Assembly (NCBI RefSeq): GCF_002019735.1
Contig: NZ_KV917378.1
Location: 863,869 to 927,868 of the forward strand
DNA length: 64,000 bases
DNA from: Salipaludibacillus agaradhaerens
GTDB lineage: Bacteria; Bacillota; Bacilli; Bacillales; Salisediminibacteriaceae
Direction: 5' to 3'
Made by a program: the position numbers and the translations under genes. Position 1 is the first letter of the stretch. The number at the start of each line of letters is the position of its first letter. Positions 1 through 64,000 of this stretch are shown piece by piece. Under the pieces are notes generated by a model. The model did not search any database, was not told the origin of the DNA, and saw nothing but the letters and a program-made list of their open reading frames with translations.

Positions 1-363
1 GATGAATACGCTGAAGGCGGCAATACGATGGATGACTTTATTTATTATGCTAAAAAAATGAAAACATTAGGCATAGACCTTATCGATTGCAGTACAGGTG
101 GGGTTATTCATACACCGGTACACACTTATCCAGGCTACCAAATTGTGCATGCGGAAACGATCAAACATAGTGCCGACATCGCGACTGGTGCAGTGGGGAT
201 GATCTCAAGTGCTTTTCAAGCAGAGGAAATTTTACAAAATAACAGAGCAGATTTAATTTTTATTGGGAGAGCTTTATTAAAAGATCCCTATTGGCCACGC
301 ACTGCAGCTGTCGAGTTAAATGAAAAGCTAGATCCACCAGTGCCGTATTATCATGGCTGGTAA
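1..363 (+). CDS. namA: NADPH dehydrogenase NamA, 3' part (old yellow enzyme family)
   Basis: C-terminal 120 codons of an FMN-dependent ene-reductase of the old yellow enzyme family; the frame is open from base 1, so the gene begins outside the window. Visible family features are the DLIDCSTGG strand, HTYPGYQ, the GAVGMI segment and the flavin-phosphate region LIFIGRALLKDPYWP, in the order seen in B. subtilis NamA (YqjM). Such enzymes reduce activated C=C bonds of unsaturated aldehydes and ketones with NADPH in the cytoplasm. The stop codon directly abuts the stop codon of the convergent gene, leaving no room for a terminator. The family is certain; which of several Bacillus paralogues this is cannot be fully settled from the C-terminal third. 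Confidence 0.9.
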   Translation, partial: DEYAEGGNTMDDFIYYAKKMKTLGIDLIDCSTGGVIHTPVHTYPGYQIVHAETIKHSADIATGAVGMISSAFQAEEILQNNRADLIFIGRALLKDPYWPRTAAVELNEKLDPPVPYYHGW

Positions 364-795
364 CTAATTGAAGTAATGATGCAAATACTTTTCTCTATTA
401 GAGAACATCATCGTTAACCCAATCGTCATAATACGTGACGGAAGGAAAGAGCTTACCGATATACGGTCAATCATCTGTGTTTGATTATGTGATAATGCTT
501 TAAAAGTATGAACGTGCTGCCATGATCTAATGGGCCAAGGCAGCTTTTCTCCTTCATCAATAAAGTACACCCCATCGACTGTTTCACTAATTGTCCCTTT
601 CCAATAAAAATTTAACAGAAGAAAATTCAGACGTAAATGCACTTTCGCTCCTTCATAAACGTTAGAGTCCCCTAAAACAGCTATTTTAGGTACACGCGTC
701 ATCTGTGCCAAATTTTCAGTGGACTGGAAAAATCGCCACACCTCTGTTAATGACTCATCAATAATCGTCTCATAATAAAATGTCAAATTAAACAT
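364..795 (-). CDS. SRPBCC (START-like) family protein
   Basis: 143-residue protein with the layout of a polyketide cyclase/START-like lipid-binding fold: an N-terminal strand (FYYETIID), the helix with the characteristic VWRFFQSTENLAQMT segment, several beta strands and a long C-terminal helix with LHHYF. Members bind hydrophobic ligands in a central cavity; the ligand here is unknown. No signal peptide or membrane span is visible, so it is likely cytoplasmic. A GGAGG-type site lies just upstream of the ATG. It is convergent with namA and the two stop codons touch. Fold assignment is by pattern only; function is not inferred. Confidence 0.75.
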   Translation of the reverse strand: MFNLTFYYETIIDESLTEVWRFFQSTENLAQMTRVPKIAVLGDSNVYEGAKVHLRLNFLLLNFYWKGTISETVDGVYFIDEGEKLPWPIRSWQHVHTFKALSHNQTQMIDRISVSSFLPSRIMTIGLTMMFSNREKYLHHYFN

Positions 796-947
796 TTAGT
801 TCCTCCTAAAATGAATAGTGTTGTTATGGTTAACTCTTTCTTGTCACACGACGTATTAAAGTCTTTTTAATGTTGAAACATCATACTACTCTAAATACAC
901 AAGACAGTACTTCATGAAACAAATAATATTTTGTAACGGAGTTAATA

Positions 948-990
948 AATAAAAACGTTTCACAGCAATTATTTTGCCGCAAAACGTTAT
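948..990 (-). terminator. Rho-independent terminator after yaaR
   Basis: On the minus strand AACGTTTTGC pairs with GTGAAACGTT around an AT-rich loop containing an inner GGCAA/TTGCT pairing, followed by a T-rich tract (TTTATTTATT). It starts at the yaaR stop codon and closes the flagellar transcription unit. Confidence 0.7.
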
Positions 991-1434
991 TTACGCATAT
1001 ATATTCACTAGCAAGCCTTTAATTTCACCAACCATATTAAGAATATCTAAGCTCTTTTTTTGCTCATTAAGCACAGCATCAGTTAAATCCAAGAGCTTCC
1101 TGTCAACTTCTCGGACTATCTTATATACTTTCGTACGACCTCTTCGATTGAACCCTTTTCGTTCTTCAAGACTTAAGCCTAATTTTACGGCATCATCCAT
1201 AAATTCTTTTACAAGTTGCTTATATTTTCTTAACTCTTCAACAGTTCGTGATTCAGATAGTATTTTTCCTTGATCGTCAATTTTTTGCATCAATTGGCCT
1301 AAACGCTCATATTCAGCGCTATGACGTCCACGTTGCATGATCTCTTGAAAAGAGACTTTTGCTTCTGTTCCATTCGTACTGCTCTTAGATACTGGCTTAT
1401 TTAAACTTGTCCGACCGAGTTTTTGTACATCCAT
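991..1434 (-). CDS. yaaR: YaaR family protein (DUF327)
   Basis: Helical protein of 147 residues matching the YaaR/DUF327 family: SFQEIMQRG near the N-terminus, the VEELRKYKQLVKEFMDDAV segment, and GRTKVYKIVREVDRKLLDLTDAVL towards the end. The start chosen is the ATG giving MDVQKLGR, because AAAGGAAG lies a suitable distance upstream; the ATG 11 codons earlier has its purine tract almost touching the start. The family length fits. Function is not established. Its position directly after flagellin in a flagellar unit is unusual compared with B. subtilis, where yaaR lies elsewhere, and suggests a link to motility or the envelope (inference). Confidence 0.85.
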   Translation of the reverse strand: MDVQKLGRTSLNKPVSKSSTNGTEAKVSFQEIMQRGRHSAEYERLGQLMQKIDDQGKILSESRTVEELRKYKQLVKEFMDDAVKLGLSLEERKGFNRRGRTKVYKIVREVDRKLLDLTDAVLNEQKKSLDILNMVGEIKGLLVNIYA

Positions 1435-1561
1435 TTCATTACTTCCTTTCTCCACATCTTCCCCCAATTATAAAGAAGAAGTGCTTAACATGAAAGAGTG
1501 CTACGTAAAATACGTGTAATAGTCACGATCCAACCTTTTTCTTGTATCATCCTTTTTAATA

Positions 1562-1600
1562 AAACAAAATAAAACGTAAGACTGATCAACAGCCTTACGC
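1562..1600 (-). terminator. Terminator after flagellin
   Basis: Minus-strand stem CGTAAG-GCTG / TCAG-CTTACG with a 4-base loop followed by TTTTATTTTG. It directly follows the flagellin stop codon and would set flagellin mRNA apart from downstream yaaR. Confidence 0.8.
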
Positions 1601-1607
1601 CACAAAT

Positions 1608-2456
1608 TTATTGCAACAACTGTAAAATCCCCTGTGGCAGCTGGTTCGCTTGAGCGAGCATTGCTGTAGCTGACTGGTTAAGAATGTTGTTACGTGTAAA
1701 TTCAGTCATTTCAAGTGCCATATCAGCATCGCGAATACGTGATTCTGCACTCGTTAAATTCTCATGTGTCACTTGTAAGTTGTTAATGGTATGTTCCATT
1801 CGATTTTGAAGAGCACCCATTTTAGCACGAGCATTAGACACGGCATTAATCGCATTGGATAATGTTTCAATGGCTTCACTAGCATTCTCACGCGTCGTGA
1901 CGCTTAATGTAATATTCCCGTCATCATCAGCAAGGCCTAATTCTGTCGCATTCATTTTAGGAATTTCAATGTCCACGGATTGTCCAGCATTTGCACCGAT
2001 TTGGAAAACAAGTGTTAGGAATGGATCACCAGTTCCTTCATCACCATTTAATAAATCTTTTGTGTTAAACTCTGTTTTTTCAGCAATGCTGTTAATTTCG
2101 TTTACAAGCTCGTCAATTTCTTGTTGAATTGTTTCACGATCTTCTAACTCATAAGTATCGTTTGCCGCTTGTACCGCTAATTCCCGCATTCTTTGAAGAA
2201 TAGAATGAACTTCTGTGAGTGCCCCTTCTGCTGTTTGAATAAGTGAAATGCCGTCCATTGCATTTCGTTCAGCTTGCTTTAAACCACGAATTTGCGAACG
2301 CATTTTCTCTGAAATAGCAAGGCCAGCTGCATCATCTGAGGCACGATTAATTCTTAATCCTGACGAAAGTTTTTCAAGGTTTTTAGATGTTTGGAATTGG
2401 TTTTGATTTAAATTACGATATGCATTTAACGCTTGAATATTGTTATTAATTTTCAT
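1608..2456 (-). CDS. hag: Flagellin
   Basis: Flagellar filament subunit, 282 residues. The conserved D0/D1 N-terminal helices are plain (INNNIQALNAYRNL, LSSGLRINRASDDAAGLAIS, LIQTAEGALTEVHSILQRMRELA) and so is the C-terminal pair (LGALQNRM-type helix, ESRIRDADMALEMTEFTRNNIL, ATAMLAQANQLPQGILQLL). The central part (about residues 140-200) is short, so this is a compact flagellin with a small variable domain. Strong site AAGGAGTG precedes the ATG by 8 bases. It lies 14 bases after fliS, and probably shares its sigma-D promoter. Secreted through the flagellar type III system without a cleaved signal peptide. Whether it is the major or a second flagellin cannot be told from this window. Confidence 0.97.
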   Translation of the reverse strand: MKINNNIQALNAYRNLNQNQFQTSKNLEKLSSGLRINRASDDAAGLAISEKMRSQIRGLKQAERNAMDGISLIQTAEGALTEVHSILQRMRELAVQAANDTYELEDRETIQQEIDELVNEINSIAEKTEFNTKDLLNGDEGTGDPFLTLVFQIGANAGQSVDIEIPKMNATELGLADDDGNITLSVTTRENASEAIETLSNAINAVSNARAKMGALQNRMEHTINNLQVTHENLTSAESRIRDADMALEMTEFTRNNILNQSATAMLAQANQLPQGILQLLQ

Positions 2457-2470
2457 CTAGATAACACTCC

Positions 2471-2887
2471 TTATGATTTGAACATTGAATTTTTTTCATA
2501 CGCATTTTTTTTCAGTTTCATTACTTTTTGATCGTGATCAACATTGTTCTTCATAGCGTCAGTCCAAGCACGGTAAAGTATTTCAACGTGCTCAATGACT
2601 TCATCAATAATAACGGTATTTTTTTCATAGTTTGCCGTTACAACTTTGTCACTAAGATAGTTATACATTGCATCTAATTGATCCGCTATAATCCCTGCTT
2701 CATAATTCAACCCAGCACCAAGACGGTAGAAGATATCTGCGGCTTTTTGAAGCTTTGTATTTGCTGTCAAATATTCGCCGCTTTCAATTGCTTCCTTGGC
2801 TGACTCAAGATGATCCAGACTAGCTTCATACAATAAAGCTGTCAATTCTTGAGGGGTCTTCTTATGTAGTGCCTCATTTGAAATCAC
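2471..2887 (-). CDS. fliS: FliS-type flagellin export chaperone
   Basis: 138-residue helical protein with the FliS signature KTPQELTALLYEASLDHLESA near the N-terminus and helices continuing through YRLGAGLNYEAGIIADQLDAMYNYL. FliS binds the C-terminus of flagellin in the cytoplasm, stops premature polymerisation and hands it to the export gate; the next gene is flagellin, which fits. The apparent start is GTG. The strong GGAGGTGA site lies about 14 bases before it and is better placed for an ATG that opens an overlapping 7-codon frame, so translation may be coupled or weak. It has a longer, more basic C-terminus (KVMKLKKNAYEK) than typical FliS. Confidence 0.85.
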   Translation of the reverse strand: MISNEALHKKTPQELTALLYEASLDHLESAKEAIESGEYLTANTKLQKAADIFYRLGAGLNYEAGIIADQLDAMYNYLSDKVVTANYEKNTVIIDEVIEHVEILYRAWTDAMKNNVDHDQKVMKLKKNAYEKNSMFKS

Positions 2888-2965
2888 CGTTGCTCATGTC
2901 ACCTCCGCCAAGTTAGCGCCACATCCATGTGGGTCATGTTAACGTCCTTGTTACTCCTAACCTAT

Positions 2966-2991
2966 TTATCGGCATAATTTAAGAAAAGTTA
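2966..2991 (-). promoter_or_regulatory. Sigma-D type flagellar promoter before fliS-hag-yaaR
   Basis: Minus strand carries GCCGATAA, one base off the sigma-D -10 consensus, preceded 14 bases upstream by TAAC (consensus TAAA). Located at the ylqH stop, about 80 bases before fliS, so it would drive fliS-hag-yaaR late in flagellar assembly. Confidence 0.7.
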
Positions 2992-3288
2992 ATAACTTCT
3001 TTCCATTTCCTCAATTAATAACAAAATTTCCGCAATAACTGCATAAAGCTGAGGTGGAATGTTTTCTCCCAGATCCATGTCAAGTAAGTTTTCTAGAAGT
3101 AATGTATCTTCTTCTACATGTATGTTATTTTCTTTTGCCATAGCCATAATTTTTTCGGCTACATAGCCTTTCCCTTGAGCAACGATTGTCGGTTCTTCAC
3201 CAGTTGATTCATCGTATCGAATAACAGCTGCAGAAGGGCCATTGACTTTTCGCCGATTCACATGATTAAAATGCTTAGAAATCATCAT
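2989..3288 (-). CDS. ylqH: FlhB cytoplasmic-domain-like protein (YlqH type)
   Basis: 99-residue stand-alone homologue of the C-terminal cytoplasmic domain of the flagellar export switch FlhB: AAVIRYDES, VAQGKGYVAEKIMAMAKENNIHVEED and LLLENLLDMDLGENIPPQLYAVIAEIL follow the order of FlhB-C. The NPTH autocleavage motif of FlhB is replaced by NGPS, so self-cleavage is not expected. Start and stop overlap with ylqG (ATGATG over TGA), showing translational coupling. A similar ylqG-ylqH pair exists in B. subtilis. Likely cytoplasmic with a role at the export gate (inference from homology). Confidence 0.85.
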   Translation of the reverse strand: MMISKHFNHVNRRKVNGPSAAVIRYDESTGEEPTIVAQGKGYVAEKIMAMAKENNIHVEEDTLLLENLLDMDLGENIPPQLYAVIAEILLLIEEMERSY

Positions 3289-5657
3289 ACTTTATAATCA
3301 AACCCTTCTTCAGTCATCACTGGTAATATAGGCTTTTCTTCAGGAGCCTCTTCTCCTACCTCTTGAACGTCATCCACCACTGTCATAGGCGCACTTTGAA
3401 TCGTTTTCACGTTAAAACCTACTTCTTTTAAATTCTCTAAATACGATGTTGCTAATGGTTCTATTTTGTGAGCAAAGCCGTCAGTATCGTTTTTTAATGT
3501 GACATTTAAAGACCGATCATTGACTTGTAGAACGATGCCTAATGGCCCTAGTTTCTTTGTATCAATATGAAAATAGAGTTGGCAGTTTTCCCAATCCACT
3601 TGTTCCCCTTCATTACGGGAATTGACATAGACTTGTAGATTCTCGGCCTCACCTTTAAGCATAACGGGTATGGAAAGCTGCAACATTTGTAAGTTTTGTT
3701 GGCTATCTGAGCGATTTATAAGCTGCTGTCCAGATAGGCTCTGTAATGCTTGCTGTGCTTGTTGCTGTTGTCTTCCGCCTTCCTCCTCACCTCGCGCCAT
3801 TTGCATGAGGATAGATTTTACATTACGCTGGTGTTGATCTTGCTGACTGAGATCACGTCCTGAAGCTAACATTTGACCTAGCTCTGTTTCTCGGTTCAAG
3901 CCTAACCCTCGTAAACCTTCAAATACGTGACGAGCAGATCCTTCTTGATTCACAAACTGTCTTGCTGTCTGTTCAAATTGCTGTGATAGCCTATGGACTG
4001 GTGTACGTGGTTCCCGCCATTCTTGTTCTTGGGTAAGAACATGTTGGACCCGTTGATTAGATGGGCGGAAATTTATTTGATCCATCGTACGCTGTACCTC
4101 TTTGACAATTTGTCTTGCCTCAACATACTGTCCTTTTGAGAGAAGATGCTTAGCTTCTGCTAGTCGACTGCTTGCGCCAAGCATACTCCGTTCTGTTTTC
4201 ATGTCTGCATAGAGCATCCAATCACTTTTCATAATAGCCCGGTCCATCTGCTTAATAACATTCTCAAGCATTGGACGCGTTTGCTGAGTAGATTGACTCT
4301 TAAATTGTTGAATCATCGTATCAATACGTGAAAGTTGTTTAACCACATCTTTTTGGAGTAACTTAAAATTATCCGTTGCCTGAGCCAGTTTCTCAGTTAC
4401 TTCTGTAATTAAAATGTGTTTTGATGATAGTCCACTTGTTTGGATTATTTCATTCCGCATATAATCCTGCATATGTGCAAGTGAATCTGATGCTGGAGAT
4501 GTGGATTGGCTTGCTTGTAGTTGTTGTAATGTATCCATCAACACTTGCCTTGCTTTCAATTCACGCCCTTGGTTAAGTCTTGCCATGGCATCATTAAGAG
4601 CGGTAGTTAGTTTCTCTGTTGTTTGAACAGGAATCCCGCCCGCTTGACTCATATCTTGTTTTATATTAGCAATTGCTGATGAGAGATCAGCGGTATTTTG
4701 CACTGAAGTGATCCACTGAGACAAGAAGGACTGACTGATAGACTCACTCGTATTAGCAGCTATTGGTGGATTCACTGTACTCACTGTTTCAGGCGCTTGA
4801 TTTGTCAAACTCTGCAATAAAACCATTATTCTTTCAGCAGCAGCTTCACGCCCATTAACAGCTTGTATTTGAAGCATCTCTCTTAAAGCTTGATTAATTT
4901 CTTTTTTCAGGACAACGCCTCCACTCTGCTCCACGGTTTGTTGTAGGTGTTCTACAGCTTGTCGCACATTCGTTCCTGATATTAAGCTCGTTCTTAACCG
5001 CTCAATAGCACGCTGAACTTCACGAGACACATCTCTATCTGATACACTTCCTCTAAGTTGTTCTGAAACAGAACGTGTTATATCTTTTACATGATCTCCC
5101 GTAGCACGTCCGTGTAACGCTTCATGAACAGCTCGTATTTGGCCTGCCGTTGGCTCAAGACGCTTTTGTGCCATCGTTTGAACCGTTTGACGACGTTCTC
5201 CTTCACTCCCCCGGCCAGATTGAAGATAGTTATTTAAATCATTTACTGACTCACGATTTAAAGACACACCACGATCAAGCAATTGCTGAGTGGCTTGGCG
5301 CAATTCTTTACTGGGCTCTTTGAAGCCCATTTCTCGTAAAACACGATCTGCTGATTGTCCGCTGCCGTTACGATGGTTTGTTTTATTTCCTTCATTACTT
5401 TGCTTGGTCTCCTCTTTCACTTCACGAACTTTAATGCCATCTTTAGTTTGCTCCTGAACTTGAACAGCCACTCTATCCCGGTCAGGAACCTTTCCATCAA
5501 AGGTTGCTTTTACTTCTTGGCCACGGATGGAAACCATTGCTTCCGTTGTAGATATTCGCGACGTTATTTTTGCGTTATATATATCGCCTTGTTTTAGACG
5601 TAATGATTGATTTGAACCATTTGTTTTCACATTTAATAATTGGGCCTGAATCTCCAT
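3285..5657 (-). CDS. ylqG: Large Gln-rich protein with FliK-like C-terminal domain (YlqG type)
   Basis: 790-residue, hydrophilic protein very rich in Gln, Ser, Arg and Glu (QQQQAQQALQSL, QSTQQTRPM), largely helical in the middle. The final 130 residues (LSIPVMLKGEAENLQVYV, QLYFHIDTKKLGPLGIVLQV, LNVTLKN, ENLKEVGFNVKTIQSAP) resemble the C-terminal domain of flagellar hook-length control protein FliK. The N-terminus (QGDIYNAKITSRISTTEAMVSIRGQEVKATF) is a small beta domain. GGGAGGGG lies 9 bases before the ATG. Coupled to ylqH, and just upstream of the fliS-hag unit, which supports a flagellar or export-substrate role. It is not the main fliK, which normally sits in the fla/che operon. Confidence 0.75.
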   Translation of the reverse strand: MEIQAQLLNVKTNGSNQSLRLKQGDIYNAKITSRISTTEAMVSIRGQEVKATFDGKVPDRDRVAVQVQEQTKDGIKVREVKEETKQSNEGNKTNHRNGSGQSADRVLREMGFKEPSKELRQATQQLLDRGVSLNRESVNDLNNYLQSGRGSEGERRQTVQTMAQKRLEPTAGQIRAVHEALHGRATGDHVKDITRSVSEQLRGSVSDRDVSREVQRAIERLRTSLISGTNVRQAVEHLQQTVEQSGGVVLKKEINQALREMLQIQAVNGREAAAERIMVLLQSLTNQAPETVSTVNPPIAANTSESISQSFLSQWITSVQNTADLSSAIANIKQDMSQAGGIPVQTTEKLTTALNDAMARLNQGRELKARQVLMDTLQQLQASQSTSPASDSLAHMQDYMRNEIIQTSGLSSKHILITEVTEKLAQATDNFKLLQKDVVKQLSRIDTMIQQFKSQSTQQTRPMLENVIKQMDRAIMKSDWMLYADMKTERSMLGASSRLAEAKHLLSKGQYVEARQIVKEVQRTMDQINFRPSNQRVQHVLTQEQEWREPRTPVHRLSQQFEQTARQFVNQEGSARHVFEGLRGLGLNRETELGQMLASGRDLSQQDQHQRNVKSILMQMARGEEEGGRQQQQAQQALQSLSGQQLINRSDSQQNLQMLQLSIPVMLKGEAENLQVYVNSRNEGEQVDWENCQLYFHIDTKKLGPLGIVLQVNDRSLNVTLKNDTDGFAHKIEPLATSYLENLKEVGFNVKTIQSAPMTVVDDVQEVGEEAPEEKPILPVMTEEGFDYKV

Positions 5658-5951
5658 ACGTTTTGTCCCCTCCCGATTGCACTCTCTGCCTTTTTTATCG
5701 GTTAGAATATCGTTTATTTTAAGCGTTGCTGATAAAAGTGTTATTAATCCATGTAAGAGAACTGGTGAGACTACGGTTAGATAAGGACTTTACTATGTCT
5801 GCGGAACATGTCACTATTGAGTAAAATTCAGTTTCTTGCTAATTTATACGTGAGCTTATAGCTTATGAAGCCTTTTGTAATAGTTACATGCCACCTAATG
5901 TACAACTCGATATCTGAGTAAGTGACTAAAATAAAAAAAGGAGAGGCGACT

Positions 5952-6515
5952 ATGAACAGTAAAAGTGATAAATTCCCCATACTTGAGACTAAAAGATTAT
6001 TATTAAGAAACATTATTAATGAAGATGCGAAAAATATTTTACATTATATGTCTGACGAAGATGTTATGCAATATTATGGCTTAGCCCCTTTTAAATCACT
6101 GGATGATGCCTTTGAGGAGATTTCTTGGTACCAAACACTGCTTAACAAGAAAACGGGTATTAGATGGGGCATTACACTGAAGGAGAAAGGAATTATTATT
6201 GGAAGTTGCGGCTTTCATAATATTGTTTCTCAGCATTTTCGAACTGAAATTGGCTTTGAATTGAGTAAAGAGATGTGGGGAAAAGGGATTGCTTTTGAAG
6301 CTGTAGAAGCGATAACTAATTATGGATTTACCCATATGAGTTTTCAGCGGATAGAAGCATTGATTGAACCACCTAACCTATCATCACAAAGGTTGGTAGA
6401 AAAGTTGGGTTTTATGAGAGAAGGATTATTGAGGAATTATGAATTTACATGTGGGAAATTTTGTGATTTGTTTATGTATTCTTTGTTAAAACAAGACTTT
6501 GACAAAACTGATTAA
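5952..6515 (+). CDS. GNAT family N-acetyltransferase (RimJ/RimL-like)
   Basis: 187-residue acetyl-CoA-dependent acetyltransferase. TKRLLLRNIINEDAKNILHYMSDEDVMQYYG at the start, GRWGITL-type central strand, IGFELSKEMWGKGIAFEAVEAITNYGF (acetyl-CoA pyrophosphate loop region) and the closing RLVEKLGFMREGLLRNYEF are typical of RimJ/RimL-type GNATs that acetylate protein N-termini or small amines. The start at 5952 is chosen because AAAAGGAGAGG precedes it; an in-frame ATG 10 codons upstream lacks a site. Single gene between divergent/convergent neighbours. Substrate unknown. Confidence 0.88.
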   Translation: MNSKSDKFPILETKRLLLRNIINEDAKNILHYMSDEDVMQYYGLAPFKSLDDAFEEISWYQTLLNKKTGIRWGITLKEKGIIIGSCGFHNIVSQHFRTEIGFELSKEMWGKGIAFEAVEAITNYGFTHMSFQRIEALIEPPNLSSQRLVEKLGFMREGLLRNYEFTCGKFCDLFMYSLLKQDFDKTD

Positions 6516-6654
6516 AGTTAGTTTGTGAGTGTGTCGATTTATACTTATTGGCTTCGCGAAGGGTAGACAATCATATAAAGCTGTCCTTTTGGGATACCCA
6601 TTTTAAGAGATGACCACAAAAGGTTCGGGAAATCAACTCCCTTGTTTATAGAAT

Positions 6655-6698
6655 TAAAAACAGAAACTCTCATCATAGCAGCGCTTCTGTTTTTTCTA
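6655..6698. terminator. Bidirectional terminator between acetyltransferase and dinB
   Basis: AAAAACAGAA pairs with TTCTGTTTTT around a 20-base centre; T-runs on both sides allow use by the plus-strand acetyltransferase and the minus-strand dinB. Confidence 0.7.
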
Positions 6699-6746
6699 AA
6701 AATATGGCATTAGATGCTTTTTATTAAAGAATAGAGTAGATCATAA

Positions 6747-8015
6747 CTATTCATCGGTAAATAATTTGTTTCGCAAAAAATCTTTTTCTAAACTTGTCCC
6801 ACGCAGCTTTTTATCTCTCAAATCATCACTTCGATCTTTTGAGCCACCTTGTGTACCCTTAAGAAGAACATCCTCTCCATATTTATTACGAAGGGAGTCA
6901 ACGACATCACTTAGCTTCACTTCTCTTTCTTCTTTTTTATAAGAGAATAAATCTAACTGCTTATATGCTTGCCCTTTTTCTACCAGGTCCATGCCTGTAA
7001 CTCCGAGAAGTCGAATGGGTTCTCCATTCCAATATTTCTCCCACAGCCTCCAGGAGGCTTCAAAAATATCGTCGTGCAAATCAATGGGATGAGGGAGTTT
7101 ACTGGAGCGTGTAATCGTTTTGCGATCATAGTACCGAATGGTTAACTGAATATTTCCCGTATAAACATTTTTGCGTCTCAATCTCCGTCCAACGGAATCA
7201 CTTAAATTCATTAGAACCTTTCTTACTTTCGCCGGTTCTGTTGTATCTTCTGGCAATGTGGTAGAGTTGCCGATACTTTTGAACTCATTAACTGCATCAG
7301 GGTCTACAGGTCGGTCATCTATACCATAAGCTCGTTCATAGATACGTAGACCTCCGACTCCTAAGTGTCGATGAAGGAGGTCCTTATTAGCATTTGCAAT
7401 ATCTTTAATCGTATATATCCCTAATTTTTGCAGTTTTTCAGCTGTTTTGCTGCCTATCCCATGCATCTCTATTGTCTTCAGTGACCACAATTTTTCTCGC
7501 ACTTCTCGTTTTCTCAATACAGTAATACCTTTTGGTTTTTTCATATCGCTCGCTGTTTTTGCTAAAAATTTATTTGGAGCTATTCCAATACTGCAAGGTA
7601 AAGAGAGTTCCTTCTCAATTCGCATTTGAATATGATTAGCCAGCTGAAGAGGTGTCATATCCGTCACAACATCGCTGACATCCATGTAACCTTCATCAAT
7701 TGAAACAGGTTCAACAAGAGGCGTGTAATCGTACAATAACTGGAACATCCGCATGGATGCTTGCCGATAACGGTCAAAATTTGGCTGTCTAACAAGCAAT
7801 TCAGGACAGGCTCTCTTTGCTTCCCATAGCGGCATTGGCGGCTTCACACCTCTGGCACGTGCCTCATAGCTAGCTGTTACGACAATACCACGTCTTTCTT
7901 TAGCATTTCCTGCTATAGCTAACGGTTTGCCAGCTAATGTCGGATCATAAGCCGCTTCTACAGATGCATAAAAGCTGTTCATATCAACATGGAAGATAAT
8001 TCGGCTTTTCCCCAT
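6747..8015 (-). CDS. dinB: DNA polymerase IV (Y-family)
   Basis: 422-residue translesion polymerase. Begins with the Y-family IIFHVDMNSFYASVE motif (catalytic Asp), followed by GIVVTASYEARARGVKPPMP, SIDEGYMDVSD (second acidic pair), GIAPNKFLAKTASDMKKPKG, the helix-hairpin-helix region GIGSKTAEKLQKLGI and the little-finger domain to about residue 350. It copies past lesions without proofreading. The C-terminal extension after about 360 (EREVKLSDVVDSLRNKYGEDVLLKG) includes a conserved tail and a lysine-rich end but no clear beta-clamp motif beyond LDLFSYK. In B. subtilis the positional homologue is YqjH/PolY1. A LexA-like box lies about 70-85 bases upstream. Confidence 0.95.
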   Translation of the reverse strand: MGKSRIIFHVDMNSFYASVEAAYDPTLAGKPLAIAGNAKERRGIVVTASYEARARGVKPPMPLWEAKRACPELLVRQPNFDRYRQASMRMFQLLYDYTPLVEPVSIDEGYMDVSDVVTDMTPLQLANHIQMRIEKELSLPCSIGIAPNKFLAKTASDMKKPKGITVLRKREVREKLWSLKTIEMHGIGSKTAEKLQKLGIYTIKDIANANKDLLHRHLGVGGLRIYERAYGIDDRPVDPDAVNEFKSIGNSTTLPEDTTEPAKVRKVLMNLSDSVGRRLRRKNVYTGNIQLTIRYYDRKTITRSSKLPHPIDLHDDIFEASWRLWEKYWNGEPIRLLGVTGMDLVEKGQAYKQLDLFSYKKEEREVKLSDVVDSLRNKYGEDVLLKGTQGGSKDRSDDLRDKKLRGTSLEKDFLRNKLFTDE

Positions 8016-8084
8016 TTATAACGCCACCTTCTCTTCTATATGACCTTCTTCTATTATCTTGCCTGTTTTCCACAAAAAAATCAA

Positions 8085-8098
8085 CGAACAACCGTTCT
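8085..8098 (-). promoter_or_regulatory. LexA (DinR)-type SOS box upstream of dinB
   Basis: The plus-strand sequence CGAACAACCGTTCT fits the Bacillus LexA consensus CGAAC-N4-GTTCG with only the last base different. It lies 70-83 bases before the dinB ATG, a sensible operator distance. Spacing and half-site conservation make chance less likely, but the core promoter elements around it are weak. Confidence 0.6.
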
Positions 8099-8167
8099 AT
8101 CCTCAAGGTTAAGTATGAAGTTATAGCGGGAACCTAATCCTCTTACTTATGAGCTCTAAATTTTAAA

Positions 8168-8207
8168 AAACTGCTCCTCCAGTTGCTTCTATAGGAGGGC
8201 AGTTCAT
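8168..8207. terminator. Hairpin between dinB and the sigma-region-3-like gene
   Basis: AACTGC-CCTCC pairs with GGAGG-GCAGTT (one bulge) around a 13-base loop, followed by TCATTTTAGG. A terminator-like hairpin with a weak T tract; no gene reads into it from the left, so its role is unclear. Confidence 0.4.
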
Positions 8208-8320
8208 TTTAGGAGACTCTCAAAAGACATTTTTTCACACTTTCACATGACCTAAGACATACAAGTACATCATGATATGTTAAAATGGAAATTATATAAA
8301 GGTGAAAGGTGGTCGAAAAA

Positions 8321-8518
8321 ATGGTTCAAATGACTCGCACAGACTCGACCCACAATGTTGTATTGTTTCTCGTCACTACGGTCATTAATGATTACGTAAA
8401 AAATGAATGGCCCTCACCTACGATTAAACAGCTTTCTTCCAAAATCGGTTATTCGGAGGAGGCAATTCTTGAATCAATGGAATTTGGAACGATAGAGCGC
8501 GTTCCCTTGCTTCAATAA
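8321..8518 (+). CDS. Small protein resembling sigma-70 family region 3
   Basis: About 65 residues. The core SPTIKQLSSKIGYSEEAIL followed by ESMEFG closely follows the region 3 helix-turn-helix of SigB/SigF/SigG-type factors (compare SPQVEEIAEFLDTTEEEVL then ETMEMG in SigB). Region 2 and region 4 are absent, so it cannot act as a full sigma factor. The start at ATG 8321 has AGGTGG 8 bases upstream; a GTG four codons earlier is also possible. The stop overlaps the 3' end of the convergent FAD gene by 7 bases. Function unknown: a DNA- or RNA-polymerase-binding regulator is possible (inference). Confidence 0.65.
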   Translation: MVQMTRTDSTHNVVLFLVTTVINDYVKNEWPSPTIKQLSSKIGYSEEAILESMEFGTIERVPLLQ

Positions 8519-9990
8519 GCAGGGTGCGGCTCTTTTTTATTGACATCGGGTGTTGAAGACACCTTCTTTAAGATAGCTCGAGCAATATGAACGCCATTAG
8601 CCCCAGCTTGTGCCAACCCTCTTGTTACTCCGCCGCCATCTCCACCAGCATAGAGACCACTAATTTCAGTTTCAAACTCATTATTTAATATAGGCCGTGA
8701 TGAGTAAAATTTAGCTTCCACGCCATAAAATAACGTGTGCTCAGACGCAATGCCCGGTGTTACTTTATCTAGCGCTTCCATCATTTCAATTAAACTTCTC
8801 ATTGTATTATAGGGCAGTACAAGCCCCAAATCACCTGGCACAGCTTCTTTTAGTGTAGGTTCAAGAAAACCTTCTTTTATGCGTTTTTCAGTCGATCGTC
8901 TACCTTTCATTATATCACCATATTTCTGAACAATAACGGATCCGTCCGATAGGTCGTTGGCTCGTTCAGATATCTCTTGAGCAAAAGCATTTGGCTTATC
9001 AAAAGGCTCAGTAAATGTGTGGGAGACAAGTAATGCAAAATTTGTGTTTTCACTACCTAACTTAGGATCTTTGTAGGCATGACCATTTGCTGTCATGATG
9101 CCACTGTGATTTTCGACCACAACATGGCCCGATGGATTTGAACAGAACGTGCGGACTTTCGTACCTACAGATGTATTATATACAAACTTAGCTTCATAAA
9201 GATGAGTGTTTATTTCCTCCATAATTACATCAGATGTTTCCACACGAACGCCAATGTCTACTTGATTATTCACCATAGTGTACCCGCGCTCTCTCAGCAA
9301 GCCACCTAGCCATTCAGAACCATCTCGCCCCGGTACAATGACAACGTTATCGGCATAAATTTCTTCTTCCTTTTTCTTTAATTTTACCCCTGTTACGCGA
9401 TGACCATCCACTGTTTTTTCTGTGAGGATATCAGCGACTTCTGTTCGATGCATCATGTGACAACGTTCCTTAAGAGTTTCGTAAATACTCGTGAGAATTT
9501 GCATGTTTACTTCTGTACCTAAGTGACGAACAGAGGCACGCAATAATTTAAGTCCTGCTCCTAAACCGCGGCGTTCAATATTTCTTACTTCATCAGTAGT
9601 AGGATCCGTGCTTTCTTCAGGCGCCCCATGATCTAAATTAATGGCATCCACATACTTAATTAGCTCCAACACTTCTGAAGCAGGTAAATAATCCTGCATC
9701 CAGCCTCCAAAAGCAGTCGTAATATTAAATTTACCATCAGAGTAGGCACCAGCACCTCCAAACCCGCTCGTAATTGAACAGGCAGGTAAACACCCAGCAA
9801 ATTCTTTTCGCCCTGCAGGGGGCGGACATTTTTGTATTTTCTTTTCATTAATAGGACAACGTCGTTGATGAATGGCATGACCTTTATCAATAAATAAAAT
9901 CTTCAATTCAGGTTGTTGTTTTGTTAATTCATAAACAGTAAATATTCCTGCCGGTCCCATACCGACTACGATCACATCATAATGATCCAT
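8512..9990 (-). CDS. FAD-dependent oxidoreductase (COG2509-like)
   Basis: 492-residue flavoprotein. The N-terminal Rossmann motif is VIVVGMGPAGIF, with a downstream acidic residue in LFIDKGHAI. A cysteine-rich insert RRCPINEKKIQKCPPPAG and FAGCLPACSITSGFGGAG follows, then a middle substrate domain, and the closing FAD segment GLYAGGDGGGVTRGLAQAGANGVHIARAI. This matches the uncharacterised 'FAD-dependent dehydrogenase' group found widely in Firmicutes; no reaction is established. Cytoplasmic. Transcribed alone. A conspicuous nested dyad lies about 107-151 bases upstream of the start and may be an operator. Confidence 0.8.
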   Translation of the reverse strand: MDHYDVIVVGMGPAGIFTVYELTKQQPELKILFIDKGHAIHQRRCPINEKKIQKCPPPAGRKEFAGCLPACSITSGFGGAGAYSDGKFNITTAFGGWMQDYLPASEVLELIKYVDAINLDHGAPEESTDPTTDEVRNIERRGLGAGLKLLRASVRHLGTEVNMQILTSIYETLKERCHMMHRTEVADILTEKTVDGHRVTGVKLKKKEEEIYADNVVIVPGRDGSEWLGGLLRERGYTMVNNQVDIGVRVETSDVIMEEINTHLYEAKFVYNTSVGTKVRTFCSNPSGHVVVENHSGIMTANGHAYKDPKLGSENTNFALLVSHTFTEPFDKPNAFAQEISERANDLSDGSVIVQKYGDIMKGRRSTEKRIKEGFLEPTLKEAVPGDLGLVLPYNTMRSLIEMMEALDKVTPGIASEHTLFYGVEAKFYSSRPILNNEFETEISGLYAGGDGGGVTRGLAQAGANGVHIARAILKKVSSTPDVNKKEPHPAY

Positions 9991-10096
9991 GGTTGTTCGC
10001 TCCTTTATCCCTTAACGTACATGTGTAAAAGGTTTTATAAAAGTCCCTTTCAAGGGCCGCACTTATCTTACCAAAACACCATCACAAAATCAAGTT

Positions 10097-10141
10097 AAAT
10101 ACGAACATTAAATAATATTAAATGTTTTATATTTCGTATTT
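10097..10141. promoter_or_regulatory. Nested dyad operator-like element upstream of FAD gene
   Basis: Outer arms AAATACGAA (10097-10105) and TTCGTATTT (10133-10141) are perfect inverted repeats. Inside lies a near-perfect 23-base palindrome (10104-10126, AACATT...AATGTT). The outer arms resemble PurR boxes (core CGAA) but their spacing is about 3 bases wider than usual. Could bind a dimeric repressor; which one is unknown. Confidence 0.4.
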
Positions 10142-10283
10142 TAAACAAAATAGCCTTCCACACACCGTTATATATCATTTTTCACTTCTTTTATCGAACA
10201 AACCATCAAAGTAATCATTAAGCGATATCAATAAGTGTGAACACGTCTCCTTTAACAACATAACTGCTTTTCTTATTTATAAA

Positions 10284-10323
10284 AAAAGGCTCTCAAAATC
10301 TAACCTTTGAGTCGCCTTTTTTA
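10284..10323 (-). terminator. Terminator after the PepT-like gene
   Basis: AAAAAAGGC-TCTCAAA pairs with TTTGAG-GCCTTTTTT around an 8-10 base loop, next to the peptidase stop codon. Strong stem with T tract. Confidence 0.85.
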
Positions 10324-10331
10324 CAAATTAT

Positions 10332-11453
10332 TTACTGTGACACACTTTTTTCTATAAGAGCCACTACTAATTCAGCTGCCTTAACAAGCTCTTTTACTGG
10401 TATTTTTTCGCTTGTTGTATGGATATTTTCGTAGCCGATACCAAGATTCACGGTAGGAATGCCAAGACCAGAGATAATATTTGCATCACTACCTCCTCCA
10501 CTTTGCTTCAAAACTGGTGTACGGCCAATCGATTGAACCGCTGACTTAGCTTTTTGTACAATATCATCCTTTTCAGTATGTTTAAAGCCTGGATAAGCCA
10601 CATCAATCGTCACGTCTACCTTTCCACCCATTTCTTCGGCTGCTACTTCAAAGGCTGCTTTCATGTCTTGTGTTTGTTTTTCCATTTTTTCTGTTACAAG
10701 TGATCTTGCTTCAGCTAAAATATCAACGCGATCGCACACGATATTTGTTTGACTTCCCCCTTCAATTCGGCCAATATTTGCTGTTGTCTCTTCATCTATC
10801 CGGCCCAGTGGCATATTTGCAATTGCCTTGGAGGCGACGGTAATAGCGGAGACACCAAGCTCAGGCGCCACTCCCGCATGAGCCGTTTTCCCGTACACCA
10901 CAGCTTTTACTTTTGATTGGTTAGGTGCTGCAGTAATTATATGTCCGACTGTTCCATCGCTGTCTAATGCGAATCCGTAATCAGCAAGAATATCTTGCCT
11001 GTTCAATGCTTTTGCCCCTACAAGCCCAGATTCTTCTCCAGCAGTAATAATAAATTGAACAGTTCCGTGTGGAATATTCTTTTCTTTTAATAGCTTTATC
11101 GCTTCAAGCATTGCTGCTAAACCAGCTTTATCATCAGCTCCAAGGACAGTTGTTCCATCGCTTGCAATATAACCGTTTTCTAATATCGGATTGACGTCTT
11201 TACCTGGTACAACAGTATCCATATGAGATGTGAAATATATCGTATCCCCTTGTTCAGCTGTACCAGCCAGTGTACAAATCAAGTTACCTGCACCATGACC
11301 TGTTACTACTGCAGAGGAATCCTCATTCACTTCTAGCCCTAATTTTTCAAATTTCTTTGTTAGGATATCAGCTATTTTGCGCTCATACCTTGTTTCTGAA
11401 TCTATTTTTACAAGCTCCATAAATTCATCAATGAGTCGTTGTTCGTTTACCAT
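10332..11453 (-). CDS. yqjE: Tripeptidase T-like M20 metallopeptidase (YqjE type)
   Basis: 373-residue M20-family zinc peptidase. Metal-binding landmarks appear in order: YFTSHMDTVVPG (His and catalytic Asp), VLGADDKAGLAAMLEAI (bridging Asp), TAGEESGLVGAKAL (catalytic Glu pair), ALDSDG, and the C-terminal GGGSDANIISGLGIPTVNLGIGYENIHTTSEKIP with the last His ligand. The dimerisation domain (about residues 180-290) includes GKTAHAGVAPE. Probably removes N-terminal residues from tripeptides in the cytoplasm. The start MVNEQRL is preferred because AGAGGAAG lies 9 bases upstream; an earlier in-frame ATG has no site. Length matches B. subtilis YqjE. Confidence 0.92.
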   Translation of the reverse strand: MVNEQRLIDEFMELVKIDSETRYERKIADILTKKFEKLGLEVNEDSSAVVTGHGAGNLICTLAGTAEQGDTIYFTSHMDTVVPGKDVNPILENGYIASDGTTVLGADDKAGLAAMLEAIKLLKEKNIPHGTVQFIITAGEESGLVGAKALNRQDILADYGFALDSDGTVGHIITAAPNQSKVKAVVYGKTAHAGVAPELGVSAITVASKAIANMPLGRIDEETTANIGRIEGGSQTNIVCDRVDILAEARSLVTEKMEKQTQDMKAAFEVAAEEMGGKVDVTIDVAYPGFKHTEKDDIVQKAKSAVQSIGRTPVLKQSGGGSDANIISGLGIPTVNLGIGYENIHTTSEKIPVKELVKAAELVVALIEKSVSQ

Positions 11454-11658
11454 AAGATCACTTCCTCTTCTAATCATTAATTTGATCGTTTTAGCCGGTT
11501 TAAATTAACTTGTTAAGCGGTTCATATTAAGTGTAGCAAATTACTATGTTAAAATCTCGTCATACCTATGTATATTAAAAGAAACCTTTAGGTCTTGAAA
11601 ACACTGTTAAAACACATTAAAATAGGAATAGAATTGGGTGCGAAGGAGTGAAAACCGA

Positions 11659-11748
11659 ATGCCTCGTAAATTTAGAAAAGCCATTATTTATATGATGATC
11701 GGGATTATGTTTTTAGGCGCCGTATTAAGTGGAGTCGCTTATTTCTAA
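11659..11748 (+). CDS. prli42: Prli42-like membrane miniprotein
   Basis: 29-codon gene: basic head MPRKFRKAII, then one membrane helix (residues 9-27) ending in GVAYF. A clean GAAGGAGTG lies 8 bases before the ATG. Length, basic N-terminus and single C-terminal membrane segment match the stressosome-associated Prli42 family described in Listeria and annotated in many Bacillaceae, where it tethers RsbR-type stressosome proteins to the membrane. Placement next to the yqjE homologue agrees with my recollection of related genomes (uncertain). Followed 160 bases later by a hairpin shared with the L,D-transpeptidase gene. Confidence 0.75.
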   Translation: MPRKFRKAIIYMMIGIMFLGAVLSGVAYF

Positions 11749-11905
11749 TTGCTACTTATCGTTTAAGGAGACTCACACCTTATTGAGAGTAACCCTGCCT
11801 ATGGACAAACTAGTGGGGCCCATCCTAATATTTAACTCATTTTAGACAGGTTCCATAGATCTTGTGTAAATATAGGCAAATATTATACACGATTAACGAT
11901 ACACT

Positions 11906-11931
11906 AAAAGCAGCCAAGTTGGCTGCTTTTC
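11906..11931. terminator. Bidirectional terminator between prli42 and L,D-transpeptidase
   Basis: AAAAGCAGCC-AAGTT-GGCTGCTTTT: a 10-bp perfect stem with A/T runs on both flanks, placed between convergent genes. Confidence 0.85.
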
Positions 11932-11962
11932 ACTTTAAGACCCTACCTCTTTTATAACCATC

Positions 11963-12469
11963 TTATTCAATCGCGCCATGCTCTCTCCCTAATTCTTCGA
12001 AGTTTTTCTCACTAGATATTATTAAAATTTTAGTCCCAATAGGGATCACTTCATAAAGTATTTCTACATCTGAGTTATTAAGCCGGACACAGCCTTTCGT
12101 AATTCTTGATCCGATAGAAGAAGGCTGATTTGTACCATGAAGCCCAAATATTCTGCCATCAGTCCCATTTGCATCAAAGCCAATCCACCTAGTACCTAAT
12201 GGATTATCTTTGTCACCGCCCTCAATATCATGCTTTCGATAGTATGGATTCATTGCCTTTACTATAATATTAAACTCACCTTCAGGCGTTTGGTTGTATT
12301 CATGGCCGGTAGCTATTTGAAATTGTTGCTTCACTTCTCCTTCAACGATAAAAGCCAGTTCATTCGTTGCAGTATTTACGATAACGTATGGGTCTCCAAC
12401 CAGCGGGTTTTCACCAAGCGGCCATAAGGGGGACACAATGAGTAAAAATGATAACATAAAAGAAGCCAT
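11963..12469 (-). CDS. L,D-transpeptidase (YkuD domain)
   Basis: 168-residue protein: an N-terminal hydrophobic segment (FMLSFLLIVSPLWPL) that looks like a signal peptide, then a YkuD catalytic domain starting at YVIVNTATNELAF. The active-site region reads FGLHGTN ... ITKGCVRLNNSDVEIL, with the catalytic His and Cys of the HGT/SxGCxR signature. Such enzymes form 3-3 cross-links or modify peptidoglycan outside the membrane. No LysM domain is present, unlike B. subtilis YkuD. It lies 53 bases from yqjA on the same strand, so the two may be co-transcribed. Confidence 0.9.
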   Translation of the reverse strand: MASFMLSFLLIVSPLWPLGENPLVGDPYVIVNTATNELAFIVEGEVKQQFQIATGHEYNQTPEGEFNIIVKAMNPYYRKHDIEGGDKDNPLGTRWIGFDANGTDGRIFGLHGTNQPSSIGSRITKGCVRLNNSDVEILYEVIPIGTKILIISSEKNFEELGREHGAIE

Positions 12470-12522
12470 CCGTGATCACTCCGGTCTTTTCTTCTCAGTT
12501 TGCATAACTAGCTGTTATTTAT

Positions 12523-13491
12523 TCAACGAAATACCCGATATTCTTTTACTGGTTTAAATTGCTGTTTAATAATTAAATATTGATCCAATTCATAGACGAG
12601 ATGAGCTAAAGCGGATCTCGCTTCAAATTCATTTCTCGTAGTAGGAAGTGGCATTTGTTTAAAGGAAATTTTTAATTCTTCTAATTTTGTAATATAAATG
12701 TGAGCTGTATTTTCTGGATGAATACCTTCTGCTAACTCTTCCATATAATCAGCAAGCATGTCTGCTTGTTCTACATGATGCTCAATCGAAGTGAGAAGTG
12801 GCATCATTCGTTCAAAGATATCTAATTGCTTCTCTCTCATTTTAAAGTAATGATAGTAAACATCCTCATACCTAAAAATGTGGTTCTCCAAGTTTAGGAT
12901 TGCCTGATTTTTAGATTTTTCCAGCAAGGACACAGCTTCAGTAATTTCTTGGCCATTCCAATCACTGTCCCCGTCGCGTATATATTTTGCGAATTCATTC
13001 AATATTTTTGAAAAATACTTTTCAAGCTTAGCTTGCATCTCCTCTAATTGATTTTGTTTACTAGGCATATACATATTTACTAATAAGGCAAAACCAATTC
13101 CGATAACTATTAGAGCCAGTTCATTTACTATTAAGTTAACGCTCAGGTCACTTACAGTATAAATATGAAAGTTAATAACTGAACTCGTTACAATCCCACC
13201 CTGTACTTTAAGTATGAGTGTTGTAGGGATAAATAAAATAAGCAGTACAACAATTGATAATGGGTGATAACCAAGTATTTCAAAAACAAGGACAGCGAAG
13301 ATCATTCCAATAAGACAAGCTAAAAATCGTGCCCATGAGTCTTTCACAGATTTTCGTTTTGTTTTTTGCACACATAGGATGGTTATTATCCCAGCAGAAG
13401 CAAAAAAGTCAAGGTCAAGCCATTGAGCAATAGCCACTGCTCCTGCAGTCCCTAAAGCTGTTTTTAATGTTCTATATCCAATTTTAAACAT
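12523..13491 (-). CDS. yqjA: YqjA-type aromatic acid exporter family membrane protein
   Basis: 322-residue protein, the same length as B. subtilis YqjA. The first 145 residues hold about five to six membrane helices (for example TALGTAGAVAIAQWL, FLACLIGMIFAVLVFEIL, LSIVVLLILFIPTTLIL, LIVNELALIVIGIGFALLV); the rest is a charged, helical cytoplasmic domain (EEMQAKLEKYFSKIL...EHHVEQADMLADYMEELAEG). This is the DUF939/FUSC-like arrangement. Export of aromatic acids is a family-level guess from distant relatives; no substrate is shown. The start ATG is followed immediately by the first helix. Confidence 0.88.
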   Translation of the reverse strand: MFKIGYRTLKTALGTAGAVAIAQWLDLDFFASAGIITILCVQKTKRKSVKDSWARFLACLIGMIFAVLVFEILGYHPLSIVVLLILFIPTTLILKVQGGIVTSSVINFHIYTVSDLSVNLIVNELALIVIGIGFALLVNMYMPSKQNQLEEMQAKLEKYFSKILNEFAKYIRDGDSDWNGQEITEAVSLLEKSKNQAILNLENHIFRYEDVYYHYFKMREKQLDIFERMMPLLTSIEHHVEQADMLADYMEELAEGIHPENTAHIYITKLEELKISFKQMPLPTTRNEFEARSALAHLVYELDQYLIIKQQFKPVKEYRVFR

Positions 13492-13912
13492 GTCATGCCA
13501 CCTGTTTAAGTCAGTTTTTTTACATCTATCATCGTAACATATTTTGTTTCACCGTTATCAATGCTGTTAAGCTTATTCACTGACATCATAGGTGATACAA
13601 AAATAATATACTTTTCCGAAAATCCGAACGATTCCCTGAATTAGTTCGAGATTTTTGTATAATTTGTATTAAACGTATTTTATATAGCATTTCGTTAGAA
13701 TAAGTTTCTTTCATATAAAGCATACATACACTGTCGGCAAGGCCATACCGTGTGCCTTACTAGTCCATGGGAATCAGCCTTCAAAAAGCAAAAACGTTTT
13801 CTTGTGGGGCCTGCACCACATACTTTTTCTCTTTCATATTATAAAATTTGGTTGTTTGTCTTTTAAGTTTTGTGCCATTCTCTTATACAATAAATAAGTC
13901 ATTATAAGTTTA
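13492..13912. other. 420-bp intergenic region upstream of yqjA
   Basis: No convincing coding frame. It holds an imperfect dyad near 13619-13653 (AAAATC-CGAAC ... GTTCG-GATTTT, 14 bases between the cores), which could be an operator, and AT-rich promoter-like stretches. No RNA gene recognised here before the tRNA terminator. Confidence 0.4.
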
Positions 13913-13913
13913 A

Positions 13914-13946
13914 TTAAAAAAACCTTCAGCCACGGCTGAAGGTTTA
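13914..13946 (-). terminator. Terminator after tRNA-Arg
   Basis: Minus strand AAACCTTCAGCC-GTG-GGCTGAAGGTTT, a 12-bp stem with a 3-4 base loop followed by TTTTTTAA, 17 bases beyond the tRNA 3' end. Confidence 0.9.
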
Positions 13947-13962
13947 TATGTATAATATGTGG

Positions 13963-14034
13963 CGCGCCTGCCAGGATTCGAACCCGGAACGCGAGAGCCG
14001 AAATCTCGTATGATATCCATTTCACCACAGGCGC
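13963..14034 (-). tRNA. tRNA-Arg (anticodon UCG)
   Basis: 72-nt cloverleaf folded by hand on the minus strand: acceptor GCGCCTG/CAGGCGC, D arm GTGA/TCAT, anticodon stem CGAGA/TCTCG around the loop TTTCGGC with anticodon TCG, a 4-base variable loop, and T stem CCGGG/CCTGG with TTCGAAT. Discriminator G; CCA is not encoded. It reads CGA (and perhaps other CGN) codons. Stands alone with its own terminator. Confidence 0.93.
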
Positions 14035-14111
14035 AAACAATGCGGAACATCGTCATCCGCACTATAGGAGTATAACAATCTCTAGATAGAAATGCAATAG
14101 TTTATTTAAAA

Positions 14112-14462
14112 TTACTCAACATTATCTTCAAACATTTTTTCAAAACGCTCATTCATTTGGTCTTTATTGTAACCAAGCTCAGCAAGACGAGCAGCAAAAT
14201 TTTGGGCCCAAAGTGTCAACCTTTGAGACATTTTAGTGTATTTTTTTGCTTTTGTCCCTTTAACTTCTTTAGCACGCCCTTCAGCATTTGACATCACGTT
14301 CTCAGAAATAAAGAGTGCTTTCCACACATCTTCTTCGTTAAATTGATCTGCCTTATCATTAAAATAAGCAATAACTTTTTTATAGTACTTTTCAAAATCA
14401 TTAAAAGGAATTTCTTCTTCCATATTTAAGTATTCATGAATTTCTTTATAGAGCTCTTGCAC
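14112..14462 (-). CDS. Conserved hypothetical helical protein
   Basis: 116-residue acidic, all-helical protein with no membrane span or signal peptide. Visible segments: NMEEEIPFNDFEKYYKKVIAY, FNEEDVWKALFISENVMSNAEGRAKE and RLTLWAQNFAARLAELGYNKDQMNERFEKMF. I do not recognise a characterised family. The start is GTG with AAGAAGGAGT 8-9 bases upstream. Transcribed with or just after nothing obvious upstream; brxB lies 170 bases further upstream on the same strand with its own terminator between. Likely a real gene because of the site and the regular codon pattern. Confidence 0.7.
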   Translation of the reverse strand: MQELYKEIHEYLNMEEEIPFNDFEKYYKKVIAYFNDKADQFNEEDVWKALFISENVMSNAEGRAKEVKGTKAKKYTKMSQRLTLWAQNFAARLAELGYNKDQMNERFEKMFEDNVE

Positions 14463-14594
14463 CGTTCAACACTCCTTCTTTAATTGGTTGTTATATGTAT
14501 TTAGAATAAGCCTTATATTTTTAAATTAAGAAGCTCTCTGTAAAACAATATCATAGAAAGCTAAAAATCAAGACAAAGAGCATTATAACATAAA

Positions 14595-14623
14595 GATGAG
14601 GAGGCTTCCAGCGCCTCCTCACA
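14595..14623 (-). terminator. Terminator after brxB
   Basis: GAGGAGGC/GCCTCCTC 8-bp GC-rich stem with a 7-base loop, followed on the minus strand by ATCTTTATG. Lies 10 bases after the brxB stop. Confidence 0.75.
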
Positions 14624-14632
14624 AATAATTCT

Positions 14633-15058
14633 TTATTTAAAATGTGTGTCGAACCCTTTTTCTAGTTCTTTAACAACTTCAATTGGTTCATGACCTTCAA
14701 TTTGATGACGTTCAAGCATCATTTTAATTTCTCCGTCTTTCAGAAGGGCAAAAGAAGGTGAGGACGGTGGATATCCCGTAAAGAAAGATCGCGCTTTTTC
14801 AGTAGCCTCCTTATCTTGTCCTGCAAATACTGTCACATATTGATCTGCCTTAACATCATAATTTTTCATATAAGCTGCAGAAGGACGGGCAATACCACCA
14901 GCACAGCCACATACTGAATTAACAAGGACAAGTGTACTCCCTTCCTTGCTAAAAGCTGCCTCCACTTCTTCAGGGGTCGTCAATTGATCGTAACCTGCTT
15001 CTACCATATCATTACGCGCTGCCTGAACGACATCGTTCATAAACATTTGAAATTCCAC
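14633..15058 (-). CDS. brxB: Bacilliredoxin BrxB (YqiW)
   Basis: 141-residue thioredoxin-like protein with the diagnostic CGC active site in NSVCGCAGGIARPSAAY, and DQYVTVFAGQDKEATEKAR and YPPSSPSFALLKDGEI as in B. subtilis YqiW/BrxB. It removes bacillithiol from S-bacillithiolated proteins after oxidative stress in the cytoplasm. The GTG giving MEFQMFMNDVV is chosen: AGAAAGGA sits 8 bases before it, whereas the in-frame ATG three codons earlier lies on top of that site. Usual family length about 145. Monocistronic, as judged from the terminator that follows. Confidence 0.93.
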   Translation of the reverse strand: MEFQMFMNDVVQAARNDMVEAGYDQLTTPEEVEAAFSKEGSTLVLVNSVCGCAGGIARPSAAYMKNYDVKADQYVTVFAGQDKEATEKARSFFTGYPPSSPSFALLKDGEIKMMLERHQIEGHEPIEVVKELEKGFDTHFK

Positions 15059-15174
15059 AAAAAACATCCTTTCTTATTTTGGACTATATCCCTATTTTAC
15101 AACGTAACGTTTCTGTTTACCAATGATTAAGACAGTCAGACCTCAAGATAGTACTCATAAAATTATTTATATCA

Positions 15175-15209
15175 CGAAAAAGACTCGAATAATCTTATCC
15201 GAGTCTTCA
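15175..15209 (-). terminator. Terminator after zinc-binding lipoprotein gene
   Basis: AAGACTCG/CGAGTCTT stem with a 15-base AT-rich loop and a following TTTTTCG on the minus strand, just after the stop codon. Confidence 0.85.
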
Positions 15210-15214
15210 CAGAA

Positions 15215-16324
15215 TTAATTTAGACCAGTTTCCAATGCTTCGATGTTGCGTCGCATTAAACTAAAATAATCTTCGTTATTCTCAATGTCTTCTTCGGTTA
15301 ATACTTCTAAGTTGTGAAGCCATACATCTTCAGCACCAACTTCAACTTTAACTGTTTCTGCAATGTTAGTCGGGATATTTTGCTCAAACATCACGTAATT
15401 TATATCGTTATCTTCCATTAAAGTAATCGTGTTTTGAATCTGTTGTATTGAGGGTTCATTTGATGGTGATAATCCAGCAATTGCGATTTGTTCAATGCCG
15501 TAGCGATCCTCCCAATAACCGTAACCTGCATGGGAAACGACAATCGTGCCACGTTCAGCATTGTCGGCCATAGATTGAAGCTCTTCATCTAATTCTTCAA
15601 GTTCTTCTTTAAGAGCTTCAAAATTAGCTTCAAAAGTCTCTTGCGCTTCCGGATTAATGTCGATGAGTGCCTCTTTGATATTCTCCGCTAACTGAATGGA
15701 ACGGATAGGATCTAACCAAACGTGTGGATCCTGATCACCGTGTGTGTGGTCATGGGCATCTTCAGAATGATTACCCTCCTCATCGTTATGGGCATGATCC
15801 TCTTCATGGTCGTGAGCGTGGTCATTATTATGATCATGATCCTCTTCATGGTCGTGATCATGGTCATTATTGTGGTCATGATCCTCTTCATGGTCGTGAG
15901 CGTGATCGTGAGTATGATCATAACTAATAAGATCAATGCCTTCTGACGCTGTCACAACAGTTACGTCATGAGACGCCACCGTATCTTTTATACTATCAGC
16001 AAACCCTTCAAAATCAGCACCGTTATAAATAAATAAATCCGCTTCTGCCACTTCAATCATTTGATTAGCTGTTGGTTCAAATGTATGAGCATCTGCTCCA
16101 ATCGGAACAATGTTATCAACCTCTACAAATTCTCCGCCAATTCGGTTAGCAAAGTCTTCAAGTGGATAGAGCGTTGTTTTAACATGAATCGTTTCTATCT
16201 CATTATCCCCTGTTTCTACATTTCCTGTTGAGGTGTTATCGCTATTATTCCCACAAGCAGCTAATACAAATGAAAAGGCGCCTAATGCTATCGCTTTTAA
16301 GTATCGTCCTTTTTGCATACCCAT
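15215..16324 (-). CDS. znuA: Zinc ABC transporter substrate-binding lipoprotein (ZnuA/AdcA type)
   Basis: 369-residue cluster A-I metal-binding protein. Lipobox VLAAC puts the lipid-anchored Cys at residue 24. Metal ligands typical of ZnuA are visible: His80 in GADAHTFEPT, His201 in DPHVWLDP, a His in VVSHAGYGYW and an acidic ligand late in the chain. Between residues 136 and 199 sits a long His/Asp/Glu loop made of tandem repeats, a hallmark of zinc rather than manganese binders. The start ATG has AAAGGGG 6 bases upstream. No permease or ATPase genes are adjacent. Two Zur-type boxes and a strong sigma-A promoter lie upstream, so it is expected to be induced by zinc starvation. Confidence 0.93.
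   Translation of the reverse strand: MGMQKGRYLKAIALGAFSFVLAACGNNSDNTSTGNVETGDNEIETIHVKTTLYPLEDFANRIGGEFVEVDNIVPIGADAHTFEPTANQMIEVAEADLFIYNGADFEGFADSIKDTVASHDVTVVTASEGIDLISYDHTHDHAHDHEEDHDHNNDHDHDHEEDHDHNNDHAHDHEEDHAHNDEEGNHSEDAHDHTHGDQDPHVWLDPIRSIQLAENIKEALIDINPEAQETFEANFEALKEELEELDEELQSMADNAERGTIVVSHAGYGYWEDRYGIEQIAIAGLSPSNEPSIQQIQNTITLMEDNDINYVMFEQNIPTNIAETVKVEVGAEDVWLHNLEVLTEEDIENNEDYFSLMRRNIEALETGLN
15776..15919 (-). repeat. Tandem repeat encoding the His-rich zinc loop
   Basis: Codes for residues about 136-183 of the zinc-binding lipoprotein. A 14-codon (42-base) unit of the form DHxHDHEEDHxHNN is repeated about three times with few changes. The near identity at DNA level suggests recent slippage or duplication. 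Antisense open frames over this stretch are by-products of the repeated CAT/GAT codons. Confidence 0.8.
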
Positions 16325-16336
16325 CCTTTACCCCTT

Positions 16337-16351
16337 TCGTAATCATTACGT
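16337..16351 (-). promoter_or_regulatory. Zur box (proximal)
   Basis: TCGTAATCATTACG followed by T matches the B. subtilis Zur consensus TCGTAATNATTACGA at 14 of 15 positions. It lies 12 bases before the ATG and about 15 bases past the predicted transcription start, so Zur bound here would block elongation or translation start. Confidence 0.85.
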
Positions 16352-16372
16352 TTTATTAAGATCACAACAGGG

Positions 16373-16401
16373 ATTATATCGTAAATACGTTCTTTTGTAA
16401 A
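16373..16401 (-). promoter_or_regulatory. Sigma-A promoter of the zinc-binding lipoprotein gene
   Basis: Minus strand TTTACA, exactly 17 bases, then a perfect TATAAT. It sits between the two Zur-type boxes. Confidence 0.8.
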
Positions 16402-16407
16402 CCATAA

Positions 16408-16422
16408 CCGTTACGATTACGA
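16408..16422 (-). promoter_or_regulatory. Degenerate second Zur-type box
   Basis: On the minus strand the left half is a perfect TCGTAAT, then C, then GTAACGG (4 of 7 to the right half). It lies just upstream of the -35 element and adjoins the stop codon of the upstream gene. Confidence 0.5.
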
Positions 16423-16878
16423 CTACAATTCTTTTATAATCGTTTTAACTTCTTCATTCCATGTTTTCTTTAATGAACAGAGATGACCTAGACTTAATTT
16501 TATTTTTTCATTGTTTCTCTCTTTAACTGCCGCTAATAACCGTTCATGCATTTTTGCGTGATTTTCATACCACTCATTGCTTATACTTTTGAGAATTTTC
16601 TCATATTCATCGTTTGAATAAGCTTTAATTTTTTTATAAATAGCTTCACGATCTCGTTCTACTTCTAACCACTCTTCTAACAAGTCTGGTCGATGTTTCG
16701 AGATAAGTAGTTCAAAATAATAATCTATGTGCGGTTTCATGCTTTCTTGCTGTAACAAATCTTCAACAGATTCTTCATCCTGTTCTGCAAATAAATACAA
16801 AGCCGTATTTTCTGAGTATGCATTCACCTCAGGTGTTAGAATATTCACAGTTAATAATAGCGCACACCATATAGACAC
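16423..16878 (-). CDS. Small secreted or membrane-anchored protein of unknown function
   Basis: 151 residues from a GTG with AAGGAG upstream. The N-terminus ISIW-type CALLLTVNILTPEVNA looks like a signal peptide with a possible cut after VNA. The mature part is helical and charged (EESVEDLLQQES, LEEWLEVERDREAIYKKIKAYSNDEYEKIL, HAKMHERLLAAVKERN) and ends with LGHLCSLKKTWNEEVKTIIKEL, holding one Cys. I do not recognise a family. It sits directly upstream of the zinc lipoprotein on the same strand, but the strong promoter in the gap suggests separate control. Confidence 0.65.
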   Translation of the reverse strand: MSIWCALLLTVNILTPEVNAYSENTALYLFAEQDEESVEDLLQQESMKPHIDYYFELLISKHRPDLLEEWLEVERDREAIYKKIKAYSNDEYEKILKSISNEWYENHAKMHERLLAAVKERNNEKIKLSLGHLCSLKKTWNEEVKTIIKEL

Positions 16879-17069
16879 ACCACGTCACTCCTTAATTTAT
16901 AAACTCTTACAGTTAGTTTGTGGTTATTATGTCCTGTTTCGCATGATTTATGAAGAAGTGCTCTTCATTATATTAATAACTAAAAAGCCCTCAATAAAAG
17001 GGGTAACGCAATATGCGTCTACCGCCGATGTTGAGAGCTATCGTTCCACATATTCAAAATCATTCTTAC

Positions 17070-18365
17070 TTAATAAATGGATAGTGTATTTTCGTTCATT
17101 TGTTCAAGAGATTGTTTAATATGAGCCATAAACTTGCCGCAGATGAGTCCATCCAGCACACGGTGATCTAAGGACAAACATAAATTAACCATGTTTCTCA
17201 CTGCAATAGCATCATTCTCTAATACCACAGGACGTTTAACAATTGATTCTACTGACAATATAGCTGCCTGAGGTGTATTTATAATAGGTTGGGACTGAAT
17301 TGAGCCAAAGGAACCCGTATTATTAAGCGTGAAAGTTCCCCCTTGCATGTCTGCTTGCGTTAATGAAGAGGACCGAACTTTTCTTGATAAGTCATTCAAA
17401 GCTTTTGCAAGTCCTTTTACGTTTTTCTCATCGGCATGCTTAATGACAGGGACAAATAGTTCGTTTTCAGTCGCAACTGCCATTGATAGGTGCACATCTT
17501 TATATCGAATGATGTTATCGCCATCCCACTTTGCATTCACCTGTGGAAAGGCTTTTAATGCATCGATAACAGCTTTCATAAAGAAAGGTAAAAAGGTTAA
17601 TTTAAAGCCTTCTCTGTTCTGAAACTCATTTTTTATTTTTTCACGGTATTTAACAAGCTCCGTTACATCAACTTCAATCATCATCCACGCATGTGGCGCT
17701 TCATGTTTTGATTTTACCATATTCTGAGCAATCGCCTTACGAACACCACTTACTGGTATACGTTCAAATCGGTCGAACTCTGAATTTTCCATTGGTTCCT
17801 TTGAGGTACCTTTAGATGATGAAGCTATGGACATTTGGTCTGCTCGTGCTTCTCTAGCATGCGATGCCATGGCTTGTGGCGCTTCTTCTTTGGAAGAGGT
17901 CTCCCCATTTTCCACAAGCGCTAAAAGGTCCTTTCTAGTGATACGTCCCCCGCGTCCTGATCCATTCACTCGCTCTAAGTCAATGTCATGTTCTTGTGCC
18001 AACTTTAGCACAGCTGGAGAGTACCTTTTTTTCATTGATTTTTCTGATGATGAGGGTTCTTCAGCCACTTCTTTTACTGTTTCTTTAGAGGAAGAGGAAT
18101 CTTTACTATTTAATGACACCTTATTATTTTCGGCCTCCAAAGTGCATATAACCTCACCTACAGCTACTGTTTGATCTTCCTCAGCAATTAATTCTAAGAT
18201 AGTTCCAGCAAAAGAAGATGGCACTTCTGCGTTTACTTTATCTGTCATCACTTCTGCAATGGGATCGTATTTATTAACATAATCGCCAGGATTAACAAGC
18301 CATTTAGTAATCGTGCCTTCAGTGACACTTTCGCCTAATTGAGGCATCGTTATTTCAGTTGCCAT
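17070..18365 (-). CDS. bkdB: Branched-chain 2-oxo acid dehydrogenase E2 (dihydrolipoyl transacylase)
   Basis: 431-residue E2 core. Lipoyl domain at residues 1-80 with the lipoylated Lys in EVMTDKVNAEVPS; a flexible Ser/Glu-rich linker; a peripheral-subunit binding domain YSPAVLKLAQEHDIDLERVNGSGRGGRITRKDLLAL near 115-150; then the catalytic acyltransferase domain ending in the active-site motif SLDHRVLDG. It passes branched acyl groups from E1 to CoA. Last gene of the bkd operon, 46 bases after bkdAB. The MTDKV lipoyl motif is the usual one in branched-chain rather than pyruvate complexes. Confidence 0.95.
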   Translation of the reverse strand: MATEITMPQLGESVTEGTITKWLVNPGDYVNKYDPIAEVMTDKVNAEVPSSFAGTILELIAEEDQTVAVGEVICTLEAENNKVSLNSKDSSSSKETVKEVAEEPSSSEKSMKKRYSPAVLKLAQEHDIDLERVNGSGRGGRITRKDLLALVENGETSSKEEAPQAMASHAREARADQMSIASSSKGTSKEPMENSEFDRFERIPVSGVRKAIAQNMVKSKHEAPHAWMMIEVDVTELVKYREKIKNEFQNREGFKLTFLPFFMKAVIDALKAFPQVNAKWDGDNIIRYKDVHLSMAVATENELFVPVIKHADEKNVKGLAKALNDLSRKVRSSSLTQADMQGGTFTLNNTGSFGSIQSQPIINTPQAAILSVESIVKRPVVLENDAIAVRNMVNLCLSLDHRVLDGLICGKFMAHIKQSLEQMNENTLSIY

Positions 18366-18411
18366 AACACAGGACCTCCTTCAAATCTTTAGACATTTCA
18401 ATTGTCTATTA

Positions 18412-19404
18412 TTAAAATTCCGCTAACTCTCGCATCGCTTTTTCCACTTTATCAGGGGTAACCATAAACTGTTTTTCTAGCGGTGGTGCATAAGGCATGG
18501 CAGGCACATCAGGCCCAGCCAGTCGCTGAACGGGCGCGTCTAAATCAAATAAACAATGCTCAGCAATCACTGCTGCTACTTCACTCATAATACTTCCTTC
18601 TTTATTAGCTTCAGTCACTAAGAGCACTTTACCAGTTTTTTGAGCCGCTTCAATAATTGCTTGCTTGTCGAGGGGATACACTGTACGTAAATCTAGGATA
18701 TGAGCAGAATATCCGTCTTTCTCTAGAGCTTCAGCTGCTTGTAATGCAAAATGCACGCATAGACCGTAAGTAATGACAGTAATGTCTTCGCCTTCTCGCT
18801 TCACATCAGCTTTCCCTATAGGTAGTGTGTAGTCTTCATCAGGAACTTCACCCTTTATTAAGCGATAAGCTCGTTTATGTTCAAAAAATAACACAGGATC
18901 ATCTGAACGAATGGCAGCTTTTAATAGGCCTTTAACATCGTATGGCGTAGACGGCATCACGATTTTTAAGCCTGGTGTGTTAGCAAACATCGCTTCTACC
19001 GATTGTGAATGATAAAGTGCACCATGAACACCACCGCCATAAGGGGCCCTGATCGTAACAGGACATATCCAATCATTATTTGATCGGTAACGTATTTTGG
19101 CTGCTTCAGAAACAATTTGATTGAAGGCAGGCATGATAAAATCCGCGAACTGCATTTCCGCTACCGGTCTCATGCCATACATGGCAGCACCAATTCCAAC
19201 CCCTGCGATCGCTGATTCAGCAAGAGGAGTATCGATCACTCTTTCTTCACCAAATTCAGTATATAATCCATCAGTAGCCCTGAAAACGCCTCCTCGTTTA
19301 CCTACATCTTCACCAAGGATGAATACATTTTCATCTCGAGCCATCTCTTCTTTTAATGCTTTCGTTATTGACTCAATATAAGATATAACAGGCATCCTGC
19401 TCAC
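18412..19404 (-). CDS. bkdAB: Branched-chain 2-oxo acid dehydrogenase E1 beta subunit
   Basis: 330-residue transketolase-like subunit. Landmarks: FILGEDVGKRGGVFRATDGL, DTPLAESAIAGVGIGAAMYGMRPVAEMQFADF, TIRAPYGGGVHGALYHSQSVEAMFANTPGLKIVMPSTPYDVKGLL and the C-terminal LRTVYPLDKQAI. It binds thiamine diphosphate together with E1 alpha and decarboxylates the keto acids of Val, Leu and Ile. Overlaps bkdAA by 4 bases, indicating translational coupling and 1:1 synthesis. Confidence 0.95.
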   Translation of the reverse strand: MSRMPVISYIESITKALKEEMARDENVFILGEDVGKRGGVFRATDGLYTEFGEERVIDTPLAESAIAGVGIGAAMYGMRPVAEMQFADFIMPAFNQIVSEAAKIRYRSNNDWICPVTIRAPYGGGVHGALYHSQSVEAMFANTPGLKIVMPSTPYDVKGLLKAAIRSDDPVLFFEHKRAYRLIKGEVPDEDYTLPIGKADVKREGEDITVITYGLCVHFALQAAEALEKDGYSAHILDLRTVYPLDKQAIIEAAQKTGKVLLVTEANKEGSIMSEVAAVIAEHCLFDLDAPVQRLAGPDVPAMPYAPPLEKQFMVTPDKVEKAMRELAEF

Positions 19405-20396
19405 TCCTCTCCATAAACATAATCCATTAATGTCTCTACATTAGGATATGATGCGTTTTCTGCATAATCGGTTGCTTCATCAATTTCTCTACGAAGTTTT
19501 GCTCGTATTTCCTCGTCCTTTTCCTCAGTTAGAACATGAGCATCTTTTAAATACTGACAGAAGGTATGAACGGGATCTATTTTCTTCGCTTCTTCAACCT
19601 CCTCTTTTGCACGATATGTACTGTCATCATCATCGCTTGAATGAGGCGTTAGGCGATAAGATACTGTTTCAATAAGAGAAGGTCCTTCTCCAGCTACTGC
19701 ACGCTTTCTTGCATTCATTACAGCTTCATATACAGCTAACGGATCATTACCATCGACTGATTCGCCGTGAATACCATATCCTTTTGCTCTCTCAGCCACA
19801 CTTTCAATGTTCAATTGCTTATCTAATGGGACAGAAATAGCGTATTTATTATTTTCACACATAAAAATAACAGGAAGGTCATGGACGCTGGCAAAGTTGA
19901 TTCCTTCATGAAAGTCCCCTTGGTTAGATGACCCTTCGCCAAAAGTCGTAAAAGCAACGAATTCCTTCTTTTTCATTTTTGCTGCTAATCCAAATCCCAC
20001 TGCGTGGGGGACTTGGGTTGTCACAGGAGAGGAGCCTGTGACAATACGAGTAGACTTTTTACCGAAATGGCCAGGCATTTGCCGCCCCCCCGAATTAGGG
20101 TCCTCCTCCTTAGCAAATCCAGATAGCATTAAATCTTTAATACTCATACCGAAATGAAGGACAACGCCCATATCTCTATAGTAAGGTAATACATAATCTT
20201 GTTCATTATCTAGGGCCATTGCTGCACCTACTTGCGCAGCTTCCTGACCTTGGCAAGAGATAACAAAAGCGATTTTTCCTGCTCTGTTTAACAGCCACAT
20301 TCTTTCATCAATCATTCTTGCTGCAAGCATTGTTTCATACATTTGTAGAACATCTTTATCCGTCATACCTAATTTATGATGCCGTTTCTCACTCAT
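19401..20396 (-). CDS. bkdAA: Branched-chain 2-oxo acid dehydrogenase E1 alpha subunit
   Basis: 331-residue E1 alpha. Thiamine diphosphate motif GEGSSNQGDFHEGINFASVHDLPVIFMCENN, the phosphorylation-loop region SYRLTPHSSDDDDSTYR with its key His and Ser, and N-terminal MLAARMIDERMWLLNRAGKI. Forms an alpha2-beta2 heterotetramer with bkdAB and catalyses the oxidative decarboxylation step. It lies 39 bases after lpdV with its own ribosome site, in the standard Bacillus operon order. Confidence 0.95.
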   Translation of the reverse strand: MSEKRHHKLGMTDKDVLQMYETMLAARMIDERMWLLNRAGKIAFVISCQGQEAAQVGAAMALDNEQDYVLPYYRDMGVVLHFGMSIKDLMLSGFAKEEDPNSGGRQMPGHFGKKSTRIVTGSSPVTTQVPHAVGFGLAAKMKKKEFVAFTTFGEGSSNQGDFHEGINFASVHDLPVIFMCENNKYAISVPLDKQLNIESVAERAKGYGIHGESVDGNDPLAVYEAVMNARKRAVAGEGPSLIETVSYRLTPHSSDDDDSTYRAKEEVEEAKKIDPVHTFCQYLKDAHVLTEEKDEEIRAKLRREIDEATDYAENASYPNVETLMDYVYGEE

Positions 20397-20435
20397 CGTT
20401 TTCCCTCCTCAAAATCGCGTAATAATAAAAGCAAC

Positions 20436-21863
20436 TTAACCACCGTGAATCTCTTTTCCATCAACCGCTAGGGCTGCTTCCCCAATCGCTTCAGATAAGC
20501 TAGGATGTGGGTGAATGGTGCTAGCCACTTCCCAATCAGCCGCATCAAGTACTTTTGCAAGAGCCGCTTCTGAAATCATATCTGTCACATGCGGTCCAAT
20601 CATATGAACACCGAGTAAATCATTTGTCTCTGCATCTGACACAAATTTAACAAATCCTGATGTATCACCGTATACAAGTGCTTTACCTATTGCTTTAAAC
20701 GAAAATTTACCTATTTTAACCGAATACCCTTGCTCTTTGGCTGCCTGTTCAGATAAGCCAACACTTGCTGCTTCTGGCGAGGAATAAATACATTTCGGAA
20801 CATGCAAATCTTCCACAGGATGAGATGCCTTTCCTGCCATATGTTCCACTGCCGCTATTCCTTCATGTGAAGCGACATGTGCTAACTGTAGACCACCAAT
20901 CACATCCCCGATTGCGTAAATATGAGCTTCCTTCGTTTGATAATACTCGTTAACATGAATGACGTCATTTTTAATCTGTATATCTGTATTTTCCAATCCA
21001 ATATCTGTCACATTAGCCGTTCTGCCTATAGAAATGAGTGTTTTCTCTGATGACACATGTGTTGTTTTACCTTTATGCTCGTAAGCAACACTGACACCAT
21101 CCTCTGTTATGTCTAATTGATCAGCAAGCACTTTTGCATCGGTTATAATTTTGACACCTTTTTTCTTTAACGATCGCTGCATTTCTTTTGAAACGTCTAA
21201 ATCTTCAAGCGGTAAAATACGTGAAGCATATTCAAGTACCGTTACTTCCACACCAAAGTCTACTAGCATGGAGGCCCATTCGATGCCGATCACACCTCCA
21301 CCAATAATGCTTATAGATGCAGGTAACGACTCTAATTGTAAAGCTCCTTCCGAAGAAAGGATATTCTTTTCATCTAATTTCACGCCTGGTAATGTCTTAG
21401 GCTTACTTCCAGTAGCAATTAAAACATACTTAGGAATTAGCATCTCATTTTCTGAGCCGTCATTATTTTCAATTGAAACTGTTCCAGCAGTAGGGGAAAA
21501 AATAGATGGGCCAAGAATTCTACCGAATCCCTCATATACATCTATTTTTCCTTTTTTCATTAAGTGCTGCACACCCTTATACAATTGATCAACAATTGCT
21601 GATTTACGTTTTTGTACTGCGGTAAAGTCAAGAACAGGATTATCTAACGAGACCCCAAATGTTTCCGCTTCTTTAACGGTTTTAAACACTTCCGCACTTC
21701 TTAAAAGGGCTTTACTAGGTATACATCCTTTGTGTAAGCACGTCCCTCCAAGCTTTTCTTTTTCCACGACTGCGACGGTCATCCCAAGTTGCGATGCTCT
21801 AATTGCTGCTACGTATCCACCTGTACCAGCTCCTAATATGACCAGATCATATTCTTTAGCCAT
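20436..21863 (-). CDS. lpdV: Dihydrolipoyl dehydrogenase, branched-chain complex E3
   Basis: 475-residue flavoprotein disulfide reductase. FAD motif VILGAGTGGYVAAIRASQLG, redox-active disulfide GGTCLHKGCIPSKALL, NAD motif IIGGGVIGIEWASML, second FAD segment HIYAIGDVIGGLQLAHVASHEG and the dimer-interface HPHPSLSEAIGEAAL with the catalytic His-Glu. It reoxidises the E2 lipoyl group with NAD. The position inside the bkd operon identifies the complex it serves. Confidence 0.95.
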   Translation of the reverse strand: MAKEYDLVILGAGTGGYVAAIRASQLGMTVAVVEKEKLGGTCLHKGCIPSKALLRSAEVFKTVKEAETFGVSLDNPVLDFTAVQKRKSAIVDQLYKGVQHLMKKGKIDVYEGFGRILGPSIFSPTAGTVSIENNDGSENEMLIPKYVLIATGSKPKTLPGVKLDEKNILSSEGALQLESLPASISIIGGGVIGIEWASMLVDFGVEVTVLEYASRILPLEDLDVSKEMQRSLKKKGVKIITDAKVLADQLDITEDGVSVAYEHKGKTTHVSSEKTLISIGRTANVTDIGLENTDIQIKNDVIHVNEYYQTKEAHIYAIGDVIGGLQLAHVASHEGIAAVEHMAGKASHPVEDLHVPKCIYSSPEAASVGLSEQAAKEQGYSVKIGKFSFKAIGKALVYGDTSGFVKFVSDAETNDLLGVHMIGPHVTDMISEAALAKVLDAADWEVASTIHPHPSLSEAIGEAALAVDGKEIHGG

Positions 21864-21886
21864 AAAAAATCCCTCCTGCTCGAAAT

Positions 21887-22987
21887 TTAGTTGTCAGCAG
21901 ATGTGTCAACACCATATTCCTTGACGGTTTCTTCTCCTTTTAATACTCTTAATGCCCCTTCACATAGGGCTTTCATTTCGTTCTCGCCTGGTTCTGTTAC
22001 AGTCCTTGCTATCCATTTTACACGAGAGGTGATTTTCTCGACAAATTCTTTTGCATGAGCAAGACCACCAGTTAAAATGATGACATCGATCTTTCCAGAA
22101 AGAACCACAGCCGCACTACCAATTTCCTTTGCTACTTGATAGGCCATGGCATCATAGATAAGTGCTGCTTTTTTGTCACCATTTGAAATGCGCCTTTCCA
22201 CTTCAATAGCATCTGTTGTACCTAGGTGACCAGCTAAGCCTCCGTTACCCACAATCTTCTTCATCACTTCTTCTTTGCTATATTTACCAGAAAAACACAT
22301 TTCTACAAGATCCCCTGCTTGTACCGTGCCAGCGCGTTCAGGGGAAAAAGGCCCTTCACCGTGTAGACCATTATTTACATCGATCACACGACCCTGCTGG
22401 TGGGCCCCGATTGTAATACCACCACCCATATGTACCACGATCGCATTAAGTTTATCATACGATGTATTGAGATCAGATGCCACCTTTCGTGCAACTGCTT
22501 TTTGATTTAATGCATGAAAAATGCTTTTTCTTTCAAAGTCAGCAAAGCCCGATATTCTAGCGATATTTGTCATTTCATCTACCACTACTGGGTCGACAAT
22601 ATAGGCTTGTAGGTTTAATTCATGGGCGATGTCATATGCCAGTATACCACCTAAATTAGAGGCATGTTGACCAGCGTATCCCACTTCTAAGTCAGCAAGC
22701 ATTAAGTCATTTACACGATATGTCCCCCCTTCAATTGGACGTAACAATCCCCCCCTTCCAACGACAGCAGATAGCTCTGACAACTTATAGTTGTTGTCCT
22801 TTAGAAGGTCAAGTATGACATTTTTTCGAAACTTATATTGCTCTCCTATAGAATGGAATCTAGTCAACGTTGTCTTGTCGTGTCTCAATGTTTCAACAAA
22901 TAATTCATTTTCGTTTTCATAGAGCGCAATTTTAGTTGATGTGGAGCCGGGATTGATGGCTAAAATTCGATAAACATTATGACTCAT
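21887..22987 (-). CDS. buk: Butyrate/branched-chain fatty acid kinase
   Basis: 366-residue ASKHA-fold kinase related to acetate kinase: [17 protein letters not shown] at the start, the phosphate-handling [13 protein letters not shown] and [24 protein letters not shown], and [11 protein letters not shown]. It moves phosphate between acyl phosphate and ADP, making ATP from branched acyl phosphates produced by Ptb, or running in reverse to activate short branched acids. In the bkd operon between bcd and lpdV. Confidence 0.94.
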
Positions 22988-23060
22988 GTCTATCCCTCCT
23001 GTCCTCTAGTCAATAATAGTATGTGTAAAGAGTAAGCCCGTTGAAAAGAGATATTAGCTG

Positions 23061-24161
23061 TTAGCCTCTTCCACGGCTTAATATTGTCATACCATTCTGT
23101 AAAAATTGGCGACGAGATTTTTTCATAGTCTCAATTCTTTCTTCAGCCATTCGATTTGCTGCTTCATAGGAAGGAATACCATCTCGTTTCGCAATCTCAA
23201 AAATCTTTGTAATGCTATCATAAATGGTTTCAACTTTTTTCATAGCTCGCTCACGATTATAACCGACTAACTCATCAGCAACATTAATAACGCCCCCAGA
23301 GTTGATTACATAATCAGGGGCGTAGACAATCCCCTTCTCTTGAATGATATCTCCATGGCAAGTTTCTTTCAACTGGTTATTGGCAGCTCCTGCTATTACT
23401 TTCGCTTTTAATTGTGGAATTGTCTCATCATTAATTGTAGCACCTAACGCACACGGGGAATAAATATCACACGCAACACTATATATATCATTTATATCTA
23501 CTGCTTTGGCGTCAAATGCTTCTACTGCCCGTTTAACTGCTTCTTTATTAATATCAGTTACGATTAAACGAGCACCTTCTTCATGCAAATATTTGCACAG
23601 ACTGAAAGCTACATTACCAACTCCTTGTACCGCAATTGTTTTACCTTCAAGAGAGTCGTCCCCAAATGCTTCTTTAGCTGCAGCTTTCATACCTACATAT
23701 ACGCCATAGGCAGTCACTGGGGATGGATTACCTGATGAACCAAATGCAGGGGAAATACCTGTCACATAATCTGTTTCCGAATAAACAAGATCCATGTCCT
23801 CCACAGTGGTCCCCACGTCTTCAGCAGTAATATAACGGCCATTTAAGCCTTGAATGAAACGACCAAAGGCTCTAAACATTGCTTCATTTTTATCTTTACG
23901 TGGGTCACCAATAATAACGGTTTTCCCACCTCCAAGATTCAAACCAGCAGCAGCATTTTTATATGTCATACCTTTAGCAAGTCTTAATGCATCTTCAAAT
24001 GCCTCTTCCTCTGATTGATAAGTCCACATACGTGTTCCACCTAATGCAGGACCTAAAGTAGTGTCATGTATCGCAATAATCGCTTTTAAACCTGACTCCT
24101 TATCTTGACACACCACTGTTTGTTCATAATCATACGTCTCCATGTATTTAAATAATTCCAT
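23061..24161 (-). CDS. bcd: Leucine dehydrogenase
   Basis: 366-residue amino acid dehydrogenase. The catalytic region is [46 protein letters not shown] with the active Lys, and ALGGTRMW upstream. NAD fold: [33 protein letters not shown]. Oxidatively deaminates Leu, Val and Ile to their keto acids, the substrates of the bkd complex. Second gene of the operon, just after ptb (20-base gap). Confidence 0.95.
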
Positions 24162-24181
24162 TTATAAGTCCCCCTATGATT

Positions 24182-25093
24182 TTATTTTTTTGCTATGTTA
24201 GAACTTATAGCCATTGCCAACGAGAATAACTTACTCTCAACAGAATCTGACCGTGATGATACGACGACGGGTACTCTAGCACCTACTAATATGCCGCCTA
24301 CAGTAGCACCACCAAAATAGGTGAGAGATTTATATAATATATTTCCTGCCTCAATTGATGGCACCAGTAATATATCTGCCTTCCCTGCAACAGATGACTG
24401 AATATTTTTTTGTTCAGCTGATTCCAAGGACACAGCACTATCAAATCCAAGAGGGCCATCAATAACGCAATCATTAATTTGGCCTCTTGTAGACATTTGC
24501 ACTAGCGCTGCCGCATCCAATGTGGCAGGCATATTCGTATTAACTGTTTCCACCGCTGCTAGTATCGCAACTTTCGGGTTACTTACGCCCATACTCTTCA
24601 CAGCCGTAACCGCATTTTGTACAATAGCTGTCTTATCTGCTAAATCAGGTGATATATTCATAGCAGAGTCTGTAATAAATAATAACTTATTACGGTGAGG
24701 AAGGGAAAACCCTGCTACATGTGAGAGAATATTCCCCGTCCTTAGGCCCCCTTCTTTTTTCAAAATAGCCTTCAGTAACACCGATGTTGGTAGCATGCCT
24801 TTCATAAGAACGCTAGCATGATTATCGTTAATTAATTCAATCGCCTTATTAGCCGAACTTTTTTCATCAAGTGTATTTACCCACTGAACTCGTGAATCAC
24901 TACGAAAGGAGAATCCTGCCTTTCTCGCTGCTTTTTCCATCTCCTCCCGGGGGCCTGTAAAAATAAATGATGCCATATTTTGTTCAATTGCTCTTTCTGC
25001 TGTAAAAAAAACAGAGGGATCTACTGCATGGGCCACAGCAACAGTTTTTGTTGGCTGCTTATTCACTTTTTGCAATAATGTTTCTAAATTCAT
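24182..25093 (-). CDS. ptb: Phosphate butyryltransferase
   Basis: 303-residue member of the phosphate acetyl/butyryltransferase family: KTVAVAHAVDPSVFFTAERAIEQ, LMKGMLPTSVLLKAILKKEGGLRTG, LSHVAGFSLPHRNKLLFITDSAMNISPDL, and GPLGFDSAVSLESAEQK near the end. Converts branched-chain acyl-CoA and phosphate to acyl phosphate and CoA, linking the operon to Buk. First gene after the sigma-54 promoter. Confidence 0.94.
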   Translation of the reverse strand: MNLETLLQKVNKQPTKTVAVAHAVDPSVFFTAERAIEQNMASFIFTGPREEMEKAARKAGFSFRSDSRVQWVNTLDEKSSANKAIELINDNHASVLMKGMLPTSVLLKAILKKEGGLRTGNILSHVAGFSLPHRNKLLFITDSAMNISPDLADKTAIVQNAVTAVKSMGVSNPKVAILAAVETVNTNMPATLDAAALVQMSTRGQINDCVIDGPLGFDSAVSLESAEQKNIQSSVAGKADILLVPSIEAGNILYKSLTYFGGATVGGILVGARVPVVVSSRSDSVESKLFSLAMAISSNIAKK

Positions 25094-25161
25094 GATGTGC
25101 CACCTTTCAAATCTCCTACTTGCTAACTGCTATATCTAACTACTTCACTATGACATGAATG

Positions 25162-25179
25162 TTGCAAAAACGATGCCAA
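25162..25179 (-). promoter_or_regulatory. Sigma-54 (SigL) promoter of the bkd operon
   Basis: Minus strand TTGGCATCGTTTTTGCAA: TTGGCA at -24, exact spacing, TTGCA at -12, one base off the consensus TTGGCAC-N5-TTGCA. Located 69-86 bases before ptb and downstream of bkdR, as in B. subtilis. Confidence 0.92.
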
Positions 25180-25227
25180 GTTAAACATAGTGTTAATGAC
25201 ACGTTAAATCCTCATATCTGCCCTATC

Positions 25228-25270
25228 ATTATACGCAATATTTTGCATACCACGCAAAAAAACGCATGCA
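25228..25270 (-). promoter_or_regulatory. Possible BkdR upstream activating sequence
   Basis: Cluster of related short repeats (TTGCGT, ATGCAAAAT, TTTGCGTGG and GCATGC) about 50-90 bases upstream of the -24 element. Position and repetition fit an enhancer for the sigma-54 activator encoded next door; the exact site is not known to me. Confidence 0.4.
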
Positions 25271-25277
25271 ATTTTCA

Positions 25278-27347
25278 TCAATCTATCAGATGATGTTTCT
25301 TTAATTTGTAATATAAGTTTCTGATGGAAATTTTCAACACTTTAGCTGTCTGAGTCTTATTACCATTATTGTTTACCAAAACTTTTTTTAAAACTTCTTT
25401 TTCTTGATTGTCGACGATTTCCTGCAAAGACATTTTAGCATTCAAGAACTGGTCTAGTTGGACATCAGGCTGTTCCTCAACATGATGATCTGTTGTATGT
25501 GGGAAAGCCGGAAGATGATGTAGCTTCATTTCATTATCTGTATAATGCATATAAATCATGGCCATTCCTAAAATGTTCTCTAACTCTCTCACATTCCCAG
25601 GCCAATTATAGCGCTGTAATGCTTCTAAAACTTCAGTCGACATAGTCGTAACATTTCGTCCGTAATCTTTATTTAACTTTGTAAATATGTGATCGGCAAG
25701 TTCTTGAAAATCGTCACGCCTTTCACGGAGAGGTGGAATAAAAATTGGCATACGATTTAGTCGATAATACAAATCAGCTCGAAATTGATTCTTTGCTATC
25801 TTTTCTTCCATCTCATCATTAGTTGCTGCTATAACACGTACATCTACCGATATAGGTTTTGTACTCCCTACTCTGACAATTTCTCGTTCTTGTAGCACTC
25901 TTAAAAGTTTCGCCTGCATAGAAGGTGATAGTTCTCCTATTTCATCTAAGAAGATACTGCCTTTATGGGCATCTTCAAAAAATCCTTTTTTCCCTCCACG
26001 CTTCGCCCCTGAAAAAGCCCCATCTTCATAGCCAAACAATTCACTTTCTAGCAATGTTTCTGATATGGCTGCACAATTAACACGGATGAAATTATTGTAC
26101 TTACGGTCACTCTCATTATGTATAGCATGGGCAAACAATTCTTTCCCTGTGCCTGATTCTCCCCTTAATAAAATGGTAACGGGAGTAGCTGCTGCAACTT
26201 TCGCTTGAGCAATAGCGGTTTGTAGGCCAGCTGAATGCCCAATAATATCTTTAAAACAATATTTAGCTTCAAGTGTTCGAATCATTTGCTTCGCTTGTTC
26301 TAGTTGCTTTGACAACGTCACAATTTCGGATCGGTCATGAATGACAGCTACGCTCCCTTTCAAGTGGTCATCGACAATGATTGGTGCTACATTTACAATG
26401 ACGTCCCTTTTTGCAGGTCCTACCTTCATACGTACACCTCGTACAGGCGCTTTCGTTTTTAGTACTTTTAGGTGCATGCTTTCACCCTCAGAAATATCTG
26501 CCGTTGCTGGTTGACCAAGGACTTTATCTTTAGTGAGACCAGTTAGTCGTGTGTAAGCAGGATTAATTAACATGCCAATACCTTTTTCATCAACAACAGA
26601 AATGGCATCATTTGACGAATTAATAATCGCTTCTAGCATTGTTTGAATGCTTTTTAAATTTGTCACTTCTTCTGCCATTTTTACGATTTCTGTAACATCT
26701 TTAAAGACCCCAAGTGCCCCGATTAATTCTTCGTTTTTCATCATGGGCACACGTGTTGTAACAATGGTCTTATCTTTAGAAATAAGTTGTTTTTTATTTC
26801 TTTCTACTTCCTTTGTTTGTAAAACACGTGGGAGTTGACTTGAAGGGATCACACTATTAATTTTTTTCCCTATGGCGTTTGTAGCTGAAATTGAAGCAAT
26901 TTGCTCAGCTCGACGATTCATAAGCGTAATTTTCTCACTTTTATCAATGGCAATCATCCCATCATGAGTCGTCTCAACGATATTTTTCATTTTTTCGTGA
27001 TGGTCGCTAATTTCACTAATTAGATCTTCTTTTTCCTCTAATAAATGAAGTAGAATATACGCTATTGAATGAGGTATAACCGTAATATTACTATTTTTAA
27101 CATAAGTAAGAATATCTTCGTATAAGCGCGTACTTCCAGTCATCTCAATAATAACATTGAGAGGAAGGTTATCTAATGCAGACTTCCAATCATTATAAAC
27201 ATGGAACTGATGCTTAAAATATGTAGTAAGTTTCGATGATTTTTCATGACACACACATCCAACCACATCTAGTTGATCAGTTTGGGAAAGAACTTCAACT
27301 AGTGATAGACAGTCTTTTTCTGATCCTATAATGAGTGCTCTCTTCAT
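25278..27347 (-). CDS. bkdR: Sigma-54-dependent activator of branched-chain amino acid use
   Basis: 689-residue enhancer-binding protein. N-terminal Rossmann-like sensor segment ([17 protein letters not shown]), two PAS domains (around [29 protein letters not shown] and [17 protein letters not shown]), a central AAA+ domain with Walker [16 protein letters not shown], the sigma-54 contact loop GAFSGA (a common variant of GAFTGA) and [25 protein letters not shown], and a C-terminal Fis helix-turn-helix ([25 protein letters not shown]). The ATG giving MKRALII has GGGAGG 9 bases upstream; an earlier in-frame start lacks this. Length matches B. subtilis BkdR. It activates the sigma-54 promoter 100 bases downstream. 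Confidence 0.93.
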
Positions 27348-27548
27348 GTCACGTTTCCTCCCAGTATGCTCATAACCATTAATGTCTGCAATAATTTTCA
27401 TACTACTATCCACTATACAGTTTTTTTGTCATAATAAAAGTGATATGGTTCATTTACTTACAAGCTTTCTGTTAGTTTGAGGCTCGACCTTCTTCCAATT
27501 TTGCGTTAAAATAACGATGAAGTTGAAAAGAGAAAGGACATCACTTTT

Positions 27549-27803
27549 ATGACATTTCAACGCTTTATTGCTTTGATTATTCTGCTTATCCCTATATTTA
27601 CAGCGGGTTACGGCATAAAGTTAATGCGGGACACATTATTCGGCCAGTTAATTTCCCCTTACCAGACACTTTATGTCCAGTTTTTTGTTGGTATCATCGC
27701 TCTCGCTGTTGGTATCTGGCTTATCGGCGGCTTCATTTTGCATAGAGATCGTAAAAATAATAAAGTCGCGCCTAGATTTCAGAATAAAAAAACACCTAGT
27801 TAA
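27549..27803 (+). CDS. yqzF: YqzF-type small membrane protein (DUF2627)
   Basis: 84 residues with two membrane helices (RFIALIILLIPIFTAGYGI and LYVQFFVGIIALAVGIWLIGGFIL) and a basic C-terminal tail HRDRKNNK. This matches the DUF2627 family (YqzF), found next to bkdR in B. subtilis and here divergent from it. AGAGAAAGGA precedes the ATG. Function unknown. Confidence 0.85.
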   Translation: MTFQRFIALIILLIPIFTAGYGIKLMRDTLFGQLISPYQTLYVQFFVGIIALAVGIWLIGGFILHRDRKNNKVAPRFQNKKTPS

Positions 27804-27930
27804 ATATTACTTCATCCTTATTACATGCAAACGGACATTCTGATATAGAGACTTGTTACACAACCAATTGATAAAGAAATCACAGCGACATCCCCCCAAA
27901 ATAGCTGAGGCTACTCAGGGGGGGAGAATG

Positions 27931-28587
27931 TTATCTATCGTTAAGATAATGATCGTAATGACTATTCCGCTGAAAATCAACACTTTCTACACCTTTATAA
28001 CCTTCAATACCAGTCGATAAAAAGCCTTCAATCTCTTCTACATAGCCAATTAGTTCACTATTCTCATCAAGTGATGAATCCTCGAATACCATAGAAAGTT
28101 CATTAAAACGTGCGACAGCTTGCCAAGCGTCTTCAGCATCAAATTGTGTTTCATCTTCTGCTTTATCAAAATTAAACTTCCTAAAATCCTCCAACACACC
28201 CTCCTCAGCTGGCCGAGAAAAATGATGATTGTTATCTGCATGTTGGATGATCGTTCTCGCCGTTGGTTTCGCTTCTAAACGTTCATAAGGAATTTTTTGA
28301 CCGGTGACTTCACAAATACCATAGGTCCCATTTGCAAATTTACTTAAAGCATGCTCAATGGCATTTAACTCGAGAACGACCTGCTCATGAAGCGCAATAT
28401 CTTTTTCCCTTTCATAAAGATCTGTGGCGCTATCTGCTGGATGATTATCATATTGTGATAATTCACCTGACGAATTACTTGACGCAAATCCACGGGAAAG
28501 TCCATAATCATCAGACGTCTTTAATCGCTCACTTAATATTTTTTTCTGTTCTTCAAGCTTATTTTTCAAACGAGCATAATCTTCCAT
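27931..28587 (-). CDS. DksA/TraR-like protein of the YteA type with degenerate zinc finger
   Basis: 218 residues. N-terminal coiled coil (YARLKNKLEEQKKILSERLK), YDNHPADSATDLYEREKDIALHEQ and the region YGICEVTGQKIPYERLEAKPTA which is where DksA/TraR/YteA proteins carry a four-cysteine zinc finger. Here only the first Cys remains; the others read Thr, Ile and His-like positions, so zinc is probably not bound. The C-terminal part (DEDAWQAVARFN-type, GYVEEIEGFLSTGIEGYKG) follows Bacillus YteA homologues. Possibly a sporulation or general-stress protein (by family). Start has GGGGAG upstream. Confidence 0.78.
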   Translation of the reverse strand: MEDYARLKNKLEEQKKILSERLKTSDDYGLSRGFASSNSSGELSQYDNHPADSATDLYEREKDIALHEQVVLELNAIEHALSKFANGTYGICEVTGQKIPYERLEAKPTARTIIQHADNNHHFSRPAEEGVLEDFRKFNFDKAEDETQFDAEDAWQAVARFNELSMVFEDSSLDENSELIGYVEEIEGFLSTGIEGYKGVESVDFQRNSHYDHYLNDR

Positions 28588-28802
28588 TATTTCTCCCCTT
28601 TCATGCTCTGTCTTTTAACTTGAGGAAGCCTTTTTTAACTCCTCATAATTAGCTTTTCCCCCTTCTCTTTCTTTAGAGGTATAAGTTATTGTCAATTTAC
28701 TTTTTAACGAGGAGCAAAAAACCAATAAATCAGTTTAATTTATTGGGCGGTAAAGCTAGAATTGCTAAATTATGAGTGATAAGTTAAAACAGTTGTTGTC
28801 AC

Positions 28803-28903
28803 TTAACTAAACTTATGTTGAATACGTAGTTTATTTGCAATCATCGGATAAATCCGGAATTCATCGGTTTTGTTTTATGACTGTTGACTCCAACTGAAAT
28901 CAT
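28803..28903 (-). pseudogene. Frameshifted remnant of a second spo0A 3' end
   Basis: Translation of the minus strand gives VNSHKTKPMNSGFI, then, after a one-base deletion near 28845, MIANKLRIQHKFS and a stop. This aligns with the Spo0A C-terminus [16 protein letters not shown] then [12 protein letters not shown]: 18 of 28 residues identical by hand, about 71 percent at DNA level, with the stop at the same place. Only the last 30 or so codons remain. AAGGAG precedes an ATG at 28903, so a 20-codon mini frame (28841-28903) could still be translated. Lies 1.0 kb downstream of intact spo0A. Confidence 0.8.
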
Positions 28904-28916
28904 TGTTTCTCCTTGA

Positions 28917-29267
28917 TTATGACCGCAAAATCTTTTCCATTGCTTTTCCTTTTGCTAACTCATCTATCAATTTATCCAAATAGCGAATTTCCTGCATAGT
29001 TGGTTCCTCGATGTCTTCCACGCGGATACCGCAGATCACTCCTTTGATCAAAGTCCGGGAAGGATTCAGTTGGGGAGATTCCGCAAAAAAGGTCTCAAAG
29101 TTTGTCTGTTTTTCCAGTTGAGCCTCTAACTCTTCCTGGCTATACCCTGTCAGCCAACGGATGATCTCATCCACTTCTGTTTTTGTTCGTCCTTTTTTCT
29201 CCGCCTTTGTAACATAATGCGGATAGACTTTTGCTACACTCATTGTATATATTTGATGTTTAGTCAT
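28917..29267 (-). CDS. DUF2200 family protein
   Basis: 116-residue basic, helical protein: [102 protein letters not shown]. This is the typical full-length DUF2200 pattern seen in many unrelated bacteria, with no proven function. It lies 14 bases upstream of the spo0A remnant and downstream of a stretch without genes, suggesting insertion into this locus by recombination (inference). Confidence 0.88.
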
Positions 29268-29754
29268 TATATATACTTTCCCTTCCTTATATTTATAGTT
29301 TGAAAAAATAATCGGGTTTCTTGTTCTTTGGTAGTAGTGGCTATCGCATTTATTTTCGCCAAAAAGTAGAACAATTTGTCTTATCCCAAATTCATTTTCT
29401 CAAGAAGTGGGTAATCACGTGGATCACTGCAAAAGATACGTGTACGTTACAGCTCCTTTATGTAGCCATATCCAACCTTCACAATTTCATCCTTATCGTC
29501 ACACTTTCAGGGGCGAAAGAATCTGCTTTATAGATACACTAAAACCGATAATAATTGTACCATGATCCGTAACATTAGCAGAGTTGGCTTCACAGCTAGT
29601 CGATAAAAAGAGACTAATTCCCGCCTCTGATATGGAGAAAATATGCGTTCTCATCGATTAAGGACCAGGTAAGAATCCGATTAGAAAATTTCTCTTTAAT
29701 AGCATTAGCCATGTCATGACTCGATATTATTAACAAGTTCCGTTCAATATCACA
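29268..29754. other. Gene-poor region with possible decayed coding remnants
   Basis: No intact gene. On the minus strand, 29477-29482 back to about 29360 reads VKVGYGYIKEL, stop, then ... [11 protein letters not shown], stop, DKLFYFLAK, which faintly recalls the N-terminus of a serine recombinase but is too weak to call. A second open stretch (29720 to 29625, ANAIKEKFSNRILTWSLIDE) is unidentified. The + strand frame 29321-29533 lacks a start site and family signature. Confidence 0.4.
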
Positions 29755-29797
29755 AAAACCCCCTACTACCGGACATGTCCAATAAACAGGGGGTTAC
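29755..29797 (-). terminator. Terminator after spo0A
   Basis: AACCCCCT/AGGGGGTT 8-bp GC-rich stem with a 23-base loop containing a small inner pairing; followed on the minus strand by TTTTTGTG. Confidence 0.88.
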
Positions 29798-29812
29798 TTC
29801 GTAAGATATAAT

Positions 29813-30607
29813 TTAACTTACCTTGTGTTCGATACGTAATTTATCTGCAACCATGGCAATAAATTCAGAATTTGTTGGCTTTGCTTTTGAAACATTTACT
29901 GTATAGCCGAACATTTTAGAAATGGATTCAATGTTTCCTCGACTCCATGCTACTTCGATGGCATGCCGGATCGCCCGCTCCACACGACTAGCTGTCGTAT
30001 TGAACTTCTTGGCTATGTCTGGATAGAGAACTTTTGTAATTGAACCGAGTAATTCAATATCATTGTACACCATAGTGATCGCTTCTCTTAAATACATATA
30101 ACCTTTAATATGAGCTGGTACACCGATTTCATGAATAATACTTGTTATACTCGCATCTAAATTCATCGGCTTATTCTCACGTCGCAATTCTGCTGCTGAA
30201 GTTGCCGATCTATGGCTATAGGTATTATTGCTTTGACCAGACACATCTCTAATTTTATTCATTAAAGTATCCATATCAAACGGTTTTAAGACATAATAAG
30301 CTGCTCCAAGATCAACTGCTTTTTTAGTAACATCTTCCTGTCCAAAGGCAGTTAACATAATAATACTTGGACGCTTTTCAAGGTTTAATTCGTTTAATTT
30401 TTCTAGAACAGCAAGCCCATCTAAATGAGGCATTATAATATCAAGAATAAGTACATCAGGCTGCACTTCTTCAACAACATTTAAACATTCCTGACCGTTA
30501 TATGCTTTTCCAACCACATCCATATCCTCTTGTGATAGAATATAATCCTCTAAAAGATTCACCAATTCACGGTTGTCATCTGCTACACACACTTTTACTT
30601 TTTCCAC
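29813..30607 (-). CDS. spo0A: Stage 0 sporulation response regulator Spo0A
   Basis: 264-residue master regulator of sporulation. Receiver domain residues 1-125 with acidic pocket VADDN (Asp10-Asp11), phosphorylation Asp56 in [13 protein letters not shown], and Lys in [10 protein letters not shown]; a variable linker; effector domain with the extremely conserved [59 protein letters not shown] (HTH) and [21 protein letters not shown]. The GTG start is chosen, as in B. subtilis: GGGAGG lies 9 bases upstream and the longer in-frame ATG is inside the sigma-H promoter. Phosphorelay-driven, controlled by its own boxes. Confidence 0.97.
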
Positions 30608-30649
30608 ACTATTGCCTCCCCAAATAATTTTTGTACTGTCTCTGTCTTC

Positions 30650-30678
30650 ATATTCGACAACCACTATTTAAATCCTTT
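30650..30678 (-). promoter_or_regulatory. Sigma-H promoter of spo0A with overlapping 0A box
   Basis: Minus strand AAAGGATTT (-35), 11 bases, GTCGAATAT (-10) match the sigma-H consensus RNAGGAWWW/RNNGAATWW. TTGTCGAA within the -10 (30653-30660) is also a 0A box. The start of transcription would be about 35 bases before GTG. Confidence 0.8.
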
Positions 30679-30679
30679 T

Positions 30680-30995
30680 AATTTTTTATTTTTTTCTAAA
30701 TAATCTTTGATTTACTCTCATTTAATCAAAAATACTCATGAATTCGACCGCTTTCGATTTATACTGTGTTATTATTTAGCGTTTGTCGAATAATCTTTAT
30801 AGATAGTATAGCATATCTCGCCCATAAAACGAATTATGAATCTGTGAGTGTTTCGTACTCCTCCGAATGGTCATTACGCGAATCCGACATTAGCGTCCGT
30901 TATCTCCCACCTAAATAAATTTAGCACTTCTCGAGCCGGAAGTTTTGAACGCATAAAATCCTGCTCTTTCATTCCAAATACATATTTCCAAACGA
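30680..30995. other. Upstream control region of spo0A
   Basis: About 300 bases without a gene. It holds a perfect 0A box TTTGTCGAA (30782-30790, + strand orientation), a partial one (GGTCGAA on the minus strand near 30754) and a TATACT that could be the -10 of a vegetative promoter near 30806, as in B. subtilis where two spo0A promoters exist. No other gene seen. Confidence 0.5.
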
Positions 30996-31026
30996 ACAAA
31001 ACAAGCACCATAGTAGTGCTTGTTGT
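30996..31026 (-). terminator. Terminator after spoIVB
   Basis: ACAAGCAC/GTGCTTGT stem with a short loop and TTTTGTTCG on the minus strand, next to the spoIVB stop. Confidence 0.8.
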
Positions 31027-31040
31027 ACTCATATATTAAG

Positions 31041-32315
31041 TTAGCTTGCTTTTTTCTCTTCATCATTTAAGTCGATTCCTGCATCATTTAACATCCACTC
31101 AATATGACATCCGTATCCTGAAGATGGATCATTCACAAATACATGGGTGACAGCGCCAATAATTTTATCATTTTGTATTATAGGACTACCGCTCATTCCT
31201 TGTACAATCCCGCCTGTTTTATCCAATAATTCCTTGTCAGTCACTTTAATCACCATCCCCTTTGTTGCAGGAGATTCTTGTGGAGTACTGCTTATAATGT
31301 CAATATTAAAACGTTTTACCTCATCCCCTTCGACAACAGTGAGTATTTCAGCTGGTCCTTCCTTAACTTGTTGTGAGAGGCCAATTTCTAAAGGTTCTAT
31401 TTCTGTACTTTCTTCTAATTGATCCTTCAATGTCCCAAATATACCAAATTGCGTATTCTTTGCAATATCACCTAATATTTTTTTATCGTTTGAGAAGCGT
31501 GCTAATTTTTCGCCAGGCTCTCCAGTTAGTCCTTTTTCGATTGATGTAACATTCGACCTAATAATTTCCCCTTTATCAATTTCGATAGGTTCTTTCGTTT
31601 CCATATCGGAAATGACATGTCCTAACGCACCATATTTTTTTGATTCTGGTTCATAAAAAGTTAATGTTCCTACCCCAGCCGCCGAATCTCTAATATATAA
31701 CCCAAGATGATACCGTTGATCACCTTTTCCTTTCACTGGTGTTAATTCCTTCTCCATCTTTCGACCATTTCGTTTAATTTCAAATTTAATGGTTTCACCA
31801 TTTTTACCTGCCTCTTGAACGACTGGCTGTACGTCACTCATCTCTTCAATTGCTTTGCCATTCATTTTGATAATGCTGTCACCAACTCGTATATCTGATG
31901 CTTCTCCCGGTGATACTTTTCCTGCTTCTGTGTCCATAAGATGATATCCAACTACAAGTACGCCATCTGTGTGAACTCTAACCCCAATTGACTGTCCTCC
32001 TGGAATTACTTTTAATTCTGGATAAACAGTCACTTCAGTAGATTTTATTGGGACTCCCATTGCCTGCAAACTAACATTACTTTTTGAGGGTGCCTTACCT
32101 GTGACTCCCTGTTCGTTGTCCACAGTGACAGCGGATTTATCGTGCGTAAACACAGTAGTGAATTCTGGAAATTCCAATGTCTGTCCTTCAAATACTTCCA
32201 CATTGTGTGGGATGTGGAGATACTTTTGAACAGGTGGATAAAATGCCGCAGAGAACAGAATAACAAGGAGAAGTATTCCCGTTATTTTTCGGATCCGTAA
32301 ATTCAACCTTTTCAC
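31041..32315 (-). CDS. spoIVB: SpoIVB signalling serine peptidase
   Basis: 424-residue S55 peptidase. N-terminal membrane anchor ([19 protein letters not shown]), a PDZ domain around residues 110-190 ([36 protein letters not shown]), then the catalytic domain with the conserved His in [13 protein letters not shown] and the Ser motif [21 protein letters not shown] near 380. Secreted from the forespore into the intermembrane space, where it triggers SpoIVFB to process pro-sigma-K. GTG start is nearly on top of GAGGAG, so a TTG three codons later is an alternative. Placed between recN and spo0A as in B. subtilis. Confidence 0.95.
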
Positions 32316-32400
32316 TCTCCTCGTCTCTAACCTTCACCTCCACCATGGCTGTAGTACTAATTTTGCCTTTTAAGAGCACATTTATAACTCGCGTAACACA

Positions 32401-32432
32401 AAAAAACTAACCTTTATTGGTTAGTTTTTTTA
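32401..32432 (-). terminator. Terminator after recN
   Basis: AAAAAACTAACC-TTTATT-GGTTAGTTTTTT: 12-bp perfect stem with T tract, placed 20 bases after the recN stop. Confidence 0.9.
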
Positions 32433-32451
32433 CGTTTAACGTAACATATAC

Positions 32452-34182
32452 CTATATTACTTTTGTTTCTTTCGCTTGAATAATTAATTCTCTCGCATGT
32501 TGTCTCGTTAAATCAGTGATCTCAACACCAGATATCATGCGACTTATTTCTTCAGTTTGTTCTGTTTCATTTAATGGACGAACAACCGTTTGTGTCCTTC
32601 CGCTTTGTTGTTTCTTTTCAATAAATAAATGCGTGTCTGCCATCGCCGCTACTTGAGGTAAATGAGTAATACATAATACTTGTGAACCAATTGAAACACG
32701 ATAAATTTTTTCTGCTATCGCCTGTGCTACTCGGCCACTCACACCAGTATCTACTTCATCAAAAATAATCGATGTCACCCCTTCGTGCTTTGCAAGAATC
32801 GCTTTCAAGGCTAAAATCATCCGGGAAATCTCCCCACCCGAAGCCACTTTAGCAAGAGGTTTTAGCGGTTCTCCTTGATTCGTTGCAACCATAAACGACA
32901 CTTGATCCAAACCAGTTTTGTTAAACGGGCTGGACTTTAATAGCTGCTGAATAGTCACGTTAGTCGCTGATACTTTATTGAATGCTACATCAAACACCGT
33001 ATCTTTCATGTAGAGCTCTTTTAGTTGTTGTTGAATCGCTTTTTTTAATTTGACTGCATGCTTTTGCCGTAATTGTGATAAATGCTCTGCTTCAATAGTT
33101 AAATCTTTAACTAGAGAGCTAAGCTCTTCCTCCCATTGTACAAGTCTTTGCTCTCTGTTTGTAAGTGTATCCATCTCTTCTTCAATTGTTGAAGCATATT
33201 CTAATATATCGTTTACCGTGTCACCATATTTTCGTTTTAATTGACTAATTTCACTTAGTCTTGCTTCAATTGTGTTTAATCGATCAGGATCAAACGCAAT
33301 TCCCTCATAATAGTCTCTTAAGGAAAAAGATGATTCCTCCAGTAAATAATAACAATTAGCAATGGTTTCCTTCACCGTATGTAATTCCGGATCCATACTT
33401 GCTGCTTCTTCTATTTGATTCATGGCTGCCATTACCCATTCAAGGCCCTTACCTTCGCCGTAAAGAGATTCATAAGTGCCATGAACAGTTTTATAAAGGC
33501 CCTCACTATTATTTAATTTTTGTCTTTCATCCTCTAGTTCTTTATCCTCATCCAGCTCTAATTTAGCATTTTCAATTTCCTTAAATTGATATTGTATTAA
33601 ATCTAACCGTTGGGCCATTTGCTGTTCATTTTCTGAAAGCTGAAGAAGTTGATCGCGTTTTTTAATAAATTGTTCATAAAGCTTTTCAAATTCACGCTTT
33701 GTTTTTTCTAAAGAGGTACCAGCATATCTGTCAAGAAACGTTAAGTGTTTATCTGCTTGTAGTAAGTGTTGATGTTCATGTTGCCCATGTATATCAACAA
33801 GCAGTTGCCCCACCTCTCGAAGAAGAGCCAATGTCGTCAACTTCCCATTCACTCTGCAAATGCTTTTACCTTGTGTTGTCATTTCCCTTCTTAAGACAAT
33901 GGTTTGCTCTTCGTTAGAAGCAATCCCCATATCTTCTAGTAATGCAGCTAACTCTTTTGAAACCGAAGATTCTACTGAGAACATCCCTTCTATTTCTGCT
34001 CGTTTACTTCCGTGCCTAACGAAATCAACGGATCCACGCCCTCCAATAAGAAGACCAATTGCGTCGATAATAATTGACTTCCCCGCACCTGTTTCTCCCG
34101 TCAGTACTGTTAAGCCTTCTTCAAAAGATATAGATATCTCGTCTATAATTGCAAAGTTGCGAATCGATAATTCCATCAGCAT
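32452..34182 (-). CDS. recN: DNA repair protein RecN
   Basis: 576-residue SMC-like ATPase. Walker A GLTVLTGETGAGKSIIIDAIGLLIGGRG at residues 24-50; long coiled coils flank the middle (about 160-360); C-terminal signature LKPLAKVASGGEISRMILALKAIL and Walker B SIIFDEVDTGVSGRVAQAIAEKI, with the H-loop CITHLPQVAAMAD. It acts early at double-strand breaks to bring ends together. GGTGGAG lies 5 bases before the ATG. Second gene of the argR-recN pair, 42 bases after argR. Confidence 0.97.
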   Translation of the reverse strand: MLMELSIRNFAIIDEISISFEEGLTVLTGETGAGKSIIIDAIGLLIGGRGSVDFVRHGSKRAEIEGMFSVESSVSKELAALLEDMGIASNEEQTIVLRREMTTQGKSICRVNGKLTTLALLREVGQLLVDIHGQHEHQHLLQADKHLTFLDRYAGTSLEKTKREFEKLYEQFIKKRDQLLQLSENEQQMAQRLDLIQYQFKEIENAKLELDEDKELEDERQKLNNSEGLYKTVHGTYESLYGEGKGLEWVMAAMNQIEEAASMDPELHTVKETIANCYYLLEESSFSLRDYYEGIAFDPDRLNTIEARLSEISQLKRKYGDTVNDILEYASTIEEEMDTLTNREQRLVQWEEELSSLVKDLTIEAEHLSQLRQKHAVKLKKAIQQQLKELYMKDTVFDVAFNKVSATNVTIQQLLKSSPFNKTGLDQVSFMVATNQGEPLKPLAKVASGGEISRMILALKAILAKHEGVTSIIFDEVDTGVSGRVAQAIAEKIYRVSIGSQVLCITHLPQVAAMADTHLFIEKKQQSGRTQTVVRPLNETEQTEEISRMISGVEITDLTRQHARELIIQAKETKVI

Positions 34183-34224
34183 CTTTACTCCACCTTTTCA
34201 ACTAGGTTTGCTCAGCCAGAAAAA

Positions 34225-34674
34225 TTAAAGCATGTTAAGGAATTTTTCAGTAAGCGGTGCTGTATCCGCATTTTGGCGACATATAATTAAGATGGTATCA
34301 TCTCCACTTATATTCCCCATTATTTCCGGCCAATCTAAATTATCTATTAGCGCTCCTACAGCGTTAGCATTACCTGGCAATGTTTTCATGACGATTAAAT
34401 TATTTGTATGGTCTATTGAGACGAAGCTATCCATTAGGGCTCTTTTTAACTTTTGTAACGGGTTAAAGCGCTGATCTGAAGGAAGGCTATATTTATATCG
34501 GCCATCCATCATAGGGATTTTGACAAGGTGAAGCTCTTTAATGTCCCTACTTACTGTCGCTTGTGTCACATTAAAGCCGGCTGATCTTAATTGATCTACG
34601 AGGTCATCTTGTGTTTCCACGTCCTGATTCGCAATAATATCCCTAATTTTTATATGTCGCTGTCCTTTATTCAT
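34225..34674 (-). CDS. argR: Arginine repressor ArgR/AhrC
   Basis: 149-residue hexameric regulator. N-terminal winged helix ([49 protein letters not shown]) and C-terminal arginine-binding oligomerisation domain with [35 protein letters not shown], including the GDDT ligand loop. Represses arginine biosynthesis and activates catabolism in response to L-arginine. Upstream region has a possible ARG box. Shares the B. subtilis position between tlyA and recN. Confidence 0.96.
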
Positions 34675-34738
34675 TACATGTTCCTCCAGTAATTAGATTC
34701 TCTTGTCATTATAAACGAAAATTTATATTTATACAATT

Positions 34739-34754
34739 CATGAATAAAGTAAAC
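34739..34754. promoter_or_regulatory. Possible ARG box upstream of argR
   Basis: CATGAATAAA followed by a degenerate half resembles the AhrC box CATGAATAAAAATGCA. It lies 65-80 bases before the argR start. The second half is poor, so this is tentative. Confidence 0.35.
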
Positions 34755-34759
34755 TTCGA

Positions 34760-34798
34760 CGAAAAAGAGACAAATGATATCACCTGTCTCTTTTTGTT
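34760..34798 (-). terminator. Terminator after tlyA
   Basis: AAAAAGAGACA/TGTCTCTTTTT 11-bp stem with a 12-base loop and a T tract; ends the long nusB-to-tlyA unit. Confidence 0.9.
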
Positions 34799-34802
34799 AG
34801 CA

Positions 34803-35606
34803 CTATTGATGGTGCGCTTCTGTCACCACTTGCTGTATCTCACTTGTTTGTAGAGGTGACAGGGGGCCTTGTGTATTTTTTAAGTAAACAAGAAACTCTA
34901 TATTACCTTCGCCTCCTCGAATAGGAGAAAAAGTTAAGCCCATTACAGAAAAGCACAAACTTTCGCAAAAGCGTATAATATCTTCAATTACTTTCGCATG
35001 AACTTTTGCATCTCTTACAATACCTTTTTTGCCTACTTCATCTCTTCCTGCTTCAAATTGAGGCTTGATTAAGGCTACCACTTCGCCGTCATTTGTTAAA
35101 ACATTCTTTAAAGGCGGAAGAATGAGTTTCAAGGAAATAAACGACACATCAATGGTTGCAAAGTTAGGCTGTCCTTCCTTAAAATCATCAATGGTCGCGT
35201 ATCTAAAGTTCTTCCGCTCCATCACAATCACTCTGTCATCTTGGCGAATTTTCCACGCTAACTGGTTATAGCCTACGTCTAAAGCATAAACTTTTTTTAC
35301 CCCTGCTTGAAGAGCACAATCAGTAAAGCCACCAGTAGAAGCACCAATATCTAGCATAATTTTATTTGATAAACTTAATTGATAAGCCTCTATTGCTTTT
35401 TCAAGCTTTAATCCTCCACGACTTACATAAGGAATGGCTTGCCCTTTAACAGATAACGCCACCTCTATAGATACTTTGGTACCTGGCTTGTCTATTCGTT
35501 CACCGTCTGCAAGCACTAAACCTGCCATAATGGTACGTTTAGCTTTCTCTCTCGTTTCAACGAGTCCTTTTTCAACTAATAATACGTCTATCCGTTCTTT
35601 TTTCAT
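34803..35606 (-). CDS. tlyA: TlyA family rRNA (cytidine-2'-O)-methyltransferase
   Basis: 267-residue protein (YqxC in B. subtilis). S4 RNA-binding domain at residues 1-60 (RIDVLLVEKGLVETREKAKRTIMAGLVL), then an FtsJ-like methyltransferase domain with the SAM motif MLDIGASTGGFTDCALQAG, YALDVGYNQLAW and KPQFEAGRDEVGKKGIVRD. Family members methylate 16S and 23S rRNA; some were called haemolysins. It lies 4 bases after the dxs stop, co-transcribed. Confidence 0.92.
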   Translation of the reverse strand: MKKERIDVLLVEKGLVETREKAKRTIMAGLVLADGERIDKPGTKVSIEVALSVKGQAIPYVSRGGLKLEKAIEAYQLSLSNKIMLDIGASTGGFTDCALQAGVKKVYALDVGYNQLAWKIRQDDRVIVMERKNFRYATIDDFKEGQPNFATIDVSFISLKLILPPLKNVLTNDGEVVALIKPQFEAGRDEVGKKGIVRDAKVHAKVIEDIIRFCESLCFSVMGLTFSPIRGGEGNIEFLVYLKNTQGPLSPLQTSEIQQVVTEAHHQ

Positions 35607-35609
35607 AAA

Positions 35610-37499
35610 TCAGGCCCGTTTTCGTTTCTTTGGGAGCATTTGCTGGATGCGTGCCACCACATTCTCTGACGTCAAACCAATTTCTTCCAATAACTGTGGT
35701 ACACTGCCATGCTCAATATATCGGTCTGGAATCCCCAATCGCTCCATAATAATTGATCGGGCATTATTTTCATTAAGATATTCTAAGACGGCACTCCCGA
35801 AGCCACCTAGAAGAGCCGCTTCTTCGATGGTCATAATCGGTTTTTCTTCTTTCGTCAATTTGTTCAACATTATCTCGTCCAAAGGCTTAATTGAACGGGC
35901 ATTGACGACTTCTACATGAATCCCTTGACTAGATAACCGTTCTGCTGCTTCTAAAGCAACAGGAATCATCGTACCAAATGTAAGAATTGCTAGGTCTGAC
36001 CCTTCTCGAAGGACTTCCCATTGACCTATTGGAATTTCTTTTAACTCGCTATCCATTTTTAAACCGGCGCCGCCCCCACGAGGATACCTGACAGCAATTG
36101 GGCCATCCTCATATTTCGTCGCTGTATAGATCATGTGCTGTAGTTCATTTTCATCTTTTGGATTGAGGATTGTCATATTTGGAAGGTGACGAAGATAAGA
36201 AATATCAAAAACACCTTGATGTGTCTCTCCATCAGCCCCTACAAGACCTGCCCTATCAATAGCAAAGAAAACATTTAAATTTTGACGGCATACATCATGA
36301 ACAAGTTGATCATAGCCGCGCTGTAAAAATGTTGAGTAAACAGCAAAGACAGGCTTCATTCCTTGTGTTGCAAGACCTGCTGCCATCGTAGTCGCGTGTT
36401 GCTCAGCTATTCCTACATCAAACATTCTATTAGGAAACTCAGCTGCAAAAGAGTCCAGCTTCGTTCCTCCTGGCATTGCCGCTGTAATGGCCACAATCCT
36501 GTCATCTTCTCTAGCTAAACGTTTTAATGTATTAGCAAATACACCGCTGTAACTAGGTGGGCCAGGTTTTGTTACCACTTCACCAGATTCAATTTTATAA
36601 GGTCCAAGACCATGCCACGTTCCTTTCGCATCATTTTCAGCTGGGGCATAACCTTTTCCTTTTTTTGTAATCACATGTATAAGGACAGGTCCTTTTGTTT
36701 TTCTAGCGTACGTCATGTTACTTTTTAAATCTTCAAGGTCATGCCCGTCTACAGGTCCTAAATACGTAAATCCTAACTCTTCAAAAAACATGCCAGAAAC
36801 GAGTAAATACTTAAGACTATCTTTAACACGTTCTGCTGTAGCAGCAAGACGACCGCCAAATGCAGGGATTTTTTTGATAAGCATTTCAAGGTCATCTTTG
36901 GCCCGTTGATATTTACCTGCCGTTCTCATTCTCCCTAACATCGTATTAATTGCACCAACATTCGGAGCGATAGACATTTCATTATCATTTAAAATAACGA
37001 TCATATCTGTTTGCTCATGCCCAATATGGTTAAGCGCTTCCAAGGCCATACCCCCTGTTAGAGCACCGTCCCCTATAACTGGTATTATTGTCTCTTCTGT
37101 ACCTTTTAAATCTCTTGCTAAAGCCATACCCATCGCTGCTGATAAGGAGGTAGAGCTGTGACCCGTCTCCCATACATCATGTTCGCTTTCCGACCTCTTA
37201 GGAAAGCCACATAAGCCTTGGTATTGCCTAAGCTTATCAAACTGATCCGCTCGTCCTGTCAGTATTTTGTGTACATATGCTTGATGCCCTACATCCCAAA
37301 GGAATTTATCTTTTGGGCTGTTGAATAGTTGGTGAAGAACAAGAGTAAGTTCAACAACACCGAGATTAGGACCAAGATGCCCACCTGTCACAGACAGTTT
37401 CCCAATAAGAAATTCTCGAATTTCTTGAGCAAGTACTTCTAGCTCTTTATTGCTGAATTTTTTTAAAAAAACTGGATCCTTTATACTGAGCAAATCCAA
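35610..37499 (-). CDS. dxs: 1-deoxy-D-xylulose-5-phosphate synthase
   Basis: 629-residue thiamine diphosphate enzyme, first step of the MEP isoprenoid pathway: condenses pyruvate with glyceraldehyde 3-phosphate. Motifs: [32 protein letters not shown], the ThDP-binding [18 protein letters not shown] ending in NDNEMSI, GPVDGHD, and the pyrimidine-domain [28 protein letters not shown]-terminal domain ends in [22 protein letters not shown]. Follows oapA by 9 bases. Confidence 0.96.
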
Positions 37500-37508
37500 G
37501 AAAAACCC

Positions 37509-38162
37509 TCACTTTCTTTTATTGTTCTTCTTTCTTCGTTTGCGATTTTTCCCTTTAAAAATTGTTAGTTTCAATTTTACCTCTAAAAAGTAAAATAATC
37601 TACCCACTTGATAGATGATCTCTGTAGAGTACTGTATCGCCAGTGTTTTACCGACTGATTTACCTCCGACAGTAAGCGCTGCTACAACACTTGTGAATAA
37701 AATAGAGATGATAAGCTGTAGAATGGACCCTTCCCCATGACCCATTTGCAAGGCGAGCTGAATGACGACATAAGTAGAGGCTGTTCCACTTATTATCCCT
37801 GCGATATCGCCAATTACATCATTAGTGAAGTTCGAAAATCTATCAGCGTTTCTCGTGATAAGAACAGCTTGTTTAGCTCCTGGAACCCTCTCAGCAGCCA
37901 TAGCATGAAATGGTTTCTCTGCAGCGGCTGTTGCCGCTACCCCAATCGTATCTGATATAATCCCTAATAGGACAATCAAAAAAACAATTAACATTCCAAT
38001 GCCCCATGTCACACCACTTAGTATCGTCGTGGAGACAATGGAAAAAATAGCCGCCAACACAAACGTGATAACCGCTATGATCAAACTCCAGTTTAATGAT
38101 TTTTTCATAGATTCTTTCATTATATCATCAATCTCTTTTCTATGTATGAGGCGAGTGGTCAT
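37509..38162 (-). CDS. oapA: OLE-associated membrane protein OapA (DUF21-like)
   Basis: 217 residues with four membrane helices (SLIIAVITFVLAAIFSIVSTTIL, WGIGMLIVFLIVLLGIISDTIGV, a helix around residues 120-145 and LQLIISILFTSVVAALTVGG) and a strongly basic tail (FKGKNRKRRKKNNKRK). The middle segment FHAMAAERVPGAKQAVLITRNADRFSNFTNDVIGDIAG resembles the DUF21/CNNM-type membrane domain. Position directly downstream of an OLE RNA, between ispA and dxs, identifies OapA, known to bind OLE RNA at the membrane and linked to Mg2+ and alcohol tolerance. Basic tail may contact RNA (inference). Confidence 0.85.
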   Translation of the reverse strand: MTTRLIHRKEIDDIMKESMKKSLNWSLIIAVITFVLAAIFSIVSTTILSGVTWGIGMLIVFLIVLLGIISDTIGVAATAAAEKPFHAMAAERVPGAKQAVLITRNADRFSNFTNDVIGDIAGIISGTASTYVVIQLALQMGHGEGSILQLIISILFTSVVAALTVGGKSVGKTLAIQYSTEIIYQVGRLFYFLEVKLKLTIFKGKNRKRRKKNNKRK

Positions 38163-38164
38163 TT

Positions 38165-38730
38165 AAAGAGTAAAAACTGCGCCTTAGGTCCAGTAGGTTT
38201 TCCCAGACAAGTACCTCAGCGTCGCCACTGTGGTGGTTTCCCTTTAAACTCGTCTTGACGTTGTCACCAAGCGTCAGACTGGATTACCACTTAGAACGCA
38301 CTATAATCCCCTCTAAATGTCCGGTGGAACAGTCTAGGAGTTTTCCTCAACAGTTCTTACCATTCTCTATCCTCTTTTGCAGAAATGATTTCATATGGAT
38401 GATTGCTTAACTACAACCTAGCATCCATAATCCCCTCAAATTCCACTCAAGGCAGGCTACGCTGCTCACAAGCTCCCATACTTGCAACACAGGTTCATAC
38501 CCCTAGCCATAACTGCCGTTGCTTAACGGTACCATGAATAGGGGCCTCCGCGGCTGGAGGGTCATCGCCCACATGCCATTGTGGATCGCCCCCCAGCCTT
38601 TACTCCCAGTCAGGACCCAAGGCTGGGCGCCTCAAGCCAAGACTAGGAACTTCATCGATGTGCCCTTTAGCGGATTTTTAGGCCCGCTTTCGAGAATGGA
38701 GAACCGACTAGAATACTGCACCACTCACCT
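38165..38730 (-). ncRNA. OLE RNA (ornate, large, extremophilic)
   Basis: A long structured, GC-richer non-coding region fills the gap between ispA and oapA, the known OLE position. Recognisable conserved-looking pieces on the minus strand: CCGCTAAAGGGCACATCGA, GTCTTGGCTTGAGGCGCC with AAGGCTGGGGGGCGAT, and CAACGGCAGTTATGGC; many local stems, such as CCAGCCTTGGG/CCCAGCC-type pairs. OLE RNA is about 600 nt, forms a ribonucleoprotein with OapA at the membrane. A promoter ends about 38736; the 3' end is near the oapA start. Boundaries are approximate. The antisense open frame here is spurious. Confidence 0.9.
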
Positions 38731-38735
38731 TACCT

Positions 38736-38765
38736 ATTATAGCACGTATAAAACAGGTCAGACAA
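38736..38765 (-). promoter_or_regulatory. Promoter in front of OLE RNA
   Basis: Minus strand TTGTCT, 18 bases, perfect TATAAT. Gives a start near 38729, so OLE RNA can be made independently of the upstream ispA message. Confidence 0.55.
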
Positions 38766-38806
38766 CTAATAACCTAAGACAATAACACTATTTTTTACCA
38801 ATTATG

Positions 38807-39691
38807 TCAATTTGCCCTTTCTCCTATATAGTTCGTCAATTGCCGTAAAAGCGTTTGATCCATATCTACCTGTGCTAATAACTTATGTGCTTCGTTTAAG
38901 TGATAGGTCAATGTTTCTTTTGCCTTTTCCACTCCAAGAATCTTAGGATACGTATTTTTTTCATTTGTGGCATCACTACCAACTCGTTTGCCTAAGACAT
39001 TTTCGTCTCCTTCCACGTCCAGCAAATCATCTTTTATTTGAAAAGCTAACCCTAGATGTTTCCCAAATCGTGTTAATATATGCATTTCCTCTTGTGAAGC
39101 TTCAGCTAATAGCGCACCACACTCTAATGATAAAGAGAGAAGATCACCTGTTTTTCTATGATGAATTTCTTGTAATTCTTCTAAATCTAAATCTCGACCC
39201 TCTGCTTCCATATCAGCAACTTGGCCGGCAACCATGCCTTTAGGACCTGCCGCTTGAGATATTTTTTGAACAAGCTCAATTTTAATGTGATCTTCTACAC
39301 TTTGAAGTTGAGAAACAATTGTAAAACTGTATGTCAGTAATCCATCACCTGCGAGGATAGCAAGGGCCTCTCCAAAGACCTTATGGTTTGTTGGCTGTCC
39401 TCGTCGTAAATCATCGTCGTCCATCGCTGGCAAGTCATCATGAATTAATGAATAGGTATGGATCATCTCGATCGCACAGGCAATATCATAACCTTTATTT
39501 AAATCTTTTCCAAACCCTTTGAGAGTAGCTAGTAATAAAATGGGACGAATTCGTTTACCGCCTGCTTTTAAAGAGTAAATCATCGAGTCTTTTAGTGACT
39601 CAGGAGCATTGAGTTGCGTTATGTGTTCAATCAGCTTTTCATCGATAGTCACTTTTTCCTGAGCTAAAAACTTCTCCATCTGTGCTTCCAT
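38807..39691 (-). CDS. ispA: Farnesyl/geranyl diphosphate synthase
   Basis: About 294-residue prenyl synthase. First Asp-rich motif HDDLPAMDDDDLRRG with chain-length region upstream (AIEMIHTYSLI), GGKRIRPIL, and second Asp-rich motif FQIKDDLLDVEGD. Makes FPP from DMAPP/GPP and IPP in the cytoplasm. The ATG giving MEAQMEK is chosen, as GAGGAG lies 8 bases upstream; an ATG two codons earlier overlaps the xseB stop. In the same unit as dxs, both in isoprenoid synthesis. Confidence 0.95.
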   Translation of the reverse strand: MEAQMEKFLAQEKVTIDEKLIEHITQLNAPESLKDSMIYSLKAGGKRIRPILLLATLKGFGKDLNKGYDIACAIEMIHTYSLIHDDLPAMDDDDLRRGQPTNHKVFGEALAILAGDGLLTYSFTIVSQLQSVEDHIKIELVQKISQAAGPKGMVAGQVADMEAEGRDLDLEELQEIHHRKTGDLLSLSLECGALLAEASQEEMHILTRFGKHLGLAFQIKDDLLDVEGDENVLGKRVGSDATNEKNTYPKILGVEKAKETLTYHLNEAHKLLAQVDMDQTLLRQLTNYIGERAN

Positions 39692-39693
39692 TA

Positions 39694-39930
39694 TCATGAC
39701 TCCTCTTCTACTTGGAAGTTGCTAATTTCGCCATCCTCAGATAAAACTTCAGCCATTTGCTTTTCTACTTTTTGCAAGCGATCGTGACATTCTTTTGATA
39801 ATGTCATACCTTCTTGAAACATAGTGATGGCTTCTTCGAGAGGAACATCACCTTTTTCTAATTTTTCCACTAAGTTTTCTAATGCTTCCATTGATTCCTC
39901 AAATGTGTGCGACTCGTTATTTTTCGCCAT
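39694..39930 (-). CDS. xseB: Exodeoxyribonuclease VII small subunit
   Basis: 78-residue helical protein: [51 protein letters not shown] is the complete XseB family pattern. Partners with XseA in a single-strand-specific exonuclease. Follows xseA by 15 bases and overlaps the next gene's alternative start. Confidence 0.95.
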
Positions 39931-39945
39931 GGTATAAATCCTCCA

Positions 39946-41298
39946 TCATCCGTCATTGTTGTTCTTTTCTTGCTTTTGCACTTGGCACTTCAGTTTTCCA
40001 TCTTTTAATTGCACTGTTATTGGTGAAGAAACAGGTGCTTGAGCGATAGATTTAACAAGGGCGTTATCTTCGCTATATACAAGACTGTATCCTCTATCCA
40101 TCATTTTTAATGGACTGAGTAAGTCTAACTTTGACACTTGCAGAGAAAGTTTGTGCCGTCGTTCTTTCACTACTTCAGCCATGTATCGTTTAAGCGCAAT
40201 GTCATTTTGTACTAGCCTGTCAGATTCTTTTTTAATTTTTTCCTGAGGGTGAAGCAAAGCGAGTCGTTGGTTCAATTTTTGTTGACTGTCAGATTTCTTT
40301 TGAAGAACTCTCTCTGTTTCTCTAACAAGCCTTTCTTTCATCCGATCCAAGTCCTGCTCCTTTTGAAGAAGCAGCTGCTTAGGGTAACGAAATGCGTAAG
40401 ACCGTGTTAAATAGGCGAGCCTCTCTTTTTCTTGACTAATTAAATGTTTCATAGCTCTCGTTAACCGCCGTTTTCGTTCTATAACGTTAGTTGTTAGGTC
40501 TTCTGCGTCTGGCACCGCTAATTCAGCAGCAGCTGTAGGGGTAGGTGCTCGTAAATCGGCAACAAAGTCACTGATCGTCACATCTGTTTCATGTCCAACG
40601 GCCGAAATAAGGGGAATATCAGATTGATAGATTGCTTCGGCCACAACTTCTTCGTTAAAAGCCCACAATTCTTCCAGTGACCCACCGCCCCTTCCCACAA
40701 TGATGACATCAAAGCTAACGACTTCATTCGCCTGCTTGATAGCTCTCGCAATAGAATTAGGAGCATCTGGCCCCTGTACAAGGACAGGTAATAAGGTCAC
40801 TTTGGCTAATGGGTATCGCCTCGCTAATGTCGTCATAATATCTCTTACAGCAGCACCTGTTGGTGAAGTAATAACAGCTATGGACCGAGGCATCCTAGGG
40901 ATTGATTTTTTTCTCGTTTCATTAAAGTAGCCTGCCATCTCCAATTTCTTTTTTAACTTTTCGAAGGCAAGATATAAATTACCGATCCCATCAGGCTGCA
41001 TTTCCTTGACGTATAGCTGATATTGGCCATAAGGTTCATATACTGAGATATCCCCCCTAATAAGGACGCGCATACCATCTTCGGGTAAGAACTTAAGATA
41101 ACGATTATTTCCTGCAAACATCACTGATTGAACTCGTGAGTTATTATCTTTTAGCGTAAAATACATATGGCCTCTACTATGGCGTTTAAAATTGGATATT
41201 TCTGCTCTTAGCCACACGTTTTGGAGAGCCTGTTCTGTATCGAGCCGTTGTTTAATTATTCTTGTCAGATCGCTAACTGAGAGAAAATCTCCATTCAT
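39946..41298 (-). CDS. xseA: Exodeoxyribonuclease VII large subunit
   Basis: 450 residues: N-terminal OB-fold (WLRAEISNFKRHSRGHMYFTLKD, RVLIRGDISVYEPYGQYQLYV), a catalytic core starting at IAVITSPTGAAVRDIMTTLARR with VIIVGRGGGSLEELWAFNEE and SAVGHETDVTISDFVADLRAPTPTAAAELAVP, then a long coiled-coil. Degrades single-stranded DNA from both ends in repair. 2-base gap to folD. Confidence 0.96.
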   Translation of the reverse strand: MNGDFLSVSDLTRIIKQRLDTEQALQNVWLRAEISNFKRHSRGHMYFTLKDNNSRVQSVMFAGNNRYLKFLPEDGMRVLIRGDISVYEPYGQYQLYVKEMQPDGIGNLYLAFEKLKKKLEMAGYFNETRKKSIPRMPRSIAVITSPTGAAVRDIMTTLARRYPLAKVTLLPVLVQGPDAPNSIARAIKQANEVVSFDVIIVGRGGGSLEELWAFNEEVVAEAIYQSDIPLISAVGHETDVTISDFVADLRAPTPTAAAELAVPDAEDLTTNVIERKRRLTRAMKHLISQEKERLAYLTRSYAFRYPKQLLLQKEQDLDRMKERLVRETERVLQKKSDSQQKLNQRLALLHPQEKIKKESDRLVQNDIALKRYMAEVVKERRHKLSLQVSKLDLLSPLKMMDRGYSLVYSEDNALVKSIAQAPVSSPITVQLKDGKLKCQVQKQEKNNNDG

Positions 41299-41300
41299 CG

Positions 41301-42161
41301 TTAGTTCTCCTCTTTTAGGTGTCTTTCTGCAGAGAGGATTGTATTATGCAACAACATTGTGATTGTCATTGGCCCTACCCCCCCTGGGACAGGTGTTATG
41401 TATGAGGCTTTTTCTTTTGCTGAATTAAAATCTACATCTCCCACTAATTTTCCCTCTTCGTTTCGATTAACGCCTACATCAATGACAACGGCCCCTTCTT
41501 TCATATGGTCTGCATTTATCATTAACGGACGCCCTACTGCCACAACTAAAATATCTGCCTTTTTGGTGTAATCTGACATGTTCTTAGTACGAGAGTGACA
41601 ATAAGTAACTGTCGCATGTTCATTTAACAGCAGCTGGCCTACTGGTTTTCCAACAATATTACTGCGACCAATGACCACAACATGTTTCCCTTGGAGTTCG
41701 ATATTTTTTGATTTAATCATTTCTACGATACCAAATGGCGTACAAGGCAAAAAGGCTTCTTGGCCGATCATCATCCTCCCTATATTGATGGGGTGAAAAC
41801 CATCCACATCTTTTACAGGATCAATGGCTTCAATGACTTTCTCTTCAGAGATGTGATCAGGTAGCGGTAACTGAACAAGTATTCCATGAATATGATCAGC
41901 TTTATTTAATTCATCAATTTTTTGAAGGAGCTCTTCTTCAGAAATTGAGACAGGTAATTCATCAAGTTCGGAATGAACGCCTATCTCTTTACACGCCCGC
42001 TCCTTTGCTCTAACGTATGATTGCGATGCAGGATCTTCTCCTACAAGTATGACCGCTAAGCCAGGAACCATCCCTTTTTGTTTTAATTCCTCTGTTTGTA
42101 ATTTCATATTTTGTCTTTTTTCCTGAGCTAACTCTTTTCCAGAAATAATGATAGCACTCAT
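41301..42161 (-). CDS. folD: Methylenetetrahydrofolate dehydrogenase/cyclohydrolase
   Basis: 286-residue bifunctional folate enzyme. LAVILVGEDPASQSYVRAKERACKEIGV with the catalytic Lys region, GILVQLPLPDHISEEKVIEAIDPVKDVDGFHPINIGRM, NADP-fold VVVIGRSNIVGKPVGQLLLNEHATVTYCHSRT, and PVPGGVGPMTITMLL. Interconverts methylene-, methenyl- and formyl-THF. Downstream of nusB by 31 bases. Confidence 0.96.
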   Translation of the reverse strand: MSAIIISGKELAQEKRQNMKLQTEELKQKGMVPGLAVILVGEDPASQSYVRAKERACKEIGVHSELDELPVSISEEELLQKIDELNKADHIHGILVQLPLPDHISEEKVIEAIDPVKDVDGFHPINIGRMMIGQEAFLPCTPFGIVEMIKSKNIELQGKHVVVIGRSNIVGKPVGQLLLNEHATVTYCHSRTKNMSDYTKKADILVVAVGRPLMINADHMKEGAVVIDVGVNRNEEGKLVGDVDFNSAKEKASYITPVPGGVGPMTITMLLHNTILSAERHLKEEN

Positions 42162-42192
42162 GACGTCTCCCCCTTAGATAAACAGAATAATG

Positions 42193-42591
42193 TTATTTTT
42201 CAAGTGTCTCAGCAATTTTAGACAAGACACCGTTGGCAAATTTCCCTGATTCTTCTTCTCCTGCGAAGCCTTTAGCTAAATCAATGGCTTCATTTATGGA
42301 AACATTAACAGGAATGTCCGTTTCATATTTCATTTCGTACACAGCAAGTCGTAAAATTGCTCGGTCTACACGAGAAATACGATTAATGGACCAATGCTCA
42401 AGCGCATCAGTTAGAAGACGATCTATTTCCTGCAAGTGTGATACTGTTCCGTTAACAAGTCCGTGAAAAAAATCGTCAGGAACTTCATTATCTTGCAAGA
42501 CGGATGCCATCGCTTCAGATGGGGCCGTTTCAGTCATTTCGATTTGATATAATGCTTGTACCGTTCTAATTCTAGCTAATCTGCGATTCAT
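42193..42591 (-). CDS. nusB: Transcription antitermination factor NusB
   Basis: 132-residue all-helical RNA-binding protein: N-terminal [80 protein letters not shown]. With NusE it binds boxA of rRNA transcripts. First gene after the terminator that ends the acc unit; its promoter should lie in the 140-base gap upstream. Confidence 0.95.
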   Translation of the reverse strand: [132 protein letters not shown]

Positions 42592-42732
42592 GCCATTTCT
42601 CCTTTAATTCGGCCTTTTACTTTTTTCATTCACAGTTAAACACATATAATGTTTTTATATGTCATATTAGATGATAGCATAACTTTACGTGGGAATACAG
42701 ACGTCGTCCATCACGACTCTATGCAACGGAAA

Positions 42733-42774
42733 AAGGGTGTCTCACTAAGTAAGTCACTCGTTGAGACACCCTCC
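42733..42774 (-). terminator. Terminator after the acc/Asp23 unit
   Basis: Minus strand AGGGTGTCTCA/TGAGACACCCT, an 11-bp stem with about a 17-base loop and TTTTT tail, next to the Asp23-family stop codon. Confidence 0.88.
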
Positions 42775-42780
42775 CTTTAT

Positions 42781-43188
42781 TTAGTTCTTTTTTGTAGCTT
42801 CTTGTTCATTCCTCGTCTCAAAATGAACACCTACCACATGGATATCAACAGTTAAAACTTGAATAGCCGTCATGTTTTTTAACGTCTGAACGATGTTTTC
42901 CTGAACTTTATGGCACACTTCTGGGATAGATACGCCATAATTTGTTATGACATAGACATCCAGCTTAACCCCGTCATTAACTAAGTCTACTTTAACACCT
43001 TTACCATGAGCACTTTTTCGTCCTAGTCTTTCGGCTACTCCAGACGCAAAGTTACCTCTGAGCATAGCAATCCCTTCTACCTCTGAAGCTGCAAGACCTG
43101 TAATAATTTCAATGACTTCCGGAGAGATCTCCACTTTCCCTAAATCACTCTTATCTTCAGACATGTGAATCAGATGATTTTCTGACAT
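42781..43188 (-). CDS. yqhY: Asp23/Gls24 family envelope stress protein (YqhY)
   Basis: 135 residues with the Asp23 core GKVEISPEVIEIITGLAASEVEGIAMLRGNFASGVAERLGRK and YVITNYGVSIPEVCHKVQENIVQTLKNMTAIQVLTVDIHVVGV. In B. subtilis yqhY follows accBC, and its loss affects acetyl-CoA carboxylase activity; the same order here (18-base gap to accC) supports that link. Confidence 0.93.
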   Translation of the reverse strand: MSENHLIHMSEDKSDLGKVEISPEVIEIITGLAASEVEGIAMLRGNFASGVAERLGRKSAHGKGVKVDLVNDGVKLDVYVITNYGVSIPEVCHKVQENIVQTLKNMTAIQVLTVDIHVVGVHFETRNEQEATKKN

Positions 43189-43205
43189 GTTGCTCCTCCT
43201 TTAAA

Positions 43206-44567
43206 TCATTCGTCGTCTTCTGACTTTAATGAGTACGTTTCTAAAAACTTTGTATTAAAATGACCACCAGTAAACACATCGTGCTCAAACAGGCGTCGAT
43301 GGAATGGAATGGTTGTATCCACGCCGTCTATCACAAATTCATCAAGAGCTCTTTTCATCTTAGTTATAGCTTCATTACGGTCTTTGCCATAAGTAATTAA
43401 CTTCGCAACCATTGAGTCATAATAAGGAGTGATGGTATAACCAGGAAAAACAGCACTATCCACTCTAACACCTAGTCCTCCAGGCGGAAGATACATGTCA
43501 ATTTTACCAGGTGAAGGCATGAAATTTTTGTCAGGATTCTCAGCGTTAATGCGGCATTCAATCGCCCACCCTTCAAAAGTGATCTCCTCTTGAGTATAGG
43601 AAAGCTTTTCATCTGACGCAACTAAAAGTTGTTCTTTTATAAGGTCTACACCTGTTACCATTTCGGTCACAGGATGTTCCACTTGAATACGCGTATTCAT
43701 TTCCATAAAAAAGAATTCTTCCGTGTTATGGTCATAAATAAATTCAATGGTTCCTGCTCCAGCATAGTTAACTGCTTCTGCTGCTTTAACTGCTGCTTCT
43801 CCCATTTTGGCTCTCACACGCTCACTCAAAGCTGGTGATGGCGACTCTTCTACAAGTTTTTGCAACCGACGTTGAATCGTACAATCGCGCTCACCAAGAT
43901 GAATCGTATTCCCATGGTTATCTGCAAGCACTTGAATTTCAACATGCCGGAAGTCTTCTATGTATTTTTCCAAGTAGATGCCTGGATTACCAAAATTCGC
44001 TTGCGCTTCTTGTTGAGTGATTGAAATACCTTTTCTAAGCTCTTTTTCATTATGTGCAACGCGAATCCCTTTTCCACCACCGCCTGCTGTTGCTTTAATG
44101 ATGACTGGATAGCCGATTGTTTCAGCAACGGATACGCCATCTTCAATTGTTTCAACAAGCCCTTCAGAACCAGGCACGACTGGAACACCAGCTTTTTTCA
44201 TCGTTGTTCTTGCAACATCTTTTGTACCCATTTGACTGATTGCCCAAGGACTAGGTCCGATAAAGGTAATGTTACATGCAGCACAAATTTCTGCGAAGTC
44301 AGCGTTCTCTGCTAAGAAGCCGTATCCAGGATGAATACCATCTACCTCTGTTAACGTGGCTACGCTCATTATATTAGTGAAATTGAGATAACTGTCAGCG
44401 GAAGAAACAGGACCAATACAGTAAGCTTCGTCTGCAAGGCGAACGTGAAGTGCATCATCATCAGCTTCTGAATAGACAGCTACGGTTTGTATATTTAATT
44501 CTTTACACGCTCTAATAATTCTAACAGCTATTTCTCCACGGTTTGCAATCAGAACCTTTTTTAACAT
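43206..44567 (-). CDS. accC: Acetyl-CoA carboxylase biotin carboxylase subunit
   Basis: 453-residue ATP-grasp enzyme: KKVLIANRGEIAVRIIRACKE, the Gly-rich ATP loop IKATAGGGGKGIRVAHNEKEL, EKYIEDFRHVEIQVLADNHGN, ERDCTIQRRLQKLVEESPSP and FFMEMNTRIQVEHPVTEMVTGVDL. Carboxylates biotin on AccB with bicarbonate and ATP, the first step of fatty acid synthesis. 11 bases after accB. Confidence 0.97.
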   Translation of the reverse strand: MLKKVLIANRGEIAVRIIRACKELNIQTVAVYSEADDDALHVRLADEAYCIGPVSSADSYLNFTNIMSVATLTEVDGIHPGYGFLAENADFAEICAACNITFIGPSPWAISQMGTKDVARTTMKKAGVPVVPGSEGLVETIEDGVSVAETIGYPVIIKATAGGGGKGIRVAHNEKELRKGISITQQEAQANFGNPGIYLEKYIEDFRHVEIQVLADNHGNTIHLGERDCTIQRRLQKLVEESPSPALSERVRAKMGEAAVKAAEAVNYAGAGTIEFIYDHNTEEFFFMEMNTRIQVEHPVTEMVTGVDLIKEQLLVASDEKLSYTQEEITFEGWAIECRINAENPDKNFMPSPGKIDMYLPPGGLGVRVDSAVFPGYTITPYYDSMVAKLITYGKDRNEAITKMKRALDEFVIDGVDTTIPFHRRLFEHDVFTGGHFNTKFLETYSLKSEDDE

Positions 44568-44578
44568 AAGCTCATCTC

Positions 44579-45091
44579 CTACTCCGGCTTCACTAGGAAA
44601 AGTTCTTGGCCGTATTCGACTAACTGTCCATTTTCAACGAGGACCTCAACAATTTCCCCCTTGACTTCAGCTTCAATTTCATTCATTAACTTCATTGCTT
44701 CAACGATACATACAACTGAATCACTTCCAATGCGATCTCCCTTTTTTACATAAGGATCGGACTCTGGTGATGGTGAGTTATAAAATGTCCCTACCATCGG
44801 CGAGGTTATGGTATGTAACCCTGCGCTTGGTGGTGTTTCAGCTCCCTGCGAGTCATTACTAGCAGGTGTCACGCTTTCAGTCTGTTTTTCGTCAGGCGTC
44901 TCGTTATGTTGAGATAGTGCTACTCCTTTTTGAGAGTCACTTGAAGGCGTTGGTACTGTGGAATAACTAGTACTCGCTGCACTATTTTTTTTCATGGCTA
45001 CTTTGGCGCCATTATGTTCATATTTAAATTCATCAATACTCGACTCATCAACTAACTTGATTAGTTCACGTATTTCTTCAATATTTAGCAT
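44579..45091 (-). CDS. accB: Biotin carboxyl carrier protein
   Basis: 170 residues: N-terminal helix ([31 protein letters not shown]), a Ser/Thr/Gln-rich linker, and a biotinyl domain with [24 protein letters not shown] and the biotinylated Lys in [22 protein letters not shown]. Carries CO2 between carboxylase and transcarboxylase. First gene of accB-accC-yqhY. Confidence 0.97.
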
Positions 45092-45375
45092 TTTTCACAC
45101 CCCATTCATAATTTAGCTGTATAAGTGACATAAACTTATACATGATGGATCATCTAGTGGATTTAGGCATGTCTTATGACTTAGTCCTAAAAATATGCTA
45201 CCTTAAATTTTGTTAAATGGGAACCTTTTTTTATTCTAAAATATAATATAAACATTTTAGATGTTTGAATTTACTTCAGTGAATGATCATTTCTTTGGAT
45301 CGAGCCATCTCCCGTTTTAAAAAAGTCTCCCCTACGAGAAACTCGTTTACATCAGGAAGACTGTACTACCATACC

Positions 45376-45699
45376 TTACTCAACAGTGTTTTTATACTCT
45401 CTAAACACCGGAAAGTCTGACAGATTATCAGGAATTTTATCTTTCTCTAATAAAATAATTTTGACTATGTTTTTGTTACGAGCCATATGATATTTTTCCC
45501 CGTATTCGTTCTCGGCTGTGAATCTCTTTAAGCTTGCGTAATCTTCCTCTTGAATACTGACAGGTTCACTATCACCTGCTACTTCTGCCGGCTGCTCGTA
45601 ACCTACTTCAAATTCCACAATCTGAATTTTATCATTTTTAATATTCCTTGTTTGCTCAAGGACTGCTTTCGCACCTTCTGTCAGTTCTGACCACTCCAT
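45376..45699 (-). CDS. Small acidic protein of unknown function
   Basis: 107 residues, acidic (SEPVSIQEEDYASLKRFTAENEYGEKYHMARN), no membrane segment or signal peptide. ATG has TAAGGAGAG upstream. I do not recognise the family. It separates the acc and spoIIIA groups, which are neighbours in B. subtilis, so it may be specific to this lineage. Confidence 0.55.
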   Translation of the reverse strand: MEWSELTEGAKAVLEQTRNIKNDKIQIVEFEVGYEQPAEVAGDSEPVSIQEEDYASLKRFTAENEYGEKYHMARNKNIVKIILLEKDKIPDNLSDFPVFREYKNTVE

Positions 45700-45966
45700 G
45701 TTAAATCTCTCCTTAACAAAATCTGATTAAAATAATTTTTCCAATAGGGTATTATACCACCCTCAGCCATAAAAATCATTTTCCGTTACATAACTGCTTC
45801 ATTTATTGCCTGAAGAATAGGGAAATAAACATCTGAATCGATCATTTAGGTATACATCTACCGACAAATTCGATTGATTGCGTCATCAAAACTTGTCAAT
45901 TCACAATATGTACCCAGATCTTTCTATTATGTTAGCATGAAGTCGTTCTGTTTACATGTTATCATG
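45700..45966. other. Intergenic region between spoIIIAH and the small gene
   Basis: About 320 bases with the spoIIIA terminator at one side. No coding frame, RNA or clear promoter beyond AT-rich stretches was seen. Confidence 0.4.
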
Positions 45967-46002
45967 AAGAAAAGGCCCTCACCTAATGGCGGGCCTACTC
46001 AG
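45967..46002 (-). terminator. Terminator after the spoIIIA operon
   Basis: AGGCCC/GGGCCT core stem extended by GC pairs, 14-base loop, followed by TTTTCTTC on the minus strand. Lies 20 bases after spoIIIAH. Confidence 0.75.
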
Positions 46003-46022
46003 TCATTTTTTAATTAATGCTG

Positions 46023-46628
46023 TCAATCACCAGCATGAAACCCAACCCTAATTGACTCAATACCTAAATGTTCATATGCTAGTTGGTTGATCTCAGTTAC
46101 TTGCTCAGTTGTTAATTCATTTGATTTTACGTAAATATTAACTTGATTGTCTTCTGTCATGACAAGAGCATCCTCATATCCTTTTGACCGAATGATTGTC
46201 TCCACCATTTCTTCTTGCTGAGACATCGCTTGAAGATTTTCGATTTTTTCAAGTGCTTCAACTTGGATTTCAGGATCAGTTTCCGCTGAAACAATAACAT
46301 TTGTATACTCTTCATTTAAACGCCCTCTTGCATCTTGACGCTGCAAGCGAATAGTATCAAACATCTCATCGGTATTCATCTGTTCTGATAATCCAGCCTC
46401 CCCTAAGACATCCTCTACATCGTCTAGTTCCACAAACGTAATATCATCTCCATCTACCCATTCGAACTCTAATTCTTCTTCCATCGACTCATCGTTAGTT
46501 GCTTCTTCAATATCTGTAACTGCTGTTTGCGGATCTTGCACGCGATCCATTGAAATATAATACACCGAAAGGACAATAATCAAGCTTAACATTGTTAGTA
46601 ACCATACTGTTTGTCTTTTTAAAATCAT
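46023..46628 (-). CDS. spoIIIAH: Stage III sporulation protein AH
   Basis: 201 residues: short cytoplasmic head, one membrane helix (TVWLLTMLSLIIVLSVYYI) and an extracytoplasmic part with an acidic linker and a YscJ/FliF-like ring-forming domain (ETIIRSKGYEDALVMTEDNQVNIYVKSNELTTEQVTEINQLA). Interacts with forespore SpoIIQ to form the channel between mother cell and forespore. Last gene of the operon, 4-base overlap with AG. Confidence 0.94.
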   Translation of the reverse strand: MILKRQTVWLLTMLSLIIVLSVYYISMDRVQDPQTAVTDIEEATNDESMEEELEFEWVDGDDITFVELDDVEDVLGEAGLSEQMNTDEMFDTIRLQRQDARGRLNEEYTNVIVSAETDPEIQVEALEKIENLQAMSQQEEMVETIIRSKGYEDALVMTEDNQVNIYVKSNELTTEQVTEINQLAYEHLGIESIRVGFHAGD

Positions 46629-47287
46629 GAAGCATCCTCCTTTTGTTTTCTTGGCATTACCGACACTCTATGTGAAGGAATATCAAGCACCCTACTAACT
46701 GCTTCAACTACCCACGTTTTCACTTGGATGTTATCAACACCATTTGCCACGATCAAAACACCACTAATATCCGGCTTTTGTGACTCCACGAGTAATGGTT
46801 CTTCATTTTCTCCTCTTCTAACGATCACCACTTGTTCATCTATAGAACTATCGGTGACTTTTCGGCTACCGCCTTCACTATCTGTTTCTTCTGTGAGCTG
46901 TTCTTTTTTTGAATCATTCGTTTGATAAATTTGTCTGCTTGTACCTGTGGTATTTACCATCACTGTTACATTGGAGACACCGACAATTTCTTCTAAAGCA
47001 TGAGTTAATTCTTTTTCATAAAATGCCTCATATTCTTCTTTGTCAAGAGATTCCTCACTTTGTTCATCCGACTTAAAAGTGGTCACATCCTCCCTTCTTT
47101 CATCATCAGTTTCGTTCATCATGAGTGTTGGCTCATAAGCTTCTTCTTTGTTAAAAAGACTTCCTATTATCATTAGGACGACTCCGATAACTAATAACCC
47201 CAGTAAATATATCAAACGGATTTTTTTTCCTTTATTTTTTAATGAAAAGGACTGGAATATAGATGTCTCCCAACGTTTTCGAGTCAT
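46625..47287 (-). CDS. spoIIIAG: Stage III sporulation protein AG
   Basis: 220 residues: one membrane helix (IRLIYLLGLLVIGVVLMIIGSLF) then a ring-building domain with EYEAFYEKELTHALEEIVGVSNVTVMVNT and DISGVLIVANGVDNIQVKTWVVEAVSRVLDIPSHRVSVM, matching SpoIIIAG, which forms a large ring resembling secretion-system bases. Overlaps AH and AF by 4 bases. Confidence 0.94.
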   Translation of the reverse strand: MTRKRWETSIFQSFSLKNKGKKIRLIYLLGLLVIGVVLMIIGSLFNKEEAYEPTLMMNETDDERREDVTTFKSDEQSEESLDKEEYEAFYEKELTHALEEIVGVSNVTVMVNTTGTSRQIYQTNDSKKEQLTEETDSEGGSRKVTDSSIDEQVVIVRRGENEEPLLVESQKPDISGVLIVANGVDNIQVKTWVVEAVSRVLDIPSHRVSVMPRKQKEDAS

Positions 47288-47940
47288 TTATTATCCCCGC
47301 CTTCTTCATAAATTGTTATGAGATCTTCAGGAACTTCCCATAAGTATGACAAGCGATCTCTCATATCTCGTGTCCCCTCCCCCTCTTCTGTGTTAACTTC
47401 TTCTGGTGCCTTATTTTCAATCTCAATTTTGGCAATATGAATATTTTCATCATCTCCTTCGCCCTCAACACTTTCCTCACTAGCACCAGCTGGCGCAATT
47501 GTCACCTCAATACCTGCAAAGTTCTCTTTATCTGTCGGTTCATGAAGAGAATGAAACGCGACAGTCACATCGATTATCGTCATTCCATACTCTTCAACCA
47601 GCTTGGCATTGGCTTGTTTTTTTAATTGGACAGCCACTTGTTCAGAAATATATGCAAGAGAAACGGATTCTATATCTGATTTTTCTAGGTCGTCTATATT
47701 TTCCATATCAGCGTTAATTGATTGACCCCATTTTTCCATTTGACTAATAACATTTTCAGTATCCATTTTAAAAAGCGATAAAACAGGCTGAAGCAAAATA
47801 AGCAATAAAATAAGCCCGATAACTAGCTTAATATACCGATGAGTTGAAGCATTAGGCAATAAAAGTTCAAGGATCGTGGCGAATAATATAAGCAATATAA
47901 TATTTGTGATCCAGTTAATCACTAGCCCCACTATAGCCAC
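47284..47940 (-). CDS. spoIIIAF: Stage III sporulation protein AF
   Basis: 218 residues with two N-terminal membrane helices (WITNIILLILFATILELLLP and YIKLVIGLILLLILLQPVLSLF), followed by an extracytoplasmic domain (VSLAYISEQVAVQLKKQANAKLVEEYGMTIIDVTVAF) and an acidic tail. Expected partner of AG in the channel base. Confidence 0.93.
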   Translation of the reverse strand: MAIVGLVINWITNIILLILFATILELLLPNASTHRYIKLVIGLILLLILLQPVLSLFKMDTENVISQMEKWGQSINADMENIDDLEKSDIESVSLAYISEQVAVQLKKQANAKLVEEYGMTIIDVTVAFHSLHEPTDKENFAGIEVTIAPAGASEESVEGEGDDENIHIAKIEIENKAPEEVNTEEGEGTRDMRDRLSYLWEVPEDLITIYEEGGDNK

Positions 47941-47961
47941 ACCCTTCTATCATCCATCTAA

Positions 47962-49140
47962 TCATCTAAGCATAATCGATAAATTACCGGAAATAATCAT
48001 TATTGTGATCGAGAGAAAAAACATGAGAGAAACGGCGGCTAAAGTCGCAAAGACGAACAATATATTTTTTCCGATAATAGCCAAACATTCGATAACAGGA
48101 CCACCTCCTAAAGGCTGTAAGATCGCTGATGCAAACGAATAGATGACGGAGATAGCCAATACTTTTAAGGCAGGAAACGTACATACAATAAGCAAAATCA
48201 ACAAGCCTAAAATACCGATTGTATTTTTCAAAAGCAATGAAGCACCCATGACGGTATCAGCCGCATCTGTAAACATCCTCCCAACTACGGGAATAAAATT
48301 TCCTGTGACAAATTTGGCTGTCCGAACTGCAATGCCATCAGTTACTGCTGCTGCTGCCCCTTGCACAGACATAACACCTAAAAAAACTGTTAAGAAAATG
48401 CCTAAGCTGCCCACGGCGATTGTTCGTAATAAACTTGCAAGTTTCGATACTTTATAATGATCTGTCATCGTACTTACGATAGATAAGATTGTAGAAAGTA
48501 ATAAAAGAGGTAGGATAAAATATTGGACGAACAACCCGCTTGTATGAACAATAAACATAATGATAGGATGAAAAAGGGAGACAGAGGTGATACTGCCTAC
48601 TGTTGCCATCAGCACGAGTATTAATGGAATAAGAGCTGTCATGAAATGACTCATTGTTGAGATAGTTGATTCCGTGAGTTCAACTGCCACATAAAAACTA
48701 TTAAGGGCAATGATCATTAAAACCATATATGTCACGGCGTAAGCCACTTTGCTAATCGTATGCTTTTCAAATGCTTGTTGAAGATGAACGAGTATTAAGC
48801 TAAAGACAGTTAATAAAATTAATGTTCCTATTAATCGGCCGTGTGTAATAATTTCATGAAAGAAATAATTTAAAAACCCTTTTAGCCATTCTGTAATAGA
48901 AAAATGCCCATTATCTCTAAATAGTTCAGTAAATTCTTTTTTCTGTGTCTCAGGAAGAAAGCCATCATACTCGTGACGGACAATATCCCAAAAATCACTG
49001 ATTTCTTCTAAATCTAAATAGTTTAGTTGTTCTTCTATTAGGTCTTCATCACTGAGTGAATCATCCTCTTCAGCAAGGCTCGTCCCTGTAAAAGTGAAAA
49101 AAAAAGAAAAGAAAAGGCATACAATCGTTGTCCGTTTCAT
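47962..49140 (-). CDS. spoIIIAE: Stage III sporulation protein AE
   Basis: 392-residue polytopic protein with a signal peptide (TTIVCLFFSFFFTFTGTSLAE), an acidic stretch, and seven or more membrane helices. Conserved parts: TDGIAVRTAKFVTGNFIPVVGRMFTDAADTVMGASLLLKNTIGILG, a SpoIIIAE hallmark. Integral core of the feeding-tube channel. 4-base overlap with AD. Confidence 0.95.
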   Translation of the reverse strand: MKRTTIVCLFFSFFFTFTGTSLAEEDDSLSDEDLIEEQLNYLDLEEISDFWDIVRHEYDGFLPETQKKEFTELFRDNGHFSITEWLKGFLNYFFHEIITHGRLIGTLILLTVFSLILVHLQQAFEKHTISKVAYAVTYMVLMIIALNSFYVAVELTESTISTMSHFMTALIPLILVLMATVGSITSVSLFHPIIMFIVHTSGLFVQYFILPLLLLSTILSIVSTMTDHYKVSKLASLLRTIAVGSLGIFLTVFLGVMSVQGAAAAVTDGIAVRTAKFVTGNFIPVVGRMFTDAADTVMGASLLLKNTIGILGLLILLIVCTFPALKVLAISVIYSFASAILQPLGGGPVIECLAIIGKNILFVFATLAAVSLMFFLSITIMIISGNLSIMLR

Positions 49141-49544
49141 CCTCCATCCCCCATCGCAGCCGGAATGAGTGTTAATACGGTCTCTATAATGACAGATATA
49201 ATAGGGATTGCCATAATCATAATGAGAACTTTTCCAGCCAATTCAATTTTAGATGCTACTGAGCCTTGACCAGCATCTCTTGCAATTTGCGCACCAAATT
49301 CTGCAATATAGGCAATTCCAATAATTTTAAAGATCGTCTGTACGTAAACGAGATTAATGTCCGCTTCAGTAGCTAATGTTTCAATCATTTCAATTAATAG
49401 GGCAATTTTATCTATTAAAAAGGCAAATATAATAACACCAGTAAAAATAGTAAGAAGAAAGGCAAAGATCGGTTTTTGCTCTTTAATAACAAGAGCTAGG
49501 AACGTTGTAATCATCCCTAAACCGACAATCTGGATAATTTCCAT
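49137..49544 (-). CDS. spoIIIAD: Stage III sporulation protein AD
   Basis: 135 residues, four membrane helices. IGIAYIAEFGAQIARDAGQGSVASKIELAGKVLIMIMAIPII is highly conserved in SpoIIIAD. AC and AD are related to each other and together resemble small membrane parts of export machines. Confidence 0.95.
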   Translation of the reverse strand: MEIIQIVGLGMITTFLALVIKEQKPIFAFLLTIFTGVIIFAFLIDKIALLIEMIETLATEADINLVYVQTIFKIIGIAYIAEFGAQIARDAGQGSVASKIELAGKVLIMIMAIPIISVIIETVLTLIPAAMGDGG

Positions 49545-49558
49545 TCCCCCTGCCTCCT

Positions 49559-49765
49559 TCAGCTTTGGAACAAAAAGACACTTCTTATTTTTTGAAATAG
49601 ATCATCGATAACTGTCGCTACCATGTAAAGAACAACAACAAAGGCAATGAGTGTTACCCAATTGGCAATTTCTTCTTTCCCCATTTGTTTCAAAACAGTA
49701 TGAATCATTGCCACAACGATCCCAACACCCGCTATTTGAAAAATTAACCCTACATCATAGTTCAA
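49559..49765 (-). CDS. spoIIIAC: Stage III sporulation protein AC
   Basis: 68 residues, two membrane helices: VGLIFQIAGVGIVVAMIHTVLKQMGKEEIANWVTLIAFVVVLYMV. Full family length and sequence; 24-base gap to AB, 13 to AD. Confidence 0.95.
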   Translation of the reverse strand: MNYDVGLIFQIAGVGIVVAMIHTVLKQMGKEEIANWVTLIAFVVVLYMVATVIDDLFQKIRSVFLFQS

Positions 49766-49789
49766 TTGATCGCCTCCTCGAACCTTCCT

Positions 49790-50302
49790 TTAAAGAAGCA
49801 TAATCACTAATAATAAACCCCCTAAAAGGCCTAAACTGCGGTACATAGATTCATATTTTTTTTGAGTTTCCAAAGCTGTCTGCTCCATTGTTTCTAAATA
49901 TGCTTGAGTTAATTGAATTTGTTTACGCTGCCCTTCAATATCTTGCCTTCCTAACGTTTGTCCGAATTGTTTCAAAATATCAATGTCTTTTGCATCAAGG
50001 TCAACATCTGTTTTCCAATAATTTAACTCTTCTTCCCATGCCTGTTGTGTGGATTCTTCATTGTCTTTTAGGCGTGTTGAAACTCCGTTTAGAAAATCTT
50101 TAGCAGGAGCAGGGAGTTGCTTGGCTATTTGCTCAAATGCTTCCCATAACGGTATCATGGCAAAAGTCACTTCTGTATCAAGAGTTTCAAGGGCTACTTT
50201 CATATGACGTAGCAATGTCGTTCGTCTTTCTAATCTTTTTGACAATTCCCACCCTACTCCAGTAGACGTCAGAATGATGATAGCCGCCCCTAGCCACATC
50301 AT
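49790..50302 (-). CDS. spoIIIAB: Stage III sporulation protein AB
   Basis: 170 residues: N-terminal and C-terminal membrane helices around a cytoplasmic helical domain (LERRTTLLRHMKVALETLDTEVTFAMIPLWEAFEQIAKQLP ... YRSLGLLGGLLLVIML). Related in arrangement to GspF-type secretion membrane proteins. Overlaps AA by 4 bases. Confidence 0.94.
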   Translation of the reverse strand: MMWLGAAIIILTSTGVGWELSKRLERRTTLLRHMKVALETLDTEVTFAMIPLWEAFEQIAKQLPAPAKDFLNGVSTRLKDNEESTQQAWEEELNYWKTDVDLDAKDIDILKQFGQTLGRQDIEGQRKQIQLTQAYLETMEQTALETQKKYESMYRSLGLLGGLLLVIMLL

Positions 50303-51225
50303 GTTCTTAACACCACGTTATTATTTAATGCAGAGGGGGCCAAGGAGATGTTAGTCCCTCTCTTGCCAACATGAGTCAATTCAATAGCTGAATGAAAGGC
50401 TTCATGTGTGATCAGTTGTTTTATAGTAGGTCTTCTTACAACATCTCTAACTGAATCTCCGTGCACCGTTGAAATGACTGTAACGCCCGCATATACTGCC
50501 TCCATTACAGCAGTAACATCTTCTTCCCTGCCTATCTCATCCACAATGAGGACGTCTGGACTCATTGACCGTATCATCATCATCATGCCTTCAGCTTTTG
50601 GACAGGCATCCAGCACATCTATTTTAGAACCAAAGTGATGCTGTGGGACACCACGGATACATCCGGCAATTTCAGACCGCTCATCAATAATAGCTACATT
50701 TCTGGCTCTGATTCCCTTACTTTCTATGCCTTGACTTATTTGCCTTGCCAGATCTCTTAATAATGTGGTCTTCCCTGTTTTTGGTGGTCCGATAATTAAC
50801 GTGTTTAGCCATTTATCTCGTTTATAGATGGCATTAATATAAGGTTCACTAACGCCGACTTTTTGTTTAGCGATACGAATATTAAATGAGCCAATTTCCC
50901 TAAGACCTTTCACTTTACCTGTTTCAACCACGACTCTTCCAGCAATTCCTACTCTGTGCCCTCCTGAAATAGTAATATAACCTCGTCTTAATTCTTCTTC
51001 CAGCCGATAAAGAGAATGTTGGCTTAAAAGAGAAAGCATCATTGTTGCGTCTTGCTCTGTAAATAGAGGAGAAGTTTCGGATAACGGTGAGCCATTGGTT
51101 CTTACTACTTCAATATTTTTACCAATTCTCAACCGTATTTCCTCTATCGTCTGCCAATCTTTATCCGTATATGCTTTCAAGAAATTTTTCACAACTTTCG
51201 GGACAATGCGCATCACTTCTTCCAT
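50299..51225 (-). CDS. spoIIIAA: Stage III sporulation protein AA (secretion-type ATPase)
   Basis: About 308 residues. Walker A GPPKTGKTTLLRDLARQI, acidic box IDERSEIAGCIRG, Walker B DVLIVDEIGREEDV and downstream His in STVHGDS, as in AAA-type type II/IV secretion ATPases. Powers the channel at the mother-cell membrane. The ATG giving MEEVMRI is preferred: GAGGGTGG lies about 5 bases upstream of it; an in-frame ATG five codons earlier lacks a site. First gene of the operon. Confidence 0.94.
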   Translation of the reverse strand: MEEVMRIVPKVVKNFLKAYTDKDWQTIEEIRLRIGKNIEVVRTNGSPLSETSPLFTEQDATMMLSLLSQHSLYRLEEELRRGYITISGGHRVGIAGRVVVETGKVKGLREIGSFNIRIAKQKVGVSEPYINAIYKRDKWLNTLIIGPPKTGKTTLLRDLARQISQGIESKGIRARNVAIIDERSEIAGCIRGVPQHHFGSKIDVLDACPKAEGMMMMIRSMSPDVLIVDEIGREEDVTAVMEAVYAGVTVISTVHGDSVRDVVRRPTIKQLITHEAFHSAIELTHVGKRGTNISLAPSALNNNVVLRT

Positions 51226-51277
51226 CATTACCACCCTCATTTCTGATGACTAGTGGCTCATCGCGGCTGTCTAAGAA

Positions 51278-51305
51278 ATTATATGTGCGCCTGTCCTATT
51301 TATGA
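51278..51305 (-). promoter_or_regulatory. Sigma-E-like promoter of the spoIIIA operon
   Basis: Minus strand TCATAAA (-35), 13 bases, CATATAAT (-10; consensus CATACAMT, 7 of 8). About 50 bases before spoIIIAA. Sigma-E control in the mother cell is known for this operon. Confidence 0.6.
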
Positions 51306-51429
51306 CCATAGACGTGCGAAAAACCTCTAATCTTATAAAGAATTTATTAAAGTGCTAACCTTTAACTAATCTTGAAAGACAATTAATGTAAAGATACTAG
51401 TCGCTCCAAAAACGGCTTATACAAAACCA

Positions 51430-51468
51430 AAATAAAAAAACGCCCACAGAATATTTTCTGTGAACGTG
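51430..51468 (-). terminator. Terminator after efp
   Basis: ACGTTCACAGAAAATATTCTGTGGGCGT forms an imperfect 10-bp hairpin followed by TTTTTTTATTTT on the minus strand, 15 bases beyond efp. Confidence 0.85.
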
Positions 51469-51483
51469 ATGAAAAAATCACCA

Positions 51484-52041
51484 TTAGGCTCGTGACACAT
51501 ATTTACCATCTCTCGTATCAATAACTAGTACGTCACCTTCATTAACAAAAAAAGGTACTTGGACAGTTAACCCCGTCTCGAGGGTCGCTGGCTTCGTTCC
51601 CCCTGAAGCCGTATCCCCTTTAATACCAGGTTCTGTCTCTGTTACAGTTAATTCAACTGTATTAGGAACTTCTACACCAAGGATTTCATCTTGATACTGC
51701 AAAATATGCACTTCCATATTTTCTTTCAAATATTTAAGTTGGTTTTCAATTTGAGCGCTAGATAATTCAAGTTGTTCATATGTCGATGTATTCATAAACG
51801 AATGCGTGTCCCCACTTGAATATAAATATTGCATTTTACTATTTTCTAAGTGTGCTTTTGCTACCTTTTCTCCTGCACGGAATGTTTTTTCTTGAATACT
51901 ACCGTTCCTCATACTACGTAATTTTGTTCGGACAAAGGCAGCTCCTTTACCTGGCTTGACGTGTTGGAACTCCATAACTTGCCAAATATCCCCGTCTACT
52001 TCGATTGTTAAACCTGTTTTTAACTCATTAACAGAAATCAT
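51484..52041 (-). CDS. efp: Translation elongation factor P
   Basis: 185 residues, three OB-like beta domains. The loop [15 protein letters not shown] carries Lys32, the site modified in Bacillus [50 protein letters not shown] and [36 protein letters not shown] complete the family. Relieves ribosomes stalled at polyproline. Confidence 0.97.
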
Positions 52042-52082
52042 AAAAAACCTCCTAATAAAATATAAATATGAATACTAAATAT

Positions 52083-53150
52083 TTACTCTCCAAGAATAAG
52101 TAACTCTTTAGATGACTTGGATAAAATATTATTACCGTTATCAGTGATTAAAATATCGTCTTCAATCCTCGTTCCACCTATTCCTGTCATATATATTCCA
52201 GGTTCAACAGTTACGATCATACCTGCTTTTAGGCGCTTATCTGAACGATGAGAGAGTCCTGGTGCTTCATGTACTTCCATTCCTAATCCATGGCCAGTGC
52301 TATGGCCAAAATACTGACCATAACCTTTCTCATTAATATAATTACGCGTAAGGGCATCAGCTTCTTTTCCTGTAAGGCCTGCTTTTATATGGTTTACCCC
52401 TATTAATTGAGCTTGTAAAACCGTCTCGTAAATGTCTCTTAATTGCGATGAAGGTTCACCAATTGCCACGGTTCTTGTAATATCGGAGCAGTATCCTTTA
52501 TAATACGCTCCAAAGTCTAACGTGACAAGCTCCCCTTTCTCAATCACTTTATCACTGGCCACACCGTGGGGTAATGCTGATCTGTAGCCTGATGCGACGA
52601 TGATATCAAATGATGAAGAAACGGCCCCATTTTTTCTCATGAAAAATTCAAGTTCATTAGATATATCAATTTCTTTAACACCAGGACGCAAATAAGATTG
52701 AATGTGAGAAAAAGCGGCATCAGCAATATCAACGGCCTCCTGAATGATAGCAACCTCTTCATCCGACTTAATTAAGCGCAAATTCTCTACTAGCTCACTA
52801 ACAGGGATTAGTTCACAATTTATCGTCGCTTTATATGTATCATAATGACTGTATGTCAAAACATTCTTCTCAAAGCCCAGCCGCGTGATCCCCATCTCCT
52901 TAACCTGGCTAGCGACTTCCTCATGGAGTGCTCTATTATGTTGAATAACTTCAAACTCAACGACCTCTTCTTGCGCCTGGTCTATATAACGGAAGTCTGT
53001 AATGAGTTTCGCTTTTCCATCTGACACAACAACTACTCCAGCTGTCCCAGTAAATCCCGTTAAATAACGTCGATTATAAGGGTTAGTTATGAGAATACCA
53101 TCGATACCGTTCTCTTTAAATTGCTGACGTAAGCCGTTTAAACGGTCCAC
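52083..53150 (-). CDS. papA: Xaa-Pro aminopeptidase (YqhT/PapA)
   Basis: 355-residue M24 peptidase. N-terminal creatinase-like domain to about 130, then pita-bread domain with metal ligands in TLDFGAYYKGYCSDITRT (Asp pair), FGHSTGHGLGMEVHE (His), VEPGIYM (Glu) and RIEDDILI (Glu). Releases N-terminal residues linked to proline. Paired with efp as in B. subtilis, 41-base gap. Confidence 0.95.
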   Translation of the reverse strand: MDRLNGLRQQFKENGIDGILITNPYNRRYLTGFTGTAGVVVVSDGKAKLITDFRYIDQAQEEVVEFEVIQHNRALHEEVASQVKEMGITRLGFEKNVLTYSHYDTYKATINCELIPVSELVENLRLIKSDEEVAIIQEAVDIADAAFSHIQSYLRPGVKEIDISNELEFFMRKNGAVSSSFDIIVASGYRSALPHGVASDKVIEKGELVTLDFGAYYKGYCSDITRTVAIGEPSSQLRDIYETVLQAQLIGVNHIKAGLTGKEADALTRNYINEKGYGQYFGHSTGHGLGMEVHEAPGLSHRSDKRLKAGMIVTVEPGIYMTGIGGTRIEDDILITDNGNNILSKSSKELLILGE

Positions 53151-53468
53151 GCTAGACCCCTCCTTTTACAAAATCAATTAGGCAAGCAAGTCGATTTGAA
53201 TAATAGCCGTCCCTTTCCTGTTATACAGCTAACGGTATGTTTCTAATCCCTTAATGAACCTGAAGCATTTTCTTTAGCCTTTTATCTCTTTCATACAGAG
53301 ACAACCAATTTAATTATGGTTGTAGGATCATTTCCTTTTAATTCACTAAGTTAATTAAACTAAATTTCGTAACTAATATATACAGGAGATGTATGTAACT
53401 AAGGTGTCGGTGGCAAACAACAGCTACTTACAAACAAATTGTGCCATACCATATTTTATCATAGGTCG
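53151..53468. other. Intergenic region between papA and yqhR
   Basis: About 320 bases; no coding frame with a ribosome site, no strong hairpin or RNA recognised. Presumably holds the papA-efp promoter. Confidence 0.4.
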
Positions 53469-53963
53469 TTATTCTTGAATAGTTTGCTCATTTTCCAACA
53501 TCTGTTCATGATATTCATAAGAAATAGAATAGCCAATAAATAAGCCGTATAATACAAATAAAGAGAGTGACGTTACGTTAGAATTAACATCGTATTTAAC
53601 CACGTTTTCTGCATGTTCGTATAATGGGTAAAGTAATACAAAGGTCAGCACCCATAAGATACCGCCAAACACTAGTCCAGGCCAAAATTTATTGACTTTA
53701 GCAAATAATGCCCGGTATATAAATGCAATGCCTATAGACAAAATACCGATAAACAAAATACCAACCCACTGTCCAGTTTGGGTGTATTTCCATGTTCCTA
53801 ACGCCCACGGCATTAATAAGAAAGAGGGGCCGAATGAGACGAAATTCAGTAAATACGCAACATAACCTATAAAGCTCCAAAATAGTCCTCCTACAAAGCC
53901 GATCATCGCAGTGGTTGAGCTGAATGAATCGCTTTGCTTTGAATGTTTATTTTTTTTATCCAT
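53469..53963 (-). CDS. yqhR: YqhR-type membrane protein
   Basis: 164 residues with four membrane helices (MIGFVGGLFWSFIGYVAYLLNFV, WVGILFIGILSIGIAFIYRAL, LVFGGILWVLTFVLLYPLY, SLSLFVLYGLFIGYSISY). Matches Bacillus YqhR in size and layout; GAGGTG 7 bases before the chosen ATG. Divergent from yqhQ. Function unknown. Confidence 0.85.
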   Translation of the reverse strand: MDKKNKHSKQSDSFSSTTAMIGFVGGLFWSFIGYVAYLLNFVSFGPSFLLMPWALGTWKYTQTGQWVGILFIGILSIGIAFIYRALFAKVNKFWPGLVFGGILWVLTFVLLYPLYEHAENVVKYDVNSNVTSLSLFVLYGLFIGYSISYEYHEQMLENEQTIQE

Positions 53964-54240
53964 TTTCATCACCTCTTTTGCTATCTTTGCCTAAATTGCT
54001 AAAATTATTTTTGAAAACTTGCTTTAGTAGGTGTAAGGCTTATTATCAAAGGGAATAGTAACTTAAGGCTGGTTAGTGGAGAGATTGTCACTTTTCATGT
54101 AGAGTAATATAATAGTACTTAGAAGAAAAGAATAGTAGGATAGCTATTGAATGAAAACTCATGGAAGTTCAATAAAAAAGCATTGCTTTTGAGATTTTAT
54201 TCCTTTCCTTCAATAATTAATTATTAGGTTGGTGACACGA

Positions 54241-55191
54241 GTGGCAGATCAAAATACTAAACCCGCTTACGGTGGGCAAGCACTGATTGAAGGCGTCATG
54301 TTTGGTGGGCGTCATACATCAGTCACCGCTATCCGGAGAATTGATGACTCAATAGACTTTTACGAGGTGCCGAAGAAAAATCGCCCCGCTCTTCAAAAGT
54401 TAAAAAAAATCCCTTTTATTCGTGGGGTAGTAGCTATTGTAGAAGCTAGTGGGAATGGAACAAAACATTTAAACTTTTCCTCTGATCGATATGAAGTCCA
54501 TCCTGATGATGATCATACGATTGAAACAGCTGAGCAATCAAGCAAGATAACAATGATTTTAGGCGTAGCAGCGATTGGAATAATTTCTTTCCTGTTTAGT
54601 ACACTTATCTTTACAGCAGTTCCAGCAGCCATTGCTGAATTTTTCCGACCTATTTTCCCCGGACATGTGGCACAAAACTTAATAGAAGGGGTTATAAAAC
54701 TGATCTTCTTACTAACTTATATTTACCTTATCTCCATGACACCTTTGATTAAACGTGTTTTTCAGTATCATGGGGCTGAGCACAAAGTGATTAATACGTT
54801 TGAAAATGGGAAAGAATTGACTGTAGAGAATGTACAGGCTCATTCCCGCCTTCACTTCCGCTGTGGTAGTAGTTATATTCTATTAACGGTCATAGTTGGG
54901 GTGTTCTTATACCTAGCTGTTCCATCTGATCCTCTGTGGGAACGTTTATTATATCGGATACTGTTAATTCCAGTTGTGTTAGGTGCTTCATATGAAGTTT
55001 TACAGTTAACGAACAAAGTGCGTGAAATACCTTTCCTTAAATGGCTTGGTTATCCTGGTTTATGGCTACAGCTACTTACCACAAAAGAACCTAAGAATGA
55101 TCAAGTTGAGGTGGCAATTGCTTCTTTTAACGAGTTGAAGAAAAGGGAGGATGAATTTGAGAATCCACCTGCAGAAGATCGAATAGTATAA
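54241..55191 (+). CDS. yqhQ: YqhQ membrane protein (DUF1385)
   Basis: 316 residues. N-terminal conserved PAYGGQALIEGVMFGGRHTSVTAIRR, membrane helices around residues 100-130 and 145-175, FQYHGAEHKVINTFENGKELTVENVQAHSRLHFRCGSSY with conserved His and Cys, then more helices. The GTG start matches the N-terminal length of B. subtilis YqhQ; TTG/GTG codons earlier in frame are less likely. Role unknown; often near efp/papA. Confidence 0.9.
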   Translation: MADQNTKPAYGGQALIEGVMFGGRHTSVTAIRRIDDSIDFYEVPKKNRPALQKLKKIPFIRGVVAIVEASGNGTKHLNFSSDRYEVHPDDDHTIETAEQSSKITMILGVAAIGIISFLFSTLIFTAVPAAIAEFFRPIFPGHVAQNLIEGVIKLIFLLTYIYLISMTPLIKRVFQYHGAEHKVINTFENGKELTVENVQAHSRLHFRCGSSYILLTVIVGVFLYLAVPSDPLWERLLYRILLIPVVLGASYEVLQLTNKVREIPFLKWLGYPGLWLQLLTTKEPKNDQVEVAIASFNELKKREDEFENPPAEDRIV

Positions 55192-55283
55192 TAAAGCTAC
55201 CTAGATGCTTATTGTCAAACTTTCAAGTGATTATGACCATATTTTGAACAATTGATCACCATCAAACATGGAGGTGCATGCAA

Positions 55284-55664
55284 ATGTTTCGTCGTTCTTA
55301 CCATCCAATTGTATTGACGATAATCGGATTGGCTCTTTTAGGTATTGGTGTTCAAATGTTTACTAACACAAGCGCCTTTTTTACACAGGTTTTTGTGACA
55401 ATCGGTATTGTAGCCTTACTAATCTTTGTCATTAAAACATTTATTATGCCTAAGCTAATGCGTCGCCACGGTGGTTTTGGTCAAGCACAAGGAGGCTCTC
55501 CTCAATGGCAGCAAACGAAAAAGAAGAAATCTGCCTCCTTTTCGACCAAAAAGAAAGAGAACCGAAAAGCGATCTCACGACCACTTATTAAACGACAATC
55601 TGACGTTAAACTGACCGTGATCGAAGGAAAAAAGAACAAGAAAAAAAGCCGAGCATTATTTTAA
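55284..55664 (+). CDS. yqhP: YqhP family small membrane protein
   Basis: 126 residues: two membrane helices (YHPIVLTIIGLALLGIGVQMF and FVTIGIVALLIFVIKTFIM) followed by a very basic tail (KKKKSASFSTKKKENRK, KKNKKKSR). GGAGGTG precedes the second ATG by 7 bases. Matches the YqhP/SA1402 family. Positive tail suggests interaction with nucleic acid or phospholipids (inference). Confidence 0.82.
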   Translation: MFRRSYHPIVLTIIGLALLGIGVQMFTNTSAFFTQVFVTIGIVALLIFVIKTFIMPKLMRRHGGFGQAQGGSPQWQQTKKKKSASFSTKKKENRKAISRPLIKRQSDVKLTVIEGKKNKKKSRALF

Positions 55665-55682
55665 ACGCTTGGTTTTTTCTAT
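55643..55682 (+). terminator. Terminator after yqhP
   Basis: GCCGAGC...GCTTGGT with wobble pairs and TTTTTT tail, overlapping the yqhP stop codon. Confidence 0.5.
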
Positions 55683-55849
55683 TCTTGAAGATATAAACTT
55701 GAATGTAAATGAGAAAAATAGGGTATGAATGTTATGAAAGTTAAAGATTCATTTACTTGTATTAATTTCATAATGCAATATCACGCTCAATATAACGATA
55801 ATATTGGAAATTAATAATAAAATGTTAGTCATTAGAAATAAAGAATTGG
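55683..55849. other. Intergenic region after yqhP
   Basis: AT-rich, no coding frame. Precedes the dispersed repeat element; the rest up to 56147 also has no gene. Confidence 0.4.
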
Positions 55850-55972
55850 AACGAAAGATGGCGACTCCAGTGGGAAGAAGCGAAGTTTGCAAATCCATTC
55901 TGGTTGAGCTTTACAAAGGCAGAATGGATTGAAGACGAGCCCGGCGGAAAGCATTCATCTATAGTGCAAAAT
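55850..55972. repeat. Degenerate copy of a Bacillaceae intergenic repeat
   Basis: GCGACTCCAGTGGGAA at one end and GACGAGCCCGGCGGAAAGC at the other match the borders of a repeat widespread between genes in Bacillaceae (typically GCGACTCCTGCGGGA ... CCCGCGGAAAGCG). Between them AATCCATTCTG and CAGAATGGATT form an 11-bp inverted repeat (55892-55930). Only one copy in the window. Confidence 0.55.
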
Positions 55973-56159
55973 GAGTCATAACGTTCGGAAATAACGATAC
56001 AACCATGATTTATGAAATCGAGTCACTTTCGGGACAATTCAGGAACAAGTGTTCAAGTTTTACTATATTTTTTGGTGCTATTAAAATTCCAACTGAAGTA
56101 CTTTTATTGGCAGCGTGAACTAAACCATCTTTTAAAATAAGAAAGGAGTGACTAGTAGT

Positions 56160-56969
56160 ATGTTAACTGATTTTCAAAGCCCCTATTTAACACAAAATTA
56201 CTGGTCTGAATGGCTATTAGTAAGTTTCTTGTTATTAACAGGAGTTATCTATTGGACGATGAGTAAGCGCCTTGGCTTTCAAGTCATTTATCTTACGCTC
56301 TTATCACTTTCTTTCGGGTTTATCATCACAATGTATTTCCCATATTTGTATACAGAAGACGAACTTCTTCCACTTACTCATCCACACATTCAAGCTGCTG
56401 TTACACTGTTTACTTTTTTTATCCCATTGGTCAAAAGGCGCATTGAAATTGGGCTTTGCTTAGCCCCTCCAGTATTGATCAGTGTTTGCTATTTATTTCT
56501 CCAAAATACACCTGTCTTTTCTATCGTTGGAGGGATTATGATCGGTGGATTTATTAGTTATATGTATTATAGGAGTCTCGATTGGATGGGAGCGATGCCA
56601 GAGCCGTATTTATTTAGTTTCGCCATCATACTCCCCCTTTTTATTGCTGCATTAATATTTTCCGTCAGTAGCTTTTTAATACTCCCTGGCATTCTTTTAG
56701 GACTTGGAACCGGCGCAACAATTGAACAATTTAAAGTACGAGTACTCATTCGTAAAGCTAACATGACAGCTAAATTACTATCCTTATTATTAGGAAGCAC
56801 AGGGCTTATCATCGGGTACTTACTTTTTACATTCAGCGGATTTGACTCGGCTTTCTCTTATGCTCTAGTAGGAATAGTCACAGGGCTTTGGATTTCCTTG
56901 CTCGTCCCTGGCCTTATGCGAGTTACAAAATTATACGATAATCAAGGTAAACACCGTGAGATAATATAA
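56160..56969 (+). CDS. Multi-span membrane protein of unknown function
   Basis: 269 residues, about eight hydrophobic helices (WLLVSFLLLTGVIYWTM, VIYLTLLSLSFGFIITMYF, AVTLFTFFIPLV, ISVCYLFLQ, FSIVGGIMIGGFISYMYY, LFSFAIILPLFIAALIFSVSSFLIL, GSTGLIIGYLLFTF, VGIVTGLWISLLVPGLM). No family recognised and no transporter motif. AAGGAG lies 11 bases before the ATG; a GTG four codons earlier is too close to it. Confidence 0.7.
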   Translation: MLTDFQSPYLTQNYWSEWLLVSFLLLTGVIYWTMSKRLGFQVIYLTLLSLSFGFIITMYFPYLYTEDELLPLTHPHIQAAVTLFTFFIPLVKRRIEIGLCLAPPVLISVCYLFLQNTPVFSIVGGIMIGGFISYMYYRSLDWMGAMPEPYLFSFAIILPLFIAALIFSVSSFLILPGILLGLGTGATIEQFKVRVLIRKANMTAKLLSLLLGSTGLIIGYLLFTFSGFDSAFSYALVGIVTGLWISLLVPGLMRVTKLYDNQGKHREII

Positions 56970-57021
56970 TGACTTATAATTATAATAGGAAAGACTTACA
57001 GGGCCTCACGCTATAATAAAC

Positions 57022-57106
57022 CCTCAATCAGTGGCCGTTTTCGTTTCTTCCCCCACTGATTGATAGGTGAGTTAATCAGGACATTACTGGCCGTTAACTC
57101 CCACCT
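57022..57106. terminator. Two tandem hairpins between convergent genes
   Basis: First: TCAATCAGTGG/CCACTGATTGA (57024-57063), perfect 11 bp. Second: GGTGAGTTAA pairs with TTAACTCCCACC with a small bulge (57066-57105). Between the membrane protein gene and yqhO; weak T tracts. Confidence 0.5.
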
Positions 57107-57177
57107 AATACATGTCGCTCTCCTCTCTAGTTTGAGCATGGATCTTTACGGACGGTTATCTGTAATGAATGCTCTAG

Positions 57178-58065
57178 TTAATAACTCCAACTTTTTAAAA
57201 ATGCAGCTGTCGTCTTTCTCCCGAGGTTAACTAGCTGTTTTTTTTCTTTTTCGTTCATTCCAAAGTTGGTAACACCAGTTCCCTCTACCGGTATAAAGAC
57301 AATGTCTTTAGCATCCTTTTTAGCTACATATCTTTGGTCATGAGCTGATCTCATCGTATCAAACATGGATAATAACAATGATAAGCTGTTCTTAATTGTT
57401 CTAGGAGGTATGTCTTCATACTCAGGAGCAAGGCGCAAACCAAGGATAGGACGCTCTCGTTTTTTCCCTTTTCGCATAAAAAGCCACAATGGAAAGTTAC
57501 TTAAGACTCCCCCGTCAACTATTATGGAGTCTTCTCCCTTGTCATTTTTTAATTTTACCGGCTCAAAGAAAAACGGTAAGCTACAACTCATTCGAATAGC
57601 TTTAGCAACTGAAAATTGACCGGCTTCATACCCATATTGTGGTAAGTCATCCGGTAAAACAATAAACCGACCGTATGTCATATCAGAAGCTACCATTTTT
57701 AAACAACCATTCGGTAAATCATTGAACGTTTTTATCCCTTTAATAGCTAATGCGTCCTCAACCCATTTTTCAAAAGTATGTCCTTTATACAACCCCATTC
57801 GACTATATAAGGATAGCCATTTTATCAGTGGGAATATAGTACCTAGAGGTCTAGAATCTAGAAAATGCTTAGTATCAAGATCACTAAACAGTTGATAAAT
57901 ATCATCAGCGTGATAGCCTGCTTTAATGAAGGCAGCAGTCAATGCGCCTGCGCTTGTGCCTGCAGTACGTTTAAAATTGATATCCTTTTCAGCTAGCACT
58001 TCCAATGCCCCAACAAATGCTAAAGCTTTCATACCACCGCCTGCAAAAACACCGTCAACTTGCAT
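57178..58065 (-). CDS. yqhO: Patatin-like phospholipase/acyl hydrolase (YqhO)
   Basis: 295 residues. Oxyanion loop GVFAGGGMKALAFVGALEVL, nucleophile motif GTSAGALTAAF (GxSxG), and the Asp of the catalytic dyad in IIVDGGVLSNFPLWLF. Matches Bacillus YqhO. Likely a cytoplasmic or membrane-associated lipid hydrolase; substrate unknown. Confidence 0.92.
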   Translation of the reverse strand: MQVDGVFAGGGMKALAFVGALEVLAEKDINFKRTAGTSAGALTAAFIKAGYHADDIYQLFSDLDTKHFLDSRPLGTIFPLIKWLSLYSRMGLYKGHTFEKWVEDALAIKGIKTFNDLPNGCLKMVASDMTYGRFIVLPDDLPQYGYEAGQFSVAKAIRMSCSLPFFFEPVKLKNDKGEDSIIVDGGVLSNFPLWLFMRKGKKRERPILGLRLAPEYEDIPPRTIKNSLSLLLSMFDTMRSAHDQRYVAKKDAKDIVFIPVEGTGVTNFGMNEKEKKQLVNLGRKTTAAFLKSWSY

Positions 58066-58237
58066 TCAACCGACTCCTTTCATAATAAGAGTCTATTGAT
58101 CAAGCTTCTAAAATATACATTTAACACTTGTTATTACATAAGATAAAATAATTTTTCTAAAAAGCTCATTTATTGGAAATTTTTATACATTCTTCATAAA
58201 TGATTATTCCCCTGCTTCGTTAAGGACTCCTTATAAT

Positions 58238-58274
58238 TAAAGGAGACATTGAACCTTTCGATTCAATGTCTCCG
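58238..58274 (-). terminator. Terminator after mntR
   Basis: GGAGACATTGAA/TTCAATGTCTCC 12-bp perfect stem, 8-base loop, TTTAATTAT tail. Confidence 0.88.
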
Positions 58275-58706
58275 TCATGAGCCGCCTATTTCATCATTTT
58301 GTTTTTGTACAAGTCTTAACTCTCTCACACGTTGAGGGTTTTCTTCAAAATATTGGACAAGATCTCCAATCCGATCAATGGCATCCCAGCTAAGGTGATG
58401 TTCAATCCCTTCAACATCTTCATATATACCAGCTTCATTAACACCTATTATTCTCATGAATTCTTCAAGAAGATCGTGACGATATACAAGGCGTTTACCG
58501 ATTTTTTTTCCTTTAGATGTTAAAATTAATCCCCGATATTTTTCATATATAAGATACTCTTGAGCGTCCAATTTCTGAACCATTTTTGTCACAGATGAAG
58601 GATGAACCTCTAATGCATCAGCAATATCAGATACTCTTGCATAGCCTTTTTCCTCAATTAATATATATATTCTTTCTAAATAGTCTTCCATACTTGGTGT
58701 TGGCAT
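58275..58706 (-). CDS. mntR: Manganese-responsive transcriptional regulator MntR
   Basis: 143-residue DtxR-family repressor, nearly full-length match to B. subtilis Mnt[44 protein letters not shown] (winged helix; Asp8 and Glu11 metal ligands), [30 protein letters not shown], and [25 protein letters not shown] with the remaining ligands. Represses Mn2+ uptake genes when Mn is sufficient; none of those are here. Confidence 0.96.
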
Positions 58707-58892
58707 AGTGTCCCCCCAAAAAAATTGTCTCCGTATCTCAAAATTTATCGTATGTATTGAATTAAGACGTTGCAGTTAGAATTATACTATAAAAAGAGCC
58801 GTCACACTACAGGCCAACTTTATTCACTGTCATTTACCTTCATTTTTCTCACGTTTAAGATGTTTGATGTAATGTATTACTAACTTTTTTCC

Positions 58893-58934
58893 GTAAAAAT
58901 AACCGTGAGTGTATTAAATGTTCACTCACGGTTC
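58893..58934 (-). terminator. Terminator after nrdJ
   Basis: ACCGTGAGTG/CACTCACGGT 10-bp perfect stem, 11-base loop, TATTTTTAC tail. Confidence 0.9.
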
Positions 58935-58977
58935 ACATCATATAAAATTTATGGTTAACAACTCGTATATCATCTTT

Positions 58978-61545
58978 TTATAAACCACATTTTAATTGGG
59001 CACTACAATTCGTGCACGTATTACAGCCTCCAATGTCTTCTACGGTACCTTGACGGCATACAGGACATGTATCGCCAACTTCGCTTCCATAAGTAACAGA
59101 CGTCGACCTTACATCAGCAATTGTATCAATAAGTACAACCTGTGTCTTTTGCTCATCTTTCATTTCTCCACCAGTTAAATCCACTGCGTAATCATCGTTT
59201 TCTTCTGCCTTTAAGGTTAAGACCTGTGAATCACGGCTGCCATCAACATATACTGTCCCACCTTTAGCCCCACCGTTATAAAGACGCTCATATACACTTT
59301 TCACTTGATCAACCGTATACCCTTTAGGAGCATTAACCGTTTTGCTTAATGAACTGTCCACCCACCGTTGAATCACACACTGAACATCGGCATGGGCTTC
59401 AGGACTTAGTTCCATACTGGAAATAAACCACTCAGGTAATTTGGTAGCATCGGCTTCAGGATGGTTATTCAAATAGTCTTGAAGGATTTCTGCTTTTACT
59501 TCAATAAATTTACCGAGACGTCCGCTTCTGAAATAAGAGAAAGAGAAATACGGCTCAAGACCTGTTGATACCCCTACCATTGTTCCAGTTGACCCGGTTG
59601 GTGCAACAGTTAATAAATGTGAGTTACGAATACCAAAGGTTTTAACGCCTTCACGTATATCTTGAGGCATTTTTTTCATATAGCCTGTTTGTGTAAATCT
59701 CTCTCGCAAATGAGCTGTTTCACCTTCATTATTACCTTCTAAATACGGGAAGCTTCCTTTTTCCTTAGCGAGTGCAATACTCGTTCTGTAGGCAGTTGTT
59801 GCAATCGTTTCAAACACTTTATCTACAAGCTTGTTCCCTTCTTCAGATCCATAAACTGTTTCTGTGTAAATAAGTAAATCATGAAGACCCATCACCCCTA
59901 AGCCTACTCGGCGTTCTCCTTTAGCTTGCTTTGTATTTTGTTCAAGGAAATATGGGGTTGCATCAATAACATTATCCTGCATTCTAACGCCAGTAGCAAC
60001 AGTTTGCGCCAGCTTGTCAAAATCCACTTCTTTCTTTTCTTTATCTGCCATCTCGGCCAAGTTAACCGCTGCTAAGTTACATACTGAATACGGCGCTAAT
60101 GGTTGTTCACCACATGGATTAGTTGCTACAACTTTTTGTCCATATGCAGTGGCATTTGTCATATCGTTCGCATTATCAATAAAGAAAATACCCGGCTCCG
60201 CAGAATATGTGGCACATATATTAATTAAATTCCATAGCTCTTGGGCTTTAATTTTGCGATATGTGCGTACACCGAACCCTAATGATTCCCACTCACGAAC
60301 ATCGCCGTACTCTTGCCATTCACGGTTATAAGCTTTCATTTCTTCTGCTGTATAATTTTCCACATCAGGAAAACGTAACGCATAATAGCTATCAGTTTCT
60401 ACAGCCTCCATAAATTCTTTTGTAATGCAGACAGAAATATTTGCTCCTGTAAGAAACTCAGAATTGTTTACGGAATATGTGCCGCCACTTCGGAGCTTTT
60501 CTTCTGCTTCCGCTATTACTTTAGGATCAAATCCACCTTGTCCTTCTATGTTCTTATAATTAGCAATACTCTGATACATTGCCTCTTCAAGTTCAGATAG
60601 GGGAGTAAACTTAAGCTTTTCTTGAATAAGACGCTTAATTTGTGGATCTTCTGTATTTTCTAATAGAAAGCGTAGAATTCTCGGGTTTTGCATTTTTGAA
60701 ATGATGAACTCTAAAATATCAGGGTGCCAATCTGCTAGCATGATCATTTGGGCCCCTCTTCTAGAACCACCTTGTTCAACTAGATGAGTCAATTTTGCAA
60801 TGTCATCGAGCCATGACACAGAACCTGATGATTTTCCATTAACACCTCTCGCTAATGTATTTCGAGGTCTTAAAGTAGAGCCATTTGTTCCAACTCCACC
60901 ACCACGGCTCATAATTTCCATCACTTGCTTGCGATGTTCGGATATCCCTTCTCTCGAATCTTCTAAATAAGGCATCACATAGCAATTAAAATATGTAACA
61001 TCTGTTTCCGCCCCTGCTCCATATAGGACACGTCCCGCTGGCACAAAATTCATGTTCACTAGCTCATGATAAAATGTCTCAAACGATTCCTCTCGCTTTT
61101 CAGGATTTGTTTCAACATCTGCTAATCCCCTAGCATTTCTTTTGGCAATTTGCTCATAATACACTTCAAGGGGCTTGTCTATCGTGTCAAGGGTTCGTTC
61201 GACTACTCCTGTAGCTTTTTCTTCAGGATCATCTAGTACTCCAAGAAACTCATCCTCAACAGCAATTTTTGCTTTGCTTTCTTTCCAATTTAATTCCACA
61301 ACAAAACCATAGCCACGTGCTGGAAATTTTGGATCTGCTTTCACTGTTAGAACAACAAAGTCTCCAACTTTTAACGTTTTTTTCTCAGTGTCTTTAAACG
61401 TATAACGGTCAAGCATAACGAGACGGGAAACACCACTTTGTTCCTTAGTCATCTCCGGTGTAATAGGAAATACTTGTGGAAAATGCTCAATATCTCGATT
61501 AAGTTGGTCAACGTTTATTTTCTTTTCTGACATAAATGTTGTCAC
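58978..61545 (-). CDS. nrdJ: Vitamin B12-dependent (class II) ribonucleotide reductase
   Basis: About 855 residues. Catalytic barrel motifs: FVPAGRVLYGAG, FNCYVMPYL (active-site Cys), RGGGVGTNGSTLRPR, VVATNPCGEQPLAPYSVCNLAAVNLAEM (NPCGE finger loop), and substrate-loop VAPTGSTGTMVGVSTGLEPYFSF. C-terminus CPVCRQGTVEDIGGCNTCTNCSAQLKCG supplies the redox-shuttle cysteines. Makes dNTPs with adenosylcobalamin, oxygen independent. GTG start chosen: AAGGAG 9 bases upstream; a later ATG lacks a site. NrdR-like boxes upstream; no B12 riboswitch seen. Confidence 0.94.
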   Translation of the reverse strand: MTTFMSEKKINVDQLNRDIEHFPQVFPITPEMTKEQSGVSRLVMLDRYTFKDTEKKTLKVGDFVVLTVKADPKFPARGYGFVVELNWKESKAKIAVEDEFLGVLDDPEEKATGVVERTLDTIDKPLEVYYEQIAKRNARGLADVETNPEKREESFETFYHELVNMNFVPAGRVLYGAGAETDVTYFNCYVMPYLEDSREGISEHRKQVMEIMSRGGGVGTNGSTLRPRNTLARGVNGKSSGSVSWLDDIAKLTHLVEQGGSRRGAQMIMLADWHPDILEFIISKMQNPRILRFLLENTEDPQIKRLIQEKLKFTPLSELEEAMYQSIANYKNIEGQGGFDPKVIAEAEEKLRSGGTYSVNNSEFLTGANISVCITKEFMEAVETDSYYALRFPDVENYTAEEMKAYNREWQEYGDVREWESLGFGVRTYRKIKAQELWNLINICATYSAEPGIFFIDNANDMTNATAYGQKVVATNPCGEQPLAPYSVCNLAAVNLAEMADKEKKEVDFDKLAQTVATGVRMQDNVIDATPYFLEQNTKQAKGERRVGLGVMGLHDLLIYTETVYGSEEGNKLVDKVFETIATTAYRTSIALAKEKGSFPYLEGNNEGETAHLRERFTQTGYMKKMPQDIREGVKTFGIRNSHLLTVAPTGSTGTMVGVSTGLEPYFSFSYFRSGRLGKFIEVKAEILQDYLNNHPEADATKLPEWFISSMELSPEAHADVQCVIQRWVDSSLSKTVNAPKGYTVDQVKSVYERLYNGGAKGGTVYVDGSRDSQVLTLKAEENDDYAVDLTGGEMKDEQKTQVVLIDTIADVRSTSVTYGSEVGDTCPVCRQGTVEDIGGCNTCTNCSAQLKCGL

Positions 61546-61621
61546 TTGCTTTCTCTCCTTTTTATAAAATTCAATAAAGTGAATTATTTGTAGTTTCATA
61601 GCACTTTTTATAGACCGTCAT

Positions 61622-61666
61622 CCAAAGGACGAAGCATTGCCAAAACTGGCTTGCTTCGTCCTTTGC
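61622..61666. other. 13-bp hairpin in the nrdJ leader
   Basis: AAAGGACGAAGCA and TGCTTCGTCCTTT are perfect inverted repeats around a 16-base loop. Lies 77-120 bases before the nrdJ start, between it and the NrdR-like boxes. No T tract on either side. Confidence 0.7.
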
Positions 61667-61696
61667 TTGTTTCAATATATCATAGTCATTTATTAT

Positions 61697-61746
61697 AATC
61701 AATATATAGTGCCATGGTTTTTAACGCATACACCATATATTGATTA
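61697..61746. promoter_or_regulatory. Pair of NrdR-like boxes upstream of nrdJ
   Basis: GCACTATATATTGATT (minus strand, about 61697-61712) and ACACCATATATTGATT (plus strand, 61730-61745) both resemble the NrdR box ACACTATATATTGTGT. Their centres lie about 32 bases apart, close to three helical turns, as in known NrdR targets. NrdR would repress nrdJ when dATP is high. Confidence 0.7.
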
Positions 61747-61993
61747 TAGGTCATCTATTTCATTGTTTGTCAACTTTAAAAATAGAAGAAAAGAAGAGAA
61801 AGCGAAAGAAAGAACATCATTTTACTAGAAAATAATTAAATAATGACGAATTTCGTTGCTTGCCTTCCAGAGTACATCAAAAAGTTGATTTTAAGGGATT
61901 ATAGGCTCCTGAAAAAATATCGACATATTTCGACATGTTTATTCACACTCTACTTCCTTGCTGCTAAAAATCACAGGCTTTTCCATCTAGCTC
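61747..61993. other. Intergenic region between lipM and nrdJ control region
   Basis: About 250 bases; an open frame on the + strand (61843-62037) has no ribosome site and runs into lipM. Nothing else recognised. Confidence 0.4.
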
Positions 61994-62824
61994 TTACAAC
62001 TTATAGTTCCATTCATCTTGGCTATACTTTACCTTAGCTAGATGAAGAATTTCTTCTTCCTGCGAAGCTGTTAGTACTAACTCTTCAAATTGAACGTTCA
62101 GCGCTGTTTCAAATCCAGCACGAAAGTTTTTTTTCATCACTGCCAAAGATGGTGGCTCAGGTATTAATTCGTCAATAGCTGCGGCTTTCGATTTAAACCC
62201 TTTCTGCATACGCTCTCGAACTCTTTCACTCGGATATAAAAATAAATCAAACAGCTTATCTTCATCTAATGATCTAATAATTGACCCATGCTGAAGAATA
62301 ATGCCTTTTTGTCTCGTTTGAGCACTCCCTGCGATTTTCCTGCCCTCCACAACCATCTCATACCATGAAGGAGCGTCAAAGCACACTGATGAGCGGGGGT
62401 TCTTTAACATTTCCCGTTCTGCCTTCGTCTGGGGGATTGCAAATTCAGCTTTAAGGCCAAGACGATTAAATCCTTCCAACAATCCAGCCGAAATAACTCG
62501 GTAAGCTTCCGTGACGGACTCAGGCATGTCAGGGTGATCCTCAGAGACAATGACGCTGTATGTCAATTCATCATCATGTAATACGCCCCTTCCACCAGTT
62601 GGACGTCTCACAAACCCAAGCTTATGTTTTTTAACAGCCTCAAAATTAATTTCTTTATGTACTTTTTGAAAATAGCCAACTGAAAGTGTTGCTGGCATCC
62701 ACCCATAAAAACGCACAACTGGATAAATGAGTCCAGCGCGATGCCAATCCATTAGTTTCTCATCCATTGCCATGTTATAAGCAGGGCCCTTGTTTTTTGA
62801 ATCTATAAAAAACCATGTATCCAC
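61994..62824 (-). CDS. lipM: Octanoyl-[GcvH]:protein N-octanoyltransferase / octanoyltransferase LipM
   Basis: 276 residues of the biotin/lipoate ligase fold: [31 protein letters not shown], the substrate loop [22 protein letters not shown], and [38 protein letters not shown] with the catalytic Cys. Transfers octanoyl from ACP to GcvH in lipoate synthesis. Lies near gcvPB, in line with the GcvH link. Confidence 0.93.
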
Positions 62825-63009
62825 AACTTATCCTCCTTCACTACTACCTGTTTTTATCATAACCAATCTGCTAATTGATGACAAAACAAAACACTCTAAC
62901 GTTGCCAACAGAAGCTTTTCCGTTTATCATTTATTAGGGACGGTGACACTTGGACTACGAGCGCTGTTTCATTTAAAATAGAATACATAGATGTTAAGGA
63001 GGGGCCTGC

Positions 63010-63384
63010 ATGGAAACTTGGTTACTGATACTCATTACTGTTGCGCTTATCGTTTTACTCTTATTGCGCATAAAAAAGCCCAAGTATTTAAAAACGTTAA
63101 GCCAGGAAGAATTCAAAGAAAATTATCGAAAAGCTCAGTTAATCGATGTACGGGAAGAACGAGAGTTTAAGACCGGTCACATTCTTGGTGCGAGAAATAT
63201 CCCATTATCCCAAATGAAACAGCGTATGACTGAAATTCGACCGGACAAGCCTGTTTATTTATATTGCCAAAATGGTTCTCGTACTGTTCAAGCCGCAAAA
63301 ATCCTTCGGAAAAAACGAGGAGCTCAAGACTTGAATCATTTAAAAGGTGGCTTTCGTAAGTGGACAGGTAAAATTAAAAAATAG
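63010..63384 (+). CDS. yqhL: Membrane-anchored rhodanese (YqhL)
   Basis: 124 residues: one N-terminal helix (WLLILITVALIVLLLLRI) and a rhodanese domain with AQLIDVREEREFKTGHILGARNIPL and active-site loop YLYCQNGSRTVQAAKIL (Cys nucleophile). Sulfur or phosphate transfer; exact role unknown. AAGGAGG precedes the ATG. Convergent with gcvPB. Confidence 0.93.
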   Translation: METWLLILITVALIVLLLLRIKKPKYLKTLSQEEFKENYRKAQLIDVREEREFKTGHILGARNIPLSQMKQRMTEIRPDKPVYLYCQNGSRTVQAAKILRKKRGAQDLNHLKGGFRKWTGKIKK

Positions 63385-63771
63385 TTCACTCTCTATGCTG
63401 CATCATTAGGTTAGCCCTTAGTTGAGGGCTATCATGTGTGAGCCCGTGCACTTTCAAGCCACGGCCTCACACATTATCCTTCATTCTCTTTTTCATTGCC
63501 TCTTACTAATAGATGAATGACATGTAAAAAACTTCAGAAATAGGGAGTCTAGTTTTTACACTTCCCTCACACCTACAGTTCTAATTTGGATAACTATTAT
63601 TCAATCTCCCCTCTCAACTTATTGGTATGTTGTTTCAATTTACGTTCCCTAATAACTACTTAGAAAAAGGACACGCATTTATGCGTGAAAATACCACTGG
63701 AGCAAAGGTCAACCTTCATTACTAACGTCTTCATCCTTAGCAAACAAACTTTCTTTAACATCATCCCTACT
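63385..63771. other. Hairpin-rich intergenic region between yqhL and gcvPB
   Basis: No coding frame. Contains AGCCCTTAG/TTGAGGGCT-type hairpin (63413-63431), a strong hairpin ATGTGTGAG-CCGTG/CACGG-CTCACACAT (63434-63474) and a small ACGCAT/ATGCGT hairpin (63673-63686). Confidence 0.5.
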
Positions 63772-63817
63772 AAAAAATAGGTAGCCCTCAGATTGTGAGG
63801 GGCTACCTATTTTTTAG
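63772..63817. terminator. Bidirectional terminator between yqhL and gcvPB
   Basis: AAAAAATAGGTAGCCCCTCA/TGAGGGCTACCTATTTTTT: about 16-bp stem with short loop and A/T runs at both sides. Confidence 0.88.
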
Positions 63818-63865
63818 CTTTTAATCGAATTCGTTAAATTAGTTTTAGCTTGTATCCCATTATCA

Positions 63866-64000
63866 TTACGACCACGAATACTTTAACACAGGTTTTCTCG
63901 CAGCAGTCGTTTCGTCTAATCGATCAATTACTGTATGATGGGGAGCTTCTTGAACTAACTCAGGTGATTCCTCTACTTCTTTAGCAATTTGAATCATAGC
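63866..64000 (-). CDS. gcvPB: Glycine dehydrogenase (decarboxylating) subunit 2, 3' end
   Basis: Last 44 codons, open to the window edge: [36 protein letters not shown], stop. The [12 protein letters not shown] end is characteristic of bacterial GcvPB, the PLP-dependent P-protein half of the glycine cleavage system. In B. subtilis gcvPB also lies convergent to yqhL. Confidence 0.88.

Follow-up and report, generated by a model that had tools for sequence, protein, structure and literature searches.

A decayed second spo0A 3' end in Salipaludibacillus agaradhaerens is probably the attachment-site scar of a phage element that integrated into spo0A

A short segment behind the spo0A gene of Salipaludibacillus agaradhaerens is very probably the attachment-site scar of a decayed phage element that used spo0A as its integration site. 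In the stretch of 64,000 nucleotides analysed here (the window; contig NZ_KV917378.1, positions 863,869 to 927,868), the minus strand of 28803-28903 carries the last ~26-30 codons of spo0A in decayed form, in the same orientation as the intact gene, which ends at 29813, and 1 kb away from it. This copy is most likely the native end of spo0A, displaced by an ancient integration, and by its position it is the far copy of the pair. The features of the locus are listed below; G000 denotes the window's own genome, and G006 and G007 the two sister species within a genus set of eight members.

29813-30664, minus strand: intact spo0A, with Response_reg and Spo0A_C domains; open reading frame from a GTG, with the conserved protein start at about 30619
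29813-29905, minus strand: last ~93 bases of the working spo0A, probably supplied by the element, by analogy with intact elements
29754-29793, minus strand: hairpin and T-run directly behind spo0A, resembling the leader ahead of the integrase in intact elements
29268-29753, minus strand: non-coding stretch at the integrase position of intact elements, with no integrase trace above background in the window
28917-29267, minus strand: DUF2200 gene (PF09966), a host-type gene, by position inside the former element
28841-28903, minus strand: 20-codon mini-frame with an AAGGAG site, present in the window sequence
28803-28880, minus strand: relic of the spo0A 3' end (putative displaced attachment-site copy), from local DNA alignment, with a weak trace further upstream
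28716-28746, minus strand: hairpin and T-run behind the relic, either native or the leader of a second element
27931-28587, minus strand: YteA/DksA-like zinc-finger gene, adjoining spo0A in just three of the eight genus members (G000, G006 and G007)
27549-27803, plus strand: DUF2627 gene, a native neighbour, directly after spo0A in the five insertion-free members of the genus

Read from 28880 to 28803 on the minus strand, the relic is the counterpart of the last 78 bases of spo0A. Its local DNA alignment with the spo0A 3' end scored 60, the runner-up place in the window reaching 29 (360-base tiles on both strands, excluding those starting at 29300-30700), and with looser gap costs 98 of 130 aligned bases were identical. 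Small gaps shift the frame, and the stop codon stands at the spo0A-equivalent position. The first-pass annotation, which had described a decayed second spo0A 3' end with a frame shift and the same stop, is thus borne out by this alignment and by the occurrence of the relic in sister G006. Upstream of the relic only 20 bases are left in the window, the scores of which were reached by 41 and 35 of 200 shuffles. Between the yteA and DUF2627 genes no third copy of the spo0A end was found (scores 14 and 15). The genome has a single full spo0A: the other 39 matches to Spo0A are at most 43% identical and none extends to the C-terminus of the query, the furthest residue matched being 215 of 283.

By eye, the mini-frame starts in the sequence flanking DUF2200 on its 3' side and continues into the relic across a gap where bases that are kept in G006 have been deleted, an automatic alignment placing those bases differently. 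Sequence comparison found the frame in neither of the two sisters, so that the earlier suggestion that a peptide is still made from it finds no support, and a conserved small peptide was rejected on the same ground.

Comparison with the sister species and the rest of the genus indicates that something was inserted at this place. In G006 (L037) the relic lies between the same two genes and shows different damage, including about 43 extra bases; in G007 it is absent. On the other hand, G007 carries, behind spo0A and at the expected place, a decayed N-terminal integrase fragment, with a score of 67.8 in a frame-tolerant alignment (60 shuffles gave a mean of 27.2 and a maximum of 35.1, and 142 window tiles a maximum of 41.7) and a tblastn E of 0.001, the standard profile search giving a weak signal (i-E 0.071 and 3.2). 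No integrase trace was found in the window or in G006, where the scores of 29.1 and 25.4 were reached by 6 and 29 of 60 shuffles, respectively. The hairpin and T-run behind the working spo0A are common to G000, G006 and G007. In the window, the fold of 29745-29800 has an energy of -20.8 kcal/mol (z -3.59), although the hairpin at 29754-29793 went unlisted in one hairpin scan owing to its loop limit. In each of these three species the stretch behind spo0A resembles the element leaders with a score that none of 200 shuffles reached, the three leaders being related by descent and not independent, whereas in the five insertion-free genus members the likeness was reached by 8, 32, 141, 159 and 180 of 200 shuffles. 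No single species has both kinds of trace, since the window and G006 have only the att relic and G007 only the integrase trace, and the full set is found only in the three species combined. With integrase remains lacking in the window and G006 and found only in G007, the assignment as a scar rests on the clade and not on the window alone.

The site is empty in G001-G005, in which the DUF2627 match starts about 55-255 bases behind the spo0A match and neither DUF2200, the YteA-like gene nor the relic is present at the spo0A locus. The window clade thus carries an insertion between spo0A and DUF2627. No recognisable phage genes lie between the two copies in the window, where DUF2200 is the sole gene. 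DUF2200, present in 23 of 35 family genomes, is of host type, and seven phage records match the window within this gene. Of the five insertion-free genus members, G004 lacks it and the other four have it elsewhere in the genome; at the spo0A locus it was found only in G000, G006 and G007 among 115 listed loci (spo0A with flanks, including some genomes twice and some short flanks). Relatives of YteA are located elsewhere in all five other genus members. In the window clade the DUF2200 and YteA-like genes flank the relic, one on each side, and they may be cargo or later arrivals. The flank behind the relic has a weak likeness to the element leaders, reached by 4 and 3 of 200 shuffles in a comparison in which only the observed side included G335 and G077, and it is possible that a second, tandem element once stood there.

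In Alkalicoccus urumqiensis (L100, the same contig as L167 of G011) a perfect 74-base repeat of the spo0A end surrounds a 1.7 kb insert, the first feature of which is the N-terminal portion of a tyrosine recombinase. Repeat and recombinase together led to an order-wide search with the last 43 residues of Spo0A, which matched 389 of 397 genomes, 23 of them at least twice. A partial second copy, downstream on the same strand at 0.9-42 kb, is found in 17 of these 23 (G038, G338, G407, G260, G171 and G163, in which the second match is not downstream, were left out), and 12 of the 17 have an integrase of one family behind spo0A. Scars are undercounted by this search, since the window relic is too decayed for it and G000 gave one match.

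In the genomes with the integrase, near and far copies are identical at 105/109 bases in G173, 203/207 in G182, 91/91 in G412, 96/100 in G204, 89/90 in G380, 115/126 in G355, 105/105 in G361, 88/90 in G254, 93/93 in G250, 95/99 in G277, 92/93 in G240 and 65/65 in G017, so that these 12 elements are bounded by near-perfect direct repeats. Where no intact integrase is present the figures are 74/74 in G011, 60/67 in G077, 57/64 in G116, 54/71 in G243 and 49/56 in G335, which has another piece with 52/60; the repeats of G335 and G243 are decayed. These five genomes hold short scars, those of G077, G116, G243 and G335, of 0.8-2.9 kb, being comparable to that of the window and yielding no integrase in the open reading frame list or the profile search. 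Relative to the spo0A stop, the repeats start at -93 to -104 in ten genomes, at -133 in G182 and at -54 to -69 in the other six. Because ten of the 12 integrase elements have repeats starting at -93 to -104, the corresponding near stretch of the window is read as element-supplied, and the similarity of the relic, which extends past -60 to -78, fits this first group of repeat edges.

In 12 of the 17 genomes the far copy is followed by genes that natively adjoin spo0A (GlpQ-like, DUF2627, bkdR), and none was found in the 2.6-3.8 kb behind the far copy of G182, G412, G254, G250 and G277. In G182 (L187) and G250 (L197) a further piece of a same-family integrase lies behind the far repeat, which indicates that elements can stand in tandem. 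As to content, three elements were considered, each annotated in part, and all of them enclose phage genes within their repeats: G240 has those for terminase, portal, head, sheath, tape measure, baseplate and endolysin, G380 has tail genes, and G017 encodes a tape measure and a head protein. The G240 prophage, integrated at spo0A, also has a phage sigma factor family match (phrog_5767; L199:4292-5962), which is noteworthy with regard to the control of sporulation. The last two codons and the stop of near and far copies were compared in 15 of the 17 genomes (G335 and G243 excluded): they differ in DNA with the same residues in G412, G204, G380, G254 and G077, differ in protein too in G116, and are identical in DNA in nine. 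This pattern of codon changes suggests that the near copy, if phage-borne, has its coding end kept functional. An arm-site motif occurs 10 times in the near flanks (shuffle mean 0.29) and 9 times in the far flanks (0.17), counts that are descriptive only, the motif having been chosen by eye on the same flanks.

A profile built from ten of the spo0A-adjacent integrases (A1) matched 12 of the 397 order genomes at E<=1e-70, all 12 matches lying behind spo0A and all 12 genomes carrying a second spo0A end. As the profile was built from integrases at spo0A, these matches are not independent of it. The matches in a class-wide sample are independent: eight of 398 genomes matched at E<=1e-60, of which G204 had already been counted, and in each of the seven new ones the integrase directly follows a spo0A end and a second copy is present (in G693 and G716 the far copy matches all 43 residues and is longer than in the order genomes). 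The total is therefore 19 genomes, with the integrase following spo0A in 18 and a partial spo0A copy in one (G515), and with the second spo0A end downstream on the same strand in all 19, 2-42 kb away. In G515 the second copy is the very piece that precedes the integrase, the full spo0A being found 2.2 kb further up, and no third copy was detected. The integrase starts 9-166 bases after the spo0A stop, on the same strand, in the ten undisrupted cases listed; in G355 a transposase-like gene lies between the two, the integrase of G250 has two stops and that of G412 is cut short.

By Pfam the integrases are tyrosine recombinases, with PF00589 and a SAM-like N-terminal domain, and R199, K224, H289, R292, H315 and Y325, which we take to be the catalytic residues, are invariant in the ten-row alignment. 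In a phylogenetic tree 28 members (two of them copies of the integrases of G240 and G277) form one group apart from four distant viral integrases, with a support of 0.975. The G204 integrase gave no match in a phage collection at E<=1e-30 or in a plasmid collection at E<=1e-50. A further 16 viral contigs were obtained from IMG/VR, ten close and six distant. Among the close ones, L222 and L228 have only the last 19-20 codons of spo0A ahead of the integrase, no spo0A body having been found upstream, and in L222 a tail protein and an amidase precede the spo0A end and the integrase. This layout would be the one expected for attP if the phage carries its own spo0A end, and a prophage in tandem would show it as well. 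In L230 the spo0A end is longer, like that of an integrated copy, and the other seven close contigs begin less than 60 bases from the integrase and are uninformative. Near the integrase, L222 also has an Abi-alpha-like abortive infection gene (phrog_1841; 11631-13325).

Several other spo0A-like sequences were encountered. G004 has a second full-length spo0A, 83% identical, on another contig (contig 3; L044:7081-7866), away from the spo0A locus and preceded by two genes which by their look are presumably a BlaR1/BlaI-type pair, and long frames occur elsewhere in G038, G338 and G407. A stand-alone frame of 131 codons resembling the Spo0A C-terminal domain lies in G163 (L181:896-1288), 89 kb from spo0A and among small frames without identity. 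In G171 (L183) a decayed fragment matching the 3' end of spo0A lies about 1 Mb away from the gene and might be a scar that has moved. Finally, a Spo0A-like C-terminus, at 46-63% identity, is encoded in eleven phage records that come from human faeces and lack annotation.

These observations are consistent with the following series of events. Temperate phages of Bacilli would possess a tyrosine recombinase that acts specifically on the spo0A 3' end and would carry their own spo0A end, of about 20 or more codons plus the stop. A crossover within the 3' end would join the body of the host spo0A to the phage-borne end, leaving Spo0A intact, and upon integration the native end would come to lie beyond the prophage. 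Integration of an element of this type in the ancestor of the window species, its copy of the spo0A end replacing that of the host, would have been followed by decay; the leftovers would be the relic as the displaced end, the stretch behind spo0A as the probable leader terminator, and the part of the integrase in G007.

It could also be the case that spo0A was duplicated in tandem in this lineage and that the second copy was then lost except for its last ~30 codons, as two copies in the same orientation 1 kb apart might suggest. The sequence upstream of the G006 relic bears on this point. Compared with the spo0A body at loose gap costs it scored 188, which 3 of 200 shuffles reached, and a longer decayed spo0A copy at that place is possible on this alignment, but at standard gap costs 68 of 200 shuffles reached the score. 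Moreover, the identity of G006 to spo0A per ten bases is 9 at -75, 1 at -85, 7 at -95 and only 0-3 further up without gaps, so that the left edge of the relic is blurred. The short second copy was found in 17 of 397 genomes, 12 of them with the integrase, G007 has its integrase fragment, and no genome examined has a longer copy at this place, all of which makes the duplication very unlikely. The former presence of a whole second spo0A, as put forward in the first-pass annotation, is not upheld either, since a full copy was found at the place of the relic in none of the genomes examined and the relatives have partial copies. Of the two origins that had been proposed, a tandem duplication or the acquisition and loss of a divergent spo0A, what stands is that the decayed copy probably came with DNA acquired from outside.

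Such DNA might instead have been chromosomal, taken up for example by transformation with DUF2200 and the 3' end of a donor spo0A, and fixed by homologous recombination in spo0A on one side. The position of DUF2200, between the copies here and elsewhere in four of the five insertion-free genus members, is in agreement with an import of this kind. The integrase fragment behind spo0A in G007, the likeness of the leaders to those of the elements and the restriction of DUF2200 at spo0A to G000, G006 and G007 among the 115 listed loci are not, and we consider it improbable. Chance resemblance or an unrelated conserved element is practically ruled out by the score of 60 against 29 for the next best place and by the same relic in G006.

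The scar of a phage element integrated at spo0A, which is the reading we prefer, belongs to a kind of integration that is already known. Among prophages and islands there are many that insert into the 3' end of a conserved gene, such as a tRNA gene, ssrA or icd, and restore it with their own copy of that end. The elements described here are like them in that a direct repeat of the 3' end flanks the element, with the integrase at the gene-side border, the gene intact and the second end at the far border; they differ in the target, spo0A being the master regulator of sporulation. Skin-like elements interrupt sporulation genes (sigK and, in the case of yin, yabG). Prophage-derived DNA at a sporulation gene with att repeats is common to both, but skin and yin must leave for the gene to be whole, while spo0A is whole with the element in place. 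With regard to the recombinase, the XerC/XerD-type families (NCBIfam NF040815, TIGR02224, TIGR02225) and PHROG phrog_1 share PF00589 and the SAM-like N-terminal domain, whereas the three integrases tested here all score lower than each of the NCBIfam cut-offs reported. For the yin element, the att repeats and the excision of the prophage-derived DNA from its sporulation gene are described in PMC10747680. In the open-access literature no mention was found of spo0A serving as an attachment site or having a dedicated integrase family, a survey of regulated gene integrity being outside this coverage, and no description of spo0A as such a site was found in PMC10538166, PMC10747680, PMC11063209 and PMC12424338. 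Island databases may contain these sites without naming them. The target spo0A and the dedicated family across Bacilli were thus not found described.

The 19 genomes with the integrase and the five with scars indicate that temperate phages have repeatedly used the 3' end of spo0A as a landing site, and they point to an integrase family whose attB would be a protein-coding sequence conserved among endospore formers. Short spo0A repeats can be att scars rather than duplicated regulators. The phages stand directly behind the sporulation switch and, if the crossover is as proposed, would supply part of its coding sequence. Taken jointly, the data allow a more speculative picture, which we put forward only tentatively and regard as rather unlikely in its entirety: a phage lineage across Bacilli would be at home in spo0A, at least the last 20 residues of Spo0A and the terminator being phage-derived in lysogens, and the position of the integrase behind spo0A, on the same strand and past the leader hairpin, could tie integration, excision or spore trapping to the decision to sporulate. 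The C-terminal tail of Spo0A would in that case be swapped between hosts, and the window species would have kept the phage end and terminator after the loss of the phage.
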